Assembly (NCBI RefSeq): GCF_002284565.1
Contig: NZ_NPKI01000015.1
Span: 248,001-312,000, forward strand
Origin: Mesorhizobium mediterraneum
GTDB lineage: Bacteria; Pseudomonadota; Alphaproteobacteria; Rhizobiales; Rhizobiaceae
Length of the DNA: 64,000 nucleotides
Direction of reading: 5' to 3'
The notes below the pieces were generated by a model, which was given only the letters and a program-made list of their open reading frames with translations, ran no database searches and was not told the origin of the DNA. Both the position numbers and the translations under genes were made by a program. Positions 1 through 64,000 of the stretch are shown piece by piece. The first letter of the stretch is position 1. Each line of letters starts with the position of its first letter.

Positions 1-240
1 GCCAAGCTGCACCGGGTTTCTCGTCGCCTTGAGGATGGCGCCGACCGCCGCGCCGTTGACGCTCTGGCCCTTGAAGGCGCCGTTGAGGTCGACCACATGC
101 AGCCATTCAAAGCCCTGTTGCTCGAAGGCTCTGGCCTGCGCGGCCGGGTCGTCATTGTAGATCGTCGCGGTCGCCATGTCGCCGTGCTTCAGGCGCACGC
201 ACTTGCCGTCCTTGAGGTCGATGGCCGGGAACAGGATCAC
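1..240 (-). CDS. hisA: HisA, phosphoribosylformimino-AICAR ribotide isomerase (N-terminal part, cut by window edge)
   Basis: The reverse strand reads from a GTG at 240 into a HisA N-terminus ([17 protein letters not shown], then ATIYNDDP and [10 protein letters not shown]). These are the opening strands of the (beta/alpha)8 barrel, with the conserved catalytic Asp of the FPAIDLKDG motif. About 80 residues are present and the C-terminus lies outside the window. HisA isomerises ProFAR to PRFAR in histidine synthesis. The GTG follows the stop of the DUF1330 gene by three bases, so it belongs to the hisB-hisH-hisA operon; hisF would be expected next, outside the window. Confidence 0.93.
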
Positions 241-243
241 CGT

Positions 244-534
244 TCAAGCGCCTTCGACAATGACGAAGTGACCGGTCGAGGCGGCAAGCCTGTACTTCAA
301 AGCCGCCCGGTATTCAGGTGACTCGTAGCATTCTATCGCCCTGTCGTAGGACTCGAACTCCACCAGGACATGGCGGTTGCCTGTCGGCCCTTCCGGGTTC
401 GCGTGACGCCCGGCCCGCACGGGAAACTTCGCACCATATTTCGCAAAAGCCGCGGCGTTCGCCTCGATATATTGCTTGTAGACCTCAGGATCGCGGACAT
501 CGACCATCGCCATCCAGTAGCCTTTCTTGCTCAT
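244..534 (-). CDS. DUF1330 family protein in his operon
   Basis: This 96-residue protein has the compact ferredoxin-like alpha/beta pattern of DUF1330: GYWMAMVDVRDPEVYKQY near the start, a central RHVLVEFESYDRAIECYESPEY and a C-terminal GHFVIVEGA strand. No catalytic activity is established for the family. It sits between hisH and hisA with one- to three-base spacings, so it is certainly co-transcribed with them. The place of a DUF1330 gene inside a histidine operon suggests a co-expression or accessory role, but that is inference. Confidence 0.85.
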   Translation of the reverse strand: MSKKGYWMAMVDVRDPEVYKQYIEANAAAFAKYGAKFPVRAGRHANPEGPTGNRHVLVEFESYDRAIECYESPEYRAALKYRLAASTGHFVIVEGA

Positions 535-535
535 C

Positions 536-1186
536 CTAGGGCCTCCAGCTCAGGAAATTGGTGATCAGCGCCAGGCCAAGCGCCTGGCTCTTTTCGGGAT
601 GGAACTGCGTGCCGGCGAGATTGTCGCGGGCGACCGTAGCCGTCACCGGACCACCATAGTCGGCAATCGCCAGCACGTCGTCCGCTTTCCTGGCGTCAAG
701 ATGATAGGAATGAACGAAATAGGCGTGCAGTCCCTTGGCGCCGGTCGGAATGCCGGAAAACAGCGGATGCTTGTGCGTGAGCTCGATGGTGTTCCAGCCG
801 ATCTGCGGGATTTTCAGCGCAGGATCGGCCGGGGCGATCTCCTTGACATCGCCGGCGATCCAGCCAAAGCCTTTTGTAACAGTCTTCTCCAACCCCCGCT
901 CCGACATCAGCTGCATGCCGACGCAGATGCCGAGGAACGGCCGCCCCTTGACGATCGCGACCTCCTCGACCGCTTCCCACATGCCGGCCACAGCGCGCAG
1001 CCCGGCCGCGCAATCGGCGTAGGCGCCGACGCCGGGCAGGACAACGCGGTCGGCGGTTCTGACACGCTCGGCATCGGCGGTCAGGTCGATGGCGGCGGCG
1101 ATGCCGGCTTCGTGCGCGGCGCGCTCGAAGGCTTTGGTGGCCGAGCGCAAATTGCCCGAGCCGTAGTCGATGATCGCGACCCGCAT
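536..1186 (-). CDS. hisH: HisH, glutamine amidotransferase subunit of imidazole glycerol phosphate synthase
   Basis: This is a 216-residue class I glutamine amidotransferase, the usual length for HisH. It starts [13 protein letters not shown]. It carries the nucleophile elbow GICVGMQLM with the catalytic Cys and ends with the FHPEKSQ His-Glu pair. It supplies ammonia to HisF for conversion of PRFAR to IGP and AICAR. The ATG at 1186 is one base from the stop of the DUF2628 gene, and its stop is one base from the DUF1330 start, so translation is probably coupled along the operon. Confidence 0.96.
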
Positions 1187-1187
1187 G

Positions 1188-1664
1188 TCAGGGTCTTCCC
1201 GGCGTGTGGTTCAGCCCTAGCGCTATGCCCATATGTGCTGGCCGGGCATGGACAGCGTCGGGAACGATGCGTTGCGCGGGCGCTTGCTCATCCGAATGCG
1301 CTTCGGCTTCCAGCACATAGCGCGTATCGGCATCATCGAGCCTGTCGGCCTCGACGACGCCCCATTCATGCCAGCCACGGCGGCGCAGTGCGGCAATCCG
1401 CAAGGCCTGCCCTTCCAGCCCGACATAGAGCGATACAAGCAGCGACAGCAGCGGACCTGCCAGCCCCAGGCTCAATCCTTCAGCAAGCATCGAAAGGAGA
1501 GCCATGGCGACAAAGGCCAGGGCTGCCTCGATCCACAACCGGTGCCAGAGCAGCCACAGCGGCGGCACGAGGAAGCCGAGCCAGGAAAAACCATCACGGA
1601 CAAAGGCCGTCATATCAGGCTTTTCGCCGCGGCCCGGCGGTTCCATCACGACATAGATGGCCAT
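1188..1664 (-). CDS. DUF2628 membrane protein in his operon
   Basis: This 158-residue protein matches the DUF2628 layout. It has a short soluble start (AIYVVMEPP), a [19 protein letters not shown] segment entering the membrane, two further hydrophobic stretches (residues about 45-65 and 66-82), and a tail with [19 protein letters not shown]. It has two or three predicted membrane segments. Function is unknown. It lies between hisB and hisH with spacings of three and one bases. A membrane protein translated inside the histidine operon is unexplained by the pathway. Confidence 0.82.
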
Positions 1665-1667
1665 GGC

Positions 1668-2267
1668 CTATCCCTTCAGAGATCCCTTGGTGGAAGGAAC
1701 CGCGTCCGGCTGGCGCGGGTCGCTTTCAAGTGCTGCGCGCAGCGCGCGGGCCACTGCTTTGAAGCAGGTCTCGGCGATGTGGTGATTGTTGGCGCCATAG
1801 TGATTGGTGACATGCAGCGTGATGCCGGCATTCTGCGCCAGGGCCTGGAAGAATTCGCGCACCAGTTCGGTGTCGAACGTGCCGATCTTCGGTGACGAGA
1901 ACGCAACGTTCCAGACAAGGAAAGGACGACCGGAGACGTCAATCGCGGCGCGTGTCAGCGTCTCGTCCATGGCGAGATCGATCGAGGCATAGCGCATGAT
2001 GCCGCGCCGCTCGCCCAGCGCCTGGGCCAGCGCCTGGCCGAGCGCGATGCCGGTGTCCTCGACCGTGTGGTGGTCGTCTATGTGCAGATCGCCCTTGGCC
2101 TTGACCGTCATGTCGATCAGTGAATGGCGCGAAAGCTGGTCCAGCATGTGGTCGAAGAAGCCGACGCCCGTCGAAATATCGGATTTTCCCGAGCCGTCGA
2201 CCTGGACCGATACGGAGATGTCGGTTTCCCCAGTCTTGCGGCTTGCGTTGGCGGAACGGGGCGGCAT
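1668..2267 (-). CDS. hisB: HisB, imidazoleglycerol-phosphate dehydratase
   Basis: This 199-residue monofunctional IGPD has no phosphatase domain, as in most bacteria outside the enterics. The two metal-binding histidine motifs are visible: [16 protein letters not shown] near residue 70 and [16 protein letters not shown] near residue 165, plus [16 protein letters not shown] near residue 35. It dehydrates IGP to imidazole acetol phosphate. It is the first gene of the visible his operon on the minus strand; the 222 bases to hslV upstream should hold the promoter. A few residues at the N-terminus may be excess, because the conserved part starts at about residue 14. Confidence 0.95.
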
Positions 2268-2489
2268 GACCTCATCCTTGTCCAGAGTTCAGACGTTCCA
2301 AGCGCCCACGTGCTTGAAAACGAGAGCCTTCTAGCAGCATGATCCGGCGATTGCCAGTTGCCATGCCAGGGGATATCGAGCCTGGCAGATGACCGGTTTG
2401 CAATCATCGGGCCTATGCATACATATGGCCGATCAAGTCACTCGTAACGCGCCAATTGCCTTCGGGATCGGTGCTGATCGGAGCAGAAA

Positions 2490-3041
2490 ATGTCTGATAA
2501 ACTGACCATGCACGCCACGACCATCGTGACGGTGCGCAAGGGCGGCAAGGTGGTCATCGCCGGCGATGGCCAGGTCAGTCTCGGCCAGACCATCATGAAG
2601 GGCAACGCCAAGAAGGTGCGCCGCATTGGCAAAAGCGGCAATGTCATTGCCGGTTTCGCCGGCGCCACCGCTGACGCCTTCACCCTTCTGGAGCGGCTCG
2701 AGGCCAAGCTCGAACAATATCCGGAGCAATTGACGCGGGCCTGCGTCGAGCTCGCCAAGGACTGGCGCACCGACCGCTATCTGCGCCGGCTGGAAGCGAT
2801 GATGCTGGTCGCCGACAAGTCGGTCTCGCTGGCGCTGACCGGCACCGGCGATGTGCTCGAGCCCGAACATGGCGTCATGGCGATCGGTTCGGGCGGCAAC
2901 TACGCGCTGGCCGCGGCGCGCGCGCTGATGGACAGCGACAAGGATGCCGAGGAGATCGCCCGCAAGGCGATGCAGATCGCATCCGACATTTGCGTCTACA
3001 CCAACAACAATTTCGTCATCGAAACACTCGATGCCGGCTGA
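2490..3041 (+). CDS. hslV: HslV, peptidase subunit of the HslUV ATP-dependent protease
   Basis: This 183-residue HslV is a proteasome-beta-like peptidase. The mature N-terminal threonine lies in [15 protein letters not shown] (Thr10, exposed after removal of a short propeptide), followed by the typical [13 protein letters not shown] and [12 protein letters not shown] segments. It forms a dodecamer capped by HslU and degrades misfolded or regulatory proteins in the cytoplasm. An internal ATG at 2508 is a possible shorter start. hslU follows after two inserted genes, a common arrangement in rhizobia. Confidence 0.96.
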
Positions 3042-3051
3042 GCAGGCCGTG

Positions 3052-3096
3052 CCATGATCCCGAAAAGTGGAAACCGGTTTTCGGCGGAAATCATGG
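3052..3096. repeat. Rhizobial palindromic intergenic repeat overlapping a start codon
   Basis: An imperfect inverted repeat has outer arms CCATGAT (3052-3058) and ATCATGG (3090-3096). Its inner arms are CCGAAAA and TTTTCGG around a GTGGAAACCGG centre. This CCGAAAAGTGG/CCGGTTTTCGG signature is a familiar short intergenic element in mesorhizobia and relatives. A related 14-bp perfect palindrome (GCATGACCCCGAAA) occurs at 60291-60323. Its right arm contains the ATG used by the next gene. Confidence 0.75.
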
Positions 3097-3617
3097 CCAA
3101 ACAAGAGAATAGATATGATTTTCGGCCGGTGACCGAGGCGGACTTGCCGATGATCGCGGCATGGTTGGCCGAGCCGCATGTCGCCGAGTGGTGGGATGAT
3201 CCCGAGACGGAGATCGCGCAGATCCGCGAGCATATCGACTCGATTTCCGTCGAACCGCTGATCATCGAGCTCGACGGCGAGCCGATCGGCTACATGCAGA
3301 GCTACGACCCGCATCTGGAGGACGGCCATCCCTATAGCGACCAGCCGTTCGGCACGCTCGGCATCGATCTGTCGATCGGCAGGCCTGAGCTTGTCGGACA
3401 CGGCCACGGCTCGGCAATTGTGCGGCAGTTCGTGGAACAGCTGTTCGAGGAAGGGGCGCCGCGTGTCATCATCGACCCGGATCCGGCCAACGGACGAGCC
3501 ATCCGCGCCTATGAAAAGGCCGGTTTCAGAGCTATCGATCGAAGGCAATCGGAATATGGCGACGTTTTGCTGATGGCGATTGATGTCGAAGTGGGCGACG
3601 CCGAAGAGGGGCAGTAA
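3093..3617 (+). CDS. GNAT acetyltransferase, aminoglycoside 6'-N-acetyltransferase-like
   Basis: This GNAT-fold protein of about 174 residues has a [27 protein letters not shown] start, an acceptor-loop region with [10 protein letters not shown], and a [27 protein letters not shown] acetyl-CoA pyrophosphate-binding segment. It continues to [21 protein letters not shown] and ends near LLMAID. This matches the AAC(6')/acetyltransferase_8-like group; the real acceptor is unknown. The upstream ATG at 3054 falls in a palindromic intergenic repeat, so I prefer the ATG at 3093, which lies in that repeat's right arm. It sits between hslV and hslU, probably as a passenger. Confidence 0.85.
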
Positions 3618-3621
3618 CAGC

Positions 3622-4221
3622 ATGAGCACAACCGGCGCCGACAAATCCGTCTCGGCCTACGAAGACAGCTGGCGGATGGGACTTCTGCTCGTCCTCGGCC
3701 TGATCATATTCCAGGCCGGAGCCCTTTACGGCATGGGCCGAACGCCAATCTGCACATGCGGCTATGTCAAGCTATGGCACGGCATCGTGCAGAGCTCGGA
3801 GAATTCCCAGCATATTTCCGACTGGTACACATTCTCGCACATCATCCATGGCTTCCTGTTCTACGCGCTGGCGTGGGCTCTGTTCCCGCGCTCGCCGATC
3901 GGGCTCAGGCTGGCATTTGCGGTCGTCATAGAGGGCGGTTGGGAACTTCTCGAGAACAGCCCTTTGATCATCGAGCGCTATCGCGCCGGCACAATTTCCC
4001 TGGATTACTATGGCGACAGCATCATCAATTCGGTGGCAGACACGCTGGCGATGGTGGTGGGATTTGTGATGGCGCGGAGGCTTCCTATATGGGTGATCGT
4101 GACCCTCGCTCTCATCTTCGAATTCGGTGTCGGCTACATCATCAGGGACAATCTGACACTCAACGTGATCATGCTGCTGCATCCGTTCGAGTCCATCCGG
4201 CAGTGGCAAAGTGGAATTTAG
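3622..4221 (+). CDS. UPF0314 / DUF2585 family membrane protein
   Basis: This 199-residue integral membrane protein has about five hydrophobic segments (for example [52 protein letters not shown]). The conserved family signatures are [34 protein letters not shown] and [14 protein letters not shown]. The family is a rhizobial/alphaproteobacterial DUF of unknown function. The stop (4219-4221) is four bases before the hslU ATG at 4226, and the ATG at 3622 follows the preceding stop by four bases. It is therefore co-translated between the two protease subunits, and a link to HslUV is possible but unproven. Confidence 0.9.
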
Positions 4222-4225
4222 TGAT

Positions 4226-5539
4226 ATGAGCACATTCTCGCCCCGCGAAATCGTTTCGGAACTCGATCGCTTCATCATCGGCCAGAAGGACGCCAAGCGC
4301 GCCGTGGCCATCGCCTTGCGCAACCGCTGGCGCCGCCAGCAGCTCGAAGGCCAGATGCGTGAAGAGGTGATGCCCAAGAACATCCTGATGATCGGCCCGA
4401 CCGGCGTCGGCAAGACCGAGATCTCGCGCCGCCTGGCACGCCTTGCCGGTGCGCCGTTCGTCAAGGTCGAGGCGACCAAGTTCACCGAGGTCGGCTATGT
4501 CGGCCGCGACGTCGAGCAGATCATTCGCGACCTGGTCGAGATCGCCATCGGGCTGGTGCGCGAGAAGATGCGCGAGGATGTCAAGGCGCGCGCCCATATC
4601 AATGCCGAGGAACGCGTGCTGGAAGCGCTCGTCGGCAAGACGGCGAGCCCGGCCACGCGCGACAGTTTCCGCAAGAAGCTGCGCGACGGCGAGCTCGACG
4701 ACAAGGAGATCGAGATCGAAGTGGCCGACACCGGCACGGGCGGCATGCCCGGCTTCGAGATCCCCGGCATGCCGGGCGCCAATATCGGCGTGTTGAACAT
4801 CAACGACATGCTGTCGAAAGCGATGGGCGGCCAGAAGACCAAGACGCGCAAGACGACGGTGAAGGAATCCTACACGCTGCTGGTCGGCGACGAGTCCGAC
4901 AAGCTGCTCGACCAGGATGAGGTGGTGCGCAGAGCGCTCGAATCGACCGAAAACGACGGCATCGTCTTCCTCGACGAGATCGACAAGATCGCCTCGCGCG
5001 AGGGCGGCATGGGCGCCGGTGTTTCCCGCGAAGGCGTGCAGCGCGACCTGCTGCCGCTTGTCGAAGGCACAACGGTCGCGACCAAATACGGACCGGTGAA
5101 GACGGACCACATCCTGTTCATCGCATCGGGTGCGTTCCACGTCGCCAAGCCGTCCGACCTGCTGCCGGAACTGCAGGGCCGTCTGCCGATCCGCGTCGAG
5201 CTGCGGGCGCTGGAGAAGGACGATTTCGTCCGCATCCTGACTGAGACCGAGGCCAGCCTGATCAAGCAGTATATCGCGCTGATGAAGACCGAGGGCGTCG
5301 ACCTCGTCTTCACCGACGACGCCATCGATTCGCTGGCCGGCATTGCCGTCGATCTCAACGCCAGCGTCGAGAACATCGGCGCCAGGCGGCTGCAGACGGT
5401 GATGGAGCGGGTGCTGGACGAGATCTCCTATGACGCGCCGGATCGCCACGGCACGTCGGTGACCATCGACGCCGCCTATGTGCAAAAGCATGTCGGCGAC
5501 CTGTCCAGAAACACGGATTTGTCGCGTTTCATCCTGTAA
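4226..5539 (+). CDS. hslU: HslU, ATPase subunit of HslUV protease
   Basis: This 437-residue AAA+ unfoldase carries Walker [10 protein letters not shown], pore loop GYVGRD and Walker [13 protein letters not shown]. It also has the sensor-2 region [16 protein letters not shown] and the C-terminal DLSRFIL tail that docks into HslV. An inserted I-domain spans about residues 110-240. The ATG at 4226 ([13 protein letters not shown]) matches the family start; the GTG at 4211 would overlap the UPF0314 gene and is not needed. It unfolds substrates and feeds them to HslV. Confidence 0.97.
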
Positions 5540-5708
5540 GACGGCGCCGGCCAAGCCCGGTGCCCGGGCGACGGGCGATTTCCGGACATTCCGCAGTGTG
5601 TGGCCAAATGGAAGCATCTGGCCACCTTTTGTCTCAGTTGTCGAAGGGCTCTCGACTCGACCTGGGGCTTTACCTAGTTTGCCCGGCGACTATTACAGGC
5701 GGCGGCGC

Positions 5709-6668
5709 ATGAAAAAACTGATCCTCGTCATTCTCGGGCTGACGCTGGCGACAGCCATGTTCGCTGCGCAAGCGGCGACGATGGTGCCGCCGGGCAACAG
5801 TCATGCCGAGCAGCCCAACATACCGGGCGCCTCGAGCCGGCGCACCCAGGCCACCAACACCACTTTCCAGGCAAAATACCGCAAGGTCTATGCGCTGCTG
5901 CAGAACGACGCCGATCTTCGCGGCAAGATCAGCCAAGCGGCGGCGACCTATGGCATCGATCCGATGCACATCGTCGGCGCCATCGTCGGCGAGCACACCT
6001 ACAATGTCGACGCCTACGACCGGCTGCAGACCTACTACGTCAAGGCGATCTCCTATCTGTCGAGCAAGCTGTCCTTCGCCTATGAAGGCGAGGACATCAC
6101 CGATTTCGTGCAACGGCCGCAATTTGCCAAATGCGCCGGCGAATCGGACAGTTACGCGCTGTGGGCGTGCCGCGAGCAGGTGTGGAACCAGTCCTTTCGC
6201 GGCAAGAATGTCGGGGGGACAAGCTTTCCCAATGACCGCTTCGGCGCCACTTTCTTCCAGCCCTATTATGCCGGCCAGACCTTCGGTCTTGGGCAACTCA
6301 ATCCGCTGACGGCGTTGCAGATGAGCGATCTCGTGCACCAGGTTTCCGGCCTGCCGAAGCTCGACGTCGGCGATCCGAACGGGGTCTACAAGACCATCAT
6401 GGATCCGGACCTCACCTTGTCTTATGTCGCGGCGACGATCCGGAAATCGATCGATGCCTACCAGAACATTGCCGGCTTCGACATATCGGACAACCCCGGG
6501 ATCACATCGACGCTCTACAATGTCGGCAATCCGGAACAGCGCGCCTATGCGCTGAAGGCCGAGAACGACAAGCGCCGTGCCGCGGGCGAACCGGAGAAGC
6601 TGCCCGAGGAAAATTACTATGGCTGGCTGGTCAACGACAAATTGCCGGAGCTGAAGGCGCTGTTTTAG
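5709..6668 (+). CDS. DUF1402 exported protein, lytic-transglycosylase-like motifs
   Basis: The 319-residue protein has a clear Sec signal peptide (KKLILVILGLTLATAMFAAQA). The DUF1402-like body carries AIVGEHTYNVDAYDRLQ (Glu about residue 98), then FGLGQLNPLTALQMS and later STLYNVGNPEQRA. The spacing of a catalytic-type Glu, a G-L-G-Q turn and a (L/A)YN-x-G motif resembles soluble lytic transglycosylases. A periplasmic, lysozyme-like fold is therefore likely, but activity is not established for the DUF. It stands alone, 169 bases after hslU and convergent with the reductase gene downstream. Confidence 0.75.
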   Translation: MKKLILVILGLTLATAMFAAQAATMVPPGNSHAEQPNIPGASSRRTQATNTTFQAKYRKVYALLQNDADLRGKISQAAATYGIDPMHIVGAIVGEHTYNVDAYDRLQTYYVKAISYLSSKLSFAYEGEDITDFVQRPQFAKCAGESDSYALWACREQVWNQSFRGKNVGGTSFPNDRFGATFFQPYYAGQTFGLGQLNPLTALQMSDLVHQVSGLPKLDVGDPNGVYKTIMDPDLTLSYVAATIRKSIDAYQNIAGFDISDNPGITSTLYNVGNPEQRAYALKAENDKRRAAGEPEKLPEENYYGWLVNDKLPELKALF

Positions 6669-6730
6669 AACGTGTTGAGATTCGGATTTTCAGCCGGATC
6701 GAAGTCGCCCCTTTCGGGCGTTTGCGCTGC

Positions 6731-6890
6731 CCTCCTTGCCCTGCCGGCATTTCTCCCCGTATAGTGACGGGGGAGAAAGAACGCTGGCATCGGCTGCAAC
6801 GCCCGTTCTGCGGCGCTGGCGATTGGCGAAATCCTAAGCGACAGTGGGTCACTATACGGGGAGAAGATGCCGGCAGGCAGATGAGGGGCG
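6731..6890. repeat. REP-like paired palindromic element between convergent genes
   Basis: Two oppositely oriented copies face each other. The left copy reads CTGCCGGCAT-TTCTCCCCGT-ATAGTGACGG and the right copy reads TCACTATACGGGGAGAAGAT followed by GCCGGCAGGCAGATGAGGGG. Together they can fold into a long hairpin. It is the same class as the elements at 18104-18300, 29133-29280 and 31952-32070 (CTCCCC/GGGGAG arms, then GATGAGGGG). It sits between convergent genes and probably also ends transcription of both. Confidence 0.75.
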
Positions 6891-6920
6891 GCGCCGGCTT
6901 TAGGCAATCGGCGCCACGGC

Positions 6921-8159
6921 TCACGCCGCCAGCAGAGACTTCAGCTTGACCGTCTGCGAGCCGAGCGCTTCCGGCGCCGGCTTGGCCCTTTTCGCGATCA
7001 GCATCTCGGCCAGCCTGATGTCGCGGGCGACCGTGTTGCCCGGGCCGATGCCGCTCGCCGCAACGAGCCTGCCGTCCTCGGCGAGGTGGAACAGGATGAA
7101 GGCGCCATCGTCGAGGTCGCGGCGCACAGTGCTGCGGCCCTCGTCCGACAGGCCGGATATCTGCAAGGTCAGGCCGTATTGATCCGACCAGAACCATGGC
7201 ACCGCCGCGTGGCTTTCGCCGGCGCCAAGCATGTTCCTGGCCGCAAGCGCGCCCTGCTCCTGCGCGTTGCGCCAAGCTTCCAGTCGCACGCGCCGGCCGC
7301 CATAGACGGCAAGCGGAAACGAGCAGCAATCGCCGGCGGCGAAGATGGCCGGATCGCCAGTGCGAAGCCCGGCATCGACTGCTATGCCGTTGTCGATCGT
7401 CAGCCCGGCTTCCGCGGCGAGCCCGATCACCGGCACTGCGCCGATGCCGATCACGGCGAGATCGGCGACGATGTCCAGTCCGCCGGCAAGCGCGATGCGC
7501 ACCTCGGCGCCATCGTCGGCGATCGCGGCGATGCCGTCGCCGCACAGGATTTTCACGCCTTCGGCTTCATGCGCCTCGTGGATGACTTTGGCGATCTCGG
7601 CCGGCACGCCGCGCATCAGGATGCGCGGTTGCGCCTCGATGACGGTGACCGCGGCTCCCAACCTGCGCGCCGCTGCGGCGAGTTCAAGACCGATGAAGCC
7701 GCCGCCGACGATGGCGATGCGATTTCTGGCGCTGAGATGAGCGCGAATCGCCAACGCATCGTTGAAGGTCCGGAGATAGACGCAGCGCGGGCCGAGGCCG
7801 GGCATTGGCAGCTTGCGCGGGGTTGACCCGGTTGCCAGCAAAAGCTTGTCGTAAGGCAGGTCCGAGCCGTCCGACAGGCGCACGAGATGCGCGGCGCGAT
7901 CGATCGCCACCGCCTGAACCGAATGGATATGCCGGATCGACCTCTCGGCCAGGATTTCATCGCTGGCGATCGCCTTGATCACGGGCGCATCGCTAGCCAT
8001 CGCTTCTTTCGACAGCGGCGGCCGCTCATAGGGCAGATGCGGCTCGTCGCCGACCAGCGTCACCGGCCCGTCATAGCCGAGATCGCGCAGCGCCAAGGCA
8101 GCCCGCCCGCCGCATTCACCGGCACCGATGATGACCATCCCGTTCGTCATCACCGTCAC
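6921..8159 (-). CDS. mocF: MocF-like FAD-dependent ferredoxin reductase of a three-component oxygenase
   Basis: This 412-residue flavoprotein has two Rossmann motifs: VIIGAGECGGRAALALRDLGY (FAD, near the N-terminus) and IAIVGGGFIGLELAAAARRLG (NAD(P)H, near residue 145). It also has the FAD-binding FAAGDCCSFP near residue 275 and a C-terminal interface domain typical of Rieske-type ferredoxin reductases. It passes electrons from NAD(P)H to the Rieske ferredoxin upstream. The GTG start at 8159 overlaps that gene's TGA (GTGA); an ATG at 8150 is an alternative. The order oxygenase-ferredoxin-reductase matches mocDEF of rhizopine catabolism; the exact substrate is inferred. Confidence 0.85.
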   Translation of the reverse strand: MTVMTNGMVIIGAGECGGRAALALRDLGYDGPVTLVGDEPHLPYERPPLSKEAMASDAPVIKAIASDEILAERSIRHIHSVQAVAIDRAAHLVRLSDGSDLPYDKLLLATGSTPRKLPMPGLGPRCVYLRTFNDALAIRAHLSARNRIAIVGGGFIGLELAAAARRLGAAVTVIEAQPRILMRGVPAEIAKVIHEAHEAEGVKILCGDGIAAIADDGAEVRIALAGGLDIVADLAVIGIGAVPVIGLAAEAGLTIDNGIAVDAGLRTGDPAIFAAGDCCSFPLAVYGGRRVRLEAWRNAQEQGALAARNMLGAGESHAAVPWFWSDQYGLTLQISGLSDEGRSTVRRDLDDGAFILFHLAEDGRLVAASGIGPGNTVARDIRLAEMLIAKRAKPAPEALGSQTVKLKSLLAA

Positions 8160-8470
8160 CCGATCTGAATGAGGATTTTACCGGCGTCGAGCTTGACCGG
8201 ATATGTCCTGAGATTGACGCAGACTGGCGCGCCCCTGGCCGCACCGGTCTTGTAGTTGAAGCGGCCATTGTGCTTCGGGCATTCGATGATGTCGTCCATC
8301 ACCAGCCCGTCGGCCAGGTGCACCTTCTCATGCGTGCAAAGACCGTCCGTCGCGAAATATTCGTCGTCGGGGCTGCGATAGATGGCGAAGGTGCGGCCTT
8401 CATGGTCGAACCGCATCACGTCCTCTTCGTCGATGTCTTCGGCATCACAGGCCTCGACCCAGTCGCTCAT
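8156..8470 (-). CDS. mocE: MocE-family Rieske 2Fe-2S ferredoxin
   Basis: The 104-residue Rieske ferredoxin has both cluster-binding motifs: CTHEKVHLADG (Cys-x-His) and CPKHNGRFNYKTG (Cys-x-x-His). It starts SDWVEACDAEDIDEEDV, the usual start for MocE/BphF-like ferredoxins. The ATG at 8470 is chosen because the longer reading adds residues outside the domain. It shuttles single electrons from the reductase to the membrane oxygenase MocD, and its stop overlaps the reductase start. Confidence 0.88.
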   Translation of the reverse strand: MSDWVEACDAEDIDEEDVMRFDHEGRTFAIYRSPDDEYFATDGLCTHEKVHLADGLVMDDIIECPKHNGRFNYKTGAARGAPVCVNLRTYPVKLDAGKILIQIG

Positions 8471-8533
8471 CAGTCCTCCCGGCGTTTTTTGCTTGGTCAA
8501 CTTGCCCGGCATGTTGCCTGGCATGGGCGCATA

Positions 8534-9643
8534 TCATTCCGCTGCTGCCGCGACGGCATCGTTATCGTTGTGGAGTTCCTCGCGATAGGGCTTCGCGGTC
8601 GGCGGCAGTTCGCGCTTGAGGAAATAATCTTCATTGCGCAGCTGGCGCAGGAAGGCAGGCACCATCTCGCGATAGCCGGCCAGGATCGACGGCGTCGGCG
8701 CCGGCAGGTCGTGCTTGATCATCTCGTGCAGCCTTGGCAGCGCGTGATAGGGCACCATCGGGAACATGTGGTGCTCCACATGATAGTTCATGTTCCAGTA
8801 GATGAAGCGGCTGATCGGGTTCATGTAGACGGTGCGGCTGTTGAGGCGATGGTCGATGACATTTTCGGCGAGGCCGCCATGCTGCAGCAGGCCCGTCATG
8901 ACATGATGCCAGGCGCCGTAAAGCCTGGGCAGCCCGACCAGCATCAGGGGCAGGAACGAGCCGCTATAAAGTGCCAGCGCGATGGTCGCGGCATAGATTG
9001 CCGCCCAGATGCGGGCAATGCGGATCGCCTTTGGCTGCTCCTGCTCGGGAATGAAGGTTTTTTCCGCCGGGCTGACGATGCCGACCGCATTGCGCAGCAT
9101 GTCGCTCATGGCATGCCAGGCATCGAGAATGCCGAAGAAATTGAGCACGACGCGCAACAGATCCGGCGGGCGCATCACCGCGATCTCCGGATCGCGACCG
9201 ACGATGATCGTATCGGTGTGATGCCGCGTATGGCTCCAGCGCCAGGTCACCGGGTTGCGCATGATCATGAAGCAGGCGAGCTGGTAGATCACATCATTCA
9301 TCCACTGCGTCCTGAACGCGGTGCCATGACCGCATTCGTGCCAGCGTGAATCGGTGGAAGAGCCGTAAAGCACGCCATAGACGAAGAAGAACGGGACGCA
9401 CCACCACGTGCCCCAGAACCAGGCGCCGCCTGCGCCGCTCAGGATCAAGGCGCCGAGCCAGATGATGGTGTCGCGGATCGCCGGGCCGTCGGAGCGCTGC
9501 ATCAGCGCCTTCATCTGCTTGCGCGGCACGTCGGTGTGATACCACTCGGCCGCCGCCAGCCCGGTCTCGACGGCGAGCTTGGCGTCGCGGCCGATCAGGC
9601 TGTAGTCGCGCCGGGACGGTGCTGCGTCCATCGTTGCGTCCAT
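8534..9643 (-). CDS. mocD: MocD-like membrane di-iron oxygenase (fatty-acid desaturase fold)
   Basis: The 369-residue membrane protein carries the three histidine boxes of desaturase/hydroxylase di-iron enzymes: HECGH, HTRHH and, late, HVEHH. Hydrophobic segments lie between them. The ATG at 9643 has a GGAGG seven bases upstream; the longer frame extends into the regulatory gap. With the Rieske ferredoxin and reductase downstream it makes a complete electron chain. In Sinorhizobium, MocDEF is linked to removing the O-methyl group of 3-O-methyl-scyllo-inosamine. The neighbouring inositol genes fit that role, but a lipid or other substrate is not excluded. Confidence 0.85.
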   Translation of the reverse strand: MDATMDAAPSRRDYSLIGRDAKLAVETGLAAAEWYHTDVPRKQMKALMQRSDGPAIRDTIIWLGALILSGAGGAWFWGTWWCVPFFFVYGVLYGSSTDSRWHECGHGTAFRTQWMNDVIYQLACFMIMRNPVTWRWSHTRHHTDTIIVGRDPEIAVMRPPDLLRVVLNFFGILDAWHAMSDMLRNAVGIVSPAEKTFIPEQEQPKAIRIARIWAAIYAATIALALYSGSFLPLMLVGLPRLYGAWHHVMTGLLQHGGLAENVIDHRLNSRTVYMNPISRFIYWNMNYHVEHHMFPMVPYHALPRLHEMIKHDLPAPTPSILAGYREMVPAFLRQLRNEDYFLKRELPPTAKPYREELHNDNDAVAAAAE

Positions 9644-9734
9644 GGGAGTGCCTCCACCAGCGCCCTGCGATCCGCCCCGGTCAATGACCGGGCCGCGGTC
9701 GCAAACGTCGTAGGCTAGGAATAGCGCCAAGCCA

Positions 9735-9787
9735 TGATAGGCTCAATATCACAAAGATAGTTTCTATCATTTCCCATCAGAATGATA
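9735..9787. promoter_or_regulatory. AT-rich operator region between mocD and the LacI gene
   Basis: The 176-bp divergent gap has an AT-rich core. It holds a GATAG-TTT-CTATC inverted repeat (9756-9768) and a wider TATCAT...ATGATA pair (9765-9770 and 9782-9787), plus another TGATAG at 9735. Placed between a LacI-type regulator and its likely target operon, these are the best candidates for the LacI operator. No GGAA-N6-TTCC (IolR-type) site is visible here. Confidence 0.5.
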
Positions 9788-9819
9788 TAAATTGCTTTGG
9801 CAAGCGGAGAGAGACAGCC

Positions 9820-10851
9820 ATGGCAAAACGGCCGACCATCACCGATCTGGCGCGCGCCTCCGGCGTCAGCGTCGCCACCGTCGACCGGGTGCTGAACAAT
9901 CGCCTGCCGGTGCGCGAGGAAACCGCGCGCCGTGTCTATGAGGCGGCGACCGATATCGGCTATCACGCTGCCGGACTGATCAAGCAGCGGATGCGCCAGG
10001 AACTGCCGGAATATCGGCTCGGCTTTCTGCTGCTGAGGGGCAATGATGTTTTCTACAGCAATTTCGCGCGGGAGCTCGAACTGGCGGTGTCGCAATCGCA
10101 GCGCTTCCGCGGCGTGGCAACCATCGACTTCGCCGGTTCGCTGGCGCCCGGCGAGATCACTGCCCAGATGCGCAAGCTGGCGGCGAAATCCAGGGCTGTC
10201 GCCCTTGTCGGTCCGGATCATCCGACGCTGACGGCAGCCGTCGAGGCGCTGAAGGCGAGAGGGCAACCCGTCTTCTCGCTGCTGTCCGACTTTGCCGCCG
10301 GCATCCGCGAGGGCTATGTCGGCCTCGACAACCGCAAGGTCGGCCGCACCGCGGCCTGGATGATCGCCAGGGCGGCGAGGAAGCCCGGCAAGGTCGCGCT
10401 TTTTGTCGGCAGTCATCGCTTCCATGGTCATGAGCTGCGCGAGATCGGCTTCAGATCATTCTTCCGCGAGCATGCGCCGGAATTCACGGTGCTGGAGACG
10501 CTGGTCAACCTGGAGGCCAACCAGGTGACCCATGATGCGATGATCGATCTTCTGGCGCGGTACCCAGATCTTGCCGGCTGCTACGTCGCCGGCGGCGGCA
10601 TGGAAGGCGCGGTTTCCGCGCTCAGGGCAGCGAGGCCCGTAAATATGCCGGTGGTCGTTTGCAATGAGATCAACGCCGAGTCGCGCGCGGCGCTCGCCGA
10701 CAACATCCTGACCATGGTGATTTCGACGCCGCTGGCAGCACTATGCCGCGAGCTTGTCGATCTGATGGCGCATGCCATCGAGGCAGGCGCTGCCAACGCG
10801 CCCGGCCAGACCTTCCTGCCCTTCGACATCTATCTGCCGGAAAACATCTAG
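9820..10851 (+). CDS. LacI-family transcriptional regulator of the moc/inositol region
   Basis: The 343-residue LacI protein has an N-terminal HTH (TITDLARASGVSVATVDRVLNNRLPVREET) and a hinge with GYHAAGLIKQRMRQ. Its periplasmic-binding-like sensor domain (residues about 65-340) resembles sugar-ligand regulators. It is divergent from mocDEF and is followed, 382 bases on, by the sugar-type ABC transporter. It most likely senses a cyclitol or derived sugar and controls the flanking genes; the ligand is unknown. Confidence 0.9.
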   Translation: MAKRPTITDLARASGVSVATVDRVLNNRLPVREETARRVYEAATDIGYHAAGLIKQRMRQELPEYRLGFLLLRGNDVFYSNFARELELAVSQSQRFRGVATIDFAGSLAPGEITAQMRKLAAKSRAVALVGPDHPTLTAAVEALKARGQPVFSLLSDFAAGIREGYVGLDNRKVGRTAAWMIARAARKPGKVALFVGSHRFHGHELREIGFRSFFREHAPEFTVLETLVNLEANQVTHDAMIDLLARYPDLAGCYVAGGGMEGAVSALRAARPVNMPVVVCNEINAESRAALADNILTMVISTPLAALCRELVDLMAHAIEAGAANAPGQTFLPFDIYLPENI

Positions 10852-11233
10852 GTTCGGGCAAAACATCTGGGCTCAGCCAATGCATCCAGCTTCAGATCGG
10901 GCACCACGATGCATCGGCAATGATGTGAACCATCAGCCTGATGGATTCTTGCAGAAGGTTTGCCGGCCCTCAGCGGCGTTATCCGAAAATCCGCCATCCG
11001 ATTTCGGAATCTCCTTGACGCCCGCCGGCGGAATGGAATAAATATTTCACTAGATAGGTATTTTGGTTCTTTCGTTCCGGAACATCTGTTTCAAGCAGAG
11101 GGCTTGGCGTTCCAGTCAACGCGGAAATCGCCATCGGGAACGGAGATGGCAATCGGGAGAGATTCCCTGGGAGATCGGGGATTCCGGGTAGATCGGTGCA
11201 GCCGGACACCAATTCTGTGGAGGAGAGAATAAA
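10852..11233 (+). promoter_or_regulatory. Intergenic region with promoter and IolR-type site of the inositol ABC transporter
   Basis: A small hairpin, CCATCAG-C-CTGATGG (10930-10944), may end the LacI transcript. A -35-like TTGACG at 11015-11020 is followed after 18 bases by TAAATA (11039-11044). Overlapping the -10 is GGAA-TAAATA-TTTC (11035-11048), one base off the GGAA-N6-TTCC consensus proposed for IolR in Sinorhizobium. The same variant occurs in front of iolC. A TTCCGGAA palindrome lies near 11075. The rest is an untranslated leader of about 180 bases. Confidence 0.5.
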
Positions 11234-12175
11234 ATGAAGAAACTGCTTTTGGGCGTCGTGTTTTCGGCGCTGATGAGTTCGTCCGCCCTCGCTGCCAAGA
11301 TCGGCGTGTCTATGGCGCTGTTCGACGACAATTTTCTCACCGTGCTGCGCAACGGCATGATCGAGCAGGCCAAGGGCATGGAAGGCGTAGAACTGCAGGT
11401 CGAGGACGCGCAGAACGACGTCGCCAAGCAGCTCGACCAGATCAAGAATTTCGTCGCCTCGGGCGTCGACGCGATCATCGTCAATCCGGTCGACACCTCG
11501 GCCACCCAGGCGATGTCGGACGCCGCCGCTGCGGCCAAGGTTCCGCTGGTCTATGTCAACCGCGAGCCGGTCAACGTCGACACGCTGCCGGACAACCAGG
11601 CCTTCGTCGCCTCGAACGAGGTTGAGTCCGGCACTCTCGAAACCCAGGAAGTCTGCCGCCTGTTCAAGGAGGCCGGCAAGACCGAGGCCAATGTCTATGT
11701 GATCATGGGCGAGCTGTCGAACCAGGCGGCGGTGCAGCGCACCAAGGATATTGACGATGTGATCGCCACTCCGGAATGCAGCTTCATCAAGATCATCGAC
11801 AAGCAGACATCGAACTGGAAACGCGAGGAAGCGCAGAACCTGATGACCAACTGGCTGTCGACCGGCACGCCGTTCGATGGCGTGATCGCCAACAATGACG
11901 AAAGCGCCATCGGTGCGATCCAGGCCATGAAGGCTGCCAACGTCGACATGAAGTCGGTTGTCGTCGGCGGCGTGGACGCCACCCAGGACGCGCTTGCCGC
12001 GATGCAGGCGGGCGACCTCGACGCGACCGTGTTCCAGGACGCGGCCGGCCAGGGCGCCGGGGCGCTGGACGCCGCGCTCAAGCTTTCCAAGGGCGAGGCG
12101 GTCGAACAGAAGGTCTACATACCCTTCCAACTGGTCACGCCGGCGAACATCGACAAGTTCCTTAAGAAGAACTGA
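11234..12175 (+). CDS. Periplasmic inositol/rhizopine-type sugar-binding protein of ABC transporter
   Basis: This 313-residue periplasmic binding protein of the ribose/inositol class starts with a signal peptide (KKLLLGVVFSALMSSSALA). It has the typical KIGVSMALFDDNFLTVLRNG opening, GVDAIIVNPVDTSA and VIANNDESAIGAIQAMK. The family includes inositol-binding IbpA and MocB. Substrate assignment rests on the flanking inositol dehydrogenase and iol genes. Permease and ATPase follow in the same direction. A GGAGAG ribosome site precedes the ATG. Confidence 0.88.
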   Translation: MKKLLLGVVFSALMSSSALAAKIGVSMALFDDNFLTVLRNGMIEQAKGMEGVELQVEDAQNDVAKQLDQIKNFVASGVDAIIVNPVDTSATQAMSDAAAAAKVPLVYVNREPVNVDTLPDNQAFVASNEVESGTLETQEVCRLFKEAGKTEANVYVIMGELSNQAAVQRTKDIDDVIATPECSFIKIIDKQTSNWKREEAQNLMTNWLSTGTPFDGVIANNDESAIGAIQAMKAANVDMKSVVVGGVDATQDALAAMQAGDLDATVFQDAAGQGAGALDAALKLSKGEAVEQKVYIPFQLVTPANIDKFLKKN

Positions 12176-12197
12176 GGCTGCGGGATCGTTTCGATAG

Positions 12198-12290
12198 GGA
12201 GCGGCGCGTCAGAGCATCGGACCGTTTTGGGAAATCCGATGTTCGAAACAAGAGCATCGGGAGCTCAAAACAAAGGGACGGCGCCGCTCC
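12198..12290 (+). other. Intercistronic hairpins between binding protein and permease genes
   Basis: A 10-bp inverted repeat GGAGCGGCGC (12198-12207) / GCGCCGCTCC (12281-12290) encloses a smaller CATCGGA/TCCGATG hairpin (12215-12221 and 12235-12241). There is no T-run for strong termination. Hairpins placed after binding-protein genes usually stabilise or partly attenuate the message, so more binding protein is made than permease. That role is inference. Confidence 0.5.
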
Positions 12291-12351
12291 TCTTTCCCTC
12301 ATCGCCGTAGACAGGCGGCGGGAGGGCGACTGCTGACGGAGGAAGCAAGAT

Positions 12352-13428
12352 TTGGCACAGACAACCCATGGCGTCGGCGGACTCAGCTATGATGCGAAGA
12401 AGCGCACATGGCCTGCCGAATTCAACGTTTTCCTGGCGCTCATCATCCTCGTCGGCGCCTTCGAGCTGATAGGCCGTGTCTTTCTTGGCGACAGCTTTCT
12501 GTTCAACACCCGCGCCAATGTCGATACGATCTTCAACGAGGCGCGCCTGCAGATCATCATCCTGCAGGTGTCGATCGTCGGCATCATCGCCATCGGCGTG
12601 ACGCAGGTGATCATTTCCGGCGGCATCGACCTTTCCTCTGGTTCGATCGTCGGCGCCACGGCGATGATCGCCATGAGTTTCGCCCAGGTAGCGACGGTCA
12701 ACGGCAACCCTAACCCCAAGGCGGTGTTCCTCGCGCAAGGCTGGACCGACCTGCCGGTGATCGTGCCGGTGCTGGTCGCGATCGGCTGCGGCCTGCTGGC
12801 GGGCTTGGTCAACGGCTCGTTGATCGCCTACACGCGCATTCCGCCGTTCATCGCCACGCTCGGCATGATGGTCACCGCGCGCGGCATCGCCAAATGGTGG
12901 TCCAAGGGGCAGCCGATCTCGTTTCCCACCGAGAGTTTCGCCGCCATCGGCAAGGGGTTGATGCCGGTCATCATCTTCATATCGCTGGCGATTCTGTTCC
13001 AGCTGATCCTGTCATACACCAGGTACGGCAAGCACTGTTATGCCATCGGCTCCAACGAGGACGCCGCCCGGATGTCCGGCATAAATGTCCAGAACCACAA
13101 GATCCTCGTCTTCGTCATTGCCGGCATCCTCGCCTCGCTCGCCGCCGTGGTGCTGAGCTCCAAGAACCTCACCGCTCAGGCCGGCATGGGTGTGATGTAC
13201 GAGTTGGACGCCATCGCCATGGCGGTCATCGGCGGCGTCTCGCTGTCGGGCGGCCGCGGCTCGATCATCGGAACGGTGATCGGTGCGCTGATCTTCGGCG
13301 TCATCATCTCCGGCTTCACCTTCCTGCGCCTCGACGCCTACTACCAGGAGATGGTCAAGGGCGTGATCATCATCGGCGCAGTCGTTCTCGACCAGTGGCG
13401 CCAGCGCCTGCGGGCAATGAGGGCTTGA
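12352..13428 (+). CDS. Inositol-type ABC transporter permease
   Basis: This 358-residue permease of the RbsC/BPD_transp_2 family has about eight to ten hydrophobic segments. Family signatures include GGIDLSSGSIVGATAMIA, RIPPFIATLGMMVTARGIA and YCAIGSNEDAARMSGINV-type text (YAIGSNEDAARMSG). The start is a TTG at 12352 with GGAGG about ten bases upstream. It forms the membrane channel for the binding protein upstream and the single-domain ATPase downstream. Confidence 0.9.
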   Translation: MAQTTHGVGGLSYDAKKRTWPAEFNVFLALIILVGAFELIGRVFLGDSFLFNTRANVDTIFNEARLQIIILQVSIVGIIAIGVTQVIISGGIDLSSGSIVGATAMIAMSFAQVATVNGNPNPKAVFLAQGWTDLPVIVPVLVAIGCGLLAGLVNGSLIAYTRIPPFIATLGMMVTARGIAKWWSKGQPISFPTESFAAIGKGLMPVIIFISLAILFQLILSYTRYGKHCYAIGSNEDAARMSGINVQNHKILVFVIAGILASLAAVVLSSKNLTAQAGMGVMYELDAIAMAVIGGVSLSGGRGSIIGTVIGALIFGVIISGFTFLRLDAYYQEMVKGVIIIGAVVLDQWRQRLRAMRA

Positions 13429-13430
13429 TC

Positions 13431-14198
13431 ATGTCAGACATCGTCCTGAAGACCGAAAACCTGACCAAATACTATGGCGGCGTGCATGCGCTCGAAAGCG
13501 CGAACTTCGAGCTGCGCAAGGGCGAGCATGTCGCCATCATGGGTGACAACGGCGCCGGCAAGTCGACCTTCGTGCGCCAGATCACCGCCGTCGAGCAGCG
13601 CACCAGCGGCAAGGTCTGGTTCGATGGCAAGGAAGTGAACTTCGCCGGCCCGATCGCGGCGCGCGAGGCGGGCATCGAAACGGTGTTCCAGAACCTGGCG
13701 CTTGCCGACGATCTCGACGTGCCATCGAACCTGTTTCTCGGCCGCGAGAAGGTGCTTTTCAATCTCGGGCCTTTCTCGATCCTCGATCGCAAGTTCATGC
13801 GCAAGGCGACCGAGGCGGCGTTGATCCGCACGGCGGTCAAGATTCCCAATCTCAACAACACCATCCGCCACATGTCGGGCGGCCAGCGCCAGTGCGTGGC
13901 GATCGCCAGAACCGCGACCTTTGCGTCCAAGCTCATCATCATGGATGAGCCGACGGCAGCACTTGGCGTGCAGGAGACGATGCAGGTCGAAAACATCATC
14001 CGCACGCTGAAAGCCAATGGCGAGCCGTTGATCCTGATCAGCCACAACATGCGCCAGGTGTTCGACCTTTGCGACCGCATCGTTGTCTTCCGGCGCGGCC
14101 GCATCGTCGCCAATTTGCGCAAGCAGGACACCGACGGCAACGATATCGTCTCATATATCACCGGCGCCAAGACCGGGGAGGCGGAACTTGCGGCCTAG
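13431..14198 (+). CDS. Inositol-type ABC transporter ATP-binding protein (single ATPase domain)
   Basis: The 255-residue ATPase has Walker A GDNGAGKS, signature MSGGQRQ, Walker B LIIMDEPTAAL and the switch His in LISHNM. Unlike the RbsA-type two-domain ATPase at 30336-31883 it has only one ABC domain, as in the FrcA-like group of rhizobial sugar importers. The ATG at 13431 lies two bases after the permease stop. It energises sugar or cyclitol uptake. Confidence 0.92.
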   Translation: MSDIVLKTENLTKYYGGVHALESANFELRKGEHVAIMGDNGAGKSTFVRQITAVEQRTSGKVWFDGKEVNFAGPIAAREAGIETVFQNLALADDLDVPSNLFLGREKVLFNLGPFSILDRKFMRKATEAALIRTAVKIPNLNNTIRHMSGGQRQCVAIARTATFASKLIIMDEPTAALGVQETMQVENIIRTLKANGEPLILISHNMRQVFDLCDRIVVFRRGRIVANLRKQDTDGNDIVSYITGAKTGEAELAA

Positions 14199-14326
14199 GG
14201 CCAATGCCGGCGCGGGTCATCGACCCGTCGCCGATCTGCCGCGATAAGAAAATCTACTGCGCCTCGCGCTGAACGGTGCAGGAAAGACGCACTTCCATTT
14301 TCGAACAATCCTCAAAGGAAATTCCC

Positions 14327-15328
14327 ATGTCTCTCCGCTTCGCTCTTCTCGGTGCCGGCCGCATCGGCAAGGTCCACGCCCGTGCCGTTGGTTCCAATCC
14401 GCAGGCCAGGCTGGTGGCAGTTGCCGATGCCTTCGAGAAGGCGGCGACGGATCTGGCGTCGGCCTATGGCGCCGAAGTACGAACCATCGAGGCCATCGAA
14501 AAAGCCGGAGATATCGACGCAGTCATCATCTGCACGCCGACCGACACCCATGCCGACTTGATCGAGCGGTTCGCCAAGGCCGGCAAGGCGATCTTCTGCG
14601 AGAAGCCGATCGACCTCGACGCCGGCAGAGTGGAAGAATGCCTTGAAGTGGTCGACAAGGCCGGAGCCACTTTGATGGTTGGCTTCAATCGCCGCTTCGA
14701 TCCGCATTTCGCCGCCGTGCGCAAGGCGATCGACGACGGCGCCATCGGCACGGTCGAGATGGTGACTATCACGTCGCGCGATCCCGGCCCGCCGCCACTC
14801 GATTATATCGGCCGCTCGGGCGGCATCTTCCGCGACATGACCATCCATGATTTCGACATGGCGCGCTTCCTGCTCGGCGAGGAGCCGGTGGCCGTCAGCG
14901 CCCATGCCTCGGTGCTGGTCGACAGACAAATCGGCGAGGCCGGCGACTTCGACAGCGTCAGCGTCATCCTCGAAACCTCTTCCGGCAAGCAGTGCATCAT
15001 CTCCAATTCGCGCCGCGCCACCTATGGCTACGACCAGCGCATCGAGGTGCATGGCTCGAAAGGCATGATTGCGGCCGAGAACCAGCGGCCGGTGTCGATC
15101 GAACTGGCCAATGAAAAGGGCTATACGCGCCCGCCGCTGCACGACTTCTTCATGACCCGCTACCTCGACGCCTATGCCAACGAGATCGCTGCCTTCATCG
15201 CGGCGGCGACATCAGGCAAGAAGGCGGCGCCGAGCGGCAAGGACGGGCTCGTCGCGCTGAGGCTGGCGGACGCGGCGCTGAAATCGGCGAAGGAAGGCAA
15301 GACCGTTCGCCTCGACAAGACAGTCTGA
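14327..15328 (+). CDS. iolG: Inositol 2-dehydrogenase (IolG/IdhA type)
   Basis: The 333-residue Gfo/Idh/MocA oxidoreductase opens with the NAD-binding LLGAGRIGKVHARAVGSN. It carries FCEKPIDLD (catalytic-site Lys of the EKP motif), GFNRRFDPHFAAVRKAI and GGIFRDMTIHDFDMARFLLGEEP, with the Asp/His pair of inositol dehydrogenases. It oxidises myo-inositol to 2-keto-myo-inositol (scyllo-inosose), the entry step to IolE. The ATG at 14327 has AAAGGAA upstream. It follows the transporter by 128 bases and probably shares its regulation. Confidence 0.9.
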   Translation: MSLRFALLGAGRIGKVHARAVGSNPQARLVAVADAFEKAATDLASAYGAEVRTIEAIEKAGDIDAVIICTPTDTHADLIERFAKAGKAIFCEKPIDLDAGRVEECLEVVDKAGATLMVGFNRRFDPHFAAVRKAIDDGAIGTVEMVTITSRDPGPPPLDYIGRSGGIFRDMTIHDFDMARFLLGEEPVAVSAHASVLVDRQIGEAGDFDSVSVILETSSGKQCIISNSRRATYGYDQRIEVHGSKGMIAAENQRPVSIELANEKGYTRPPLHDFFMTRYLDAYANEIAAFIAAATSGKKAAPSGKDGLVALRLADAALKSAKEGKTVRLDKTV

Positions 15329-15351
15329 CTATCAAGCACAGGAGCAAGGCG

Positions 15352-16146
15352 ATGAACGGTTCCGCCGGTCGCAATTCAGAAACACGCGCCATCGTCACCG
15401 GCGGTGCGCAAGGCATTGGCTTCGCCGTCGCTGAGGCGCTGGCTGATGAGGGCTGCCGGGCGCTGGCGCTGGTCGGCCGCTCGCAGGAGAAGGGCGACAA
15501 GGCCGTCGCCATCCTCAAGAAGTCGGGCGTCGACGCCATCTTCATCAGCGCCGATGTTTCCAAAGTGGCCGACTGCAAGCGCGCGGTCGAAACGGCGATC
15601 GGCCATTTCGGCAGCGTCAACGCGCTGGTCAATGCCGCCGCCACCTCGGCGCGCGGTTCACTGGTCGAGACGAGTGAAGAGCTTTTCGACCAGATTTTCC
15701 AGACCAATGTGCGCGGCCCCTTCTTCCTGATGCAGGGCGTGGTGGCGCAGCTGCTCGCCCGCAAGGCGCCAGGCTCGATCGTCAATGTGCTGTCGATGTC
15801 GGCGCATTGCGGGCAATCGTTCCTGGCGCCCTATTCGTCGAGCAAGGGCGCACTGGCGACGCTGACCAAGAATGTCGCCAACGCGTACCGCAGCAACCGC
15901 ATCCGTTGCAACGCCGTGCTGCCCGGCTGGATGGACACCGAGGGCGAGGCGATCGTGCAGAAGAAATGGCACGATGCGCCTGATAACTGGCTGGAAAAGG
16001 CCGAGGCGGCGCAGCCGATGGGCCAATTGGTGAAGCCGGACCAGCTTGCCCGGCTGATCAGCTATATGGTCAGCCCGCAGTCGGGCGTCATGACCGGGTC
16101 GCTGGTCGACTATGACCAGAATATTGCGGGATCGTCGCCGGAGTAG
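15352..16146 (+). CDS. SDR-family oxidoreductase, probable polyol/cyclitol dehydrogenase
   Basis: This classical 264-residue short-chain dehydrogenase has TGGAQGIGFAVAEAL for the cofactor, NAAATSARG at the NAG position, the catalytic Ser in LSMSAHCG and YSSSKGALA with the Tyr-x-x-x-Lys pair. It starts 23 bases after iolG. This is consistent with oxidation of a sugar, polyol or another inositol isomer. No motif fixes the substrate. Confidence 0.85.
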   Translation: MNGSAGRNSETRAIVTGGAQGIGFAVAEALADEGCRALALVGRSQEKGDKAVAILKKSGVDAIFISADVSKVADCKRAVETAIGHFGSVNALVNAAATSARGSLVETSEELFDQIFQTNVRGPFFLMQGVVAQLLARKAPGSIVNVLSMSAHCGQSFLAPYSSSKGALATLTKNVANAYRSNRIRCNAVLPGWMDTEGEAIVQKKWHDAPDNWLEKAEAAQPMGQLVKPDQLARLISYMVSPQSGVMTGSLVDYDQNIAGSSPE

Positions 16147-16194
16147 TGTCATCAGAAGCGTGGGTAGTAGGTCAGTTTGAAATTCCTCTTTCAA

Positions 16195-16473
16195 ATGGCC
16201 GGGCTTGAATGCCATATTGGAAGAATGACAGACCAAATCGCATCCGGCATCGTGGTCGTCCGCGTGTTCATGACCGACCATCTCGTGGGCGGTCAGCCAG
16301 CAGTTCAATTGTGGGCCGCAGCCGTTCCGCGGGATGAAGCGGTCGCTGCTGTCAAAAGAGCGATTCCAACTCATTGGACCGCTGAGTTGACTGATCGACG
16401 GCTTACTCAGGATCACGTCAGACGACTCAATATGAAGCTGGGCAGTGTCTTCGAATTGAGTTTAGCGGAATGA
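16195..16473 (+). CDS. Small hypothetical protein, lower GC than neighbours
   Basis: I do not recognise this protein of about 92 residues. It reads MAGLECHIGRMTDQIASG, then VVVRVFMTDHLVGGQPAVQLWAA and a basic C-terminal half with TDRRLTQDHVRRLNMKLG. A TTG at 16177 or an ATG at 16225 could also be the start. Base composition is visibly less GC-rich than the flanking genes. It may be a transferred or lineage-specific gene placed between the SDR gene and the aro leader. Confidence 0.45.
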   Translation: MAGLECHIGRMTDQIASGIVVVRVFMTDHLVGGQPAVQLWAAAVPRDEAVAAVKRAIPTHWTAELTDRRLTQDHVRRLNMKLGSVFELSLAE

Positions 16474-16551
16474 ACCCAAGCGCCCGTGCGACGTGGTCAA
16501 TTGGCGAAGTCGGTTGTAGGACATCACAACAAGTCAACTTGGGAGGATTCT

Positions 16552-16797
16552 ATGGCGATTGCTCGTTGCACATCACATCCGATCACGCGTGACACGAAGG
16601 AACCTTATCAGGTCCACGCTTTACCAATTGGCTATCCTACAACGGCGGCAGTTTGCGGACGGGTTGGATGCGAAGACCCTGCTCGTATTTGGCTGACGCC
16701 TGACGAAGCAAAGAAACATAGTGCCGGTCAACGAGTCTTCGGCGTCAAAACACATTCGGTCAAAGTGCGTGTTGGGGCCGATCTTATTTCAAACTGA
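16552..16797 (+). CDS. Small hypothetical protein with Cys/His residues
   Basis: This 81-residue protein starts at the ATG at 16552 after a good GGGAGG site. It begins MAIARCTSHPITRDTKEPYQ, then VCGRVGCEDPARIWLTPDE and a basic tail. The spaced Cys and His residues (C6, H9, then C-x4-C) could bind a metal, but no family is recognised. Its GC is lower than the neighbours', like the gene before it. The longer reading from 16486 is not supported. Confidence 0.55.
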   Translation: MAIARCTSHPITRDTKEPYQVHALPIGYPTTAAVCGRVGCEDPARIWLTPDEAKKHSAGQRVFGVKTHSVKVRVGADLISN

Positions 16798-16811
16798 CAC
16801 AATACCGACGC

Positions 16812-16840
16812 GTGACAAGCGCCCCGGCTTCGATTATATG
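16812..16840 (+). promoter_or_regulatory. Candidate promoter of the aro leader transcript
   Basis: GTGACA (16812-16817) and TTATAT (16834-16839) have -35/-10 character with a 16-base spacer. A start seven bases after the -10 would fall at or just before the leader ATG at 16847, which would make the leader message leaderless. The tryptophan leader trpL of Sinorhizobium meliloti is reported to be leaderless in this way. The exact start site is inference. Confidence 0.5.
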
Positions 16841-16846
16841 AGCCGC

Positions 16847-16918
16847 ATGATCAACCTGACCGCCACATATTGGTACTTTAGGAGCTCGCTGGCGGCGGGA
16901 GGATTGCGCTCGATCTGA
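16847..16918 (+). CDS. Leader peptide with Tyr-Trp-Tyr-Phe run (aromatic attenuator)
   Basis: A 23-codon ORF reads MINLTATYWYFRSSLAAGGL, then RSI and a TGA. Four consecutive codons, 16868-16879, specify Tyr-Trp-Tyr-Phe, one run covering all three aromatic amino acids. It ends 25 bases before a terminator hairpin and 89 bases before the DAHP synthase start. An in-frame ATG at 16838 overlaps the -10 element, so 16847 is preferred. Its role is to let ribosome stalling report charged tRNA levels for Tyr, Trp and Phe. Confidence 0.8.
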   Translation: MINLTATYWYFRSSLAAGGLRSI

Positions 16919-16968
16919 AGATTGCAGCATCAAAATCCGAACAGCCGCCAGACCTGGCGGCTTTTTTT
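16860..16968 (+). promoter_or_regulatory. Four-segment transcription attenuator upstream of aroG
   Basis: Segment 1 CCGCCA (16860-16865) can pair with TGGCGG in segment 2. Segment 2 CTGGCGGC (16889-16896) can pair with segment 3 GCCGCCAG (16944-16951). Segment 3 also pairs with segment 4 CTGGCGGC (16954-16961), which is followed by T7. The Tyr-Trp-Tyr-Phe codons lie just after segment 1. A ribosome stalled there would cover segment 1 and let 2:3 form (read-through). A ribosome at the stop codon would cover segment 2 and allow the 3:4 terminator. Segments 2 and 4 are identical, as this switch requires. Confidence 0.8.
16943..16968 (+). terminator. Rho-independent terminator (attenuator hairpin)
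   Basis: The stem AGCCGCCAG (16943-16951) and CTGGCGGCT (16954-16962), with a two-base loop centre, is followed directly by a run of T to 16968. It is a perfect nine-base-pair stem located between the aromatic leader peptide and the DAHP synthase gene. Confidence 0.9.
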
Positions 16969-17007
16969 GTTTCAGCCGGCAGGTCTCCCAATCAGGAGCA
17001 GAGAGCC

Positions 17008-18099
17008 GTGTTGACCACCACAGATGATCTTCGGGTCAAGGAAATCCGAGAACTGAGTACGCCGGACCAGGTGATGCGGGAGATACCGCGCACGCTGACG
17101 GCGACGCGCACCGTGACCGCGTCGCGCAACGCTATCCACGCCGTGCTGACCGGCACTGACGATCGGCTGATCGTCGTCGTCGGCCCCTGCTCGATCCACG
17201 ACCCGGCCGCCGCCGTAGACTATGCCAGCCGCCTGGCATCGCTGCGCGAAAGCCTGTCCGATCGGCTGGAGATCGTGATGCGCGTCTATTTCGAGAAGCC
17301 GCGCACGACGGTCGGCTGGAAAGGCCTGATCAACGATCCTGACCTCGACGGCAGCTTCAACATCGACAAAGGACTGAGGCTGGCGCGCAACGTTCTCTCC
17401 GCCGTCAACAATCTTGGCCTGCCGGCGGCGACCGAATTCCTCGACATGGCCACCCCGCAATACATTGCCGACCTCGTCGCCTGGGGCGCGATCGGCGCGC
17501 GCACGACGGAGAGCCAGATCCATCGGGAACTCGCATCCGGCCTGTCCTGCCCGGTCGGCTTCAAGAACGGCACCGACGGCAATTTGCGGATCGCCGCCGA
17601 GGCGGTGAAATCCGCCGCCCAGCCGCATCATTTCTTGGCGGTGACGAAGGGCGGGCGCAGCGCCATCGCGACGACCACCGGCAACGAGGACTGCCACGTC
17701 ATCCTGCGCGGCGGCATTCAGCCCAATTATGACGCGGCAAGCGTCGCCGCCGCCGGTGCGGAACTCGCCCGGATCGGCGTCGCGCCCCGGCTGATGATCG
17801 ATGTCAGCCACGCCAACAGCAACAAGAAGCCAGAGAATCAGCCGAAGGTAGCGGCCGACGTGGCGGGCCAAGTCGCGGCAGGCGACGAGCGCATTATCGG
17901 CGTCATGATCGAGAGCAACCTCGTTGCCGGCCGGCAGGACGTCATGCCCGGCAAGCCGCTCGTCTACGGCCAGAGCATCACCGATGGCTGCATCGACTGG
18001 GCAACCACCGAAACGGTGCTGCACGGCCTTGCCGACGCGGTCGAGCAACGCCGGTCGGCGCGACGCGCCCTGGTCGCCAGCCGCCCGGGAGCCGCTTGA
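17008..18099 (+). CDS. aroG: Class I 3-deoxy-7-phosphoheptulonate (DAHP) synthase
   Basis: The 363-residue enzyme is a class I (AroG/F/H-type) DAHP synthase. It has VVVGPCSIHDPAAAVDYA, VMRVYFEKPRTTVGWKGLINDPDLDGS, AATEFLDMATPQYIADLVAWGAIGARTTESQ and the metal His in HANSNKKPENQ (RLMIDVSHANSNKK). It joins PEP and erythrose 4-phosphate in the first step of the shikimate pathway. The start is a GTG at 17008 with AGGAG ten bases upstream. Rhizobia commonly use class II enzymes, so this may be a second isozyme. Its attenuator suggests control by all three aromatic amino acids. Confidence 0.93.
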   Translation: MLTTTDDLRVKEIRELSTPDQVMREIPRTLTATRTVTASRNAIHAVLTGTDDRLIVVVGPCSIHDPAAAVDYASRLASLRESLSDRLEIVMRVYFEKPRTTVGWKGLINDPDLDGSFNIDKGLRLARNVLSAVNNLGLPAATEFLDMATPQYIADLVAWGAIGARTTESQIHRELASGLSCPVGFKNGTDGNLRIAAEAVKSAAQPHHFLAVTKGGRSAIATTTGNEDCHVILRGGIQPNYDAASVAAAGAELARIGVAPRLMIDVSHANSNKKPENQPKVAADVAGQVAAGDERIIGVMIESNLVAGRQDVMPGKPLVYGQSITDGCIDWATTETVLHGLADAVEQRRSARRALVASRPGAA

Positions 18100-18103
18100 C
18101 GCT

Positions 18104-18300
18104 TTCCCCTTCTCCCCTTGTGGGAGAAGGTGGATCGGTGCGCAGCACCGAGACGGATGAGGGGTGCTGGAGGAAATGAGGCGTTGAGATATCGAGTGAT
18201 TTTAGGTTCTTAAGACGTCAAAGTCGCGATCTGGCCAACACCCCTCATCCGACCGAGCTTCGCTCGGCCACCTTCTCCCATAAGAAGGGGAGAAGGGGAG
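18104..18300. repeat. REP-like paired palindromic element between convergent genes
   Basis: Two inverted copies of a unit face each other. The unit is CTTCTCCCCTTGTGGGAGAA-type hairpin, then a variable small hairpin (GGTGCGCAGCACC left; CCGAGCTTCGCTCGG right), then GATGAGGGGTG. The same unit recurs at 29133-29280. It lies between aroG and the convergent oxidoreductase gene and probably provides bidirectional termination. Confidence 0.8.
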
Positions 18301-18312
18301 CCAACGCCCGCG

Positions 18313-19422
18313 CTACCTAACATCCAACCAGCGCTGTTCCTCGAACGAGCGCGCCATGGCATGCACGGTGCGCTCGATCTCCAGGCCTTCGTCGAAATCG
18401 ATGATGCGCGCCGGCTTGCCGGCGAGCCTGGTCAGCAGTTCTCGGCATTCGATGATCTTGAGATCGTTGAAGCCGAGACCGTGGCCGGGTGCCGGCAGGA
18501 AGGCGTCGTAAGGTCTGTGGTGCGGCGCCACCAGGATGGTTCGGTAACCCTGCTCGGTCGGCCGGTCGGCGGTGAGATAGAGCTGGAACTCGTTCATCCG
18601 CTCCTGATCGTACAGGATCGAGCCCTTCGAGCCGAAGATCTGGATAGCGATCCGGCCCTTGCGGCCCCAGGCCGAACGGTTGGCCAGCAAGGTGCCGGCA
18701 ACGCCGTTTTCGAGGTGCATCAGCACGCTGGCGATGTCATAGGTCTCGACCGTGCGGCGCCCGCCTGAAGCGACGCGGCGATCGGCATAGGGTTTTGCCA
18801 TGTCGCACATGACGCGGGCGACGCGGCCGAACAGCACGGCGACCAGCGACAGCGGATGCACCGCGAAATCGTCGAGCACGCCGTAGCCGGACGCCGCCTC
18901 GTGCTTCCAGAAGAACAGCGCCTCTGGATCGGCCATGAAATCCTCGTCCATCTCGATGCGCAGATGGTTGACCTCGCCGATGATCTTTTCGTCGAGCAGC
19001 GCACCGATATGGCGGATCGCGGGGTTCTGGATGTAGTTGTAGCCGAGGGCTGCCACCTTGCCGGATTTTTTCGCTGCTGCCGCCATGGCTTCGGCTTCTG
19101 CGAAGCCCGGCGCCATCGGTTTTTCGCACCATAGATGCTTGCCGGCTTCGAGGATGGCGATGGCCATTTCCGGATGGAACTGGTTTGGCGTCGTCAACGA
19201 GACGATATCGACCTCGGGGTCGTTAACGACGGCGCGCCAGTCACCGGAACCCTTGGCGAAGCCGAATTCGGTGGCACGGCGCTTGGCAAGGTCCTCGTCG
19301 ACCTCGCCGAGATGGACCAGCCTTGGTTTGGCCACGTCGGGAAAGACAGTGCCGACCGCGTTCCAGGCGATGGCGTGGCACTTGCCCATGAAGCCTGTGC
19401 CGATAAGACCGACTCCGACCAT
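18313..19422 (-). CDS. Gfo/Idh/MocA oxidoreductase divergent from iolR (scyllo-inositol/inosamine dehydrogenase candidate)
   Basis: The 369-residue dehydrogenase has an N-terminal GVGLIGTGFMGKCHAIAWNAV Rossmann motif, LWCEKPMAPGFAEAEAMA (EKP lysine), GYNYIQNPAIRHIGALL and SGYGVLDDFAVHPLSL with the Asp/His of the active site. It is divergent from the RpiR regulator. That is the layout of the S. meliloti iol cluster, where a Gfo/Idh/MocA gene next to iolR has been linked to inositol isomer use. The exact substrate (scyllo-inositol, inosamine or another) is inferred. Confidence 0.85.
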   Translation of the reverse strand: MVGVGLIGTGFMGKCHAIAWNAVGTVFPDVAKPRLVHLGEVDEDLAKRRATEFGFAKGSGDWRAVVNDPEVDIVSLTTPNQFHPEMAIAILEAGKHLWCEKPMAPGFAEAEAMAAAAKKSGKVAALGYNYIQNPAIRHIGALLDEKIIGEVNHLRIEMDEDFMADPEALFFWKHEAASGYGVLDDFAVHPLSLVAVLFGRVARVMCDMAKPYADRRVASGGRRTVETYDIASVLMHLENGVAGTLLANRSAWGRKGRIAIQIFGSKGSILYDQERMNEFQLYLTADRPTEQGYRTILVAPHHRPYDAFLPAPGHGLGFNDLKIIECRELLTRLAGKPARIIDFDEGLEIERTVHAMARSFEEQRWLDVR

Positions 19423-19465
19423 TCCCTTGTCTCCGCTATCAGGAAGATTTGCGTGGATGAATTAG

Positions 19466-19497
19466 TCCATTTTATCCAGAAATGGAACGCATGCCTC
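19466..19497. promoter_or_regulatory. Candidate operator between the oxidoreductase gene and iolR
   Basis: A perfect inverted repeat TCCATTT-N7-AAATGGA (19466-19486) overlaps a GGAA-CGCATG-CCTC half-site (19484-19497). That half-site resembles the perfect GGAA-CGCGTG-TTCC in front of iolC. It lies in the 130-bp divergent region and is a plausible autoregulatory IolR target. Confidence 0.4.
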
Positions 19498-19574
19498 ATT
19501 TTTTATGGCCTTCTTGCACAGGCTCGCTATGATGGGGCACACAGCATCGACTGATGGGCCTAGGCGGAGCGACG

Positions 19575-20420
19575 ATGGACGAACGGGTGCCCCGCGATTT
19601 CGAGACGCTGCGTACGACGATCCTGGAACGGCGCCATAGCCTGCCCAAGCGTATCGCGCAGATCGCCGCCTATGCGCTCGACAATCCCGACGATATTGCC
19701 TTCGGCACCGCCGCCAGCATAGCCGCCTCCGCCGGCGTTCAGCCTTCGACCCTGATCCGCTTTGCCCAGCAGCTCGGCTTCGACGGCTTCACCAGCCTGC
19801 AGCTGGTATTTCGCGAGCGCCTGCGTGAGCGCAATTCGTCCTATGATGAAAGGCTGGCGGCATTGCGCGCCAAGGCCGAGGAAGGCGCCGGTCACCGGGC
19901 GATCTTCGACGGCTTCGTCGCCGCGGCCAGCACCTCGCTCAACGATATTTCAGGCAGGTTGAACGAAGAGCATTTCGAAGATGCTATCGCCTTGCTGGCG
20001 AAGGCGGAGACCATCTATGTGCTGGCCAAGCGCCGCTCCTATCCGGTCGCCTCCTACATCGCCTATGCGCTGGGCAAGCTCAAGATCCGCAACCAGCTGA
20101 TCGAATCGGCCGCCGGACTCAACGCCGAGATGATCGGCTTTGCCTCGCCCAGGGATGCCGTCATCGCCATCAGTTTCTCACCCTATGCCCCGGCGGCCAT
20201 CGAGGAGGCGCGCGTCATCTCCGAGCAAGGCGTGCCGATCGTGGCGATCACCGACAGCTCGTTCTCTCCGCTCGCCCAGTTCGCCAAGGTCTGGTTCGAG
20301 GTTGCCGAGGCTGATTTCGCCGGCTTCCGCTCGCTGTCGGCGACCATGGCGCTGGCCATGGCGCTGACCGTCGCGGTTGGCGAGAAGCGCCGCGACACGG
20401 GCCGCAAGCGCAAGGCCTAG
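19575..20420 (+). CDS. iolR: RpiR-family regulator IolR
   Basis: The protein of about 281 residues has an N-terminal RpiR HTH (FETLRTTILERRHSLPKRI, then TAASIAASAGVQPSTLIRFAQQLGFDGF). A C-terminal SIS sugar-phosphate-binding domain follows (IYVLAKRRSYPVASYIAYAL, ISFSPYAPAAIEEARVI, PIVAITDSSFSPLA). It is placed directly upstream of iolCDEB, as in S. meliloti, where IolR represses the inositol genes and is relieved by a pathway intermediate. The ATG at 19575 has GGCGGAG upstream; an ATG at 19554 is also possible. Confidence 0.9.
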   Translation: MDERVPRDFETLRTTILERRHSLPKRIAQIAAYALDNPDDIAFGTAASIAASAGVQPSTLIRFAQQLGFDGFTSLQLVFRERLRERNSSYDERLAALRAKAEEGAGHRAIFDGFVAAASTSLNDISGRLNEEHFEDAIALLAKAETIYVLAKRRSYPVASYIAYALGKLKIRNQLIESAAGLNAEMIGFASPRDAVIAISFSPYAPAAIEEARVISEQGVPIVAITDSSFSPLAQFAKVWFEVAEADFAGFRSLSATMALAMALTVAVGEKRRDTGRKRKA

Positions 20421-20450
20421 GTGGCCATCGCGCCAGCACTTTTCAGCAAA

Positions 20451-20494
20451 GGAACGCGTGTTCCATATTGACTATGGATTGGAATTATTATTTC
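20451..20494 (+). promoter_or_regulatory. Two IolR-type sites in the iolC promoter
   Basis: GGAA-CGCGTG-TTCC (20451-20464) matches the GGAA-N6-TTCC motif reported for S. meliloti IolR exactly. A second copy, GGAA-TTATTA-TTTC (20481-20494), is one base off and is the same variant as the site at 11035-11048. A TTGACT at 20468-20473 lies between them and could be the -35. Two sites flanking the promoter fit repression. Confidence 0.65.
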
Positions 20495-20561
20495 ATATTG
20501 CCGGCGCCACGCTGCCGCTCGCGCGTGTTACCCAAGACAACAAGGCTGATGGGAGGTTCGA

Positions 20562-22496
20562 ATGGGCGAAGCCGTGGACGCGAAACATGCGCCGCTCGAC
20601 GTCATCACCATTGGCCGCGCCTCCGTCGATCTCTATGGTCAGCAGATCGGCTCGCGCCTGGAGGACATCACCTCCTTTGCCAAGTCGGTCGGCGGCTGTC
20701 CGGCCAATATTTCAGTCGGCACGGCGAGGCTTGGCCTGCGCTCGGCGCTGCTCACCCGCGTCGGCGACGAGCAGATGGGCCGCTTCATCCGCGAGCAGCT
20801 GACGCGCGAGGGCGTATCCGTCGACGGCCTCAGGACGGACCCCGACCGGCTGACCGCGCTGGTGCTGTTGTCGGTCGAGGAGGAAGGCGTCTCGCCGATG
20901 ATCTTCTACCGCTCCGACTGCGCCGACATGGCACTTTCGGAAGCCGATATCGACGAAGCGTTCATTGCCTCGGCGCGCGCGATCGTCGTCACCGGTACGC
21001 ATTTTTCGCGGCCCAACAGCGATGCCGCGCAGCGCAAGGCGATCCGCGCTATCAAGGCCAAGGGCGGCAAGGTGGTGTTCGACATCGACTATCGCCCCAA
21101 CCTCTGGGGGCTGGCCGGCCATGCCGAAGGGTTCGAGCGCTATGTGAAATCCGACCGGGTCTCGGCCCAGTTGAAGACGGTGCTGCCCGACTGCGACCTC
21201 ATCGTCGGCACCGAAGAAGAGATCATGATTGCCTCCGGCGCCGACGATTGCCTGAATGCGTTGAAGACGATCCGCTCGCTGTCCAAGGCCACCATCGTCT
21301 TGAAACGCGGCGCCATGGGCTGCATCGTCTATGACGGGCCGATCAGCGACGATCTCGAAGACGGCATTGTCGGCAAGGGCTTTCCGATCGAGGTCTACAA
21401 TGTGCTCGGTGCCGGCGATGCCTTCATGTCGGGCTTCCTGCGCGGCTGGCTGGGCGAGGAAAGCCTTGAGACGGCGGCGACCTGGGCCAATGCCTGCGGC
21501 GCCTTCGCCGTGTCGCGGCTGCTCTGCGCGCCGGAATACCCGACCTTCGAGGAATTGCAGTTCTTCCTGAAGAACGGCAGCCAGCACCTGGCTTTGCGCA
21601 AGGACGAGGCGATCAACCATATCCATTGGGCGACGACGCGCCGGCGCGACATTCCCTCGCTGATGGCGCTGGCCTGCGACCACCGTATCCAGCTTGACGA
21701 TGTCGCCGCGAAAGCCGGCGCCGACCCGTCGCGCATCCATGATTTCAAGGTGTTGACGGTCAAGGCGGCGGCGAGGATTGCCGCCGGCCGCGCCGGCTAC
21801 GGCATGCTGCTCGACGAGAAATACGGCCGCGAGGCGATGTTCGAATTCGCCCGCCATTCCTTCGCCTGGCTCGGCCGGCCGGTCGAGCTGCCGGGATCGC
21901 GGCCGCTTCGTTTCGAATTCTCGCAGGACATCGGCTCGCAATTGATCGAGTGGCCGGTCGACCATTGCATCAAATGCCTGTGCTTCTATCACCCCGACGA
22001 CCCGGAAGCGCTGAAGACTGAGCAGCAGCAGAAGCTCAAAAGCCTGTTCGAGGCGGCGCGGAAAGTGGGCAGAGAACTTCTCATCGAGATCATTGCCGGC
22101 AAGCACGGCGAGCTCGACGACACGACGATCCCGCGCGCGCTCGAGGAACTCTACGCGCTTGGCATCAAGCCTGACTGGTGGAAGCTCGAACCGCAGGCTT
22201 CAGCCGGGGCTTGGGCAAAGATCGAGGCGGTGATCCTGAAGAACGACCCATGGTGCCGCGGGATTGTGCTGCTCGGCCTGGAAGCGCCGCTGGACGAGCT
22301 GGAAGCGGCCTTTGCCGCCACCGCCGAGGCGCCCATCGTCAAGGGTTTCGCCGTCGGCCGCACCATCTTCATCAACGCAGCCGAACAATGGCTTGCCGGC
22401 AAGATGTCGGACGAGGAAGCGGTGGCCGACATGGCGTCGCGCTTCGAGAGGCTGACCGAGGCATGGCTTGCCGCGCGCGGCCGCAAAGCAGCATAA
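20562..22496 (+). CDS. iolC: IolC 5-dehydro-2-deoxygluconokinase fused to DUF2090 aldolase-like domain
   Basis: This is a 644-residue fusion. Residues 1 to about 330 are a PfkB kinase (GGCPANISVGTARLGL, NVLGAGDAFMSGFLRGWL with the catalytic Asp) that phosphorylates 2-deoxy-5-keto-gluconate. Residues about 345-640 are DUF2090, with a class-I-aldolase-like barrel (LMALACDHRIQLDDVA, GYGMLLDEKYGREA, VKGFAVGRTIF). Bacillus IolC is kinase only; proteobacteria often carry this fusion. The second half may cleave the kinase product (the IolJ step), since no separate iolJ is in the cluster. It is the first gene of iolCDEB. Confidence 0.92.
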   Translation: MGEAVDAKHAPLDVITIGRASVDLYGQQIGSRLEDITSFAKSVGGCPANISVGTARLGLRSALLTRVGDEQMGRFIREQLTREGVSVDGLRTDPDRLTALVLLSVEEEGVSPMIFYRSDCADMALSEADIDEAFIASARAIVVTGTHFSRPNSDAAQRKAIRAIKAKGGKVVFDIDYRPNLWGLAGHAEGFERYVKSDRVSAQLKTVLPDCDLIVGTEEEIMIASGADDCLNALKTIRSLSKATIVLKRGAMGCIVYDGPISDDLEDGIVGKGFPIEVYNVLGAGDAFMSGFLRGWLGEESLETAATWANACGAFAVSRLLCAPEYPTFEELQFFLKNGSQHLALRKDEAINHIHWATTRRRDIPSLMALACDHRIQLDDVAAKAGADPSRIHDFKVLTVKAAARIAAGRAGYGMLLDEKYGREAMFEFARHSFAWLGRPVELPGSRPLRFEFSQDIGSQLIEWPVDHCIKCLCFYHPDDPEALKTEQQQKLKSLFEAARKVGRELLIEIIAGKHGELDDTTIPRALEELYALGIKPDWWKLEPQASAGAWAKIEAVILKNDPWCRGIVLLGLEAPLDELEAAFAATAEAPIVKGFAVGRTIFINAAEQWLAGKMSDEEAVADMASRFERLTEAWLAARGRKAA

Positions 22497-22530
22497 GAAG
22501 GCGCGGCATAAGGACTGCGGAGGAAACAAG

Positions 22531-24372
22531 ATGACCAAGACGATCCGCCTGACGATGGCGCAGGCGCTGACCCGCTTTCTTGCTCGCCAGATGACCGAGA
22601 TCGACGGCAAGAAAATGCCGATCTTCGGCGGCGTCTGGGCGATCTTCGGCCATGGCAATGTCGCCGGCGTCGGCGAGGCGCTCTATCAGGTGCGCGACGA
22701 ATTGCCGACCTTCCGTGCCCATAACGAGCAAGCGATGGCGCATGCGGCGATCGCCTATGCCAAGGCCAATTTCCGTCGCCGCTTCATGGCGGCGACCAGT
22801 TCGATCGGCCCCGGCGCGCTCAACATGGTGACGGCGGCGGCGCTTGCGCATGTAAACAGGTTGCCCGTCCTGTTTCTCCCCGGCGACGTCTTCGCCAATC
22901 GCATTCCCGACCCCGTCCTGCAGCAGGCAGAGGATTTTTCTGACGGCACGGCGACGGTCAATGACTGCTTCCGGCCGGTGTCGCGCTACTTCGATCGCAT
23001 CACCCGGCCGGAGCAGATCATCCCGGCGCTGAACCGTGCCATGCAGGTGCTGACCGATCCGGCCGAATGTGGGCCGGTGACGCTGGCGCTCTGCCAGGAC
23101 GTGCAGGCCGAGGCCTATGATTACCCCGAGAGCTTCTTCGCCGAACGGGTCTGGCATCAGCGGCGGCCGCGTCCGGACCGCCAGGAACTCGCGGCTGCGG
23201 TTGCGGCGCTGAAGGGGGCGACTAAGCCATTGGTGATTGCCGGTGGCGGCGTGCTTTATTCGCAGGCATCGGGTGAATTGGCGAAGCTGGTGCAAGGCGC
23301 CGGCATCCCGGTCTGCGAGACGCAGGGCGGCAAATCATCGCTGCCGGACGATCATCCGCTCAACATGGCGGCGGTCGGCGTCACCGGCACCTCGGCGGCC
23401 AACCGGCTGGCCGAAGAAGCCGACGTCGTGCTTGCCGTCGGCACCAGGCTGCAGGATTTCACCACCGGTTCCTGGGCGCTGTTCAAGAATTCCGGCAAAA
23501 CCATCATCGGGCTGAACGTCCAACCTTTCGATGCGGGAAAGCACCAGGCGCTGCCGCTGGTCGCAGACGCGGCGGAAGGGCTCGCCGAGCTCGGCGCGGC
23601 GCTGAAAGACTGGAAGGCGCCGGTCGCCTGGACCGACAATGCGGCCAGGGGCAAAAAGGATTGGCAGGCCGATGCCGACAAGGTGACGGCGTCGACCAAT
23701 GCCGCCTATCCCTCCGACGCGCAGGTGATCGGTGCCGTGCAGCGCGCCATGGGCGCCGGTGTGACGTTGCTTCATGCCGCCGGCGGCCTGCCCGGCGAAT
23801 TGCACAAGCTCTGGCAGGCGGGGGCGCCCGGCTCCTACCATGCCGAATACGGCTTCTCGACCATGGGTTACGAGATCGCAGGCGGGCTTGGCGTCAAAAT
23901 GGCCAAGCCCGCCGAGGAGGTCGTCGTGATGATTGGCGATGGCTCCTATCTGATGCTCAATTCCGAGATCGCAACGTCTGTCATGCTCGGCCTCAAGCTG
24001 ACCATCGTGCTGCTCGACAACCGAGGCTATGGCTGCATCAACCGGCTGCAGATGGCGACCGGCGGCGCCAACTTCAACAATCTCTTGAAGGACGCCCGCC
24101 ACGAGGTTCTGCCCGATATCGACTTCGCCGCGCATGCGGCAAGCCTGGGCGCGATCGCCGAGAAAGTTTCGTCGATCGCCGGGCTGGAAACGGCGCTGGC
24201 GCAAGCTCGGAAGAATACCAGGACCACTGTGCTTGTCATCGACACCGATCCGCTGGTTTCGACCGAAGCCGGTGGAAGCTGGTGGGATGTCGCCGTGCCG
24301 GAAGTCTCGGTGCGCCCGCAAGTGAACGCGGCGCGCAAGAAATACGAGGAAGCGCTGAGCGGGCGGCCTTAA
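22531..24372 (+). CDS. iolD: IolD, 3D-(3,5/4)-trihydroxycyclohexane-1,2-dione hydrolase
   Basis: This 613-residue thiamine-diphosphate enzyme has the cofactor-activating Glu in RAHNEQAMAHAAIAYAK. A central domain carries VIAGGGVLYSQASGEL and the ThDP-Mg motif is GDGSYLMLNSEIATSV, ending in LLDN. It opens the ring of the diketone made by IolE, giving 5-deoxy-glucuronate. The start at 22531 follows AGGAAAC. It lies 34 bases after iolC in the same operon. Confidence 0.95.
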   Translation: MTKTIRLTMAQALTRFLARQMTEIDGKKMPIFGGVWAIFGHGNVAGVGEALYQVRDELPTFRAHNEQAMAHAAIAYAKANFRRRFMAATSSIGPGALNMVTAAALAHVNRLPVLFLPGDVFANRIPDPVLQQAEDFSDGTATVNDCFRPVSRYFDRITRPEQIIPALNRAMQVLTDPAECGPVTLALCQDVQAEAYDYPESFFAERVWHQRRPRPDRQELAAAVAALKGATKPLVIAGGGVLYSQASGELAKLVQGAGIPVCETQGGKSSLPDDHPLNMAAVGVTGTSAANRLAEEADVVLAVGTRLQDFTTGSWALFKNSGKTIIGLNVQPFDAGKHQALPLVADAAEGLAELGAALKDWKAPVAWTDNAARGKKDWQADADKVTASTNAAYPSDAQVIGAVQRAMGAGVTLLHAAGGLPGELHKLWQAGAPGSYHAEYGFSTMGYEIAGGLGVKMAKPAEEVVVMIGDGSYLMLNSEIATSVMLGLKLTIVLLDNRGYGCINRLQMATGGANFNNLLKDARHEVLPDIDFAAHAASLGAIAEKVSSIAGLETALAQARKNTRTTVLVIDTDPLVSTEAGGSWWDVAVPEVSVRPQVNAARKKYEEALSGRP

Positions 24373-24416
24373 GCCGTCCGTGAAGCTGATCCTAAGGCCT
24401 GAACTGGAGTAACGAC

Positions 24417-25334
24417 TTGAGAGCCAAACTGGGCATGTCCCCCATTGCATGGTGGAACGACGATCTTGCGGAACTCAGCGATGATGTGTCGCTGGAGGAA
24501 TGCCTGGCGCAGTCGCGTTCGGCAGGCTTCACCGGCATGGAAATGGGCCGCCGTTTTCCCAGCGATCCGGAGATCATGCTGCCGATCCTGAAAGAGGCCG
24601 ACGTCACGCTTTGCGGCGGCTGGTTCTCCGGCACACTGGTCGACGAAGGCATGGCTGACAACAAGGATCGCATCCAGCCGATGATCGATCTGTTCAAGGC
24701 GGTGAACGCGCCCTGCATCGTCTATGGCGAGGTCGGCCGCTCCATCCAGGGAGATCGCTCGAAGCCGCTCGCCACCAAGCCCAAGCTTTCGGACGACGAG
24801 ATGAAAGCCTATGCGAGGCGCCTCACGCAGTTCGGCGAATGGTGCGCCGAGCAGGGCATGCCGCTGTCCTATCACCATCATATGGCGGCGGTGGTCGAGA
24901 CCGAGCCCGAACTCGACGCATTCATGCGCTACTCGGGAGAAGGCATTCCACTGCTGCTCGATGCAGGCCATCTGGCTTTTGCCGGCGGCGATGTTCTGCG
25001 CGCCATCGACAACCATCACAAACGCATCAACCACGTGCATGTGAAGGACGTGCGCATGGAGGTGATCGAGAAACTCGACCGCCAGAAGCAATCCTTCCTC
25101 GATGCTGTGGCACTTGGCGCCTTCACGGTGCCGGGAGATGGCTCGCTGGATTTTGGCGCCATTGTGGAAAGGCTGGCGAACTACGGTTATGAAGGCTGGT
25201 TCGTCGTCGAGGCCGAGCAGGATCCCAGGAAGAATCCGCCGCTCAAGATGGCACAAGTCGGCTACAAGGAGTTGATGCGGGTGATGACGGCTGCCGGCTA
25301 CACCGTTGAAACACAGGGCTTCCCCAATGCTTGA
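24417..25334 (+). CDS. iolE: IolE, myo-inosose-2 dehydratase
   Basis: The 305-residue xylose-isomerase-like TIM barrel starts LRAKLGMSPIAWWNDDLAEL, matching the usual IolE start M-K-A-K-L-G. It therefore uses a TTG at 24417 with CTGGAG eight bases upstream. Metal-site segments are LSYHHHMAAVVET, LLLDAGHLAFAGGD and NHVHVKDVRMEV, and the C-terminal motif is WFVVEAEQDPRKNPP. It dehydrates scyllo-inosose to the diketone used by IolD. Confidence 0.95.
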   Translation: MRAKLGMSPIAWWNDDLAELSDDVSLEECLAQSRSAGFTGMEMGRRFPSDPEIMLPILKEADVTLCGGWFSGTLVDEGMADNKDRIQPMIDLFKAVNAPCIVYGEVGRSIQGDRSKPLATKPKLSDDEMKAYARRLTQFGEWCAEQGMPLSYHHHMAAVVETEPELDAFMRYSGEGIPLLLDAGHLAFAGGDVLRAIDNHHKRINHVHVKDVRMEVIEKLDRQKQSFLDAVALGAFTVPGDGSLDFGAIVERLANYGYEGWFVVEAEQDPRKNPPLKMAQVGYKELMRVMTAAGYTVETQGFPNA

Positions 25335-25381
25335 ATGCACTATTCCCGGCAAATGGCTGATCCGATGCGGGGGTTGATCCG

Positions 25382-25600
25382 ATGAAGGACTCCGAGCACC
25401 CGTTCTTCCGGCCTCTGTGGCGGCGCGTTGCCATCGTCGCGGTCTGCCTGGTCTGGGCCGTGGTCGAGTTTGCCACCGGCGCACCATTCTGGGGCACGAT
25501 CGCGCTCGGCTTCACCGGCTATGCCGTGTGGCAGTTCTTCTATCTCTACAAGCCGGCCGACGAGGACAAGGCTTCGGCCGACACCGAACCGAAGGAATGA
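25382..25600 (+). CDS. Small two-helix membrane protein in iol operon
   Basis: This 72-residue protein begins MKDSEHPFFRPLWRRVAIV and has two hydrophobic stretches (about residues 15-34 and 36-52), ending in an acidic tail (KPADEDKASADTEPKE). It lies between iolE and iolB with six bases to iolB, so it is expressed with the pathway. Similar short membrane proteins occur in rhizobial operons, but I cannot name a function. Confidence 0.75.
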   Translation: MKDSEHPFFRPLWRRVAIVAVCLVWAVVEFATGAPFWGTIALGFTGYAVWQFFYLYKPADEDKASADTEPKE

Positions 25601-25606
25601 CCCTAG

Positions 25607-26419
25607 ATGTCGAAACTGCTCATCAAAGCCGATAAGGGCCATGGCCGCGTCGCCCATGTGACGCCGCAAAGCGCCGGCTGGACCTATGTCGGTTTCGATC
25701 TGCATCGGCTGCGGCCCGGTGAGGCAGCCTCCGGGCAGACCGCGAACTGCGAAGTCTGCCTGGTGTTCGTCACCGGCAAGGGCAAGGCTAGGGCGGGCGA
25801 CAATGATCTCGGCCTGCTCGGCGAACGCATGTCGCCCTTCGAAGGCAAGCCGTGGTCGGTCTATGTGCCGCAGGGCTCTGACTGGTCGGTGACCGCCGAC
25901 ACCGATGTCGAACTCGCGGTCTGCTCGGCGCCTGGGCTTGGCGGCGGCCTGCCGGTCCGCGTCATTGCGCCGAAGGAACTCGGCCAGGAGGTTCGCGGCA
26001 AGGGCACCAACACGCGCTATATCACCAACATCCTGCCGGAAGGCAAGCCGGCCGATTCCTTGCTGGTGGTCGAGGTCATCACGCCCGGCGGCCACACCTC
26101 GAGCTACCCGCCGCACAAGCATGACCAGGACAATCTGCCGGCCGAATCCTATCTCGAGGAGACCTACTATCACCGGCTCAACCCGCCACAGGGCTTCGCC
26201 TTCCAGCGCGTCTACACGGATGCCGACAGGAATGGCGCTCGTTCGCTCGATGAGGCGATGGCGATCGAGGACGGCGACGTCGTGCTGGTGCCAAAGGGCT
26301 ATCATCCTTGTGCCGCCTGCCATGGCTACGACCTCTATTACCTCAACGTCATGGCCGGGCCGAAGCGGACGTGGAAGTTCCACAACGCGCCTGAGCACGA
26401 ATGGCTGATGAAGAGCTGA
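25607..26419 (+). CDS. iolB: IolB, 5-deoxy-glucuronate isomerase
   Basis: The 270-residue double cupin carries GHGRVAHVTPQSAGWTYVGF, GGHTSSYPPHKHDQDNLPAE with metal-binding His/Glu, and a second YHPCAACHGYDLYYLNVMAGP. These are IolB signatures. It converts 5-deoxy-glucuronate to 2-deoxy-5-keto-gluconate, the IolC substrate. It is the last gene of the iolCDE-x-B operon. iolA (the final dehydrogenase) is not in this window. Confidence 0.95.
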   Translation: MSKLLIKADKGHGRVAHVTPQSAGWTYVGFDLHRLRPGEAASGQTANCEVCLVFVTGKGKARAGDNDLGLLGERMSPFEGKPWSVYVPQGSDWSVTADTDVELAVCSAPGLGGGLPVRVIAPKELGQEVRGKGTNTRYITNILPEGKPADSLLVVEVITPGGHTSSYPPHKHDQDNLPAESYLEETYYHRLNPPQGFAFQRVYTDADRNGARSLDEAMAIEDGDVVLVPKGYHPCAACHGYDLYYLNVMAGPKRTWKFHNAPEHEWLMKS

Positions 26420-26573
26420 TCGCGCGGCTCTTCCGGGTTGGCAAACTGGCCCAAAGCGAAAAAATCGTCGGCTAATGACCCGCCTGAACAACTTTGTTAT
26501 CAGGAGCGATCATCAGCTTCGTCATTTCGTCATGCAAATCGCCTATGGCAGCGGGAGTTGACGAGGACTTTCG

Positions 26574-27281
26574 ATGCGCTACGCTATCTATTTCACCCCC
26601 CGGCAGGACGAACCGCTGGCGCGGATCGCCGCCAATTGGCTCGGCCGCGACCCATTCGGCGCCGCCACAAGGCCGGTCGAGGCCGTGGGCGAGCTGTCGG
26701 CGGCGGAAGTCGCCTTCCACACCGCTTCGGCGCGCCGCTACGGCTTCCATGCGACGCTGAAGGCGCCCTTCCGGCTAGCCCCGAACGAGACGGAAGCCTC
26801 GCTTCGCGCGGCGCTCGACGATTTTGCCGAGGCGACGCCGGTGGTGACCATCCCACGGCTGGTCGTCAGCCAGATCGACGGCTTCTTCGCACTGGTGCCG
26901 GAAGGACCACTGCCGGCGCTCAACCGCTTCGCCGATGACGTGGTGCGCGACTTCGACCGTTTTCGCGCGCCGCTGAGCGAGGCGGAAATCGAGCGGCGCA
27001 GCCCGGATTCGCTGAAGCCGGCTGAATTCCGCAATCTCTGCCAATGGGGCTACCCCTATGTCTTCGAGACCTTTCGTTTCCATATGACGCTGTCCGGCCG
27101 GGCCTCGCCACAGGAAAGCCCTCGTCTTCGCTTAGCAATCGACAGCCTGTTTGCGCAGGTCCTGCAAAAGCCGGTGCCGGTGGACGCGCTGACCCTGTTT
27201 GTCGAAACCGAACCTGGCGCCCCGTTCATGGTGCTTTCCCATCACGCGCTCGGGCGCCGCCCGGCTAGAAAAACTGCCTGA
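26574..27281 (+). CDS. DUF1045 2H-phosphoesterase-like protein of phosphonate operons
   Basis: The 235-residue protein has two H-x-T motifs, GFHATLKAPFRL (about residue 61) and FRFHMTLSGRA (about residue 169), the pair of the 2H phosphodiesterase fold. DUF1045 members are nearly always in phn operons. They resemble cyclic phosphate esterases such as PhnP functionally, but not in fold. A hydrolysis role on the ribose cyclic phosphate product is plausible inference. phnM follows 80 bases on. Confidence 0.85.
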   Translation: MRYAIYFTPRQDEPLARIAANWLGRDPFGAATRPVEAVGELSAAEVAFHTASARRYGFHATLKAPFRLAPNETEASLRAALDDFAEATPVVTIPRLVVSQIDGFFALVPEGPLPALNRFADDVVRDFDRFRAPLSEAEIERRSPDSLKPAEFRNLCQWGYPYVFETFRFHMTLSGRASPQESPRLRLAIDSLFAQVLQKPVPVDALTLFVETEPGAPFMVLSHHALGRRPARKTA

Positions 27282-27361
27282 GATGACTGTTTGTTTTAAC
27301 CGCATTTGTGCGATGCCAATCGATTCCAATTGGCTGCAAAATGCTCCAAGGACTGCCTGAA

Positions 27362-28501
27362 ATGACCGCCGAGACCGTTCTCAACAATGCCCGCATCGTG
27401 CTTGCCGACGAGATCGTCGAAGGATCGATCGTGCTGCGCGACGGCTTGATCACCGGGATAGATGCCGGTGCCGGCCGGACCGGCGAGGACATGAGCGGCG
27501 ATTTCATCATCCCCGGACTGGTCGAGCTTCACACCGACCACCTCGAAGGCCATTACGCGCCGCGGCCGAAGGTGCGCTGGAACCCGATCGCCGCGGTGCT
27601 CGCTCACGACGCGCAGGTGGCGACCGCCGGCATCACCACCGTGCTCGATGCCTTGCGCGTCGGCATGGACGACGATGCCGACATGAATTCGGCCGACATG
27701 CGCAAGCTGGCCGATGCGATCGAGGACAGCGTCCAGCAGGACCGGCTGCGGGCCGATCATTTCATCCATCTGCGCTGCGAGGTTTCGGCGCCGGATTGCC
27801 TCGCAGCCTTCGCCCATTTCGACGGCGATGACAGGATCAAGCTGGCGTCGCTGATGGACCATGCGCCGGGACAGCGCCAGTTCGTCGACTTGGAAACCTA
27901 TGCCTATTACTACCAGCGCAAGCTGAAGCTGACGGATCGCGAATTCCAGCAATTTTGCGAGAAGCGGATGGCGGAATCGGCGACGAATTCCGGCCCGAAC
28001 CGCGCCTTCATCGCCGCCGCCTGCCATCAGCGCGGCATCGTGCTCGCCAGCCATGACGACGCCACGACAGGCCATGTCGACGAAGCGATCGAGCAGGGTG
28101 TCCGCGTCGCCGAGTTCCCAACTACAGAAGAAGCCGCCAGGGCCTCGAAAGAAGCAGGGCTTGGCGTGCTGATGGGCGCGCCGAATGTCATGCGCGGCGC
28201 CTCGCATTCTGGAAACGTTTCAGCCCGCACACTCGCCGGCGACGGGCTGCTCGACATACTGTCGTCCGACTACATTCCCTTCAGCCTGATCCAGTCGGCC
28301 TTTTTTCTCGGCGACGTGGTCGACGGCGTTTCCCTGCCTCAGGCGGTGGCGATGGTCTCGAAGAACCCGGCCGAGGCAGTCGGCCTAACCGACCGTGGCG
28401 TCATCGAGCAGGGCCGGCGCGCCGATCTGGTGCGTGTACGTCTCGACGACCATGTCCCGGTCGTCCGCACGGTCTGGCGGCAGGGACGCCGGGTCGCATG
28501 A
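27362..28501 (+). CDS. phnM: PhnM, alpha-D-ribose 1-methylphosphonate 5-triphosphate diphosphatase
   Basis: The 379-residue amidohydrolase-fold enzyme has FIIPGLVELHTDHLEGHYAPRP near residue 50 with metal His residues, TAGITTVLDALRVG, ASHDDATTGHVDEAI and GAPNVMRGASHSGNVSA. These are PhnM signatures. It removes pyrophosphate from RPnTP in the C-P lyase pathway. I use the ATG at 27362; the track's longer start adds non-conserved residues. Its stop overlaps the phnN start. Confidence 0.93.
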   Translation: MTAETVLNNARIVLADEIVEGSIVLRDGLITGIDAGAGRTGEDMSGDFIIPGLVELHTDHLEGHYAPRPKVRWNPIAAVLAHDAQVATAGITTVLDALRVGMDDDADMNSADMRKLADAIEDSVQQDRLRADHFIHLRCEVSAPDCLAAFAHFDGDDRIKLASLMDHAPGQRQFVDLETYAYYYQRKLKLTDREFQQFCEKRMAESATNSGPNRAFIAAACHQRGIVLASHDDATTGHVDEAIEQGVRVAEFPTTEEAARASKEAGLGVLMGAPNVMRGASHSGNVSARTLAGDGLLDILSSDYIPFSLIQSAFFLGDVVDGVSLPQAVAMVSKNPAEAVGLTDRGVIEQGRRADLVRVRLDDHVPVVRTVWRQGRRVA

Positions 28502-29127
28502 TGGCGTCGGCGTTGATCGAGCGTGAGTTGTCGGCCGCGGCGTTTCCGATCCGCGACGGTGTCTTTGTCGCCGTTGTCGGGCCGAGCGGCGCCGGCAAGG
28601 ACACGGTGATCGGCTATGCCCGCACCCGCTTCGCTGACGAGACAAGGCTGGAGTTCGTGCGCCGGGTCATCACCCGGCCGAGCGACACGACAAGCGAGGA
28701 TCACGACACGTTGGCCGATGCGGCCTTTGTCGAGGCCGAGGCGGATGGCGCCTTCGCCATCTCCTGGGAGGCGCATGGTTTGCGCTACGGCATTCCGGCT
28801 GAAGTCGACTGGTCGGTCGCCAATGGACGCGTCGCCATTGCCAATGTCTCCCGCGCCATTATCCCGGTTCTACGCGAGCGTTACGCAAATCTCGCCATCG
28901 TCGAGATCACCGCTTCACCGGAAATCCTGGCCGAGCGATTGGCCATGCGCGGCCGCGAGTCGCGCGGCGAGGTGCTGGCGCGCCTGGCGCGCAGCGCCAA
29001 TGTGGCGCTGTCCGGGCCAGGCGTCACCTCGATCGACAATAGCGGCCCACGCGAGGCAGCCGGCGAGCGCTTCGCCGATGTGCTGCGCAAGGCGATGGCC
29101 TTCTCCGACATGTCGGGCCTGATCTAG
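28498..29127 (+). CDS. phnN: PhnN, ribose 1,5-bisphosphate phosphokinase
   Basis: The 209-residue P-loop kinase of guanylate-kinase type has VVGPSGAGKDTVIGYA as Walker A and the family text FVRRVITRPSD, then FAISWEAHGLRYGIP. It makes PRPP from ribose 1,5-bisphosphate, recycling the product of C-P lyase. The ATGATG at 28498 overlaps the phnM TGA, so the two are translationally coupled. The core lyase genes phnG to phnL are not in the window. Confidence 0.92.
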   Translation: MMASALIERELSAAAFPIRDGVFVAVVGPSGAGKDTVIGYARTRFADETRLEFVRRVITRPSDTTSEDHDTLADAAFVEAEADGAFAISWEAHGLRYGIPAEVDWSVANGRVAIANVSRAIIPVLRERYANLAIVEITASPEILAERLAMRGRESRGEVLARLARSANVALSGPGVTSIDNSGPREAAGERFADVLRKAMAFSDMSGLI

Positions 29128-29132
29128 GCTGC

Positions 29133-29280
29133 CCCTTACCTTCTCCCCTTGTGGGAGAAGGTGGCCGCGAAGCGGTCGGATGAGGGGTGCTCCAGCTTGG
29201 CATCGCCAGCGATCCGTCCAACACCCCTCTTCCGTCTCGGCGCTACGCGCCGATCCACCTTCTCCCACAAGGGGAGAAGG
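29133..29280. repeat. REP-like paired palindromic element between convergent genes
   Basis: Two inverted copies of the CTTCTCCCCTTGTGGGAGAA hairpin unit, each with a small inner hairpin (CCGCGAAGCGG; GGCGCTACGCGCC) and GATGAGGGGTG or its reverse. It is the same family as 18104-18300. It sits between phnN and the convergent permease gene. Confidence 0.8.
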
Positions 29281-29294
29281 CCGAGGCGGTGCAA

Positions 29295-30290
29295 CTATTC
29301 CGCGGCGGCACCTGCCGCGCCCTTGCGGGCTGCCCCCAGCATCAGTCGCCGCTCCCGGAACACGCCCCATTGCTGGTCGACCAGCACGCCGATGAGGATC
29401 ACTCCGCCCATCACCGCGAAGTTGAGCGAGGAGGGGATGCCGAGCAGGTTGACGAGGTTTTGCAGCTCCTGCAGCAAGACCGTGCCGAGGATGACGCCGA
29501 TCAGCGAGCCCTCGCCGCCGCGCAGCGAGAAGCCGCCGAGCACGGCTGCGGCAATGGCGTAGAGTTCGTAGAACTGACCGTGGCTCGCCGGCGAGATCGA
29601 GCGCGTGTACATGGCGAAGTAGATCGCCGACAGCGCCGTCAGCACACCGCAGATGACATAGGCGGCGATGACGACGCGACCGGTGCGGATGCCCGAATAT
29701 TTCGCCGCCTCCTCGTTTTTGCCGATGGCATAGAGGTAGCGCCCGAACACCGAGCGGTGCAGCACCACCCACGTCACGATTGCGATGACGATCAGCGCGA
29801 TGAAGCTGTTTGGCACGCCATAGGATCGCCCCGCTGTCAGGAACTCGAGCTCCGGAAAGTTCTGTCCGAAGGCGAAGCCGGCGGTGCCGTCGGCTGTGTA
29901 GAACCGCGCCACGCCGCGGTAGATCAGCAGGCCGCAGAGCGTCACCACGAAGGGCTGCAATTTGAGCCGCGTGATCAGCCAGCCATGTGCCAGCCCGATG
30001 AGGCCGCCGAGCACGAGGATCAGCGGCAGCGCCACCGGCCATGCCATGCCGCGCGTCGCGATAAAATCGACGAACAGGACGCCGAGCAGCGCGACCACCG
30101 AGCCGACCGACAGTTCGATGCCGCCGGTGATGATGACGAAGGCCTGGCCGATCGCCAGGATGCCGAACAGCCCGATCAGGTTCGAGGTATTGGCGAGGTT
30201 GATTGGCAGCAGGAAGCGCGGATTGATGATCGCCACCACCGCTCCCACCACAAGGATCAGGATCAGCAGGCCGAGATCTTTCTTGCTCAT
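29295..30290 (-). CDS. Sugar ABC transporter permease (RbsC type)
   Basis: The 331-residue RbsC-like permease starts MSKKDLGLLILILVVGAVV and has about eight hydrophobic segments. Signatures include GGIELSVGSVVALLGVLFV and LQPFVVTLCGLLIYRGVARF, with LYAIGKNEEAAKYSGI near residue 210. It forms an importer with the two-domain ATPase upstream (30336-31883) and the binding protein (32083-33045). The substrate is unknown; the class takes pentoses, hexoses or polyols. Confidence 0.9.
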   Translation of the reverse strand: MSKKDLGLLILILVVGAVVAIINPRFLLPINLANTSNLIGLFGILAIGQAFVIITGGIELSVGSVVALLGVLFVDFIATRGMAWPVALPLILVLGGLIGLAHGWLITRLKLQPFVVTLCGLLIYRGVARFYTADGTAGFAFGQNFPELEFLTAGRSYGVPNSFIALIVIAIVTWVVLHRSVFGRYLYAIGKNEEAAKYSGIRTGRVVIAAYVICGVLTALSAIYFAMYTRSISPASHGQFYELYAIAAAVLGGFSLRGGEGSLIGVILGTVLLQELQNLVNLLGIPSSLNFAVMGGVILIGVLVDQQWGVFRERRLMLGAARKGAAGAAAE

Positions 30291-30335
30291 CGTCTTCTCC
30301 CAATGCCTGACTAGAACCCGCGCCAAAACAAAAAG

Positions 30336-31883
<1,548 letters not shown>

Positions 31884-31951
31884 GCCTGACAGCAGCCGGT
31901 GGGCCACAGACTGACGGGCCTGGCGAGGCCCGTCAACAACAGCGTCGCGCT

Positions 31952-32070
31952 GCCCCTCACCCTTACCCTCTCCCCGTGAAGAACGGGGAGAGGGGGATCG
32001 CCAGCGCTGGAGCTTGTCGCTTCTCCCCGTTGTTCACCGGAGAAGGTGCCGGCAGGCGGATGAGGGGCAG
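31952..32070. repeat. REP-like paired palindromic element between tandem genes
   Basis: The left copy reads CCCCTCAC then CTCTCCCCGTGAAGAACGGG; the right copy reads CTTCTCCCCGTTGTTCACCG, then GCCGGCAGGCGGATGAGGGG. It is the same type as the element at 6731-6890. It is the only one of the four that lies between co-directional genes (binding protein, then ATPase on the minus strand), where it could lower downstream expression. Confidence 0.75.
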
Positions 32071-32082
32071 CGCCAACGCCGA

Positions 32083-33045
32083 TTATTTACCCGCCATTGT
32101 CTTCAGATTGGCGGCATAGGCGTCGACGTCGTCCTTGCCGATGATCTTGGTCGGCACGATGATCAGCCCGTCGGCGGGAACGCCCGATTTGTCGCCCTTG
32201 AGATAGGCGGCCATCAGCTTCATGCCCTGGTAGGCCCATTCGAAGGGCTGCTGCACAACGGTGGCGGCAACGGTGCCTTCCTTGACGCCGCCCAGCGTGA
32301 TCGGATCGTCGTCGAAGCCGACGACCGTGATCTGGCCGAGCTTGCCGGCGTCGCGCAGCGCTTCATAGATGCGCGGCGTGTTGTAGGAATAGAAGCCGAC
32401 CATGCAGGTGACGTCGGGGCTGGCGACCAGCGCGTCCTCGACGTTCTTCTTGGCGCGGGCCTGGTCGATGTCGTCGCCACGAACGTCGATCAACTCGATC
32501 TTGGTGCCAGCGAGCCCTTCCTTCATGCCCTCAATGCGCTCCTTGGCGTTGTCGGCGCCGAGCAGGCCGACGAAGCCGAGGCATTTGCCGCCGTCAGGCA
32601 TCGCCTTCTTGGCGATCTCTGCCGCCTGCTTGCCGGCGTCGATATTGGACGAGCCGATATAGGCGACCCGCTTGGTCTGCGGTGCATCGCTGTCGGTGGT
32701 GAACAGCGCCGTCTCCGAGGCGATCTTGTTCAGCCCGTCGGTCGAGGTCTTGGGGTCGACTGCAGAAACCATGATGGCCTTGACGCCGGCCGTCACCAGA
32801 TCGTCCATCAGCCGCTGCTGGATGGCGACCGAGGACTGCTCCGGATATTTGAGCTGCAGATCGTAGTCGGGCAATTCAGCCTGCGCCTTCTTGACGCCGG
32901 CTTCGGCCGCCTTCCAGAAATCGGAAGCGCCGTTGACGACGAAGGCCAGCGTCGGTTTGTCCTGGGCGCGAGCAATTGCCGTGATGGACAGGCCGAGAGC
33001 CAAGGCCGCGGCGGCGACGGACGCATTTCGTATTACAGATTTCAT
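32083..33045 (-). CDS. Periplasmic sugar-binding protein of the second ABC transporter
   Basis: The 320-residue ribose-class binding protein starts with a signal peptide (RNASVAAAALALGLSITAIARAQ). It carries PTLAFVVNGASDFWKAAEAG, GVKAIMVSAVDPKTS and TVVGFDDDPITLGGVKEGT. The start is the ATG at 33045 after a GGGAGG site; the longer upstream frame is an artefact. It is divergent from a LacI regulator 580 bases away and delivers an unknown sugar to the permease. Confidence 0.9.
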   Translation of the reverse strand: MKSVIRNASVAAAALALGLSITAIARAQDKPTLAFVVNGASDFWKAAEAGVKKAQAELPDYDLQLKYPEQSSVAIQQRLMDDLVTAGVKAIMVSAVDPKTSTDGLNKIASETALFTTDSDAPQTKRVAYIGSSNIDAGKQAAEIAKKAMPDGGKCLGFVGLLGADNAKERIEGMKEGLAGTKIELIDVRGDDIDQARAKKNVEDALVASPDVTCMVGFYSYNTPRIYEALRDAGKLGQITVVGFDDDPITLGGVKEGTVAATVVQQPFEWAYQGMKLMAAYLKGDKSGVPADGLIIVPTKIIGKDDVDAYAANLKTMAGK

Positions 33046-33624
33046 GTTCAACCTCCCGTTTGATTCAGTCATTTTCGCTGATCTGAACTTTGTCGAATGC
33101 GGCTTGGACGCCCTCCTCCTCAAGGGGTGCTGGCAGCGAAAGAACGGCGCCATTCCAGCCGCGATTTTGGACTTTAGAGATTCATTGGCTGTTCGTATAG
33201 TCGGATTTGTCTGACATTTCTGTAATTGCGTGGCGTTGCTTTGCCGGCCCAAGAGCCGCGGATGCCGCGCCACACGCCTGCTTCCCGTCATGGCCCGTTC
33301 GACCCCGGGCCGGCATGACAAATTGACTTTAAAACGCTTACGACTATTAGTAAATAGTATTAGTCTTCTGCTTGGAACCTGGTGTCGCTGACGAAATGGC
33401 TGCCTGCCGCATGGCGCGAGAAGTGAGGAATCCGCCCTTCAAGACCGCGTGTATCTCTCACATTGCTCTCTTCGCGCTGATAGCCAATTCGGTTGCCAGG
33501 AATAGTAATAATGATTAATCGAGTGCTTGTTTTATAAACGCGAAGCACCGGGCCGGGCTGCCGTATTTAACGACGTCCAGGGCGACCTCTGATCAGCCAG
33601 GCCGGTAATTTGGAACACAATGCC
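33046..33624. promoter_or_regulatory. Divergent regulatory region of the second sugar ABC system
   Basis: No convincing gene lies here. It is AT-richer than its surroundings around 33330-33540. A perfect inverted repeat ACTATT-AGTA-AATAGT (33343-33358) lies a few bases after a LacI-type AAACGCTT (33332-33339) and a TTGACT (33323-33328). These are candidate operator and promoter elements. The gap controls either the binding protein (minus), the LacI gene (plus), or both. Confidence 0.45.
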
Positions 33625-34764
33625 ATGAACGAACCGACGGATCTGCGTGATCCTGCGCCTGAGGTCTCCAAGCCCCGAAAGGCTCCTGCGAAAAACCCCA
33701 AGGGTCGCGTCACCATGACGGACATCGCCAGGGCCGCCGGCTGCTCGCAGGCGACGGTTTCGTTCGTGCTCAACAACACGCCGGGCATAAGGCTGTCGCA
33801 GCAGACCCGCGAACGGGTGATCGAGGCCGCGCGGGGTCTCGGCTATGCGCCACCAGCCTTCTCTGCTCTTCGCGGCCCTGTCGCCTCGTTGGAGGGGCTG
33901 GACGGGGTGATCGGCTTCGCGGTCGATCAACTGGCGACCAGCCCCGAAGCGGTCGTCGCCATCGAAGGGGCACGCCAAGCCTCGTGGAATGCCGGCAATG
34001 TCGTGCTGGTCGCGCAGACTTTGGGTGATTCCGTCATGGAGCCGCGCGCCATTGCGGCACTGACCAAGCGGGGCATTTCGGCGCTGATCTATATGACCAT
34101 CTTCACGCGCGAGATCGTCGCGCCAGATTATCTCTACGGCCTCGACATCCCGGTCATCCTGCTCAATTGCTACACCGCCGACTACGCCTTTCCCGCCGTG
34201 GTGCCGAGCGAGATCGCCGGCGGGCAGAGCTCCACTCGCCACCTGATCAGTCATGGCCATCGCCGCATCGCCACCATCACCGGCGAGCCCTGGATGCAGG
34301 CGGCACAGGATCGGCTGAAGGGCTACCGCCGGGCGCTAGCGACGGCCGACATCCCGTTCGATGCGGAGCTGGTGGTCGAGGGCGACTGGTCGGCGAGCGC
34401 CGGCTACGCCGCGACCGTCAAGCTTCTGGCGCTCAAGGACCGCCCGACCGCCATCTTCTGCCAGAACGACCGCACCGCGATCGGCTGCTACGAGGCGCTC
34501 AAGGAAGCCGGCCTGCACATCCCTGGGGATATTTCGGTTATCGGCTATGACGACGAGGAAATCGCCCGCCATCTGTTCCCGCCTTTGACGACCTCGATCC
34601 TGCCGCATATGGCGATGGGGCAATGGGCGATCGAGCAATTGGAAGTTCCCGCACCGCCCGGCCGCGGCCGCTACCCCATCACCAAGCTTGAATGCCCGCT
34701 GGTCGAACGGGAATCGGTCAGTGCTGTGGCGCCTGCGCGCTCAAGCGGTCCGGCAACCGGCTGA
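33625..34764 (+). CDS. LacI-family transcriptional regulator of the second ABC transporter
   Basis: The protein of about 379 residues has an extended basic N-terminus (KPRKAPAKNPKGRV), then the HTH TMTDIARAAGCSQATVSFVLNNTPGIRLSQQ. The sugar-sensing domain includes ISALIYMTIFTREI, HRRIATITGEPWMQAAQDRL and VIGYDDEEIARHLFPPLTT. It is divergent from the sugar importer and most likely represses it in the absence of its substrate. The ATG at 33625 is preferred to the TTG at 33610. Confidence 0.9.
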   Translation: MNEPTDLRDPAPEVSKPRKAPAKNPKGRVTMTDIARAAGCSQATVSFVLNNTPGIRLSQQTRERVIEAARGLGYAPPAFSALRGPVASLEGLDGVIGFAVDQLATSPEAVVAIEGARQASWNAGNVVLVAQTLGDSVMEPRAIAALTKRGISALIYMTIFTREIVAPDYLYGLDIPVILLNCYTADYAFPAVVPSEIAGGQSSTRHLISHGHRRIATITGEPWMQAAQDRLKGYRRALATADIPFDAELVVEGDWSASAGYAATVKLLALKDRPTAIFCQNDRTAIGCYEALKEAGLHIPGDISVIGYDDEEIARHLFPPLTTSILPHMAMGQWAIEQLEVPAPPGRGRYPITKLECPLVERESVSAVAPARSSGPATG

Positions 34765-34801
34765 GCATGGACCATACCACTCCTGAAATTGTGGAGTTCC
34801 G

Positions 34802-35125
34802 TTAAGCATCGATACCGGAAGGGAATTGCTCACCCCAACGGCATAACGCCTCTGCTCCAGCATTGAGCGCCGCTCCGCTTTCCGTCAACGAATAGACGAC
34901 CTTGGTCGGCGATCCCGGATAGACTTCTCGGTTCACAAGCCCGTCGGCCTCCAGTTCACGCAATTGCTGCGTCAGCATCTTTTCACTGATCGCCGGAATC
35001 GACTGCCTCAACCGGCCGAACCTGCGAGACGCCGTTCCAAGCTCACAAAGAATATCCACTTTCCACTTCCCTTCGATCGCCTTGATCGCGGTTGCGAAGC
35101 CGCAATTGGCCGTCGGCTTATTCAT
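34802..35125 (-). CDS. HxlR-family transcriptional regulator
   Basis: The 107-residue winged-helix protein has CGFATAIKAIEGKWKVDILCEL, then FGRLRQSIPAISEKMLTQQLRELEADG and YSLTESGAALN, the HxlR pattern with an N-terminal Cys that can sense oxidants or electrophiles. The ATG at 35125 has AAGGAGAA upstream. It is divergent, 139 bases, from an NADP-dependent reductase, which is its likely target. Confidence 0.9.
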   Translation of the reverse strand: MNKPTANCGFATAIKAIEGKWKVDILCELGTASRRFGRLRQSIPAISEKMLTQQLRELEADGLVNREVYPGSPTKVVYSLTESGAALNAGAEALCRWGEQFPSGIDA

Positions 35126-35264
35126 GATGTTCTCCTTACCGTTGGGTAACCACTTACCTCCAGGTGCGTATTGTGCGCGCCATTCACTCCAGCATACCTC
35201 TGCCCGTGACGGCAAAACCATGGCGCCGGGCGCCTATTGGCATCTATTGGTATGGAGTGTTGCA

Positions 35265-36146
35265 ATGAAGCTTTCAATCAGCGTCGTGGGGACGGGTCGT
35301 ATGGGATCGGCGCTCGCCCGCGCCCTGCTTCAGTCGGGATATCGGACGACGGTCTGGAACAGGACAAAACAAAAGGCCGAACCGCTGGTAGCGCTCGGCG
35401 CCACTGTCGCGGGGTCCGTCCTCGAAGCTGTCAATGCGGCTGAGATTATCATCGTGAACGTAAGCGACTACCAGGCAAGCGCGGTTCTGCGCGACGATGC
35501 CGTTGCTTCAGCTATTCGCGGCAAGCTGATCGTGGAGCTCACTTCGGGAACGCCGCATGGCGCACGCGAAGCCGCTGAATGGGTTGCCGAGCACGGAGCC
35601 AACTATCTCGATGGCGCGATCATGGCCACGCCGGATTTCATCGGCACAGATGCCGGGACGATACTGATCTCGGGGCCAAGGCAGGCTTTCGACGCGAACG
35701 AGGAGATGTTTCGTGCCTTGGGCGGCAATGTCCAGCATGTCGGGGAAGAACCGGGACGGGCGAACGCACTTGATAGCGCGCTGCTTGCTCTCATGTGGGG
35801 CGCGCTGTTCGGAGCGCTCCATGCGATCGCCGTGTCTCAGGCCGAAGAGATCGACCTCGGCGAGTTGGCACGGCAGTGGACCGCAACAGCGCCTGTTGTT
35901 GACGGGCTTGTCGTCGACCTCATCAAGCGGACGAATGCTGGCCGTTTTGCCAGCGACAACGAGACGCTCTCGTCGATCTCCCCGCACTACGGCGCATTCC
36001 AGCATCTCTTGGAGCTGATGGAGGCGCGCAAGATCGACCGCTCGGTCGTCAACGCTTACGATGCGATCTTCCAACGGGCGATTGCAGCTGGCCACTTACA
36101 TGATGATTTTGCCGCGTTATCGCAGTTTCTGGGAAAGTCCAGATAG
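35265..36146 (+). CDS. NAD(P)-binding reductase of the imine-reductase / 6PGDH-like family
   Basis: The 293-residue protein has ISVVGTGRMGSALARALLQSGY as the N-terminal cofactor motif and WNRTKQKAEPLVALGA, a basic residue pattern that favours NADP. The C-terminal helical domain has DSALLALMWGALFGALHAIA, characteristic of imine reductases. IRED-like enzymes reduce cyclic or exogenous imines; the natural substrate here is unknown. Its divergent HxlR regulator suggests induction by a reactive compound. Confidence 0.8.
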   Translation: MKLSISVVGTGRMGSALARALLQSGYRTTVWNRTKQKAEPLVALGATVAGSVLEAVNAAEIIIVNVSDYQASAVLRDDAVASAIRGKLIVELTSGTPHGAREAAEWVAEHGANYLDGAIMATPDFIGTDAGTILISGPRQAFDANEEMFRALGGNVQHVGEEPGRANALDSALLALMWGALFGALHAIAVSQAEEIDLGELARQWTATAPVVDGLVVDLIKRTNAGRFASDNETLSSISPHYGAFQHLLELMEARKIDRSVVNAYDAIFQRAIAAGHLHDDFAALSQFLGKSR

Positions 36147-36342
36147 GAGACCTCTCCGACCTGGATTGCGAGAAGGCCCTTTCTGACTGGCTGAGCGGAT
36201 TTTCATTATGCAGCTTTCGGCCTTACTGAGGCGGATCATGCTTTACCGTCAGCCAGCGGGCCGTTTAACGATGAGCTGCGTTCGGGCTTTGTTGTCCAAG
36301 CATGGGCCGAGTCAGGCCAGTGATCTGCATTAGGGGAATAGG

Positions 36343-36717
36343 ATGCCTTTGACGCTTCTCATCGATTCGTATTGTGCTGCCTGGTCTGATGAGAACGCCC
36401 AGCAGCGGCGGGCGTTGCTGTCATCGGTCTGGAGCGATGGCGCAACATACACCGACCCTACAGTCCATGCGACTGGCGCGGAAGAACTGCTCGCGCACAT
36501 CGCAGGAGTTCTGGCCAAGCATCCCGGTGCCCGCATCTTACGGACAAGTGACGTGGATGTTCATCATGGGATCGCACGCTTCGCGTGGAAGTTTGTGATG
36601 CCTGATGGATCGTCCTTCCCCGAGGGTTTGGACATAGCCTTCCTCGACTCCAGCCAGAAGCGAATAACGCGTATCGTCGGCTTTTTCGGGCCGTTGATAA
36701 GGTCTTCAGTGTCATAG
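36343..36717 (+). CDS. SnoaL/NTF2-like protein
   Basis: The 124-residue protein has a cone-shaped NTF2-like pattern: LIDSYCAAWSDENAQQRRALL, then YTDPTVHATGAEELLAHIAG, and later IARFAWKFVMPDGSSFPEGLDIAFLD-type strands. It has no recognised catalytic triad. It stands alone after a 196-base gap that shows no gene or repeat. Members are often enzymes or ligand-binding proteins of unknown substrate. Confidence 0.75.
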   Translation: MPLTLLIDSYCAAWSDENAQQRRALLSSVWSDGATYTDPTVHATGAEELLAHIAGVLAKHPGARILRTSDVDVHHGIARFAWKFVMPDGSSFPEGLDIAFLDSSQKRITRIVGFFGPLIRSSVS

Positions 36718-36796
36718 GCCACGCACCAAATTATTCAGCCAGATCCGGTCGCAAGATCGTCGCTTCAGTTGGGGATATTCCGACAAGCTCTCGCCA

Positions 36797-37873
36797 TCAA
36801 GCAGATCGACCAGCGCGTGCCAGCCCGTGCGCCACCAGCCGATCGATGATTTCGGAATAGCTGACGCCGCTTGCCGCCATCGCCTTGGAATACATGCTGA
36901 TATCGGTGAAACCGGGAATGGTGTTGAGCTCGTTGATGAGGACGCGCATGTCAGGCGTCACGAAGAAATCAACGCGGGCCATGCCGTCGCAGCCGACCGC
37001 ACGGAAGGCCTTTGCTGCCATCGCGCGGATCTTGCCCTCAATCTCCTGCGGCAGTTCAGCCGGGACTTTCAGCGCGGCGCCGTGCTCGTCGATATATTTG
37101 GCGTCGTAGCTGTAGAAACCGTGGCTCTGTGCTGGCATGATTTCGCCAGGACGGGAAACGAAGAGGCCGCCTTGCGTATCCTCCAGCACGCTGCACTCGA
37201 TCTCGCGGCCTCGAATAAATTCTTCGGCCAGCAGCTTGCGGTCGTGACCAAAACCTTCTGTCAGCGCTGCCTCATAGTCTTTTTCAGCCGAAACCTTACT
37301 GACGCCGACAGAGGAGCCCTGCCGGGCCGGTTTGATGAAAAGCGGAAGACCAAGCACGCTCTCCAGTTCCGCAAAGGCCGGTGCGGCGCCGTGGTGGATT
37401 GTGACGGAACGCGCGGTGGGCAAGCCCGCCTCGTTCAGCAGCCGCTTGGCAATGTCCTTGTCGAGGGCGGCGGCCGAACCGAGTATGCCGCAGCCGGCGA
37501 GCGGCACACGCGCCACCTCCGCGAGCCCCTGCACCGAGCCGTCCTCGCCATGGAGGCCGTGCAGGGCGGGAAACAGGATGTCGATGGCAGGCAGTTCGTG
37601 AGGCGTGCCATTCGTCGGGATCGCCAACACCCGTCCTTGTCCACCCGGCACCAGACAGACTTCTGTACCGGTCGAAGGTTTCGCCAGCGTGCCATCCTCG
37701 AAGCTGCTCAGCAGCCATTGTCCTTCGCGGGTGACGAAGACGGGAACGGCATCGTACTTCGCGGGTTCCAGCGCACGCATGATATTGGTTGCCGACAGCA
37801 CCGAAACGTCATGCTCGGCGGAGCGTCCGCCAAAGAGCACGGCAATGCGCAGTCTTTTCGAGGTGTCGGCCAT
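36797..37873 (-). CDS. D-alanine-D-alanine ligase, DdlA type (probable additional copy)
   Basis: The 358-residue ATP-grasp ligase has VLFGGRSAEHDVSVLSATN, FIKPARQGSSVGVSKV, a lysine/tyrosine omega loop SYDAKYIDEHGAALKVP and the Mg-binding INELNTIPGFTDISMY. This is the longer DdlA/VanA-like form. The housekeeping DdlB in rhizobia is shorter (about 310 residues) and lies in the mur-fts cluster, so this is probably a second ligase. The Tyr in the omega loop points to D-Ala-D-Ala rather than D-lactate. It is a lone gene with no van neighbours. Confidence 0.85.
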   Translation of the reverse strand: MADTSKRLRIAVLFGGRSAEHDVSVLSATNIMRALEPAKYDAVPVFVTREGQWLLSSFEDGTLAKPSTGTEVCLVPGGQGRVLAIPTNGTPHELPAIDILFPALHGLHGEDGSVQGLAEVARVPLAGCGILGSAAALDKDIAKRLLNEAGLPTARSVTIHHGAAPAFAELESVLGLPLFIKPARQGSSVGVSKVSAEKDYEAALTEGFGHDRKLLAEEFIRGREIECSVLEDTQGGLFVSRPGEIMPAQSHGFYSYDAKYIDEHGAALKVPAELPQEIEGKIRAMAAKAFRAVGCDGMARVDFFVTPDMRVLINELNTIPGFTDISMYSKAMAASGVSYSEIIDRLVAHGLARAGRSA

Positions 37874-38179
37874 GAGCGTCTCCAAAATGGTCTAGGGATG
37901 CCGGCAGTGGGCACGTTGGGTCTCGGCGCGCAGCCCGAACGGTTCCCGACGAAGGTCATGAAGTTATGTAGATGATCGGCTCGTATACTCGTATACGAGT
38001 CGAGAGGTGGCCATTCAAGTCCGTGTCTGAGGTGCTTGGGTTCGGTCTCCTCCCCAGTGCTCCTCTCATTGAAGGAAGCGCAGCATGAGACCTGAATGAG
38101 GAGAGAATACGCTGCCCTCTGCCCTGCTTCGCAAGCAACTGGGGTTGCCTTGATCATAAACCTGTGCTTATCATAAACC
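37874..38179. other. Intergenic gap with a GTATAC palindrome
   Basis: No gene is seen. A 12-bp palindrome CTCGTATACGAG (37988-37999) is preceded by another CTCGTATAC copy (37980-37988), giving overlapping GTATAC repeats about 115 bases upstream of the ligase start. Such sequences are typical of dimeric repressor operators (for example GntR/FCD type), but no such regulator gene is adjacent. Nearer the right end lie the ATCATAAACC repeats that belong to the ArsR gene. Confidence 0.4.
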
Positions 38180-38190
38180 GTGATTTATGA
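38153..38190 (+). promoter_or_regulatory. Repeated ArsR-type operator overlapping the ArsR start
   Basis: ATCATAAACC occurs twice (38153-38162 and 38170-38179). The second copy is part of a perfect inverted repeat TCATAAA-N6-TTTATGA (38171-38190). The repeat spans the possible GTG start of the ArsR-like gene. It suggests autorepression at the translation start region. Confidence 0.55.
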
Positions 38191-38509
38191 TTATGCAGGT
38201 ATGGTCGCGCTGGCCGACCCCACGCGCAGAAAGGTATTCGAGCTTGTGGCCGAAGAGCCGCGTTCGGTAGCGAACCTCGCTCGAACCGTGCCGGTGTCTC
38301 AGCCCGCGATCTCTCATCATCTGAAGGTGCTGAGGGAGGCGCGGCTGGTCCGCGCCGAGCCTCGCGGCGCCAGCAACATCTACCATGTCGACCCTCATGG
38401 TCTTGGCGAGATGCGAGCCTGGCTCGACCAGATGTGGGGGAACGCGCTCGACGCCTTCCGAAACGAGATCAACAAAGCCAAGGAGCGAAATAATGACGGC
38501 GATCATTAA
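38180..38509 (+). CDS. ArsR-family winged-helix regulator
   Basis: The 109-residue regulator has MVALADPTRRKVFELVAEEP, then SVANLARTVPVSQPAISHHLKVLREARLV, and AEPRGASNIYHVDPHGLGEM. This is the non-metal ArsR subgroup usually paired with SRPBCC proteins. No Cys metal site is present. The GTG at 38180 gives the usual family N-terminus but falls in the inverted repeat; the ATG at 38201 is an alternative. It overlaps the next gene by 17 bases. Confidence 0.82.
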   Translation: MIYDYAGMVALADPTRRKVFELVAEEPRSVANLARTVPVSQPAISHHLKVLREARLVRAEPRGASNIYHVDPHGLGEMRAWLDQMWGNALDAFRNEINKAKERNNDGDH

Positions 38510-38969
38510 ACCAGCGCCTGTGCGCAAGTCGGTCACCGTGGACGTGCCGGTTGCCACGGCGTTTGAAGTGTTCACGAGCGGGTTCGGACGTTGGTGGCCG
38601 GCGTCCCACTCGATAGGCAAGTCCGCGCTCAGGAGCGCGACTATCGAGCCAAAGGCAGGAGGCCGCTGGTTTGAGACCGGCGAGGATGGGACGGAATGCG
38701 ACTGGGGCGAAGTGCTGGCGTGGGAACCGCCAAACCGCATCGTCCTGGCATGGCGGATTCGCGCCGACTGGCAATATGATCCGTCGCTGCTGACCGAAGT
38801 CGAGATCAACTTCTCCGAGGCCGGCGAGAACGCGACTCGCGTCGAGCTCGAGCATCGTCGGCTTGAGAACATGGGCGCGGCCGGCGAAGCGGTGCGTGAG
38901 ATCTTCGAATCCGATCGCGGCTGGAGCGGTATCCTGAAAAACTATGTCCAGTTGATCGAGAAGCGGTAG
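38493..38969 (+). CDS. SRPBCC (AHSA1-like) domain protein
   Basis: The 158-residue protein has the START/Bet v1-like pattern of the AHSA1 family: VRKSVTVDVPVATAFEVFTSGFGRWWP, GGRWFETGEDGTECDWGEV and a long C-terminal helix GWSGILKNYVQLIEKR. ArsR-SRPBCC pairs are very common in bacteria, and the SRPBCC protein probably binds a hydrophobic ligand. Its start overlaps the regulator's end, so the two are translated together. Confidence 0.85.
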   Translation: MTAIIKPAPVRKSVTVDVPVATAFEVFTSGFGRWWPASHSIGKSALRSATIEPKAGGRWFETGEDGTECDWGEVLAWEPPNRIVLAWRIRADWQYDPSLLTEVEINFSEAGENATRVELEHRRLENMGAAGEAVREIFESDRGWSGILKNYVQLIEKR

Positions 38970-39191
38970 GCCGCCAACCGATCGGCCAACACACTTACCC
39001 TTGAGTGCGTGAAAGGTGCGCTTCAATTCGCAATCCAAGTACTATAGTTAAGGACCAGGAGGGCGGCTTGCCGCTTGCTGAGACAACGACGGCGAAAGCA
39101 TATTTTGCCGCAGTGTATGACGAGCCGTGCCGGTGAGATGAGACGAAACGGTCGAAGACAGGCTAGCATAAGGCCCGGCACTCTGCTCAGC

Positions 39192-39560
39192 ATGGGTGCT
39201 GGTCTGCGGCTGCTCGCTTCATTGCTCTTCTTGATCTGGACCATTCCCGCGGCAACAGCCGAGCACGTCGCACAGGATCTTGCCAAGGGGCAAATGAGGC
39301 TCGGCGCGACCGAGCCCGTCACACACCCGACTTTCCTTGTCCGCGACATTGCACGCCGTGTTGCTGCTGAGACTTCCCGTTTCAAGACGGGAACGCCTGT
39401 CACTGCGGGAAACGGCAAGCCCTTTTGCATCATCCCGGATTTGCGCCTGCCGCTCGAAACAGCGTCAGCCGCACCGTTTGGTATAGGGTCCGAAGACCGG
39501 CCGAAACTGTCGCCGAACCGCGCCTTCGATGCGCGCGCGCCTCCGCTTCTCACGGCATGA
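39192..39560 (+). CDS. Hypothetical exported protein
   Basis: I do not recognise this frame of about 122 residues. It opens with a plausible signal sequence (AGLRLLASLLFLIWTIPAATA) and continues without known motifs, ending in a Pro/Ala-rich tail. It could start further upstream, at 39075. It lies 143 bases before secDF. It may be a real small exported protein or a chance frame. Confidence 0.35.
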   Translation: MGAGLRLLASLLFLIWTIPAATAEHVAQDLAKGQMRLGATEPVTHPTFLVRDIARRVAAETSRFKTGTPVTAGNGKPFCIIPDLRLPLETASAAPFGIGSEDRPKLSPNRAFDARAPPLLTA

Positions 39561-39702
39561 TCTTGGCCGCGCGACCGCGGCCCTCGGCTCCCAAAACTTT
39601 CACATCGCGTTCCCGGGCTCTCGTCGAGTTGCTCGCCGATCGGAACGCCAAAGCACTTGTCGGAGGCGGTTTCCGCCCGATATGGGCTGAACGGATAAGA
39701 AT

Positions 39703-42258
39703 ATGCTGCATTTTTCGCGCTGGAAGACCATTCTCATCTGGCTGACGGTCCTGGCCGGTGTCCTGTACGCAGCGCCCAATTTGGTTCCCGCCTCCACTCT
39801 GGCATCGCTGCCCAATTGGCTGCCAAAGCAGCAGCTGACGCTGGGGCTCGACCTGCAGGGCGGCTCGCACATCCTGCTCCAGATCGATCGGCAGGACCTC
39901 GCCAACGAACGCCTCGAAGCGGCCCGCGACGAGGTTCGCACATCGCTGCGCGATGCCCAGATCGGTTATACCGGACTTACCGGCACCGCCAATTCGATCC
40001 AGGTCCGCATTCGCGACCAAGGTCAGGTCGAAGCTGCGAAGAGCGCGCTCGAAAGATTGACGCAGCCGATCTCGACCGGACTTTTCATGAGCGGCTCCGT
40101 GACCGAGATGGAGATGGCCGAGCCGGAACCGGGGCTGCTGCGTTTTACGCTGACCGAAGCCGGGATCGACTACCGGATCGCCGCGGCGCTGACCCAATCG
40201 ATCGAGGTGGTGGGCCGGCGCGTGAACGAGCTCGGCACGACCGAGCCGATCATCCAGCGCCAGGGTTCGGACCGTATCATGGTCCAGGTGCCGGGCCTGC
40301 AGGATCCGCAGCGGCTGAAGGATATTCTCGGACAGACCGCGAAGCTGACCTTTCAGATGGTCGACCAGTCGATTCCGGTCGAGGAGGCTATCTCCGGCCG
40401 CCCGCCGGCGGGCTCGACGGTGTTGTATTCGACGGACGAACCGCGGGTTCCGCATCTGATCGAGAATCGGATCATCGTCTCCGGCGAAAACCTCGTCGAT
40501 GCGCAGGCAACCTTCGACCAGCGCACCAACGAGCCGGTGGTCTCGTTTCGCTTCGACAGCCGCGGCGCCGGCCGCTTCGGTCAGGCTACTCAGACCAATG
40601 TCGGGCGCCTGTTCGCGATCATCCTCGACAACGAGGTGATCTCCGCGCCGCAGATCCGCGAACCAATCCTGGGCGGCACCGGGCAGATATCCGGCAGTTT
40701 CACGGTGGAGAGCGCGAACGACCTTGCGGTCCTGCTGCGCGCCGGCGCACTGCCTGCCGACCTCACCATCGTCGAGGAACGCACCGTCGGCCCGAGCCTC
40801 GGCAGCGATTCGATCGACGCCGGCCAGTTCGCGTCAATCGTCGCCGGGTTCCTCGTCGTCGGCTTCATGCTGTTCGCCTATGGGCGACTGGGGCTGATCG
40901 CGAATATCGCGCTCCTGGCCAACGTCGCATTGATCATCGCCGTCCTGTCGGTTCTCGGCGCGACGCTGACGCTGCCCGGCATCGCCGGCATCGTGCTGAC
41001 GATGGGGATGGCGGTCGATTCCAACGTCATCATCTTCGAGCGCGTCCGCGAAGAGAGCCGCCAAGGGCGCTCGATCGTGCAGTCGATGGATTCCGGGTTC
41101 AAACAGGCGCTGGCGACAGTCGTCGACGCCAATGTGACGACGCTGATTGCCGCCGTCATCCTGTTCTTTCTCGGCTCAGGGCCGATCAAGGGATTTGCCG
41201 TCACCCTCGCCATCGGCATCGTCACCACCGTGTTCACGGCGTTCACGCTGACGCGCTGGCTGGTCGCGTTCTGGCTTCGCCGGCAACGCCCGAAAACCAT
41301 GCCCAGCGGTGTCATGCGACTGGTGCCCGACGACACGCGCGTGCCGTTCATGGCGTTCCGAAAGTACGCCTTCACGCTGTCCCTGCTATTGTCGATCGCT
41401 TCGGCCGCGGCGTTCTTCACTGTCGGCATGAACTACGGCATCGACTTCCGCGGCGGTTCGAGCATCGAGGTGCAGGCGAAGGGTCAGCAGGCCGACATCG
41501 GCAACATCCGCGAGCGCCTGACAGGTCTCGAACTGGGCGAGGTGCAGGTGCAGGAGTTCGGGTCGACCCGGGATGTGCTGATACGCATCGGCACCCAGGG
41601 GGGCGGCGACGTTGCCGAACAGTCCGCCGTCCAGAAAGTGAGAAGCGCGCTCGAATCTGACTACGAGTTCCGCCGCATCGAGGTCGTCGGCCCGACTGTG
41701 TCCTCGGAACTAGCCTTCAACGGCACGATGGGCGTGCTCGCCTCGCTGCTGGCGATGCTCGTCTACATCTGGGTCAGGTTCGAGTGGCAGTTCGGGCTCG
41801 GCGCCATCATTTCGACCTTCCACGACGTGATCCTGATGATCGGCTTCTACGTCGTCGCGGGCATAGAGTTCAATTTGACCTCGATAGCCGCGATCCTGAC
41901 TATCGTCGGCTATTCGATCAACGATACCGTTGTTGTCTATGACCGGGTCCGCGAGAACCTGCGCCGCTATAAAAAGATGCCGATCGCCGAGCTGCTCGAC
42001 CTGTCAATGAACCAGACTCTGGCGCGAACGGTCCTCACCGGCGTGACGACGCTGTTCGCGCTGGCGGCGCTTTCGATCTGGGGCGGCGAGGTCATCCAGT
42101 CCTTCACGGTCGCGATGATCTTCGGCATCCTCGCCGGGACCTATTCCTCCATCTTCGTCGCCGGGCCGCTGCTGATCCTGTTCAGGCTCCGGCCGGGCGC
42201 CCTCAGTCCAGAGGAACCCACAGGGGCGAAAGAGCCGCCGGCGCGACCGGCTTTATGA
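39703..42258 (+). CDS. secDF: SecDF fused protein translocase subunit
   Basis: The 851-residue protein joins SecD (residues 1 to about 520) and SecF (about 550-851), the usual form in rhizobia. It has the D1 motif LGLDLQGGSHILLQID, GIAGIVLTMGMAVDSNVIIFERVREESRQ-type D5 text (VDSNVIIFERVREE) and the SecF motif TIVGYSINDTVVVYDRVRENL. It uses the proton gradient to help Sec-exported proteins leave the channel. No yajC is adjacent and its neighbours are accessory genes, so it is probably a second copy; that needs the rest of the genome. Confidence 0.93.
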   Translation: MLHFSRWKTILIWLTVLAGVLYAAPNLVPASTLASLPNWLPKQQLTLGLDLQGGSHILLQIDRQDLANERLEAARDEVRTSLRDAQIGYTGLTGTANSIQVRIRDQGQVEAAKSALERLTQPISTGLFMSGSVTEMEMAEPEPGLLRFTLTEAGIDYRIAAALTQSIEVVGRRVNELGTTEPIIQRQGSDRIMVQVPGLQDPQRLKDILGQTAKLTFQMVDQSIPVEEAISGRPPAGSTVLYSTDEPRVPHLIENRIIVSGENLVDAQATFDQRTNEPVVSFRFDSRGAGRFGQATQTNVGRLFAIILDNEVISAPQIREPILGGTGQISGSFTVESANDLAVLLRAGALPADLTIVEERTVGPSLGSDSIDAGQFASIVAGFLVVGFMLFAYGRLGLIANIALLANVALIIAVLSVLGATLTLPGIAGIVLTMGMAVDSNVIIFERVREESRQGRSIVQSMDSGFKQALATVVDANVTTLIAAVILFFLGSGPIKGFAVTLAIGIVTTVFTAFTLTRWLVAFWLRRQRPKTMPSGVMRLVPDDTRVPFMAFRKYAFTLSLLLSIASAAAFFTVGMNYGIDFRGGSSIEVQAKGQQADIGNIRERLTGLELGEVQVQEFGSTRDVLIRIGTQGGGDVAEQSAVQKVRSALESDYEFRRIEVVGPTVSSELAFNGTMGVLASLLAMLVYIWVRFEWQFGLGAIISTFHDVILMIGFYVVAGIEFNLTSIAAILTIVGYSINDTVVVYDRVRENLRRYKKMPIAELLDLSMNQTLARTVLTGVTTLFALAALSIWGGEVIQSFTVAMIFGILAGTYSSIFVAGPLLILFRLRPGALSPEEPTGAKEPPARPAL

Positions 42259-42297
42259 CGCAACGATGGGTGGTGCCGTCTCTTTGGGTCCTATCGT

Positions 42298-43431
42298 CTA
42301 GCGGATGGCGGATCGGACCGTGACGGCTCGAAGCTGATCCACGACGGCGTCGATTTCGGTGCTGGTCGTGGCTCGACCAAGACTGAAGCGAACGGCGCCC
42401 ATGCCGATCTTCTCGGGCACGCCCATGGCCGTGAGCACTGGGGAGAGCTCGACCCGGCCGGCATGACAGGCCGAACCGGTCGATGCCGCGACGCCGTCGA
42501 GATGCGAAAGCACCTCGGCGCCGATCATGCCTACGAATGAAACGTTGAGCGTGTTGGGAAGGCGATGCTGAGGGTGCCCGTTGAGCACGATACGGTCGCC
42601 GAAACTCTCCTGCAGCGCGTCCCAAAAACGATCCCGCAGCACGCGGACGCGCGCCATCGGCTCCAGATCGCTGGCGAGCGCACAGGCCGTACCGAGGCCA
42701 ACCGCGAGCAAGGCGCTTTCAGTGCCGGCGCGCCGGCCATGTTCATGCCCGGCGCCATGGATCAGCGGCTCGAGCCTGACCCCGCCTCGGACATAGAGCG
42801 CCCCGACACCCTTTGGTGCATAGAGTTTGTGGCCGGCGATGGTCAGCAAATCGACGCCAAGCGTGTCGACCTTGCTTGCAATCTTGCCGACCGACTGCGC
42901 TGCGTCGGTGTGAAACCGGACCCCACGTTCCCGCGCAACAGCACCGATCTCCTCGATCGGCTGGATCGTGCCAACCTCATTGTTGGCGTGCATGACGCTG
43001 ATCAGGATGGTGCGCGACGTGATGGCACGACGCACGTCGTCGGGATCGACCCGGCCCGTGCTGTCGACCGGCACATAGGTCACTGCCGCGCCGAGCTGCT
43101 CGAGGAAACGGCAAGGCGCGAGAATGGCCGGGTGCTCGACCGTAGTGGTGACGATGTGCTCGCCCTTGTGGCGCAGGGCGAAGAACGTGCCCTTGATCGC
43201 CAGGTTGTTGGCCTCACTGCCGCCGCTTGTGAACACGATCTCGTCGGGTGCGCAGTCGAGTAGTGCCGCAACCTGGCCGCGGGCCTTCTCCAGCGCAGCC
43301 TTCGCCGGCATGCTCGCCCAATGGCCGCTCGACGGATTGCCGAAAGCCTCATCCAAATATGGCTGCATGGCAGCCGTGACGGCCGGATCGATCGGCGTGC
43401 TCGCGTTGTAGTCGAGGTAGATCGACGTCAT
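42298..43431 (-). CDS. Cysteine desulfurase (NifS/IscS class)
   Basis: The 377-residue PLP enzyme has IYLDYNASTPIDPAV, FTSGGSEANNLAIKG and HTDAAQSVGKI. The PLP lysine lies in TIAGHKLYAPKGVGALYVR, and the catalytic Cys is in STGSACHAGRVELSPVL near residue 325. It takes sulfur from cysteine as an enzyme persulfide. No isc or suf genes are near; instead it is with persulfide-handling genes. It is convergent with secDF and first in direction after the EF-hand gene. Confidence 0.9.
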   Translation of the reverse strand: MTSIYLDYNASTPIDPAVTAAMQPYLDEAFGNPSSGHWASMPAKAALEKARGQVAALLDCAPDEIVFTSGGSEANNLAIKGTFFALRHKGEHIVTTTVEHPAILAPCRFLEQLGAAVTYVPVDSTGRVDPDDVRRAITSRTILISVMHANNEVGTIQPIEEIGAVARERGVRFHTDAAQSVGKIASKVDTLGVDLLTIAGHKLYAPKGVGALYVRGGVRLEPLIHGAGHEHGRRAGTESALLAVGLGTACALASDLEPMARVRVLRDRFWDALQESFGDRIVLNGHPQHRLPNTLNVSFVGMIGAEVLSHLDGVAASTGSACHAGRVELSPVLTAMGVPEKIGMGAVRFSLGRATTSTEIDAVVDQLRAVTVRSAIR

Positions 43432-43481
43432 GTTCGGGAGCCTCCTTCGCGGCTTGTCGCCCGGCGATCAGCTGCGCGCGG

Positions 43482-43958
43482 CTACTGCCGCATGAATGCC
43501 TGCACTTCTTCGGGTGTCACTTTGCCGTCTTTGTTTGCGTCCACCTTGTCGAAGATTCGCTTATGGATGGCGGTGATCTCTTCGAAGGAAAGCGCGCTGT
43601 CGCCGTCCGTGTCGGCAACGGCGAACATGATCTTCATCATGTGCCCGCGCATGCGCATCATCGGCATTGCGCCCATCATGCCGGGCTGCTTCATCTCGCA
43701 CATCATGCCCTGACCCATGCCTTGGCCCATCATGCCTTGACCCATCATTCCGGGAGGCATCATCCCGGGTTGAGCGGGCTGTGCCCCTTGGTCTTGTCCC
43801 GCCATATCTCCAGGCTCGGTGGACGGCGCCGCCTGTGCGACCGTCGTATCGGGATGGTGCGGATCGGCTGCGGTCGTTTGCGCGGCGGTTATAGCCGTCA
43901 TGCCGGCGGCGACAATTGCGGCGAGCGCGGCCACGCGCGTCAATGAAATCAACGTCAT
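43482..43958 (-). CDS. Exported Met-rich EF-hand protein
   Basis: The 158-residue protein has a signal peptide (SLTRVAALAAIVAAGMTAITAA). A central Met/Gly-rich run of about 40 residues follows (GMMGQGMMGQGMGQGMMCE, then further MPMMRMRGHMMK). Two EF-hand loops come last: DTDGDSALSFEE and DANKDGKVTPEE. The Met-rich run could bind copper(I) and the EF-hands calcium. The ATG at 43958 has AAGGAGGA upstream. It lies between the desulfurase and an MFS gene on the same strand. Confidence 0.8.
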   Translation of the reverse strand: MTLISLTRVAALAAIVAAGMTAITAAQTTAADPHHPDTTVAQAAPSTEPGDMAGQDQGAQPAQPGMMPPGMMGQGMMGQGMGQGMMCEMKQPGMMGAMPMMRMRGHMMKIMFAVADTDGDSALSFEEITAIHKRIFDKVDANKDGKVTPEEVQAFMRQ

Positions 43959-44146
43959 AGCATCCTCCTTCCTCTCATGGGCTCGGCAGTTTTGACCCAC
44001 TGGCGGCTCTGCGGCCGGAAATGCTTTGGGCTCTTTCCGTACTGCCGGCAAGCTGCCGGTCGCGGTCAAATTCCAATATAGGCCCAACGGGCAGCGCGGC
44101 GAGCTTGCGCCGGATCAATTGCTTGGGCAGCGATCTGCCGCCGCTG

Positions 44147-45421
44147 TCATGTTGCCCTCCTCGCGGACGGATGAGCCTCGGTTTCGCTCATCACAACAGC
44201 CACGACTACCCCTGAGAGAAACGTCAGCGCGGCGATCGATGTGATCGCCCATGACAGCCCGAAGCTGTCGGCGATGAGGCCGGCGGAGAGCGCGCCGATC
44301 GCGTAGCCGAGATCCCGCCAGAAGCGGTAGACGCTGAGTGAGCGGGCGCGCCAGGTCGGATGCGAGGCGTCGGAGACGGCTGCGATCAGGCTTGGGTAGA
44401 CCATCGCCGTGCCGAGGCCGAGCAGAAGGCTGCCGACGATCCACCACTCGAACTGGCGCGTCGCCGCGGTGAGAAACAGACCCGCGGCCTGTACCCACAT
44501 GCCGGCGACGATCAGGCCCTTGCGCCCCCAGCGATCGCTCAAGGGGCCTGTGGCGATCTGCAGGACACCCCATGTCGCGGGATAGACCGCCTTGAGGATG
44601 CCGATGCGTTCGACGCCGAGACCGAAGGAAGCGAAGAACAACGGGAAAATGCCCCAGCTCATGCCGTCGTTGAGATTGTTGACGAGGCCGGCCTGCGAGG
44701 CGGCGAACAGGTTGCGATCCCCGAACGAGGTGAGCGCGAAAACCTGCCGAAAGCTGATGGGCGCGGGCTGCGCGTGGGACGAAGCCTCCAGCCGAACGTG
44801 GTCCCGCGTGTCGCGCACGAGCAGGATCGACAGTGCGGCACCGACGACCGCATAACCGATGCCGAGATAGATCGGCACTGGCCGAAGTCCGTATTGTGAG
44901 GCGAGATAGCCGGTCAGGAACGCCGTCACCCCGACGGCAAGATAGCCGGCGAACTCGTTGAGACCAACGGCCAGGCCGCGCGACTTCGGCCCCACGAGAT
45001 CGACTTTCATGATCACGGTCATCGACCAGGCGAGCCCCTGGTTGATGCCGAGCAATGCGTTGGCCGCAATCACCCATTCCCAGGTCGGCGCCCAGATGAT
45101 CATGAACGGCACCGGCAGGCCGACCAGCCATCCCAAGACGAGCACGCGCTTGCGGCCCCACGCGTCGGCAAGCTGCCCCGAGACCAGATTGGCGAGCGCC
45201 TTGACGATGCCGAAGCTGACGATGAAGGAGACGATGAGCGTTGTCGACGTGACGTGGAACTCTTCCGACCCGATCAGCGGCACCACCGTTCGTTCTATCC
45301 CGACCATACCGCCGACAAAGGCGTTGATCACGACGAGCAGCGCGAATTGCGGCCAGTTCTCTCTGAGGCCTAGCCTGACGGGTGAACCCGCCTTGCCTGG
45401 CACCGATGCCGCTTCGTCCAT
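44147..45421 (-). CDS. MFS transporter of the sulfur group
   Basis: The 424-residue, 12-helix major-facilitator protein has the loop 2-3 motif GQLADAWGRKRVLVLG and a second-half copy GPLSDRWGRKGLIVAG. Its ATG is four bases from the stop of the metallo-hydrolase gene, so the two are in one operon under the divergent ArsR-rhodanese regulator. By association it may export a sulfur compound such as sulfite or thiosulfate, but nothing in the sequence fixes the substrate. Confidence 0.85.
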   Translation of the reverse strand: MDEAASVPGKAGSPVRLGLRENWPQFALLVVINAFVGGMVGIERTVVPLIGSEEFHVTSTTLIVSFIVSFGIVKALANLVSGQLADAWGRKRVLVLGWLVGLPVPFMIIWAPTWEWVIAANALLGINQGLAWSMTVIMKVDLVGPKSRGLAVGLNEFAGYLAVGVTAFLTGYLASQYGLRPVPIYLGIGYAVVGAALSILLVRDTRDHVRLEASSHAQPAPISFRQVFALTSFGDRNLFAASQAGLVNNLNDGMSWGIFPLFFASFGLGVERIGILKAVYPATWGVLQIATGPLSDRWGRKGLIVAGMWVQAAGLFLTAATRQFEWWIVGSLLLGLGTAMVYPSLIAAVSDASHPTWRARSLSVYRFWRDLGYAIGALSAGLIADSFGLSWAITSIAALTFLSGVVVAVVMSETEAHPSARRAT

Positions 45422-45424
45422 GGG

Positions 45425-46165
45425 TCAGGCTGCCGCCGCAGCCAAGGCGGAATTGGCGGCCCGGAGCGCCGCGGCCTCGGGCGGAGCCGGGGGAATCTCG
45501 GCGAGCATGAAGCGGATGAACGCGGCTTCGTCCTCGATTCGCAAGGCCTCGTTGTGGCGTTTCTCGAAACCGATGGTCGACCAGGGCTTGCCGCTCAGGC
45601 GCCGGCCGCAGACCGAGCCAGCATAGGCGCCGGGGAGCACCTCGACATGATCTGGGAGAGCCTTGAGCCGACCGGCGCTGCGAAAGAGATCCTTTGCGCC
45701 TTGCTCGGCGCTGACGGCGAGTTCGGTGCGACCGAGATCGCCGACCATCAGCGTGTGGCCGGTCAGCACGAACCATGGCTCGTCGGCACGCGTGCGGTCG
45801 CTGACGAGAATGCAGATATGCTCCGGGGTGTGACCGGGCGTGTGCAGGACGGTTGCGGCGACGTTGCCGAGCGAGAGGGCCTCTCCGTCGCGCATTCCTT
45901 TGAACGGGAACGCGACATACGCCTCCGCCCCGAGCACGTATGCGGCGCCCGCCGCTTCGGCGAGCGCGCGGCCGACGGAGAGATGGTCGGCATGAACATG
46001 CGTGTCGACGACGAAGTGGATGCGCATGCCGGCGTCTTCGGCGGCGCGCAGGTAAAACTCGATGTCGCCGGCCGGATCGACGACGGCCGCGGCTGCCTTG
46101 CCGCCGCAGCCGAACAGGTATGAGACGCCGACTGGATCGGTATGAAGGAATTGGCGAAGGATCAT
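45425..46165 (-). CDS. MBL-fold hydrolase, ETHE1/Blh-like persulfide dioxygenase candidate
   Basis: The protein of about 246 residues starts MILRQFLHTDPVGVSYLFGC. It has the HVHADH motif (DTHVHADHLSVGRALAE), VLHTPGHTPEHICI and VGDLGRTELAVS. The second Asp-His set of ordinary hydrolases is reduced, as in ETHE1-like mononuclear iron enzymes that oxidise glutathione persulfide to sulfite. In BigR-type operons such an enzyme (Blh) is controlled by an ArsR regulator, as here. The start at 46165 is chosen over 46201 because the latter lies in the operator region. Confidence 0.85.
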   Translation of the reverse strand: MILRQFLHTDPVGVSYLFGCGGKAAAAVVDPAGDIEFYLRAAEDAGMRIHFVVDTHVHADHLSVGRALAEAAGAAYVLGAEAYVAFPFKGMRDGEALSLGNVAATVLHTPGHTPEHICILVSDRTRADEPWFVLTGHTLMVGDLGRTELAVSAEQGAKDLFRSAGRLKALPDHVEVLPGAYAGSVCGRRLSGKPWSTIGFEKRHNEALRIEDEAAFIRFMLAEIPPAPPEAAALRAANSALAAAAA

Positions 46166-46197
46166 GGTCTTGCGCGCCTCGCGACGACGGGCTAGAG

Positions 46198-46221
46198 ACA
46201 TTCAATCATTCCGCTGAATGT
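46198..46221. promoter_or_regulatory. ArsR-rhodanese operator in divergent promoter region
   Basis: The perfect inverted repeat ACATTCA-N10-TGAATGT (46198-46221) lies in the 73-bp gap between the divergent metallo-hydrolase and ArsR-rhodanese genes. Size and sequence are typical of ArsR-family operators (ATTCA half-sites). It could control both directions. Confidence 0.65.
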
Positions 46222-46238
46222 TCCACTGAGGAGAAGCC

Positions 46239-46907
46239 GTGTCAAGCACCGGACCGAAACAGGCGATCTACGCGAGCCTTGCCGAAGTGGCTCAGGCGCT
46301 CGGCCATCCGCATCGGCTCGAGCTTCTGGAGCACCTCGCGCAAGGGGTGCGCAGCGTCGAGGACCTCTCCGCGCGAGCCCATCTGAGCTTCGCCAACACG
46401 TCGCGCCACCTGCAGATCCTGCGGCGGGCGCGCCTCGTCGAGACGGAGCGCCGCGGCAAGCACATGCTCTATAGCCTCGCCGGCGACGCCGAGGTGGTGG
46501 CGCTGATCAAGGCGCTCGGCCGCGTCGGCGAGCGAAATGTTGCCGAAATCGGCCGCGTCATGGCCGACTATTTCCGGGCTCGCGATGCGATGGAGCCGGT
46601 GTCACGAGACGAACTCGTCTCAAGGCTGCATGACGGCATGGTCACGGTTCTCGACGTGCGGCCAGAGGATGAGTTCGCGGCCGGACATCTTCCAGGCGCC
46701 CTCAACATCCCGCTGGCCGAGTTGGAGCGTCGCTTAGGCGAGCTAGAGGCAGATCGGGAAGTGATCGCCTATTGCCGCGGCCCCTATTGCGTTCTCTCGT
46801 TCGAAGCGGTCGCCGCCTTGCGAGAGCAGGGCTATCTCGCGCGTCGGCTCGAAGACGGCTATCCCGAATGGAAGACCGCCGGCCTGCCGGTCGAAACGGC
46901 CGCCTGA
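46239..46907 (+). CDS. ArsR-rhodanese fusion regulator
   Basis: This is a 222-residue two-domain protein. The N-terminal ArsR winged helix (residues about 10-100) has ALGHPHRLELLEHLAQGV, then LSFANTSRHLQILRRARLVETERRGKH-type recognition helix (SRHLQILRRARLV). The C-terminal rhodanese domain (about 120-220) has VLDVRPEDEFAAGHLPGALNIPLAEL and the active loop CRGPYC. No Cys is present in the ArsR half, so sulfane sulfur is probably sensed through the rhodanese cysteines. It is divergent from the persulfide-dioxygenase-like gene. Confidence 0.9.
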   Translation: MSSTGPKQAIYASLAEVAQALGHPHRLELLEHLAQGVRSVEDLSARAHLSFANTSRHLQILRRARLVETERRGKHMLYSLAGDAEVVALIKALGRVGERNVAEIGRVMADYFRARDAMEPVSRDELVSRLHDGMVTVLDVRPEDEFAAGHLPGALNIPLAELERRLGELEADREVIAYCRGPYCVLSFEAVAALREQGYLARRLEDGYPEWKTAGLPVETAA

Positions 46908-46936
46908 AACAGAACACGCGGGCGCTCACGCAGGTG

Positions 46937-48151
46937 ATGAGGGCAGGCAGATCAGTGCTGCGGATCCATTCGACGACCTTTCTTTTCATGGCCCGTGCCT
47001 TGCGCGACATGGGCGATGGCTTCGTGGCCGTTCTGCTGCCGGTCTATCTCCTCGCATTAGGCTTCACTCCCCTTCAGGTCGGCGTGATCGCAACGGCGTC
47101 ACTACTTGGTTCCGCGCTCTTAACCATCGTTGTCGGGTTCCTCGGCGTCCGTTACGATCACCGCCAACTCCTGTTTGCCGCCGCCAGCCTGATGGTCGCC
47201 ACGGGCGTGGCCTTTGCTTTGGTCCATGACTACGCGCTGCTGTTGGTGGTCGCGTTCGCAGGCACCATCAACCCCTCGGCCGGCAGCGTCAGCGTATTCG
47301 TGCCATTGGAGCATGCGGTGCTGACAAGCGAAGTCACCGATGCCGCGCGGACCAGGATGTTCGCGCGTTACAGCCTTGTGGGTGCGCTGGCAGGCGCGGT
47401 TGGCGCGCTTGTTTCGGCGACACCTGATCTTCTGGCTCCGGCCGGCCTCGACCAACTCGCCGGCATCAAGGCGATGTTCGTGCTCTATGCGTTTCTGGGT
47501 CTTCTCGGCGGCCTCCTTTACGCGCAGATTCCGCAGCGCCGTCCGGCGACGGACTCCAGCAGCGGGTCCGCGCTCGGCCCCTCGCGCAAGATTGTGTTCA
47601 AGCTCGCGGCGCTTTTCAGCCTCGATGCGTTTGCCGGAGGCTTTGTAGTCCAGTCGCTGCTTGCCCTCTGGCTTTTCGAAAAATTCGATCTGTCGCTTTC
47701 GGAAGCGGGATTTTTCTTCTTCTGGTCCGGCGTGCTTTCGGCGTTCTCTTTCCCCGTTTCAGCTTGGCTGTCCCGGCGCATCGGACTGATCAACACGATG
47801 GTGTTCACCCACATTCCGTCGAGCATCGCCCTGATGCTGGCGGCGTTGGCGCCCACGCTGCCTCTGGCACTCGTCCTGCTGCTGATCCGCGCAGCACTTT
47901 CGCAGATGGACGTGCCGACGCGATCATCTTACGTGATGGCCGTCGTCACGGAGGCGGAACGGGCGGCGGCCGCGAGCTTCACATCGGTGCCGCGGAGTCT
48001 GGCCGCCGCAGTCAGCCCCGCGCTGGCCGGCGCGCTGTTCGCGTCCTCGTTCCGGGCTTGGCCCCTCCTCATTTGCGGTGCCCTGAAGATCACCTACGAT
48101 CTGTTGCTGCTGATGCAGTTCCGGCATCTCAAGCCCCCGGAGGAACGGTGA
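46937..48151 (+). CDS. MFS transporter downstream of the ArsR-rhodanese gene
   Basis: The protein of about 404 residues has 12 hydrophobic segments and starts MRAGRSVLRIHSTTFLFMAR, then ALRDMGDGFVAVLLPVYLLALG. It has a long aromatic second half (GFFFFWSGVLSAFSFPVSAWLSRRIGL-type, for example WSGVLSAFSFPVSAWLSRR). A reading from 46772 would overlap the regulator, so 46937 is preferred. It lies 30 bases after the regulator and is probably co-transcribed. Substrate unknown. Confidence 0.8.
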   Translation: MRAGRSVLRIHSTTFLFMARALRDMGDGFVAVLLPVYLLALGFTPLQVGVIATASLLGSALLTIVVGFLGVRYDHRQLLFAAASLMVATGVAFALVHDYALLLVVAFAGTINPSAGSVSVFVPLEHAVLTSEVTDAARTRMFARYSLVGALAGAVGALVSATPDLLAPAGLDQLAGIKAMFVLYAFLGLLGGLLYAQIPQRRPATDSSSGSALGPSRKIVFKLAALFSLDAFAGGFVVQSLLALWLFEKFDLSLSEAGFFFFWSGVLSAFSFPVSAWLSRRIGLINTMVFTHIPSSIALMLAALAPTLPLALVLLLIRAALSQMDVPTRSSYVMAVVTEAERAAAASFTSVPRSLAAAVSPALAGALFASSFRAWPLLICGALKITYDLLLLMQFRHLKPPEER

Positions 48152-48390
48152 TGCAGCGTTGTCGGTTCGGAGCGTTTTACCACGACGGATCAATCACGCA
48201 GAAAGAACGTTGGAAGGTTGTCGATCACTTTCGGCTGGCTGCTCTTACTTTCATCGTCATTGCTCGTCCGATTCACCGAGGTGTGATCCACCTAGAATAT
48301 TCCACGCTCTCGGCGATTTCGATTGGACCCAGGTGCAACTCGTCCCACTAAATTGTATAATGAGTATCGACTTTTCGGTTTGAGCCATAA

Positions 48391-49284
48391 ATGCGGCGTG
48401 GAAGACTTGATATGCTTCTGGCCTTTCTGGCCGTCGCACGGGAGGGCAGCTTCACGCGGGCCGCCGCGCAGCTAGGAATTTCGCAGTCCACGCTGAGCCA
48501 CACGGTCCGTGCACTCGAAGAGCAACTGGGTATTCGGCTGCTGACCCGCACGACCCGCAGCGTTTCACCTACAGAGGCCGGCGCGCGGCTGCTGCGCAAC
48601 ATCGGCCCGCGCTTCGAGGAGATCGACGTCGAGGTCGAGGCGTTGAGCGAATTGAGGGAAAAGCCTGCCGGCACCATTCGCCTCACCGCCAGCGATCACG
48701 CATTTAATTCTGTTATCTGGCCGAGGTTGGCGAAGCTCCTTCCCGACTATCCCGACGTCACAGTTGAGGTGTTCCTCGACAACGCACTGACAGACATAGC
48801 AGCTGAACGGTTCGACGCAGGCGTGCGAATGGGAGAGAGCGTCGCAAAAGACATGATCGCTGTGCGCGTCGGGCCGGACATCCGCTTCGCCGTCGTTGGG
48901 GCGAAGTCATATTTCGCCAAGCGGCCGCCGCCAATGACACCGCAGGAGCTAACTGGTCACATTTGCATCAACCAGCGCTTTTCCTCCAACGGCGGGCTGT
49001 GGGTCTGGGATTTCGAGCGAGACGGTCGCGAGCTGAAGGTGCGGGTGGACGGCCAGATCATCCTGAACGGCACCGTCGAGATCCTCGAAGCCGCGTTGGA
49101 GGGTTTCGGCCTCGCCTATATGCCGGAGGACGTGGCGCAGGCCCACCTTGACAGCGGTCGCCTTGTACGGGTGCTCGATGAGTGGTCCCCGCCTTGGCCG
49201 GGATATCACCTCTACTATCCCAGCCGCCGCCAAACGTCTCCCGCTTTCGCTCTGCTTGTCAATGTGCTCCGCTATTCGGGCTGA
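48391..49284 (+). CDS. LysR-family transcriptional regulator
   Basis: The 297-residue LysR protein has the N-terminal HTH MLLAFLAVAREGSFTRAAAQ, then LGISQSTLSHTVRALEEQLGIRLL. Its effector domain has GVRMGESVAKDMIAVRVGPD and GFGLAYMPEDVAQAHL, close to the group that regulates small aromatic or quinone detoxification genes. No target gene is divergent within 240 bases: the upstream gap 48152-48390 shows no gene, only AT-rich sequence near 48340-48380. Target unknown. It lacks NodD features and is not a NodD. Confidence 0.9.
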   Translation: MRRGRLDMLLAFLAVAREGSFTRAAAQLGISQSTLSHTVRALEEQLGIRLLTRTTRSVSPTEAGARLLRNIGPRFEEIDVEVEALSELREKPAGTIRLTASDHAFNSVIWPRLAKLLPDYPDVTVEVFLDNALTDIAAERFDAGVRMGESVAKDMIAVRVGPDIRFAVVGAKSYFAKRPPPMTPQELTGHICINQRFSSNGGLWVWDFERDGRELKVRVDGQIILNGTVEILEAALEGFGLAYMPEDVAQAHLDSGRLVRVLDEWSPPWPGYHLYYPSRRQTSPAFALLVNVLRYSG

Positions 49285-49557
49285 GGCCGCCCACGAAACG
49301 GGCAGCGTGGCTCCCGCCGGCGCAAGTCCACTTTGGCTTGGCGCCCGCGCGAAGCCGGCCTAGACGGCTTTGCGTGGCAGGAGCGGCCGGGAAAATCCGA
49401 AGCCCGCCAAAGCCGCTACGATGGGCGGCGTTCCCGGCGATAGCTCCAGTTTTACGCAGCTGTTATGCTCGCGGCGCACCAGCATACAGATGTTCACAAT
49501 CCGATCTGTCCACTGGGGGCGTGCCTGCTCGCTATGTCGCTGCTGGAGGGTGGCAAA

Positions 49558-50266
49558 ATGAACCAATGGTTTTCTTCACTGCCGGCGTTGGCTAAGTGGA
49601 CGATTGGCGTCATAGGTAGTGTCCTGATTGGAATGGTTGTTACTTCTGTTGTTGCCGAAGTCGCCTCGGCAAGGCCTGCTTCCTCAGTCAAGCACAAGTA
49701 ATCCATTCGGAAGATTACCATGGTCAAAAAATATTCCAAGTAGTTACCTACACAAAGAATTATGGCCGTGGATCCGTTAAGGATGTCAATGTTCGTTATG
49801 TCTATACTGTCGAAGAAGGTGGCGAACTAGGCGCGCGATTCGCAGATTTAATTTCTGAAAACCCGCCGGACAGCTCCTCCAGCAGATGCCGGGAGCAAAA
49901 AAGAGAGAATTGGAATGGGAGAAATGAGCTGACTGTGGAGTTCGTCGGGTGCGATTTTGAGCCTACTGAAGCCATGGACACATTTACGGGACCGTACATC
50001 CAAAAGGCTCGAAAGATCGTAACCACCGTGGAAAATGAGAGCGGGGCTCGTTGGGCGGAGACCATGCGGCTCAGCGACCGCGACTATCTAAAGGCACCAT
50101 TCGATCAGAGTCTACGGGGACAAGAAGAGTTCAATGGCACAACATCAGGATATCTGTTTTGGTTGAAATGGGCGTTAGCACCCATGATCTGTCTTACGAA
50201 AAGTTAAGGGAGATTGAGCGCCAGCGTCGTGCATGCCCTAAGTTCCTAACGCCGAACTACTGCTGA
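49558..50266 (+). pseudogene. Frameshifted low-GC gene for a membrane-anchored hypothetical protein
   Basis: An ATG at 49558 after GGAGGG gives a 47-residue product with one membrane segment (WTIGVIGSVLIGMVVTSVVA). Just before its stop at 49701, the next frame is open without a stop through to 50207. That frame encodes a plausible soluble domain (FQVVTYTKNYGRGSVKDVNV, RYVYTVEEGGELGARFADLI, FVGCDFEPTEAMDTFTGPYI). A third frame ends at 50266 with STHDLSYEKLREIERQRRAC. Together they look like one anchored protein broken by two frameshifts. GC is well below the neighbours'. Family not recognised. Confidence 0.5.
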
Positions 50267-50501
50267 GGAGTTAGCAGCGCACGCGTTGATTGATGGCGTC
50301 GGATAGGGTTGCCTTAGCATCGCCTGCCGCTGGGCAGCTTTCGGCTCAATGACATGGGTCTGGCGTGCTCTTCGACATGCCGGGAATAGCGGAGCAGGCC
50401 GCGCCGAAGCGCCACAGGGGCTCGCCCGCACGAAAACGTCTCTCATAGGTTGGAGGGCTTTCGCTGGCTACAAGCGCGTCCGGCGTGCTGCAGCGTAGAT
50501 T

Positions 50502-50578
50502 TGGCGCGCCCGAAGAGATTCGAACTCCTGACCCCCAGATTCGTAGTCTGGTGCTCTATCCAGCTGAGCTACGGGCGC
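50502..50578 (-). tRNA. tRNA-Arg (anticodon ACG)
   Basis: A 77-base cloverleaf lies on the minus strand. The acceptor stem is GCGCCCG with CGGGCGC, the D-arm AGCTCAGCTGGATAGAGCA, the anticodon stem CCAGA/TCTGG around CTACGAA (anticodon ACG), and the T-arm contains GTTCGAATC. The encoded 3' end is GCCA. It reads CGN arginine codons after A34 deamination. It sits at the right boundary of the accessory stretch, but no duplicated 3' end (att site) is seen elsewhere in the window. Confidence 0.97.
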
Positions 50579-50716
50579 GCAACAGGCCATGCTTTGCATA
50601 GCCCGCGATCCGATCCTTAACGACCGGCCGCGATGTGACGTGTTCCCTAGCGACTGAATTTCCGAAAAGCAAGCCGATCCGGCAAAAGTTTTGCTGTTCG
50701 TGCTGGCCGGCTCTTT

Positions 50717-50884
50717 GTTCTGCGCAATTCCGGACGGAAAACCGCTACACGCTTTTCCTGGAATTGCTCTGAGTTCTGCGCAATTCCGGACGGAAAACCG
50801 CCACACACTTTTCCTGGAATTGCCCTGAGTTCTGCGCAATTCCGGACGGAAAACCGTCACACACTTTTCCTGGAATTGCTCTGG
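50717..50884. repeat. Triple tandem 56-bp repeat with internal palindrome
   Basis: Three consecutive copies, 56 bases each, begin at 50717, 50773 and 50829. Each starts GTTCTGCGCAATTCCGGACG and ends with CTTTTCCTGGAATTGC. Copies differ at three to five positions. Each unit holds CAATTCC...GGAATTG arms, so each can form a hairpin. The array lies directly downstream of the sensor kinase stop and next to tRNA-Arg. The unit is the familiar CAATTCCGGACGGAAAACCG-type element of mesorhizobia, here in an unusual tandem. Confidence 0.9.
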
Positions 50885-50885
50885 A

Positions 50886-52385
50886 TCAGGCCGGGCGGCG
50901 CAGGCCGTTGCGGGCCTGGTCGAGCCGGACCGGCTCGTCCGGGATGGTGACCGCGAATGTGGTGCGGCCGCCTCTGCTTTCGACAAGCTCCACCGTGCCG
51001 CCGTGAGCGCGGATCAATTCATAGGCGATCGCCAGGCCAAGGCCGGTGCCGCCGCTGCGGGCCGAGCCGCGGAACGCCGCGAACAGGTTCTCGCGCGCCT
51101 TCGGCGGCAGGCCGGGGCCGGTGTCGGTGACGGTGATACGGCTGACGCTGCCGACGCGCTCGGCCGACACCGCCAACCGGCGCACCACCGCGCTTTCCGC
51201 GTCCGCCGCCATTGCCTGCACGGCGTTGCGGCAAAGATTGGTGAGCACGCGAAAGAGCTGATCGGAATCGGCATCCACCTCGAAAGCCAGATCGACGGCG
51301 TTGACGAATTCGATGCCGCCTTCGGTGTCGAGCAGGCCGTGGACGTCGTCGACCAGCTGGCGCAGCCTGAGCCTGCGGCGCGAAGGCGGCGGCTCCTGGG
51401 TGCGGCCATAAGAAAGCACACCTTCCGAATAGGATACGGCACGATCGAGCGCGCGCAGCAGTTTCGGCGCGAAGGCCTGCACGGTCGGGTCCTTGACCTG
51501 ACGCAAGCGGTCCGACATCAGCTGCGCCGACGCCAGGATGTTGCGCATGTCGTGATTGATCTTCGACACGGCGAGGCCGAGATCGGCGAGATGCTTCTGC
51601 TCGGAGAGCATCTTCTGGAGCCGCTCCTGCATCTGCGAGAGCTCGCGCTCTGCAACGCCGATCTCGTCGGCGCGGGCGGCAGGGTGGATGATCCGCCCGG
51701 GATCGTCGGGCGCCTCGGAGAAGGCCAGCATCGAACGCGTCATCGTCCGGATCGGACCGATCATGATCAGGTCGATGGCGGCATAGACCAGCATGGCGGT
51801 GAACAGCGAGATCAGCAGCGAGACGAAGGCGACGTTGCGCGAATAGATGAGCATGGCATTGCGCAGGCTGTAGTCGGGCATGATCAGCTCGAATTCCTTG
51901 TCGCTGTCGCCGACCGGCCCGAAAACGCGCAGCATCCGCTCGCCACCGAAAAACAGCGTGTCCAAAGCACTGGTCATGCCCTCGACCAGGCCGACATTGG
52001 CGATGTCGATATGCTCGTCGACATGCGGCGGCATTTCAGCCACGACGAGAAGGCGCGAGACGCCGCCGTCGCGCACGGCGATCGCCTTGGCGCCGATCGC
52101 CGTCAGCACGTCGTTCTGCGCGGCGCGCGACAGCGAGGCTGGCTCTCCCTGCACCAGCACGATCGAGACTGCCGCGGCGGTGCTCAGCCTTTCCTTCAGC
52201 CAACTCATTCGGTAGCTGGCGATCCAGGGTAGAAAGATAAGGACCTCGGCCAGAAGCACGAAGACGATCGTGAGCAGCAGGAGCTTTGTCGACAATCCAC
52301 GCGACAAGGGCACGGTACGGGGCACCGTCCGAGCGGCGGCCGTCGCCCGGTCGGTCCCTTCGTCCGCGGATGGGAAATCACTCAT
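50886..52385 (-). CDS. Membrane sensor histidine kinase
   Basis: The 499-residue kinase has a first membrane helix (LLLLTIVFVLLAEVLIFLPW), a periplasmic domain of about 120 residues, and a second helix (FVSLLISLFTAMLVYAAIDL). A HAMP-like linker leads to the H-box KINHDMRNILASAQLMSDRL. The ATPase boxes follow: NLCRNAVQAM (N), DTGPGLP (G1) and GGTGLGLAIAYELIRAHGG (G2). The H-box H-D-x-R-N variant is common in rhizobia. No response regulator is adjacent, so it is an orphan. Signal unknown. Confidence 0.92.
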   Translation of the reverse strand: MSDFPSADEGTDRATAAARTVPRTVPLSRGLSTKLLLLTIVFVLLAEVLIFLPWIASYRMSWLKERLSTAAAVSIVLVQGEPASLSRAAQNDVLTAIGAKAIAVRDGGVSRLLVVAEMPPHVDEHIDIANVGLVEGMTSALDTLFFGGERMLRVFGPVGDSDKEFELIMPDYSLRNAMLIYSRNVAFVSLLISLFTAMLVYAAIDLIMIGPIRTMTRSMLAFSEAPDDPGRIIHPAARADEIGVAERELSQMQERLQKMLSEQKHLADLGLAVSKINHDMRNILASAQLMSDRLRQVKDPTVQAFAPKLLRALDRAVSYSEGVLSYGRTQEPPPSRRRLRLRQLVDDVHGLLDTEGGIEFVNAVDLAFEVDADSDQLFRVLTNLCRNAVQAMAADAESAVVRRLAVSAERVGSVSRITVTDTGPGLPPKARENLFAAFRGSARSGGTGLGLAIAYELIRAHGGTVELVESRGGRTTFAVTIPDEPVRLDQARNGLRRPA

Positions 52386-52687
52386 GCTGCTTTTTCTTCA
52401 CGATCACTTGATCAGCCAAGATTAGGCCATTGCGGCTTTTTTGCCAATTTCATCCTTCGTCCCAATACGGGATGAGACCGCCCAGAGTTTGGCCATCACC
52501 TCAGCCATCGGCCCTGACGGCGTCGGAAGGCGGCGGATTGACTTCCAAAACCCTTCTTTCTATAAGCCCGCTCACGCTCGGGCCATTCGTCCCGGCGCGG
52601 TTTCGATCGCGCCAAAACCGACCCGGCAAAGCTCCTGTTACAGAGTGACAGAATCAAGAAGGGCCGCACCCCGCGGTATTAAAACAA
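52386..52687 (+). promoter_or_regulatory. Promoter region of the rpmH-rnpA-yidC operon
   Basis: The 302-base gap has a near-ideal promoter, TTGACT (52538-52543) - 17 bases - TATAAG (52561-52566). The predicted start is near 52573, with a leader of about 115 bases before rpmH. The left part holds the divergent promoter of the sensor kinase. No other gene is seen. Confidence 0.75.
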
Positions 52688-52822
52688 ATGAAGCGTACCT
52701 ACCAACCGTCCAAACTCGTCCGCAAACGTCGGCACGGTTTTCGTGCCCGCATGGCCACCAAGGGTGGTCGTGGCGTCGTCGCAGCCCGCCGCAACCGCGG
52801 TCGCAAGCGGCTCAGCGCCTGA
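52688..52822 (+). CDS. rpmH: Ribosomal protein bL34
   Basis: This is a 44-residue, strongly basic L34: [20 protein letters not shown], then [20 protein letters not shown]. Both are highly conserved. It is a structural protein of the large subunit. It is followed after 16 bases by rnpA, the universal rpmH-rnpA-yidC order. Confidence 0.97.
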
Positions 52823-52838
52823 ACGGAAGACGAGATCG

Positions 52839-53192
52839 TTGCCCGCAACCGGCAAGCCAGTGGGAGCACATCCCAAGCGGCTTCTGAAACGCGCGGAATT
52901 CCTGGCTGTCCGGCGTGGCGAGAAGCGCCGCGGGCGGCTTTTTCTCGTCGAGGTTCTGGACCGCAGCGACGCAGAGGCGCCTCGCGTCGGCTACACGGTC
53001 ACCAAGAAGGTCGGCAACGCAGTCGTGCGCAACCGCATCCGGCGGCGGCTGAGGGAAGCCGTGCGCACCCATGCCGCGGGTGACATGGCGCCTGGCAATG
53101 ACTATGTCATCGTCGGGCGCGAAGACGTGCTTACCACTCCGTTCGGCCAATTGAAGGCCGAACTCTCCCGCAGATTGCGCGGAACACGATAG
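52839..53192 (+). CDS. rnpA: RnpA, protein component of RNase P
   Basis: The protein of about 117 residues starts at a TTG at 52839 (or a GTG at 52860) and has [40 protein letters not shown] (the RNR helix) and [19 protein letters not shown]. It binds the RNase P RNA and assists 5' maturation of tRNA. It lies between rpmH and yidC. Confidence 0.95.
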
Positions 53193-53205
53193 GCCAAGGC
53201 TTTCG

Positions 53206-55035
53206 ATGGAAAACAACCGGAACTTCTTCATCACCATCGCGCTGTCGGTGCTGATCCTGTCGCTTTGGCAGTATTTTTACGTGCTGCCGCAGAGCGAGGC
53301 ACAGCGCGAGAAGGCCCGCATCGAAGAACAGCGGGTAGCGGAGCAGAAGAAGGCGGCCCAAGCCACCAGTCCGGGCGGTAGCGAAACGCCGGTGCCGCCG
53401 CAAGGCGCCATTCCCAATGCAGCGGGCCCCAACGCACCGGGAACCGACGGCACGACGCCTGCCGGCCGCGAGCAGGCGCTGGCGTCGACCCAGCGCGTCA
53501 AGATCGACACGCCGAGCCTGGAGGGCTCGATCAATCTCACCGGCGCCCGTCTCGACGACCTCAGGCTCAAGCACTACACGACGACGGTCGACAAGAACTC
53601 GCCCGAGATCGAGTTGCTCAATCCGGCGGCGCTGCCTACCGGCTACTATGCCGAGATCGGCTTTGTCGGCAGCGACAAGACCGGCGCGGTGCCGGGGCCG
53701 GAAACGGTGTGGACCGTCGACGGCAATGCGACACTGACCCCGGCGACACCGGTCGCGCTGACCTTCACCAACGACAAGGGCCTGACCTTCAAGCGCACCT
53801 TCTCCGTCGACAGCGACTACATGTTCACTGTTTCGGACACGGTGCAGAATTCGAGTTCGACCGCCGTTACCCTGTCGAATTACGGCCGTGTCACCCGCTT
53901 CGACAAACCTGCCGTTGCCAGCATCTATGTGCTGCATGAGGGGTTGATCGGCGTCACCGGCACGGAAGGCCTGCAGGAACACAAATACGCGGCCGTCGAG
54001 GAGGACAAGCAGTTCACGCCCGGCAAGTCGACCGATGGCTGGCTGGGCATCACCGACAAATACTGGGCGGTGACGCTGGTGCCGACCGAGAAGCAGCCGT
54101 TCCAGCCGCGCTACGCCTATTTCGAGGACGGCCGCCCCCGCTACCAGGCCGACTTCCTCACCGACCCGATCAATGTTGATGCCGGCCAATCGGCGACGGT
54201 AGAGACCGAGATCTTCGCCGGCGCCAAGGAAGTCGCCAAGGTCAACGCCTATGCGCAAGATCGCCATATCAGGCTGTTCGACCGTTTGATCGACTGGGGA
54301 TGGTTCATCTGGATCACCAAGCCGATGTTCTACCTGATCGACACGATGTACAAATTCTTCGGCAATTTCGGTCTGGCCATCCTCGCCACCACCGTCGTCG
54401 TCAAGGCCGTCTTCTACCCGCTTGCCAACAAATCCTACGCGTCGATGGCGAACATGAAGAAGGTGCAGCCAAAGATGCTTGAGATCCGCGAGAAATACGC
54501 GGACGACAAGATGAAGCAGCAACAGGCGATGATGGAGCTCTACAAGACCGAGAAGATCAATCCGCTCGCCGGCTGTTGGCCGGTGGCGCTGCAGATCCCG
54601 GTCTTCTTCGCGCTCTACAAGGTGCTCTACATCACCATCGAGATGCGGCACGCACCGTTCTTCGGCTGGATCCAGGATCTGGCGGCGCCCGACCCGACCT
54701 CGATCTTCAACCTGTTCGGCCTCATCCCGATCACCTTGCCGCATATGTTGATGGTCGGCGTTTGGCCGCTGATCATGGGCGTGACCATGTTCCTGCAGAT
54801 GCGCATGAACCCGACGCCGCCGGACCCGACGCAGGCCATGATCTTCACCTGGATGCCTGTCATCTTCACCTTCATGATGGCGGGCTTCCCGGCCGGCCTG
54901 GTCATCTACTGGGCCTGGAACAATTTGCTTTCGATCATCCAGCAAGGCGTGATCATGAAGCGGCAGGGCGCCAAGATCGAATTGTGGGACAATCTGGTCG
55001 CGCTTTTCCGGAAGAAACCGTCGCCGGCGGAGTAG
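53206..55035 (+). CDS. yidC: YidC, membrane protein insertase
   Basis: The 609-residue YidC has an N-terminal anchor (FFITIALSVLILSLWQYFYV), then a periplasmic P1 domain (residues about 60-350). The insertase core follows: FGNFGLAILATTVVVKAVFY, PLANKSYASMANMKKVQPKM, INPLAGCWPVALQIPVFFAL and the last helices with MNPTPPDPTQAMIFTWMP. It inserts membrane proteins alone or with SecYEG/SecDF. It starts 13 bases after rnpA. Confidence 0.97.
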   Translation: MENNRNFFITIALSVLILSLWQYFYVLPQSEAQREKARIEEQRVAEQKKAAQATSPGGSETPVPPQGAIPNAAGPNAPGTDGTTPAGREQALASTQRVKIDTPSLEGSINLTGARLDDLRLKHYTTTVDKNSPEIELLNPAALPTGYYAEIGFVGSDKTGAVPGPETVWTVDGNATLTPATPVALTFTNDKGLTFKRTFSVDSDYMFTVSDTVQNSSSTAVTLSNYGRVTRFDKPAVASIYVLHEGLIGVTGTEGLQEHKYAAVEEDKQFTPGKSTDGWLGITDKYWAVTLVPTEKQPFQPRYAYFEDGRPRYQADFLTDPINVDAGQSATVETEIFAGAKEVAKVNAYAQDRHIRLFDRLIDWGWFIWITKPMFYLIDTMYKFFGNFGLAILATTVVVKAVFYPLANKSYASMANMKKVQPKMLEIREKYADDKMKQQQAMMELYKTEKINPLAGCWPVALQIPVFFALYKVLYITIEMRHAPFFGWIQDLAAPDPTSIFNLFGLIPITLPHMLMVGVWPLIMGVTMFLQMRMNPTPPDPTQAMIFTWMPVIFTFMMAGFPAGLVIYWAWNNLLSIIQQGVIMKRQGAKIELWDNLVALFRKKPSPAE

Positions 55036-55292
55036 CCGGCGCCCCCCTTTTTTGCGAATCAAGGAAAGCCCCGGTTCCGGGGCTTTTTCGCACAAGCCGA
55101 GCCGCTGCCGAACGCGAAACCAGTCGGCCGGGCGGTAGACGCCGCCGCGACACATCCCTATAAGTCGCTCTCGTTTCAGGAGCGCTCCCTCGATGAACAG
55201 GTAAGGATGATCCGCTGCGCACGCGGTTGGTGCTGCCGGGCGGATCGCGCTATTTTGACCTTGCCCGTTTATCTCGCCGATGGAGCCAGACC

Positions 55293-55931
55293 ATGATCGG
55301 ACCCAACCCCAACATCAAGCACCCGATCCCGATGCATACCCGCGTCGGATTCCTGAAGGGACTGGTCACGGCGCCGAACATCGAGATCGGCGACTTCACT
55401 TATTATGACGATCCGGACGGGCCCGACAAATTCGCCGAGCGATGCGTGCTGCATCATTATCCGTTCATCGGCGACCGGCTGATCATCGGCAAGTTCTGCG
55501 CCATCGCCGAGGGCGCCCGCTTCATCATGAACGGCGCCAACCATGCCATGTCCGGCTTTTCGACCTATCCGTTCAACATCTTCGGTCATGGCTGGGAAGA
55601 GGGTTTCGACCCGGCGACCTGGTCGAAGGAATTGCGCGGCGACACAGTGCTCGGCAATGATGTATGGATCGGCATGGAAGCGGTGATCCTGCCCGGCGTG
55701 ACGATCGGCCATGGCGCCATCGTCGCGGCAAAATCGGTGGTGACGCATGACGTGCCACCCTATGCGATCGTCGCCGGCAATGCGGCCAAGGTGGTGAAGA
55801 TGCGCTTCGACGACAGGACCATCTGGCGGCTTTTGGCGGCGGCGTGGTGGGACTGGCCGGTGGAAAAGATCAGCCGCAACCTCAATGCCATTCGTGGCGC
55901 CGATATTTCTCTTCTGGAGGCAGCGGTTTGA
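55293..55931 (+). CDS. Xenobiotic/antibiotic hexapeptide acetyltransferase (CatB/Vat-like)
   Basis: The 212-residue left-handed beta-helix protein has [38 protein letters not shown], then [17 protein letters not shown] with the conserved His and [20 protein letters not shown] hexapeptide repeats. These match the type-B (XAT) chloramphenicol/streptogramin acetyltransferase family. The natural acceptor is unknown. It is inserted between yidC and engB, and engB starts inside its stop codon. Confidence 0.9.
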
Positions 55932-56587
55932 ACGCGTTGAACAAGACCGTGATCGGCATCGAACTGTTCACGCGGCCGTGGATCTTCATCCGCGGCGTGC
56001 CGGCAATGAAATTCCTGCCGCCGGAAGGGCCGCCGGAGATCGCCTTTGCCGGCCGCTCGAATGTCGGCAAATCGTCGCTGATCAACGCGCTGGTCAACCA
56101 GAAGGGGCTGGCGCGGACATCCAACACGCCGGGGCGGACGCAGGAACTCAACTATTTCGTTCCGGGTGGATTTTCCGGCGAAGGCGCCGATCTGCCGCCG
56201 ATGGCGCTGGTCGACATGCCGGGCTACGGCTACGCCACCGCGCCCAAGGAAAAAGTCGACGACTGGACGAAACTCGTATTCGACTATCTCAAGGGCCGCG
56301 TCACGCTGAAGCGCGTCTACGTGCTGATCGACGCCCGTCACGGCATTAAGGCCAAGGACGATGAAGTGCTGTCGCTGCTCGACAAGGCGGCGGTGTCCTA
56401 CCAGATCGTGCTGACCAAGACCGACAAGATCAAAGCGGCCGGCGTGCCGCGATTGATCGAAGAGACACTTGCGAAGATCAAGAAGCGGCCGGCCGCGTTT
56501 CCGTTCGTTCTCGCCACGTCGTCGGAAAAGAGCGAGGGCCTCGAGGAATTGCGCGCGGCGATCGTGCTGGCAGCCAATGGCGGCTAG
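55928..56587 (+). CDS. engB: EngB/YihA, ribosome biogenesis GTPase
   Basis: The 219-residue GTPase has G1 [15 protein letters not shown]2 [15 protein letters not shown]3 DMPGYGYA, G4 TKTDK and G5 ATSS. It is needed for 50S subunit assembly. It starts at a TTG at 55928 after TGGAGG, overlapping the preceding stop by two bases. Its TAG overlaps the TAG of the convergent TetR gene by three or four bases. Confidence 0.95.
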
Positions 56588-57303
56588 GACTTTGCCTCTA
56601 GCGCAATCGTCTGGGTGCGTTCTTCCGTGGCAAGCCTTTCGGTGCCGTAAGCCTTCAGGAACATGCCGACGCCCGACTTGACGATGTGGTCGATTTCTTC
56701 CTGGCTCGGGGCTTTGGTGCGGTAGGCGAATATGCACTGGCGGAAAAGGCCAGCAAGGCACAGCTCAGTGAACTGATAGGCGGCAAGATCGACATCGTCG
56801 ATCCGCAGCAGGCCGCGCTCGATGGCGGCATTGAGAAAAGCAACGACCTTGTCGTGGCCGCGTTTCGGGCCGCGTTCATAAAAACGCGCGCCAAGTTCGG
56901 GAATCCTGTCGGATGCGCCGATTACCGTGCGCTGCGCCTGGACGACCTTGGCCGAGGTGATCTTGAGGGACAGCACCTTGCCGAATTTCACTAGCGTCTC
57001 GCGAAGGTCGTCGGCGCGATCGAGCAGATCGTACATGTTCTTGAAGATCGTGCCGCGTTCTTCTTCGATCAGCGCTTCGAACAGCTCTTCCTTGTTGGCG
57101 AAATAGACATAGATCGTGCCCTTGGAAACGCCGGCCTCGCGGGTGATGTCGTTCATCGACGCCGCTTCAAAACCCTTGTCGATGAAGACACGGCGCGCGC
57201 CTTCGATGATCTGGCTGCGCTTGACCGGGTCTTGCCCTGCCGCCGGACGGCCGCGACGCAGGCCATCCAGCAGATCGCACTGGTCCTTGTCGGCTTCGGT
57301 CAT
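56584..57303 (-). CDS. TetR-family regulator of the efflux pair
   Basis: The 239-residue TetR regulator has the [23 protein letters not shown], then [20 protein letters not shown] and [13 protein letters not shown]. The C-terminal domain is variable, as expected for multidrug ligands. It is divergent from an EmrA/EmrB-type pair and its gap carries two palindromes. The ATG at 57303 removes a basic extension that would run into the operators. It is probably a repressor relieved by a toxic compound. Confidence 0.9.
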
Positions 57304-57326
57304 AACGTCACACCTCGAAAAATATT

Positions 57327-57404
57327 CGAACCGATCGGTTCGATCACTCTTGATATGGGCCTCTCTCCGCGCTAAGTCAATGTTCACATCGAACCGAACG
57401 GTTC
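57327..57404. promoter_or_regulatory. Two TetR operators between regulator and efflux genes
   Basis: A perfect 16-bp palindrome CGAACCGATCGGTTCG (57327-57342) and a second GAACCG-AA-CGGTTC (57391-57404) share GAACCG/CGGTTC half-sites. They lie 62 bases apart in the 157-bp divergent gap. They are strong candidates for the TetR binding sites, one near each promoter. Confidence 0.8.
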
Positions 57405-57460
57405 AGTCTGACTGATTTTCCAGAGAGAATGCCCAGTCTCCAGAGACCCAGAGAGATTCC

Positions 57461-58642
57461 ATGTCCTCGAACGCGACCCCCACCGCCGAAGTCCGTCCTT
57501 TCCCCAACGCCAAGATTGCGCCAGCGACCGAAGCGCCGACCGCACCGACCGAGCCCGCAATAAGTCCTCCGGCCGAGACGCCGGCCAAAAAGAAACGTTC
57601 GGCACGCTCCTTTCTGTTGCCCATCATCGCGCTTGGATTGCTGGGCGCAGGCGCCTGGTATGGCTACGACTACTGGACCGACGGGCGTTTCATGATCTCA
57701 ACCGACGATGCCTATGTCCAGGCCGACATGGCATTCATCTCGCCGAAAATTTCCGGCTATGTCGATCAGGTCAAGGTGACCGAGAACCAGCAGGTCAAGG
57801 CCGGCGACCCGCTGCTGGTCGTCGACAATGGTGACTACAAAATAGCGGTCGCCCAAGCCGAGGCGCAGATCGCCACCCTGAGCAAGACGCTCGACCGCAT
57901 CGACGCCCAGACCGAGGCGGCGCGCGCATCGCTCGAGCAGGCGCGGGCGCAGAAGACCGCCGACCAGGCCGCCGCCGACAATGCGGCGCGAGCTCAAGTG
58001 CGCGCCGCCCAATTGCTCAAGACACGTGTCGGCACCCAAGCTCAACTCGACGATGCCCAGACCGCGGTCGAGCAGGCCAACGCCGCCCTTGTCGGCGCCG
58101 ACGCCCAGATCGCGGCGGCTGAGGCCAATATCGGTGTGCTTCAGGCGCAGCGCGCGGAGACGGCAAGCACGCTGGCGTCGCTGCAGCTTGCCCGCGACAA
58201 GGCCGCGCGGGACCTGTCCTTCACCGTGCTGCGCGCGCCCTATGACGGTGTAGTCGGCAACCGCTCGGTCGAGCAAGGCGACCTGATCAGCCCCGGACAG
58301 AAGCTCGCCGTCATCGTGCCGATGGACAAGCTCTATATCGTCGCCAACTTCAAGGAGACGCAGCTTGCCCGGCTGGTGCCTGGCGAAAAGGTCAGGATTT
58401 CGGTCGACGCTATCGACGGTCATGACTTTGAAGGCACGGTCTCGTCGCTGGCACCGGCCTCCGGTGCGGTGTTCTCGCTGCTGCCGCCGGAAAACGCCAC
58501 CGGCAATTTCACCAAGGTCGTGCAGCGTGTCCCGGTTCGCATCGACGTGCCGGCGGATGTGCTGAAGACAGGCAAGCTGCGCGCCGGCCTAAGTGTCGTC
58601 GTCGCCGTCGACAGCCGCACAGCGCCGGCCGCGTCGAACTGA
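57461..58642 (+). CDS. EmrA/HlyD-type membrane fusion protein
   Basis: The 393-residue periplasmic adaptor has a short cytoplasmic Pro/Ala-rich start and one membrane helix (FLLPIIALGLLGAGAWYGYD). Its lipoyl half-motif is VDQVKVTENQQVKAGDPLLVV, followed by a long coiled coil (about residues 130-250) and the second half LRAPYDGVVGNRSVEQGDLI. It bridges the DHA2 pump to an outer-membrane channel. It begins 22 bases before its partner pump gene starts after its stop. Confidence 0.9.
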   Translation: MSSNATPTAEVRPFPNAKIAPATEAPTAPTEPAISPPAETPAKKKRSARSFLLPIIALGLLGAGAWYGYDYWTDGRFMISTDDAYVQADMAFISPKISGYVDQVKVTENQQVKAGDPLLVVDNGDYKIAVAQAEAQIATLSKTLDRIDAQTEAARASLEQARAQKTADQAAADNAARAQVRAAQLLKTRVGTQAQLDDAQTAVEQANAALVGADAQIAAAEANIGVLQAQRAETASTLASLQLARDKAARDLSFTVLRAPYDGVVGNRSVEQGDLISPGQKLAVIVPMDKLYIVANFKETQLARLVPGEKVRISVDAIDGHDFEGTVSSLAPASGAVFSLLPPENATGNFTKVVQRVPVRIDVPADVLKTGKLRAGLSVVVAVDSRTAPAASN

Positions 58643-58664
58643 GCGGCCGCTTGGGAGCAATGCC

Positions 58665-60257
58665 ATGGCAACCGCAACCGTGACGGCAGGATCGCCGCCG
58701 GCGAGGCCGGCTACGCCTGACACCATTTCCACACGGCGCGTCATCGCTTTCCTGGCCATGGTGTTCGGGATGTTCATGGCGATCCTCGACATCCAGATCG
58801 TCTCGGCCTCGCTGGCCGAAATCCAGGCGGGCTTGAGCGCCAGCTCCGACGAAATCCCGTGGGTGCAGACCGCCTATCTGATCGCCGAGGTGGTCATGAT
58901 CCCGCTGTCCGGCTTCCTCAGCCGGATGCTGTCGACGCGGGTGCTGTTCACGATCTCGGCGGCAGGCTTCACTGCGGCAAGCGCTCTTGCCGCGACCGCA
59001 ACCAATATCGACCAGATGATCGTCTACCGCGCCGTGCAGGGCTTCATCGGCGGCGGCATGATCCCGAGCGTCTTCGCAGCCGCCTTCACCATCTTTCCGC
59101 CGTCGCGCCGCGCCATGGTGTCGCCAATGATCGGTCTGGTGGCGACGCTGGCACCGACCATCGGCCCGACTGTCGGCGGCTATATAAGCCATGCCATGTC
59201 CTGGCACTGGCTGTTCCTGATCAATGTCGTGCCCGGCATCCTGGTCACCGCCGCGGCATGGTCGCTGATCGACTTCGACAAGCCCAATCTCAAGCTGTTC
59301 AGCAAGTTCGACTGGTGGGGCCTTGCCGGCATGGCGGCCTTCCTGGGCTGCATGGAATATGTGCTGGAGGAAGGTCCGAACAACGACTGGCTGCAGGATC
59401 AGGCGGTGTTCATCTGCGCCACCATCATGACCGTCGGCGCGGTGCTGTTCTTCTGGCGCGCTTTCACAGCGGAGGAGCCGATTGTCGACCTGAAGGCCTT
59501 CACCAACGTCAACTTCGCCTTCGGCTCGCTGTTCTCCTTCGTCGTCGGCATCGGCCTCTACGGCCTGACCTATCTTTATCCGGTGTTCCTCGGGCGCATC
59601 CGCGGCTACGATTCCCTGATGATCGGCGAGGCGCTGTTCGTCAGCGGCCTGGCCATGTTCTTCACCGCCCCGATTTCCGGCATCCTGTCGAACAAGATGG
59701 ACCCGCGTCTGATGATGATGGTCGGCTTCTTCGGCTTCGCCACGGGGACCTGGTGGATGACGCATCTCACCGCCGACTGGGATTTTTATGAGCTGCTGAT
59801 CCCGCAGATCCTGCGCGGCTGCTCGATGATGCTGTGCATGGTGCCGATCAACAACATCGCGCTCGGAACCTTGCCGCCCGAGCGGTTGAAGAACGCGTCG
59901 GGCCTGTTCAACCTGACCCGCAATCTCGGTGGCGCCGTCGGCCTGGCCGTCATCAACACCGTGCTGATCGACCGCAACGCCTTCCACTACGCAAGGCTCT
60001 CAGAGCACGTGCAATGGGGCAGTGCCGCAGCACAGGAAAAGCTGCAGAACATGACGCTCAACTTCGAGCAGACTGCCGGACTTGACGCCTCCAAGGCGGC
60101 GATCTCCAAACTATCAGGCATGGTCCAGCAGCAGGCGTCGCTGCTGTCTTTCATGGACGTGTTCTTCATGCTGACCGTGTTGTTCGCCACGCTGGGGCTC
60201 TTCACCCTGTTCATCCGCAAACCTGCCGCGGCCGGTGGCGGTGGTGGCGGACACTGA
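58665..60257 (+). CDS. DHA2-family drug efflux MFS pump (EmrB type)
   Basis: The 530-residue protein has 14 predicted helices with the DHA2 first-helix motif FGMFMAILDIQIVSASLAEI. It also has GFLSRMLSTRVLF at loop 2-3, and WSLIDFDKPNLKLFSKFDWW in the middle. The C-terminus ends in a Gly-rich tail (AAAGGGGGGH). It exports drugs with the adaptor upstream. Two ATGs (58660 and 58665) are possible. Confidence 0.92.
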   Translation: MATATVTAGSPPARPATPDTISTRRVIAFLAMVFGMFMAILDIQIVSASLAEIQAGLSASSDEIPWVQTAYLIAEVVMIPLSGFLSRMLSTRVLFTISAAGFTAASALAATATNIDQMIVYRAVQGFIGGGMIPSVFAAAFTIFPPSRRAMVSPMIGLVATLAPTIGPTVGGYISHAMSWHWLFLINVVPGILVTAAAWSLIDFDKPNLKLFSKFDWWGLAGMAAFLGCMEYVLEEGPNNDWLQDQAVFICATIMTVGAVLFFWRAFTAEEPIVDLKAFTNVNFAFGSLFSFVVGIGLYGLTYLYPVFLGRIRGYDSLMIGEALFVSGLAMFFTAPISGILSNKMDPRLMMMVGFFGFATGTWWMTHLTADWDFYELLIPQILRGCSMMLCMVPINNIALGTLPPERLKNASGLFNLTRNLGGAVGLAVINTVLIDRNAFHYARLSEHVQWGSAAAQEKLQNMTLNFEQTAGLDASKAAISKLSGMVQQQASLLSFMDVFFMLTVLFATLGLFTLFIRKPAAAGGGGGGH

Positions 60258-60290
60258 GGAGCGCCGGGACCCCCCGCCCGGCATCCTCGC

Positions 60291-60323
60291 GCATGACCCC
60301 GAAAAGCAATTTCGGGGTCATGC
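60291..60323. repeat. Perfect 14-bp palindrome after the efflux operon
   Basis: GCATGACCCCGAAA (60291-60304) and TTTCGGGGTCATGC (60310-60323) form a perfect stem with a five-base loop. It is related to the CCGAAAA element at 3052-3096 and may end the efflux transcript, although no long T-run follows. Confidence 0.75.
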
Positions 60324-60395
60324 GCAAAATCTTCAAAGGCAGTAGGCTCGTCGCGCGTGATGGGAACCACGCGCCGCGCTTTAAGTCTTTGATCT

Positions 60396-60444
60396 ATGCA
60401 TGTCGTTCCTCCAAAACCGCTGCACACTTTTGGGCGACATGCAT
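60396..60444. repeat. Second palindromic repeat type upstream of SDR-DoxX gene
   Basis: The arms ATGCATGTCG (60396-60405) and CGACATGCAT (60435-60444) enclose an inner CCAAAA/TTTTGG pair around CCGCTGCACAC. This ATGCATGTCG...CCGCTGCACAC form is another widespread rhizobial intergenic repeat. It ends 27 bases before the next start. Confidence 0.75.
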
Positions 60445-60470
60445 TAGCTGGTTTCGGCTAAAGTTCCGGG

Positions 60471-61748
60471 ATGAACATCCTGATTCTCGGCGCGACCGGT
60501 TTCATCGGTTCCGCCGTTGCAAGGAAACTCGCGGACGAAGGCCATCAGGTCACGGGGCTTGGGCGTGATATCGCGCGTGCCTCGTTGAAGATGCCGTGTG
60601 TTCGCTGGCTGAAGGCCGATCTCGCCGGCCTGACGCAGAGCGTCAGCTGGCAGCACGTGCTGGATGAGCAGCAGGTTGTCGTCAATTGCGCCGGCGCGCT
60701 TCAGGATGGGCTCTCGGACGATCTGAGTGCCACCCAGGAACGGGCGATGCTCGCCCTCTATGAGGCGGCGCGCGACCAGAGGCTGCTGATCATTCAGATA
60801 TCGGCGGAAACGGAAACCGCTGACCGCGACATTCCTTTTCTCAGCACCAAAAGGCGAGCGGACACGGCTCTCGCCGCAAGTGGCGTACGCCATGTCATCC
60901 TGCGTCCGGCGCTTGTGCTCGGCCGCAACGCGCATGGCGGATCCGCATTGCTGAGGGCTCTCGCAGCCTTTCCCATGGTCATTCCGCTGGTTTACGCTGA
61001 AAGCTTCGTTACGACGGTCGCACTCGACGATGTCGCCAGCGCCGTCAGCGCGGCCATCCAGGGAACGCTGCCAGCCGGATCCGATGTCGCTCTCGGCAGC
61101 GATGAAAGGCTCACGCTCAGAGAACTCGTCCTATTGCATCGCAGCTGGCTCGGCCTTCCTGCCGCGCCGGTGATTTCCATGCCGTCGGCGGTCGCTCGGC
61201 CGGTGACATGGTTCGCCGACATGGCCGGCAAGCTTGGTTGGCGTTCGCCGCTCCGCTCTACCGCCATGGCAGTCATGTCAGGTGGCATTGAAAACCGGCG
61301 ACCACAGGACCACCGCCCGCGCCTGTCGTCGACGGCCGAGACGCTCGCCGCCGTCCCTTCGGGCGTCCAGGATCTCTGGTTCGCCCGCCTCTATCTGCTG
61401 AAGTCGCCAATCATTATCATCCTGGCGTTTTTCTGGCTGACTTCCGGCCTCGCGCCGTTCCTCACATTCGAGGCGGCGCAAAGCCATCTCGCCTTTCTGC
61501 CCGATCGTCTTGCAGGCATCATGGTGGTCGCGACATGTCTCGCCGACATCATGCTCGGGCTTGCGGTTCTTTTCCGACCCTGGGCAAGACGCGCGCTGAT
61601 CGGCATGCTTTTCCTGACGTTTGTCTATCTGCTTGCCGCAACATTCATCGAACCTGCGCTTTGGCTCGATCCGCTCGGTCCCCTCGTCAAGGTGGTGCCG
61701 TCGATGCTGCTGACGCTCGCAGCCCTCGCCATTCTGGATGAGCGCTGA
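60471..61748 (+). CDS. NAD(P)-binding SDR fused to a DoxX-like membrane domain
   Basis: The 425-residue protein has an extended SDR/NmrA-like N-terminal domain (MNILILGATGFIGSAVARKL, then VVNCAGALQD and HVILRPALVLGRNAHGG). From about residue 300 a four-helix membrane part follows (SPIIIILAFFWLTSGLAPFL, LAGIMVVATCLADIMLGLAV, GMLFLTFVYLLAATFIEPAL). This resembles DoxX-like proteins. YbjT-type SDRs with this fusion are known in rhizobia; the function is unknown. Membrane-linked redox chemistry is likely. Confidence 0.85.
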   Translation: MNILILGATGFIGSAVARKLADEGHQVTGLGRDIARASLKMPCVRWLKADLAGLTQSVSWQHVLDEQQVVVNCAGALQDGLSDDLSATQERAMLALYEAARDQRLLIIQISAETETADRDIPFLSTKRRADTALAASGVRHVILRPALVLGRNAHGGSALLRALAAFPMVIPLVYAESFVTTVALDDVASAVSAAIQGTLPAGSDVALGSDERLTLRELVLLHRSWLGLPAAPVISMPSAVARPVTWFADMAGKLGWRSPLRSTAMAVMSGGIENRRPQDHRPRLSSTAETLAAVPSGVQDLWFARLYLLKSPIIIILAFFWLTSGLAPFLTFEAAQSHLAFLPDRLAGIMVVATCLADIMLGLAVLFRPWARRALIGMLFLTFVYLLAATFIEPALWLDPLGPLVKVVPSMLLTLAALAILDER

Positions 61749-61774
61749 CGGCGGTCGCGCTCGAATTCAAGCGG

Positions 61775-62278
61775 TCAGGCCGTGGCTGGCTTGAAGGTCA
61801 GGGCGACACCGTTGATGCAATGGCGCAAGCCGGTCGGCGGCGGACCATCGTCGAAGACATGACCGAGATGGCCGCCGCAGCGGCGGCAGTGGACCTCGGT
61901 GCGGGTCATGCCCAGGGATCTGTCCACGGTCTTGCCGACGGCATTGGGAATCTCCTGCCAGAAGCTTGGCCAGCCGGTGCCGGAATCGAACTTCGTCTCG
62001 GAGGAATAGAGCGGCAGGTCGCAGCCGGCGCAGGCGAAGATACCCTTGCGGTGCTCGTTGAGCAGCGGGCTGGTGCCCGGATATTCGGTACCTTCCTTGC
62101 GCAGCACATTGAAAGCCGCGTCAGACAGCACGGCGCGCCACTCGGCCTCGGTCTTGGTGACCTCGAAGGTTTCGGCCGCCCCCGCATCCTGCGGTCCGCC
62201 CATGCGCAACAGCGCTACGGCACCTGCAGCCACCCCAATGGCAGCCGCACCGCTCAAAAGAAGATCGCGACGGTTCAT
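61775..62278 (-). CDS. msrB: MsrB, methionine-R-sulfoxide reductase with Tat signal
   Basis: The 167-residue protein starts at 62278 with a twin-arginine signal (MNRRDLLLSGAAAIGVAAGA). The MsrB core has FACAGCDLPLYSSETKFDSG and CRRCGGHLGHVF (zinc Cys pairs), GTGWPSFWQ, and the catalytic Cys in RHCINGVALTF. It repairs oxidised methionine, here in the periplasm, where folded export through Tat fits a zinc protein. The GGAGA upstream fits 62278, not 62284. Confidence 0.9.
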   Translation of the reverse strand: MNRRDLLLSGAAAIGVAAGAVALLRMGGPQDAGAAETFEVTKTEAEWRAVLSDAAFNVLRKEGTEYPGTSPLLNEHRKGIFACAGCDLPLYSSETKFDSGTGWPSFWQEIPNAVGKTVDRSLGMTRTEVHCRRCGGHLGHVFDDGPPPTGLRHCINGVALTFKPATA

Positions 62279-62501
62279 GATCATTTCTCCTGTTATCCGT
62301 CTGCCAAATTCGACCGTCATACGGAAATCAAAAGCCGGTGACGGCTAGCTCCTGAAAACGGATACTCCGCACCAGGCCCCACGCTTGGAGGGGCGGGGAC
62401 GGTGCGGAGTGTACGCTTGTCGATTGCGCGGGTCACGCAAGCGGAACCCGCGCTATCGGCATGGAGCCTCGCCCATATCTTCGCTGGCGGCAGGCCCTTC
62501 G

Positions 62502-63059
62502 TTACATCTTCGGCAGAAGAACCTTGTCGATGACGTGGATGACGCCGTTCGACTGCTCGACATCGGCGATCGTCACATTGGCGACATTGCCGTTCTCGTC
62601 GGTCACCGTGACCTTGCCGCCATCGGCCTTGAGCGTCAGCTCGCAGCCACCGGCCGTCTTGGCCTTGTGCGCACCGCCATCGTCCATGACCATCTTGGTG
62701 ACGTCGGCGGCCAGCGCCTTGGCAGCGATGACGTGGCAGGTCAGAATCTTGACCAGCTTGTCCTTGTTTTCGGGCTTGAGCAGTGTGTCCACCGTGCCGG
62801 CCGGAAGTGCTGCAAAGGCCTCGTTGGTTGGCGCGAACACGGTGAAGGGACCGGCACTCTGCAGCGTCTCGACGAGACCACCGGCCTTGACGGCCGCGAC
62901 CAGTGTCGTGTGATCTTTCGAATTGACGGCGTTCTCGACGATGTTCTTGGTTGCATACATGGCGGCGCCGCCGACCATCGGATTCTGGGCATAGGCGGCG
63001 GTGGCGAGCGCGGAGACGGCGACCGTTCCGGCAAGCAAAAGGGTGGCGAATTTACGCAT
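62502..63059 (-). CDS. Fasciclin (FAS1) domain secreted protein
   Basis: The 185-residue protein has a signal peptide (RKFATLLLAGTVAVSALATAAYA) and one FAS1 domain with GPFTVFAPTNEAFAALPAGT (H1 box) and GVIHVIDKVLLPKM (H2 box). FAS1 domains mediate adhesion or surface interaction; rhizobial fasciclin proteins affect symbiosis in some strains. It is next to an anti-sigma/sigma pair, an arrangement like mycobacterial sigK-rskA with MPT70/MPT83. A stem-loop GCGCGGGT/ACCCGCGC lies 50-75 bases after its stop (62426-62453). Confidence 0.92.
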   Translation of the reverse strand: MRKFATLLLAGTVAVSALATAAYAQNPMVGGAAMYATKNIVENAVNSKDHTTLVAAVKAGGLVETLQSAGPFTVFAPTNEAFAALPAGTVDTLLKPENKDKLVKILTCHVIAAKALAADVTKMVMDDGGAHKAKTAGGCELTLKADGGKVTVTDENGNVANVTIADVEQSNGVIHVIDKVLLPKM

Positions 63060-63232
63060 TATGTCAATCTCCTCAGTTTATCTTTCCCTCTTTGGGGGCG
63101 CAAGGAGATACGGGAGATAAATGTGTGAGTTTCGTCGTTCAGAAAAAATTCTATTTTTTATAATTGCGATTCAGAGCCGGGACCCGGCTAGACTGTATGC
63201 TCCCGATCTCTCTCCACCATAGGAGATAGATT

Positions 63233-63258
63233 AAAAATCTTCTCGTAAGAGCGAGAAG
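63233..63258 (-). terminator. Terminator after the anti-sigma gene
   Basis: On the minus strand the stem CTTCTCG-CTCTTA-CGAGAAG is followed by ATTTTTAA. This is a seven-base-pair stem directly after the anti-sigma stop. It separates the sigma/anti-sigma operon from the fasciclin gene, which must have its own promoter in the 63060-63232 gap. Confidence 0.8.
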
Positions 63259-63268
63259 ACAGGTGCGA

Positions 63269-63967
63269 TCAGATGCTCTTCAAATCGCCCGCAGCGACCA
63301 CGGGGCCGGTCGGCTGACCGGTCGGCGAACCGCCGGCCGGCTCGAGGCTGACCGCAAGCACGGCGCCCCGCGCAAGCTTTTCCTGAACGGCCGGCGAGAT
63401 GGTCATATGCGCGGTCTGACCGGCCGGGATGACGCCTATCGAGACCGGCGCATTCTTGCCCTCGATCATCCACAGCTCGAAATCCTTGCCGGCGGCACGC
63501 TCGCCCGAGACATGCGACAGGCCGACCTCGCGATGGGCAGCGTCATAGACGGCAAGATATCTGACGTCGCTGCCGTCAGCGGCCAGCGAGGCGACAAGCC
63601 GCGGCTGTTCGACCGGCGGGTTGAGGTAAGGCACGGCGATGGTGATCGCCAGCGCCGCGACGGAAGCTGCGGCAAGACCGCGCCAGAAGGCAAGGCTCGA
63701 CCAGAGACCGGCGCGAGGCTCTGCTACGAACAGCTGGCGATCTATCGCCTCCTTGACCCTGATCGGAGGCTCTGTCTCCGGATAGGCGCCTGCCATCGGC
63801 GAAAGATGCGCCTCCCAGGCATCGACGAGGCGCGCGAAAGCGGCGTCCGCGTCGATGCGGCGTGACGCAATCTCGCGCTCGTCCGCGGCCAGCACGCCAA
63901 GAACATATTCGGCAGCGAACAGGTCGTCGCCCCCAGGTTCCGGTCCGTTATCCTCTTCCAGCGTCAT
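63269..63967 (-). CDS. RskA-type anti-sigma factor
   Basis: The protein of about 232 residues has an N-terminal ZAS-less anti-sigma part (DDLFAAEYVLGVLAADEREI, then RRIDADAAFARLVDAWEAHL). One membrane helix follows (GLAAASVAALAITIAVPYL), then a periplasmic RskA_C domain (ELWMIEGKNAPVSIGVIPAG and GAVLAVSLEPAGGSPTGQPT). The ATG at 63967 overlaps the TGA of the sigma factor gene (ATGA), giving coupled translation; a start at 63979 is less likely. It holds the ECF sigma factor inactive until an envelope signal triggers its cleavage. Confidence 0.88.
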   Translation of the reverse strand: MTLEEDNGPEPGGDDLFAAEYVLGVLAADEREIASRRIDADAAFARLVDAWEAHLSPMAGAYPETEPPIRVKEAIDRQLFVAEPRAGLWSSLAFWRGLAAASVAALAITIAVPYLNPPVEQPRLVASLAADGSDVRYLAVYDAAHREVGLSHVSGERAAGKDFELWMIEGKNAPVSIGVIPAGQTAHMTISPAVQEKLARGAVLAVSLEPAGGSPTGQPTGPVVAAGDLKSI

Positions 63968-64000
63968 CTTTCCAGACACTCTCTGAGCTTCAACAGGCTG
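63964..64000 (-). CDS. ECF sigma factor, C-terminal end (cut by window edge)
   Basis: Twelve codons ending in TGA read ...SLLKLRECLER, the typical C-terminus of ECF sigma factors just after the region 4.2 helix-turn-helix. The stop overlaps the anti-sigma ATG. Most of the gene lies outside the window, so its group cannot be assigned. Context (RskA anti-sigma, fasciclin, Tat-MsrB) suggests an envelope/oxidative stress sigma. Confidence 0.75.
   Translation of the reverse strand, partial: SLLKLRECLER

Follow-up and report, generated by a model that had tools for sequence, protein, structure and literature searches.

A conserved attenuator-type leader encoding Tyr, Trp and Phe upstream of the class I DAHP synthase gene aroG in Mesorhizobium and relatives

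The aroG locus and its upstream region

We analysed a 64,000-nucleotide stretch of the Mesorhizobium mediterraneum genome (the window), in which aroG encodes a class I (AroFGH-type) DAHP synthase, matching TIGR00034 with 530.6 bits (cut-off, 173.2). A class II DAHP synthase is also encoded in the same genome, and aroG is therefore not the sole entry to the pathway. Upstream of aroG lie a short ORF with a run of aromatic codons and an intrinsic terminator, arranged as follows.

16812–16817, + strand: −35 element GTGACA; an NTGACA-like element occurs in most relatives
16835–16840, + strand: −10 element TATATG, 17-bp spacer from GTGACA, 6 nt before ATG 16847
16847, + strand: predicted transcription start at the A of the leader AUG (leaderless), from promoter geometry and no SD-like site in 182/184 leaders
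16847–16918, + strand: leader ORF, 23 aa, MINLTATYWYFRSSLAAGGLRSI; a conserved ORF of 23–28 codons
16860–16865, + strand: segment 1, CCGCCA, putative 1:2 hairpin (5′ arm); pairs in the whole-leader fold
16868–16879, + strand: control codons Tyr-Trp-Tyr-Phe, TAT TGG TAC TTT; WYF in 174/184 leaders
16889–16896, + strand: segment 2, CTGGCGGC, within the leader ORF
16901–16905, + strand: middle-helix 5′ strand of the antiterminator, pairs with 16934–16938
16908–16928, + strand: antiterminator inner hairpin, leader stop codon in the loop; pair changes on both sides
16916–16918, + strand: leader stop codon TGA; in 174/184 leaders, 25 nt separate it from the first GGCGG/AGCGG core in segment 2
16934–16938, + strand: middle-helix 3′ strand of the antiterminator (fold, permutation test, alignment A1)
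16943–16968, + strand: intrinsic terminator, stem 16943–16950 with 16955–16962, T7 at 16962–16968 (consensus scan)
16944–16951, + strand: segment 3, GCCGCCAG, common to antiterminator and terminator
16954–16961, + strand: segment 4, CTGGCGGC, identical to segment 2
16994–16998, + strand: aroG Shine–Dalgarno AGGAG, from the sequence
17008–18099, + strand: aroG, GTG start, 363 aa

A sequence-only reading had described a 23-codon ORF with Tyr, Trp, Tyr and Phe codons. Checked directly, the sequence agrees: the ORF runs from ATG 16847 to the TGA at 16916–16918, with 23 sense codons and the aromatic run at 16868–16879, 9 nt from segment 2. The start coordinate of that reading, 16838, had to be given up. 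The in-frame ATG there sits within the −10 element and was ruled out as the leader start, being not conserved in relatives. Segments 1 to 4 and the T7 run lie where they had been placed, with segments 2 and 4 identical and segment 2 inside the leader ORF. ORFs with an ATG start, 12–45 codons and four consecutive aromatic codons are represented by this one alone on both strands of the 64-kb window (the scan counted it twice, once per in-frame ATG), and none was found in 40 dinucleotide shuffles of the window.

Profile searches returned no family for leader peptides in NCBIfam (six peptides) or Pfam (four peptides), peptides this short being hard for HMMs. No Rfam family, Trp_leader RF00513 included, matched the leader above the gathering threshold, either in the window or in ten relatives; in the genome itself, RF00513 gave no more than a sub-threshold candidate (30.7 bits), which was judged by eye not to be a trp leader. 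A Trp-run pattern intended for trpL matched at an unrelated place, and trpL of this genome, MNMRSIKTVWWWAR, was located via trpE. Upstream of the class II DAHP synthase there is no ATG-started ORF of this kind. Two ORFs there start with GTG or TTG and have three aromatic codons scattered over eight, and there is one T5 run; they were not accepted as the same leader.

Conservation and alternative folding of the leader

Of the 185 distinct upstream regions of class I aroG read in the order, 184 contain an aromatic-rich leader with a terminator. For these counts, duplicates (L145–L148) were dropped; of 138 Mesorhizobium genomes, the four whose aroG is fragmentary (G078, G088, G122 and G132) were left out, as were 5 of 46 other-family genomes and G814. 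The single exception, L040, has lost the stop codon and terminator and kept the codons; without a complete leader, it stands outside the 184. Conservation of the codon run and the complementary segments was the test set beforehand, and its outcome confirms the leader as a real feature and supports the first reading of the locus as an attenuator.

All 184 leaders have the terminator and 181 encode Trp, Tyr and Phe together. Aromatic codons are kept across leaders while Tyr and Phe swap, and a Tyr or Phe codon precedes WYF in 166 of the 174 leaders with this motif. The frame from ATG to segment 2 is unchanged in 179/184 leaders, despite varying lengths. The gap between the aromatic run and the first GGCGG/AGCGG core measures 11 nt in 88 leaders, 17 nt in 75 and 8–23 nt in the other 21 of the 184.

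Folding distinguished the parts of the leader. The terminator (16939–16969) folded with z = −4.29 and was equalled by none of 200 shuffles, the antiterminator fragment (16886–16951) with z = −3.28 (1/200), the whole leader (16847–16969) with z = −1.88 (10/200) and the 1:2 fragment (16847–16900) with z = −0.77 (42/200). Three mutually exclusive hairpins, 1:2, 2:3 and 3:4, had been proposed. We modelled the ribosome as a footprint. When it stalls on the final codon of the longest run of aromatic codons, segment 2 pairs with segment 3 and the antiterminator forms in 180/184 leaders; when it stands at the stop codon, the terminator forms in 182/184. The 2:3 and 3:4 pairings thus stand, while the 1:2 hairpin did not rise above controls: its covariation score was matched by 154/500 shuffles, making it the weakest part of the attenuator and any role for it putative. 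The terminator is favoured without a ribosome too (182/184), and the fold alone is therefore no proof of regulation.

RNAalifold on alignment A1 predicted the terminator and a 3-bp helix only, with no antiterminator. The antiterminator was therefore specified from the fold of the window itself, one of the aligned sequences, and tested as a given structure. Alignment and pair counts used 29 of the 184 leaders, mutually <90% alike. The covariation score of the antiterminator was 0.152, against 0.117 ± 0.010 in shuffles (0/500 as high) and ≤0.073 for the slid structure. Two count measures, more robust to relatedness than this score, came out weaker: 12 pairs changed on both sides, versus 9.1 in shuffles (19/500 as high), and 25 further pair types, versus 26.7 (431/500 as high). 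The own partners of the middle helix beat permuted ones (6/2,000 permutations as good), and on alignment A1 57.9% of its cells pair. In the inner hairpin, 7/8 pairs changed on both sides among the 29 distinct leaders and 68.8% of cells were paired. The antiterminator had been read as a 2:3 hairpin. This pairing is retained as one part of a larger structure, to which the fold and moderate covariation add a middle helix and a hairpin holding the stop codon; the three helices seem to stack into a rod tipped by the leader stop codon.

Distribution and relation to known systems

We searched 385 sampled alphaproteobacterial genomes each for the leader model and for class I aroG, the draw being taken as the same from equal handles where listed. 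At E ≤8.3 × 10⁻⁸, a cut-off chosen after the list was seen, 14 genomes matched the leader model, and class I aroG was present in exactly the same 14. Weaker matches in 26 further genomes (E 1.4 × 10⁻⁶ to 1 × 10⁻³) are partial, mostly of the terminator end, with the exception of G1065 (52 nt, spanning the model, E 4.7 × 10⁻⁴); these and the weaker partial matches of the other leader-model searches were treated as noise. A second model match in the genus (G080:C44, 28.7 bits) was rejected as it has no leader ORF. A leader-only pattern run on named genomes gave at least 117 matches. Of the 117 listed, 114 lie directly upstream of class I aroG, two lie elsewhere and one is cut by a stretch end; among 80 of them tested first, 78 were upstream of aroG. 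Outside the class, 28 genomes matched, of which 21 loci were read and 7 left out. At 18 of the 21 loci the leader precedes class I aroG, two precede pheS (L271 and L274) and one precedes pheA (L276). The leader had been presented as rhizobial; it is present there, but its range is far wider than the rhizobia and includes these 18 aroG loci outside the class. From these matches, the attenuator appears to reach several classes of the phylum.

The closest known system is Corynebacterium aroR (Phe-Tyr-Phe). Neshat et al. (2014) reportedly described this aroR leader before aroF of Corynebacterium glutamicum.

Partial accounts of aroR describe, as here, an aromatic-codon leader before a DAHP synthase gene and attenuation by ribosome stalling; compared by description, it differs in encoding Phe-Tyr-Phe, with no Trp mentioned in those accounts, and in belonging to another phylum (PMC4046766, PMC11802643). 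For E. coli and Shewanella aroF, likewise DAHP synthase genes of Pseudomonadota, attenuation via Tyr-tRNA has been proposed (Camakaris et al. 1980, as cited in passages of PMC2659441 and PMC8632094); compared by description, they differ in being said to sense Tyr-tRNA, and those passages mention neither a leader peptide nor a structure. The trpL leader of Sinorhizobium meliloti is, in the sections consulted, a leaderless ribosome-mediated attenuator that leaves a short RNA after termination, and trpL of the present genome shares the distance from −10 to ATG; unlike the aroG leader, trpL has Trp codons only, precedes trpE(G), encodes a 14-aa peptide and has another sequence (PMC7298713, PMC10117765). 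E. coli-type pheA and pheST leaders, lower-scoring matches of leader model R1, are Phe-rich and follow the same logic, but the genes they precede are different ones, their genomes belong to another class and Phe is the main codon. The uORFC-13-1 motif before aroF shares a predicted leader ORF and terminator; as excerpted, it has at least one Phe codon and an RBS and comprises 24 sequences, only from Acholeplasma and environmental sources (PMC8632094). Two shikimate uORF candidates of Stav et al. (2019) encode Phe and Tyr and lie upstream of genes for shikimate metabolism; they were found in other genomes, and in the part consulted the alphaproteobacterium mentioned is SAR11 HIMB5 (PMC6429828). 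The main text of that paper lacks the terms aroG, aromatic and Rhizobiales; that of Naville and Gautheret (2010; PMC2965389) lacks aroG, aroF, aromatic and rhizobi; and that of a Bradyrhizobium start-site paper (PMC4842269) lacks aroG and attenuation. In the literature covered, mostly without subscription papers, we found no description of an aroG leader in Alphaproteobacteria, and an earlier mention is possible.

The leader encodes all three aromatic amino acids, and sensing of each is predicted from its codons. Sensing of Trp is not general, because L099, of the same genus, has CGG (Arg) in place of TGG and several other-order leaders (L202, L203, L204 and L206) are without Trp. These variants lend weight to a serious, if tentative, alternative, in which the attenuator answers in practice to one or two aromatics (Phe and Tyr) and the Trp codon has no effect. 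The C. glutamicum precedent points the same way: Phe limitation acts on aroR and Tyr availability does not, according to part of a review (PMC11802643). Against this, Trp is retained in 181/184 leaders of the order, and a stall at the last codon still permits 2:3 pairing in 180/184 under the simple footprint model.

Transcription start, mechanism and meaning

In 175/184 leaders, the top-scoring promoter, with 17 bp between its elements, ends 6–7 nt before the leader ATG; in the window, the −10-like TTATAT at 16834–16839 ends 7 nt before ATG 16847. In the Mesorhizobium consensus, TATA starts 12 nt upstream of the leader ATG; in that of the other families, the distance is 13 nt. An SD-like four-mer is found at 2/184 leader starts versus 179/184 aroG starts. 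Because of this promoter spacing and the rarity of SD-like sites, the aroG leader transcript is probably leaderless. By eye, trpL of the same genome has a similar promoter layout, and the S. meliloti trpL transcript is reported to start at its AUG (PMC7298713, in part). An attenuator with a conventional 5′ UTR, in which transcription begins before the AUG and the leader is translated from a site that goes unrecognised, would fit the strict sigma-70 consensus scan, which found no site at the leader promoter. We consider this unlikely, given the −35/17/−10 geometry that sets the start on the AUG, the contrast in SD-like four-mers and the little conservation upstream of the −35 element.

The last 12 codons, with the stop, are identical including wobble bases in 126/134 Mesorhizobium leaders, as might be expected if a small protein or trans-acting small RNA were the main product and attenuation secondary; S. 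meliloti rnTrpL and peTrpL do work in trans (PMC7298713, in part). This seems distinctly improbable here: the antiterminator formed by these codons can account for the wobble conservation, strong leader matches track aroG in the samples searched and the C-terminal peptide differs from family to family. A chance ORF beside the ordinary terminator of an upstream gene, which could end upstream transcripts too, is untenable because of the conservation in relatives (184/185), with compensating changes and no such ORF in the 40 shuffles also against it.

The leader combines a run of end-product codons, a pathway gene downstream, an intrinsic terminator and an exclusive antiterminator on the terminator's 5′ arm. 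We propose, with a probability of about 0.88, that it is a ribosome-mediated transcription attenuator tying class I DAHP synthase expression to charged aromatic tRNAs. RNA synthesis would begin at the A of AUG 16847, give or take a base or two, and a ribosome would load without a Shine–Dalgarno site and trail RNA polymerase. When Tyr-, Trp- or Phe-tRNA is scarce, the ribosome would stall on 16868–16879, leaving segment 2 free to form the long antiterminator (2:3, middle helix and stop-codon hairpin) and permitting read-through into aroG. When all three are ample, it would reach the stop codon at the antiterminator tip, where its footprint would block the rod; segments 3 and 4 would then pair and transcription would terminate in the T-run to give an RNA ~120 nt long. 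A fuller picture is more speculative and, taken whole, rather doubtful: an old attenuator shared by several classes, sensing three amino acids, switched ON by a codon stall and OFF by a pause at the stop codon, which is set at a fixed distance at the tip of the rod, and releasing a ~120-nt leaderless RNA and a peptide that act in trans, the last by likeness to rnTrpL and peTrpL.

The pathway to all aromatic amino acids begins with DAHP synthase, whose control here appears to be RNA-based; E. coli aroF and aroH are under the repressors TyrR and TrpR (PMC11802643, in part). A single leader encodes all three end products of the aromatic pathway, and in the alphaproteobacterial sample it goes one-to-one with class I aroG. 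This provides a rule for annotating the small ORF in genomes such as those of Mesorhizobium, Bradyrhizobium and Devosia. The natural variants, with and without Trp and with one decayed copy, allow testing of how many amino acids one attenuator senses.

Leader, terminator and gene in the window

Direct reading of the sequence identified an open reading frame (ORF) of 23 sense codons upstream of aroG, the gene for a class I DAHP synthase, and the positions assigned to the four pairing segments in the sequence-only reading proved correct. The encoded peptide is MINLTATYWYFRSSLAAGGLRSI.

Elements of the aroG leader, in window coordinates (all forward strand; helices and hairpin from the predicted fold)
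16847-16918, leader ORF
16868-16879, Tyr-Trp-Tyr-Phe codons of the leader ORF
16889-16896 with 16944-16951, segment 2:3 helix of the antiterminator rod
16901-16905 with 16934-16938, middle helix of the rod
16908-16928, inner hairpin of the rod, its loop consisting of the leader stop codon and one further base
16943-16962, intrinsic terminator with T7, downstream of the leader ORF
17008-18099, aroG, GTG start, 3' of the terminator (TIGR00034, 530.6 bits)

Across the whole window, the leader is the only ATG-initiated ORF of 12-45 codons with four consecutive aromatic codons, and no ORF of that kind occurred in 40 dinucleotide shuffles of the window. The genome also encodes a class II DAHP synthase elsewhere, so the window's aroG is a second isozyme. 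The neighbouring genes (12352-16146 and 18313-22496) belong to sugar/inositol catabolism, unrelated to aromatic biosynthesis, and include a bifunctional IolC-type kinase/aldolase (above cut-off), dehydrogenases and an ABC transporter assigned by eye. Immediately 3' of aroG, an imperfect long palindrome (18105-18299) contains three pairs of arms, each 15-17 nt long and nested one within another; we take it to resemble a dispersed rhizobial intergenic repeat.

Conservation and distribution of the leader

We compared 185 distinct aroG upstream regions: the genus contributed 134, the remainder of its family a further 10, and the order's other families 41. Conservation of the codon run in relatives, on which the sequence-only reading depended, was borne out: a leader ORF of 23-28 codons, in which a stretch of eight codons includes three or more aromatic ones, precedes aroG in 184 of 185 regions, followed by a terminator in all 184. 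Trp, Tyr and Phe codons occur together in 181 leaders, each with four to eight aromatic codons. A WYF motif is present in 174, preceded by a Tyr or Phe codon in 166 of these. Its Phe codon is TTT in 174/174, while its Tyr codon is mixed (TAC 157, TAT 17); the invariant TTT possibly reflects selection for a slow codon or selection on the RNA. Despite varying leader lengths, the reading frame linking the ATG and segment 2 is unchanged in 179/184, which points to translation of the leader. Several genus members are exact DNA matches to named Mesorhizobium records, among them M. plurifarium (L108) and M. atlanticum (L106). Leaders matching named Bradyrhizobium records (L149, L151 and L155) read MITVATSYFWYFSYDS..., and leaders of family f6 read ...FYWYFSYPLP....

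The sole exception, L040, retains ...AYWYFSNG, the promoter, the ATG and the YWYF codons, and has lost the stop codon, antiterminator and terminator; it is a decayed attenuator. In one genome of the genus (L099), the Trp codon TGG has become CGG (Arg), giving Tyr-Arg-Tyr-Phe. Four loci from the same family as the window's genome (L041-L044) have a different leader layout, Y..RFY.YRC, with unchanged promoter and terminator logic and a matching but different antiterminator; two of them (L042 and L044) contain a Trp codon. Retention of Trp in this order suggests that the codon matters, but several leaders of other orders lack it. Seven loci (L018, L020, L066, L076, L081, L089 and L091) have 142-152 nt between leader stop and aroG start, compared with mostly 86-90 nt, owing to extra DNA between terminator and gene, which in L018 and L020 contains an inverted repeat around GCATGAT. 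L328 comes from a record titled Frankia sp. RB7, yet its leader DNA is identical to that of L150, whose genome belongs to the Bradyrhizobium-like genus g143; the record is therefore probably mistitled.

Class I aroG occurs in 138/146 genomes of the genus, 15/297 sampled genomes of the family (5/109 genera), 59/397 sampled across the order and 14/385 sampled across the class. A covariance model, R1, built from 29 distinct leaders, found a single full-length site in the window's own genome, namely this leader. Across the class, matches with E of 8.3e-8 or better fell in 14/385 genomes, identical to the 14 having class I aroG; 26 others gave weaker, mostly partial matches. The gene lies directly 3' of the match in 13 of the 14, and in the 14th the contig ends at the match and aroG starts another contig. 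In one alphaproteobacterium, a cobalamin riboswitch lies 3' of aroG (L201, 2811-3017). Searching named genomes with the leader-only pattern gave at least 117 stretches; among the matches listed, 114 lie directly before class I aroG, two do not and one is cut by the stretch end, and the genera include Bradyrhizobium, Mesorhizobium, Devosia, Kaistia, Phenylobacterium and Novosphingobium, among others. Across 349 genomes of the phylum, R1 also matched outside the class, where 18 of the 21 loci read lie before class I aroG (leaders such as MNAARASFYFWYYFPKPLAEEGLRSP and MSAKFYFYFFWHLKPLADREG); the remaining three are Phe attenuators of known kind, before pheS (two) and pheA (one).

Predicted ribosome states and antiterminator rod

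We modelled folding with assumed ribosome footprint values, placing the leading edge of a stalled ribosome 15 nt beyond the first base of the final codon in the longest run of aromatic codons. The stalled ribosome left the 2:3 pairing in 180/184 leaders, and a ribosome on the stop codon left the terminator in 182/184, as did the absence of a ribosome (182/184). These fold states fit classical attenuation, whereby stalling on the aromatic codons would lead to the antiterminator and completed translation to the terminator. The proposed 1:2 hairpin fared less well: it is present in the whole-leader fold, but as a fragment it folds no better than shuffles (z -0.77), and covariation above control was not found (154/500 shuffles as high).

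The RNA left free by a ribosome stalled on the aromatic codons (16886-16951) is predicted to fold into one rod (z -3.28). Among the 29 leaders less than 90% alike, the rod, whose tested structure was derived from one of the aligned sequences, had a covariation score of 0.152 versus 0.117 ± 0.010 in shuffles (0/500 as high) and a maximum of 0.073 when slid, and seven of eight inner-hairpin pairs showed changes on both sides. Relatedness-robust counts gave weaker support, both for pairs changed on both sides (12 versus 9.1 in shuffles; 19/500) and for further pair types (25 versus 26.7; 431/500). In the middle helix, strands form better pairings with their true partners than with permuted ones (6/2000 permutations as good), and 18/29 pair better than their mean with other groups' strands. 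The stop codon lies 25 nt past the first segment 2 core in 174/184 leaders, with all three bases unpaired in 137/184 antiterminator folds. Such a rod would account for the identity, down to the wobble bases, of the final 12 codons (counting the stop) in 126/134 genus leaders.

Probable leaderless start and relation to known systems

Anchoring the alignment on the ATG brings out two promoter peaks, NTGACA around -35 and, at -12 or -13, TATA. In 175/184 leaders, the best-scoring promoter, picked among spacers of 15-19 and gaps of 2-13, combines a 17-bp spacer with a gap of 6 or 7 nt to the ATG. A Shine-Dalgarno-like four-mer precedes only 2/184 leader ATGs versus 179/184 aroG starts. The trpL of the window's genome, MNMRSIKTVWWWAR, shows, by eye, the same arrangement, its -10 and ATG being 7 nt apart. 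The trpL RNA of S. meliloti is reported to start with its own AUG (PMC7298713, PMC10117765), and 192 start sites mapped exactly onto start codons in Bradyrhizobium (PMC4842269) indicate that such starts occur in the group. The aroG leader transcript is probably leaderless. By likeness to the S. meliloti trpL-derived RNA, rnTrpL, the terminated RNA might possibly act in trans.

Ribosome-mediated attenuation is an already known kind of regulation. The nearest described case is aroR before aroF in C. glutamicum, with Phe-Tyr-Phe codons and a reported response to Phe, not Tyr (PMC4046766, PMC11802643). Earlier work proposes that aroF of E. coli is under attenuation that senses Tyr-tRNA (cited in PMC2659441 and PMC8632094), and Acholeplasma has a predicted uORF ahead of its aroF (PMC8632094). 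As described there, these cases involve neither Trp nor a leaderless start. No aroG leader in Alphaproteobacteria was found in the literature searched, outside which lies the main comparative study on attenuators in proteobacteria (Vitreschak et al. 2004), and no family in Rfam, Pfam or NCBIfam matched. We regard the leader as a new version of this known kind, since it has codons for Trp, Tyr and Phe alike, is probably transcribed from its own AUG and, in the predicted fold, would have its stop codon sitting at the antiterminator's tip.
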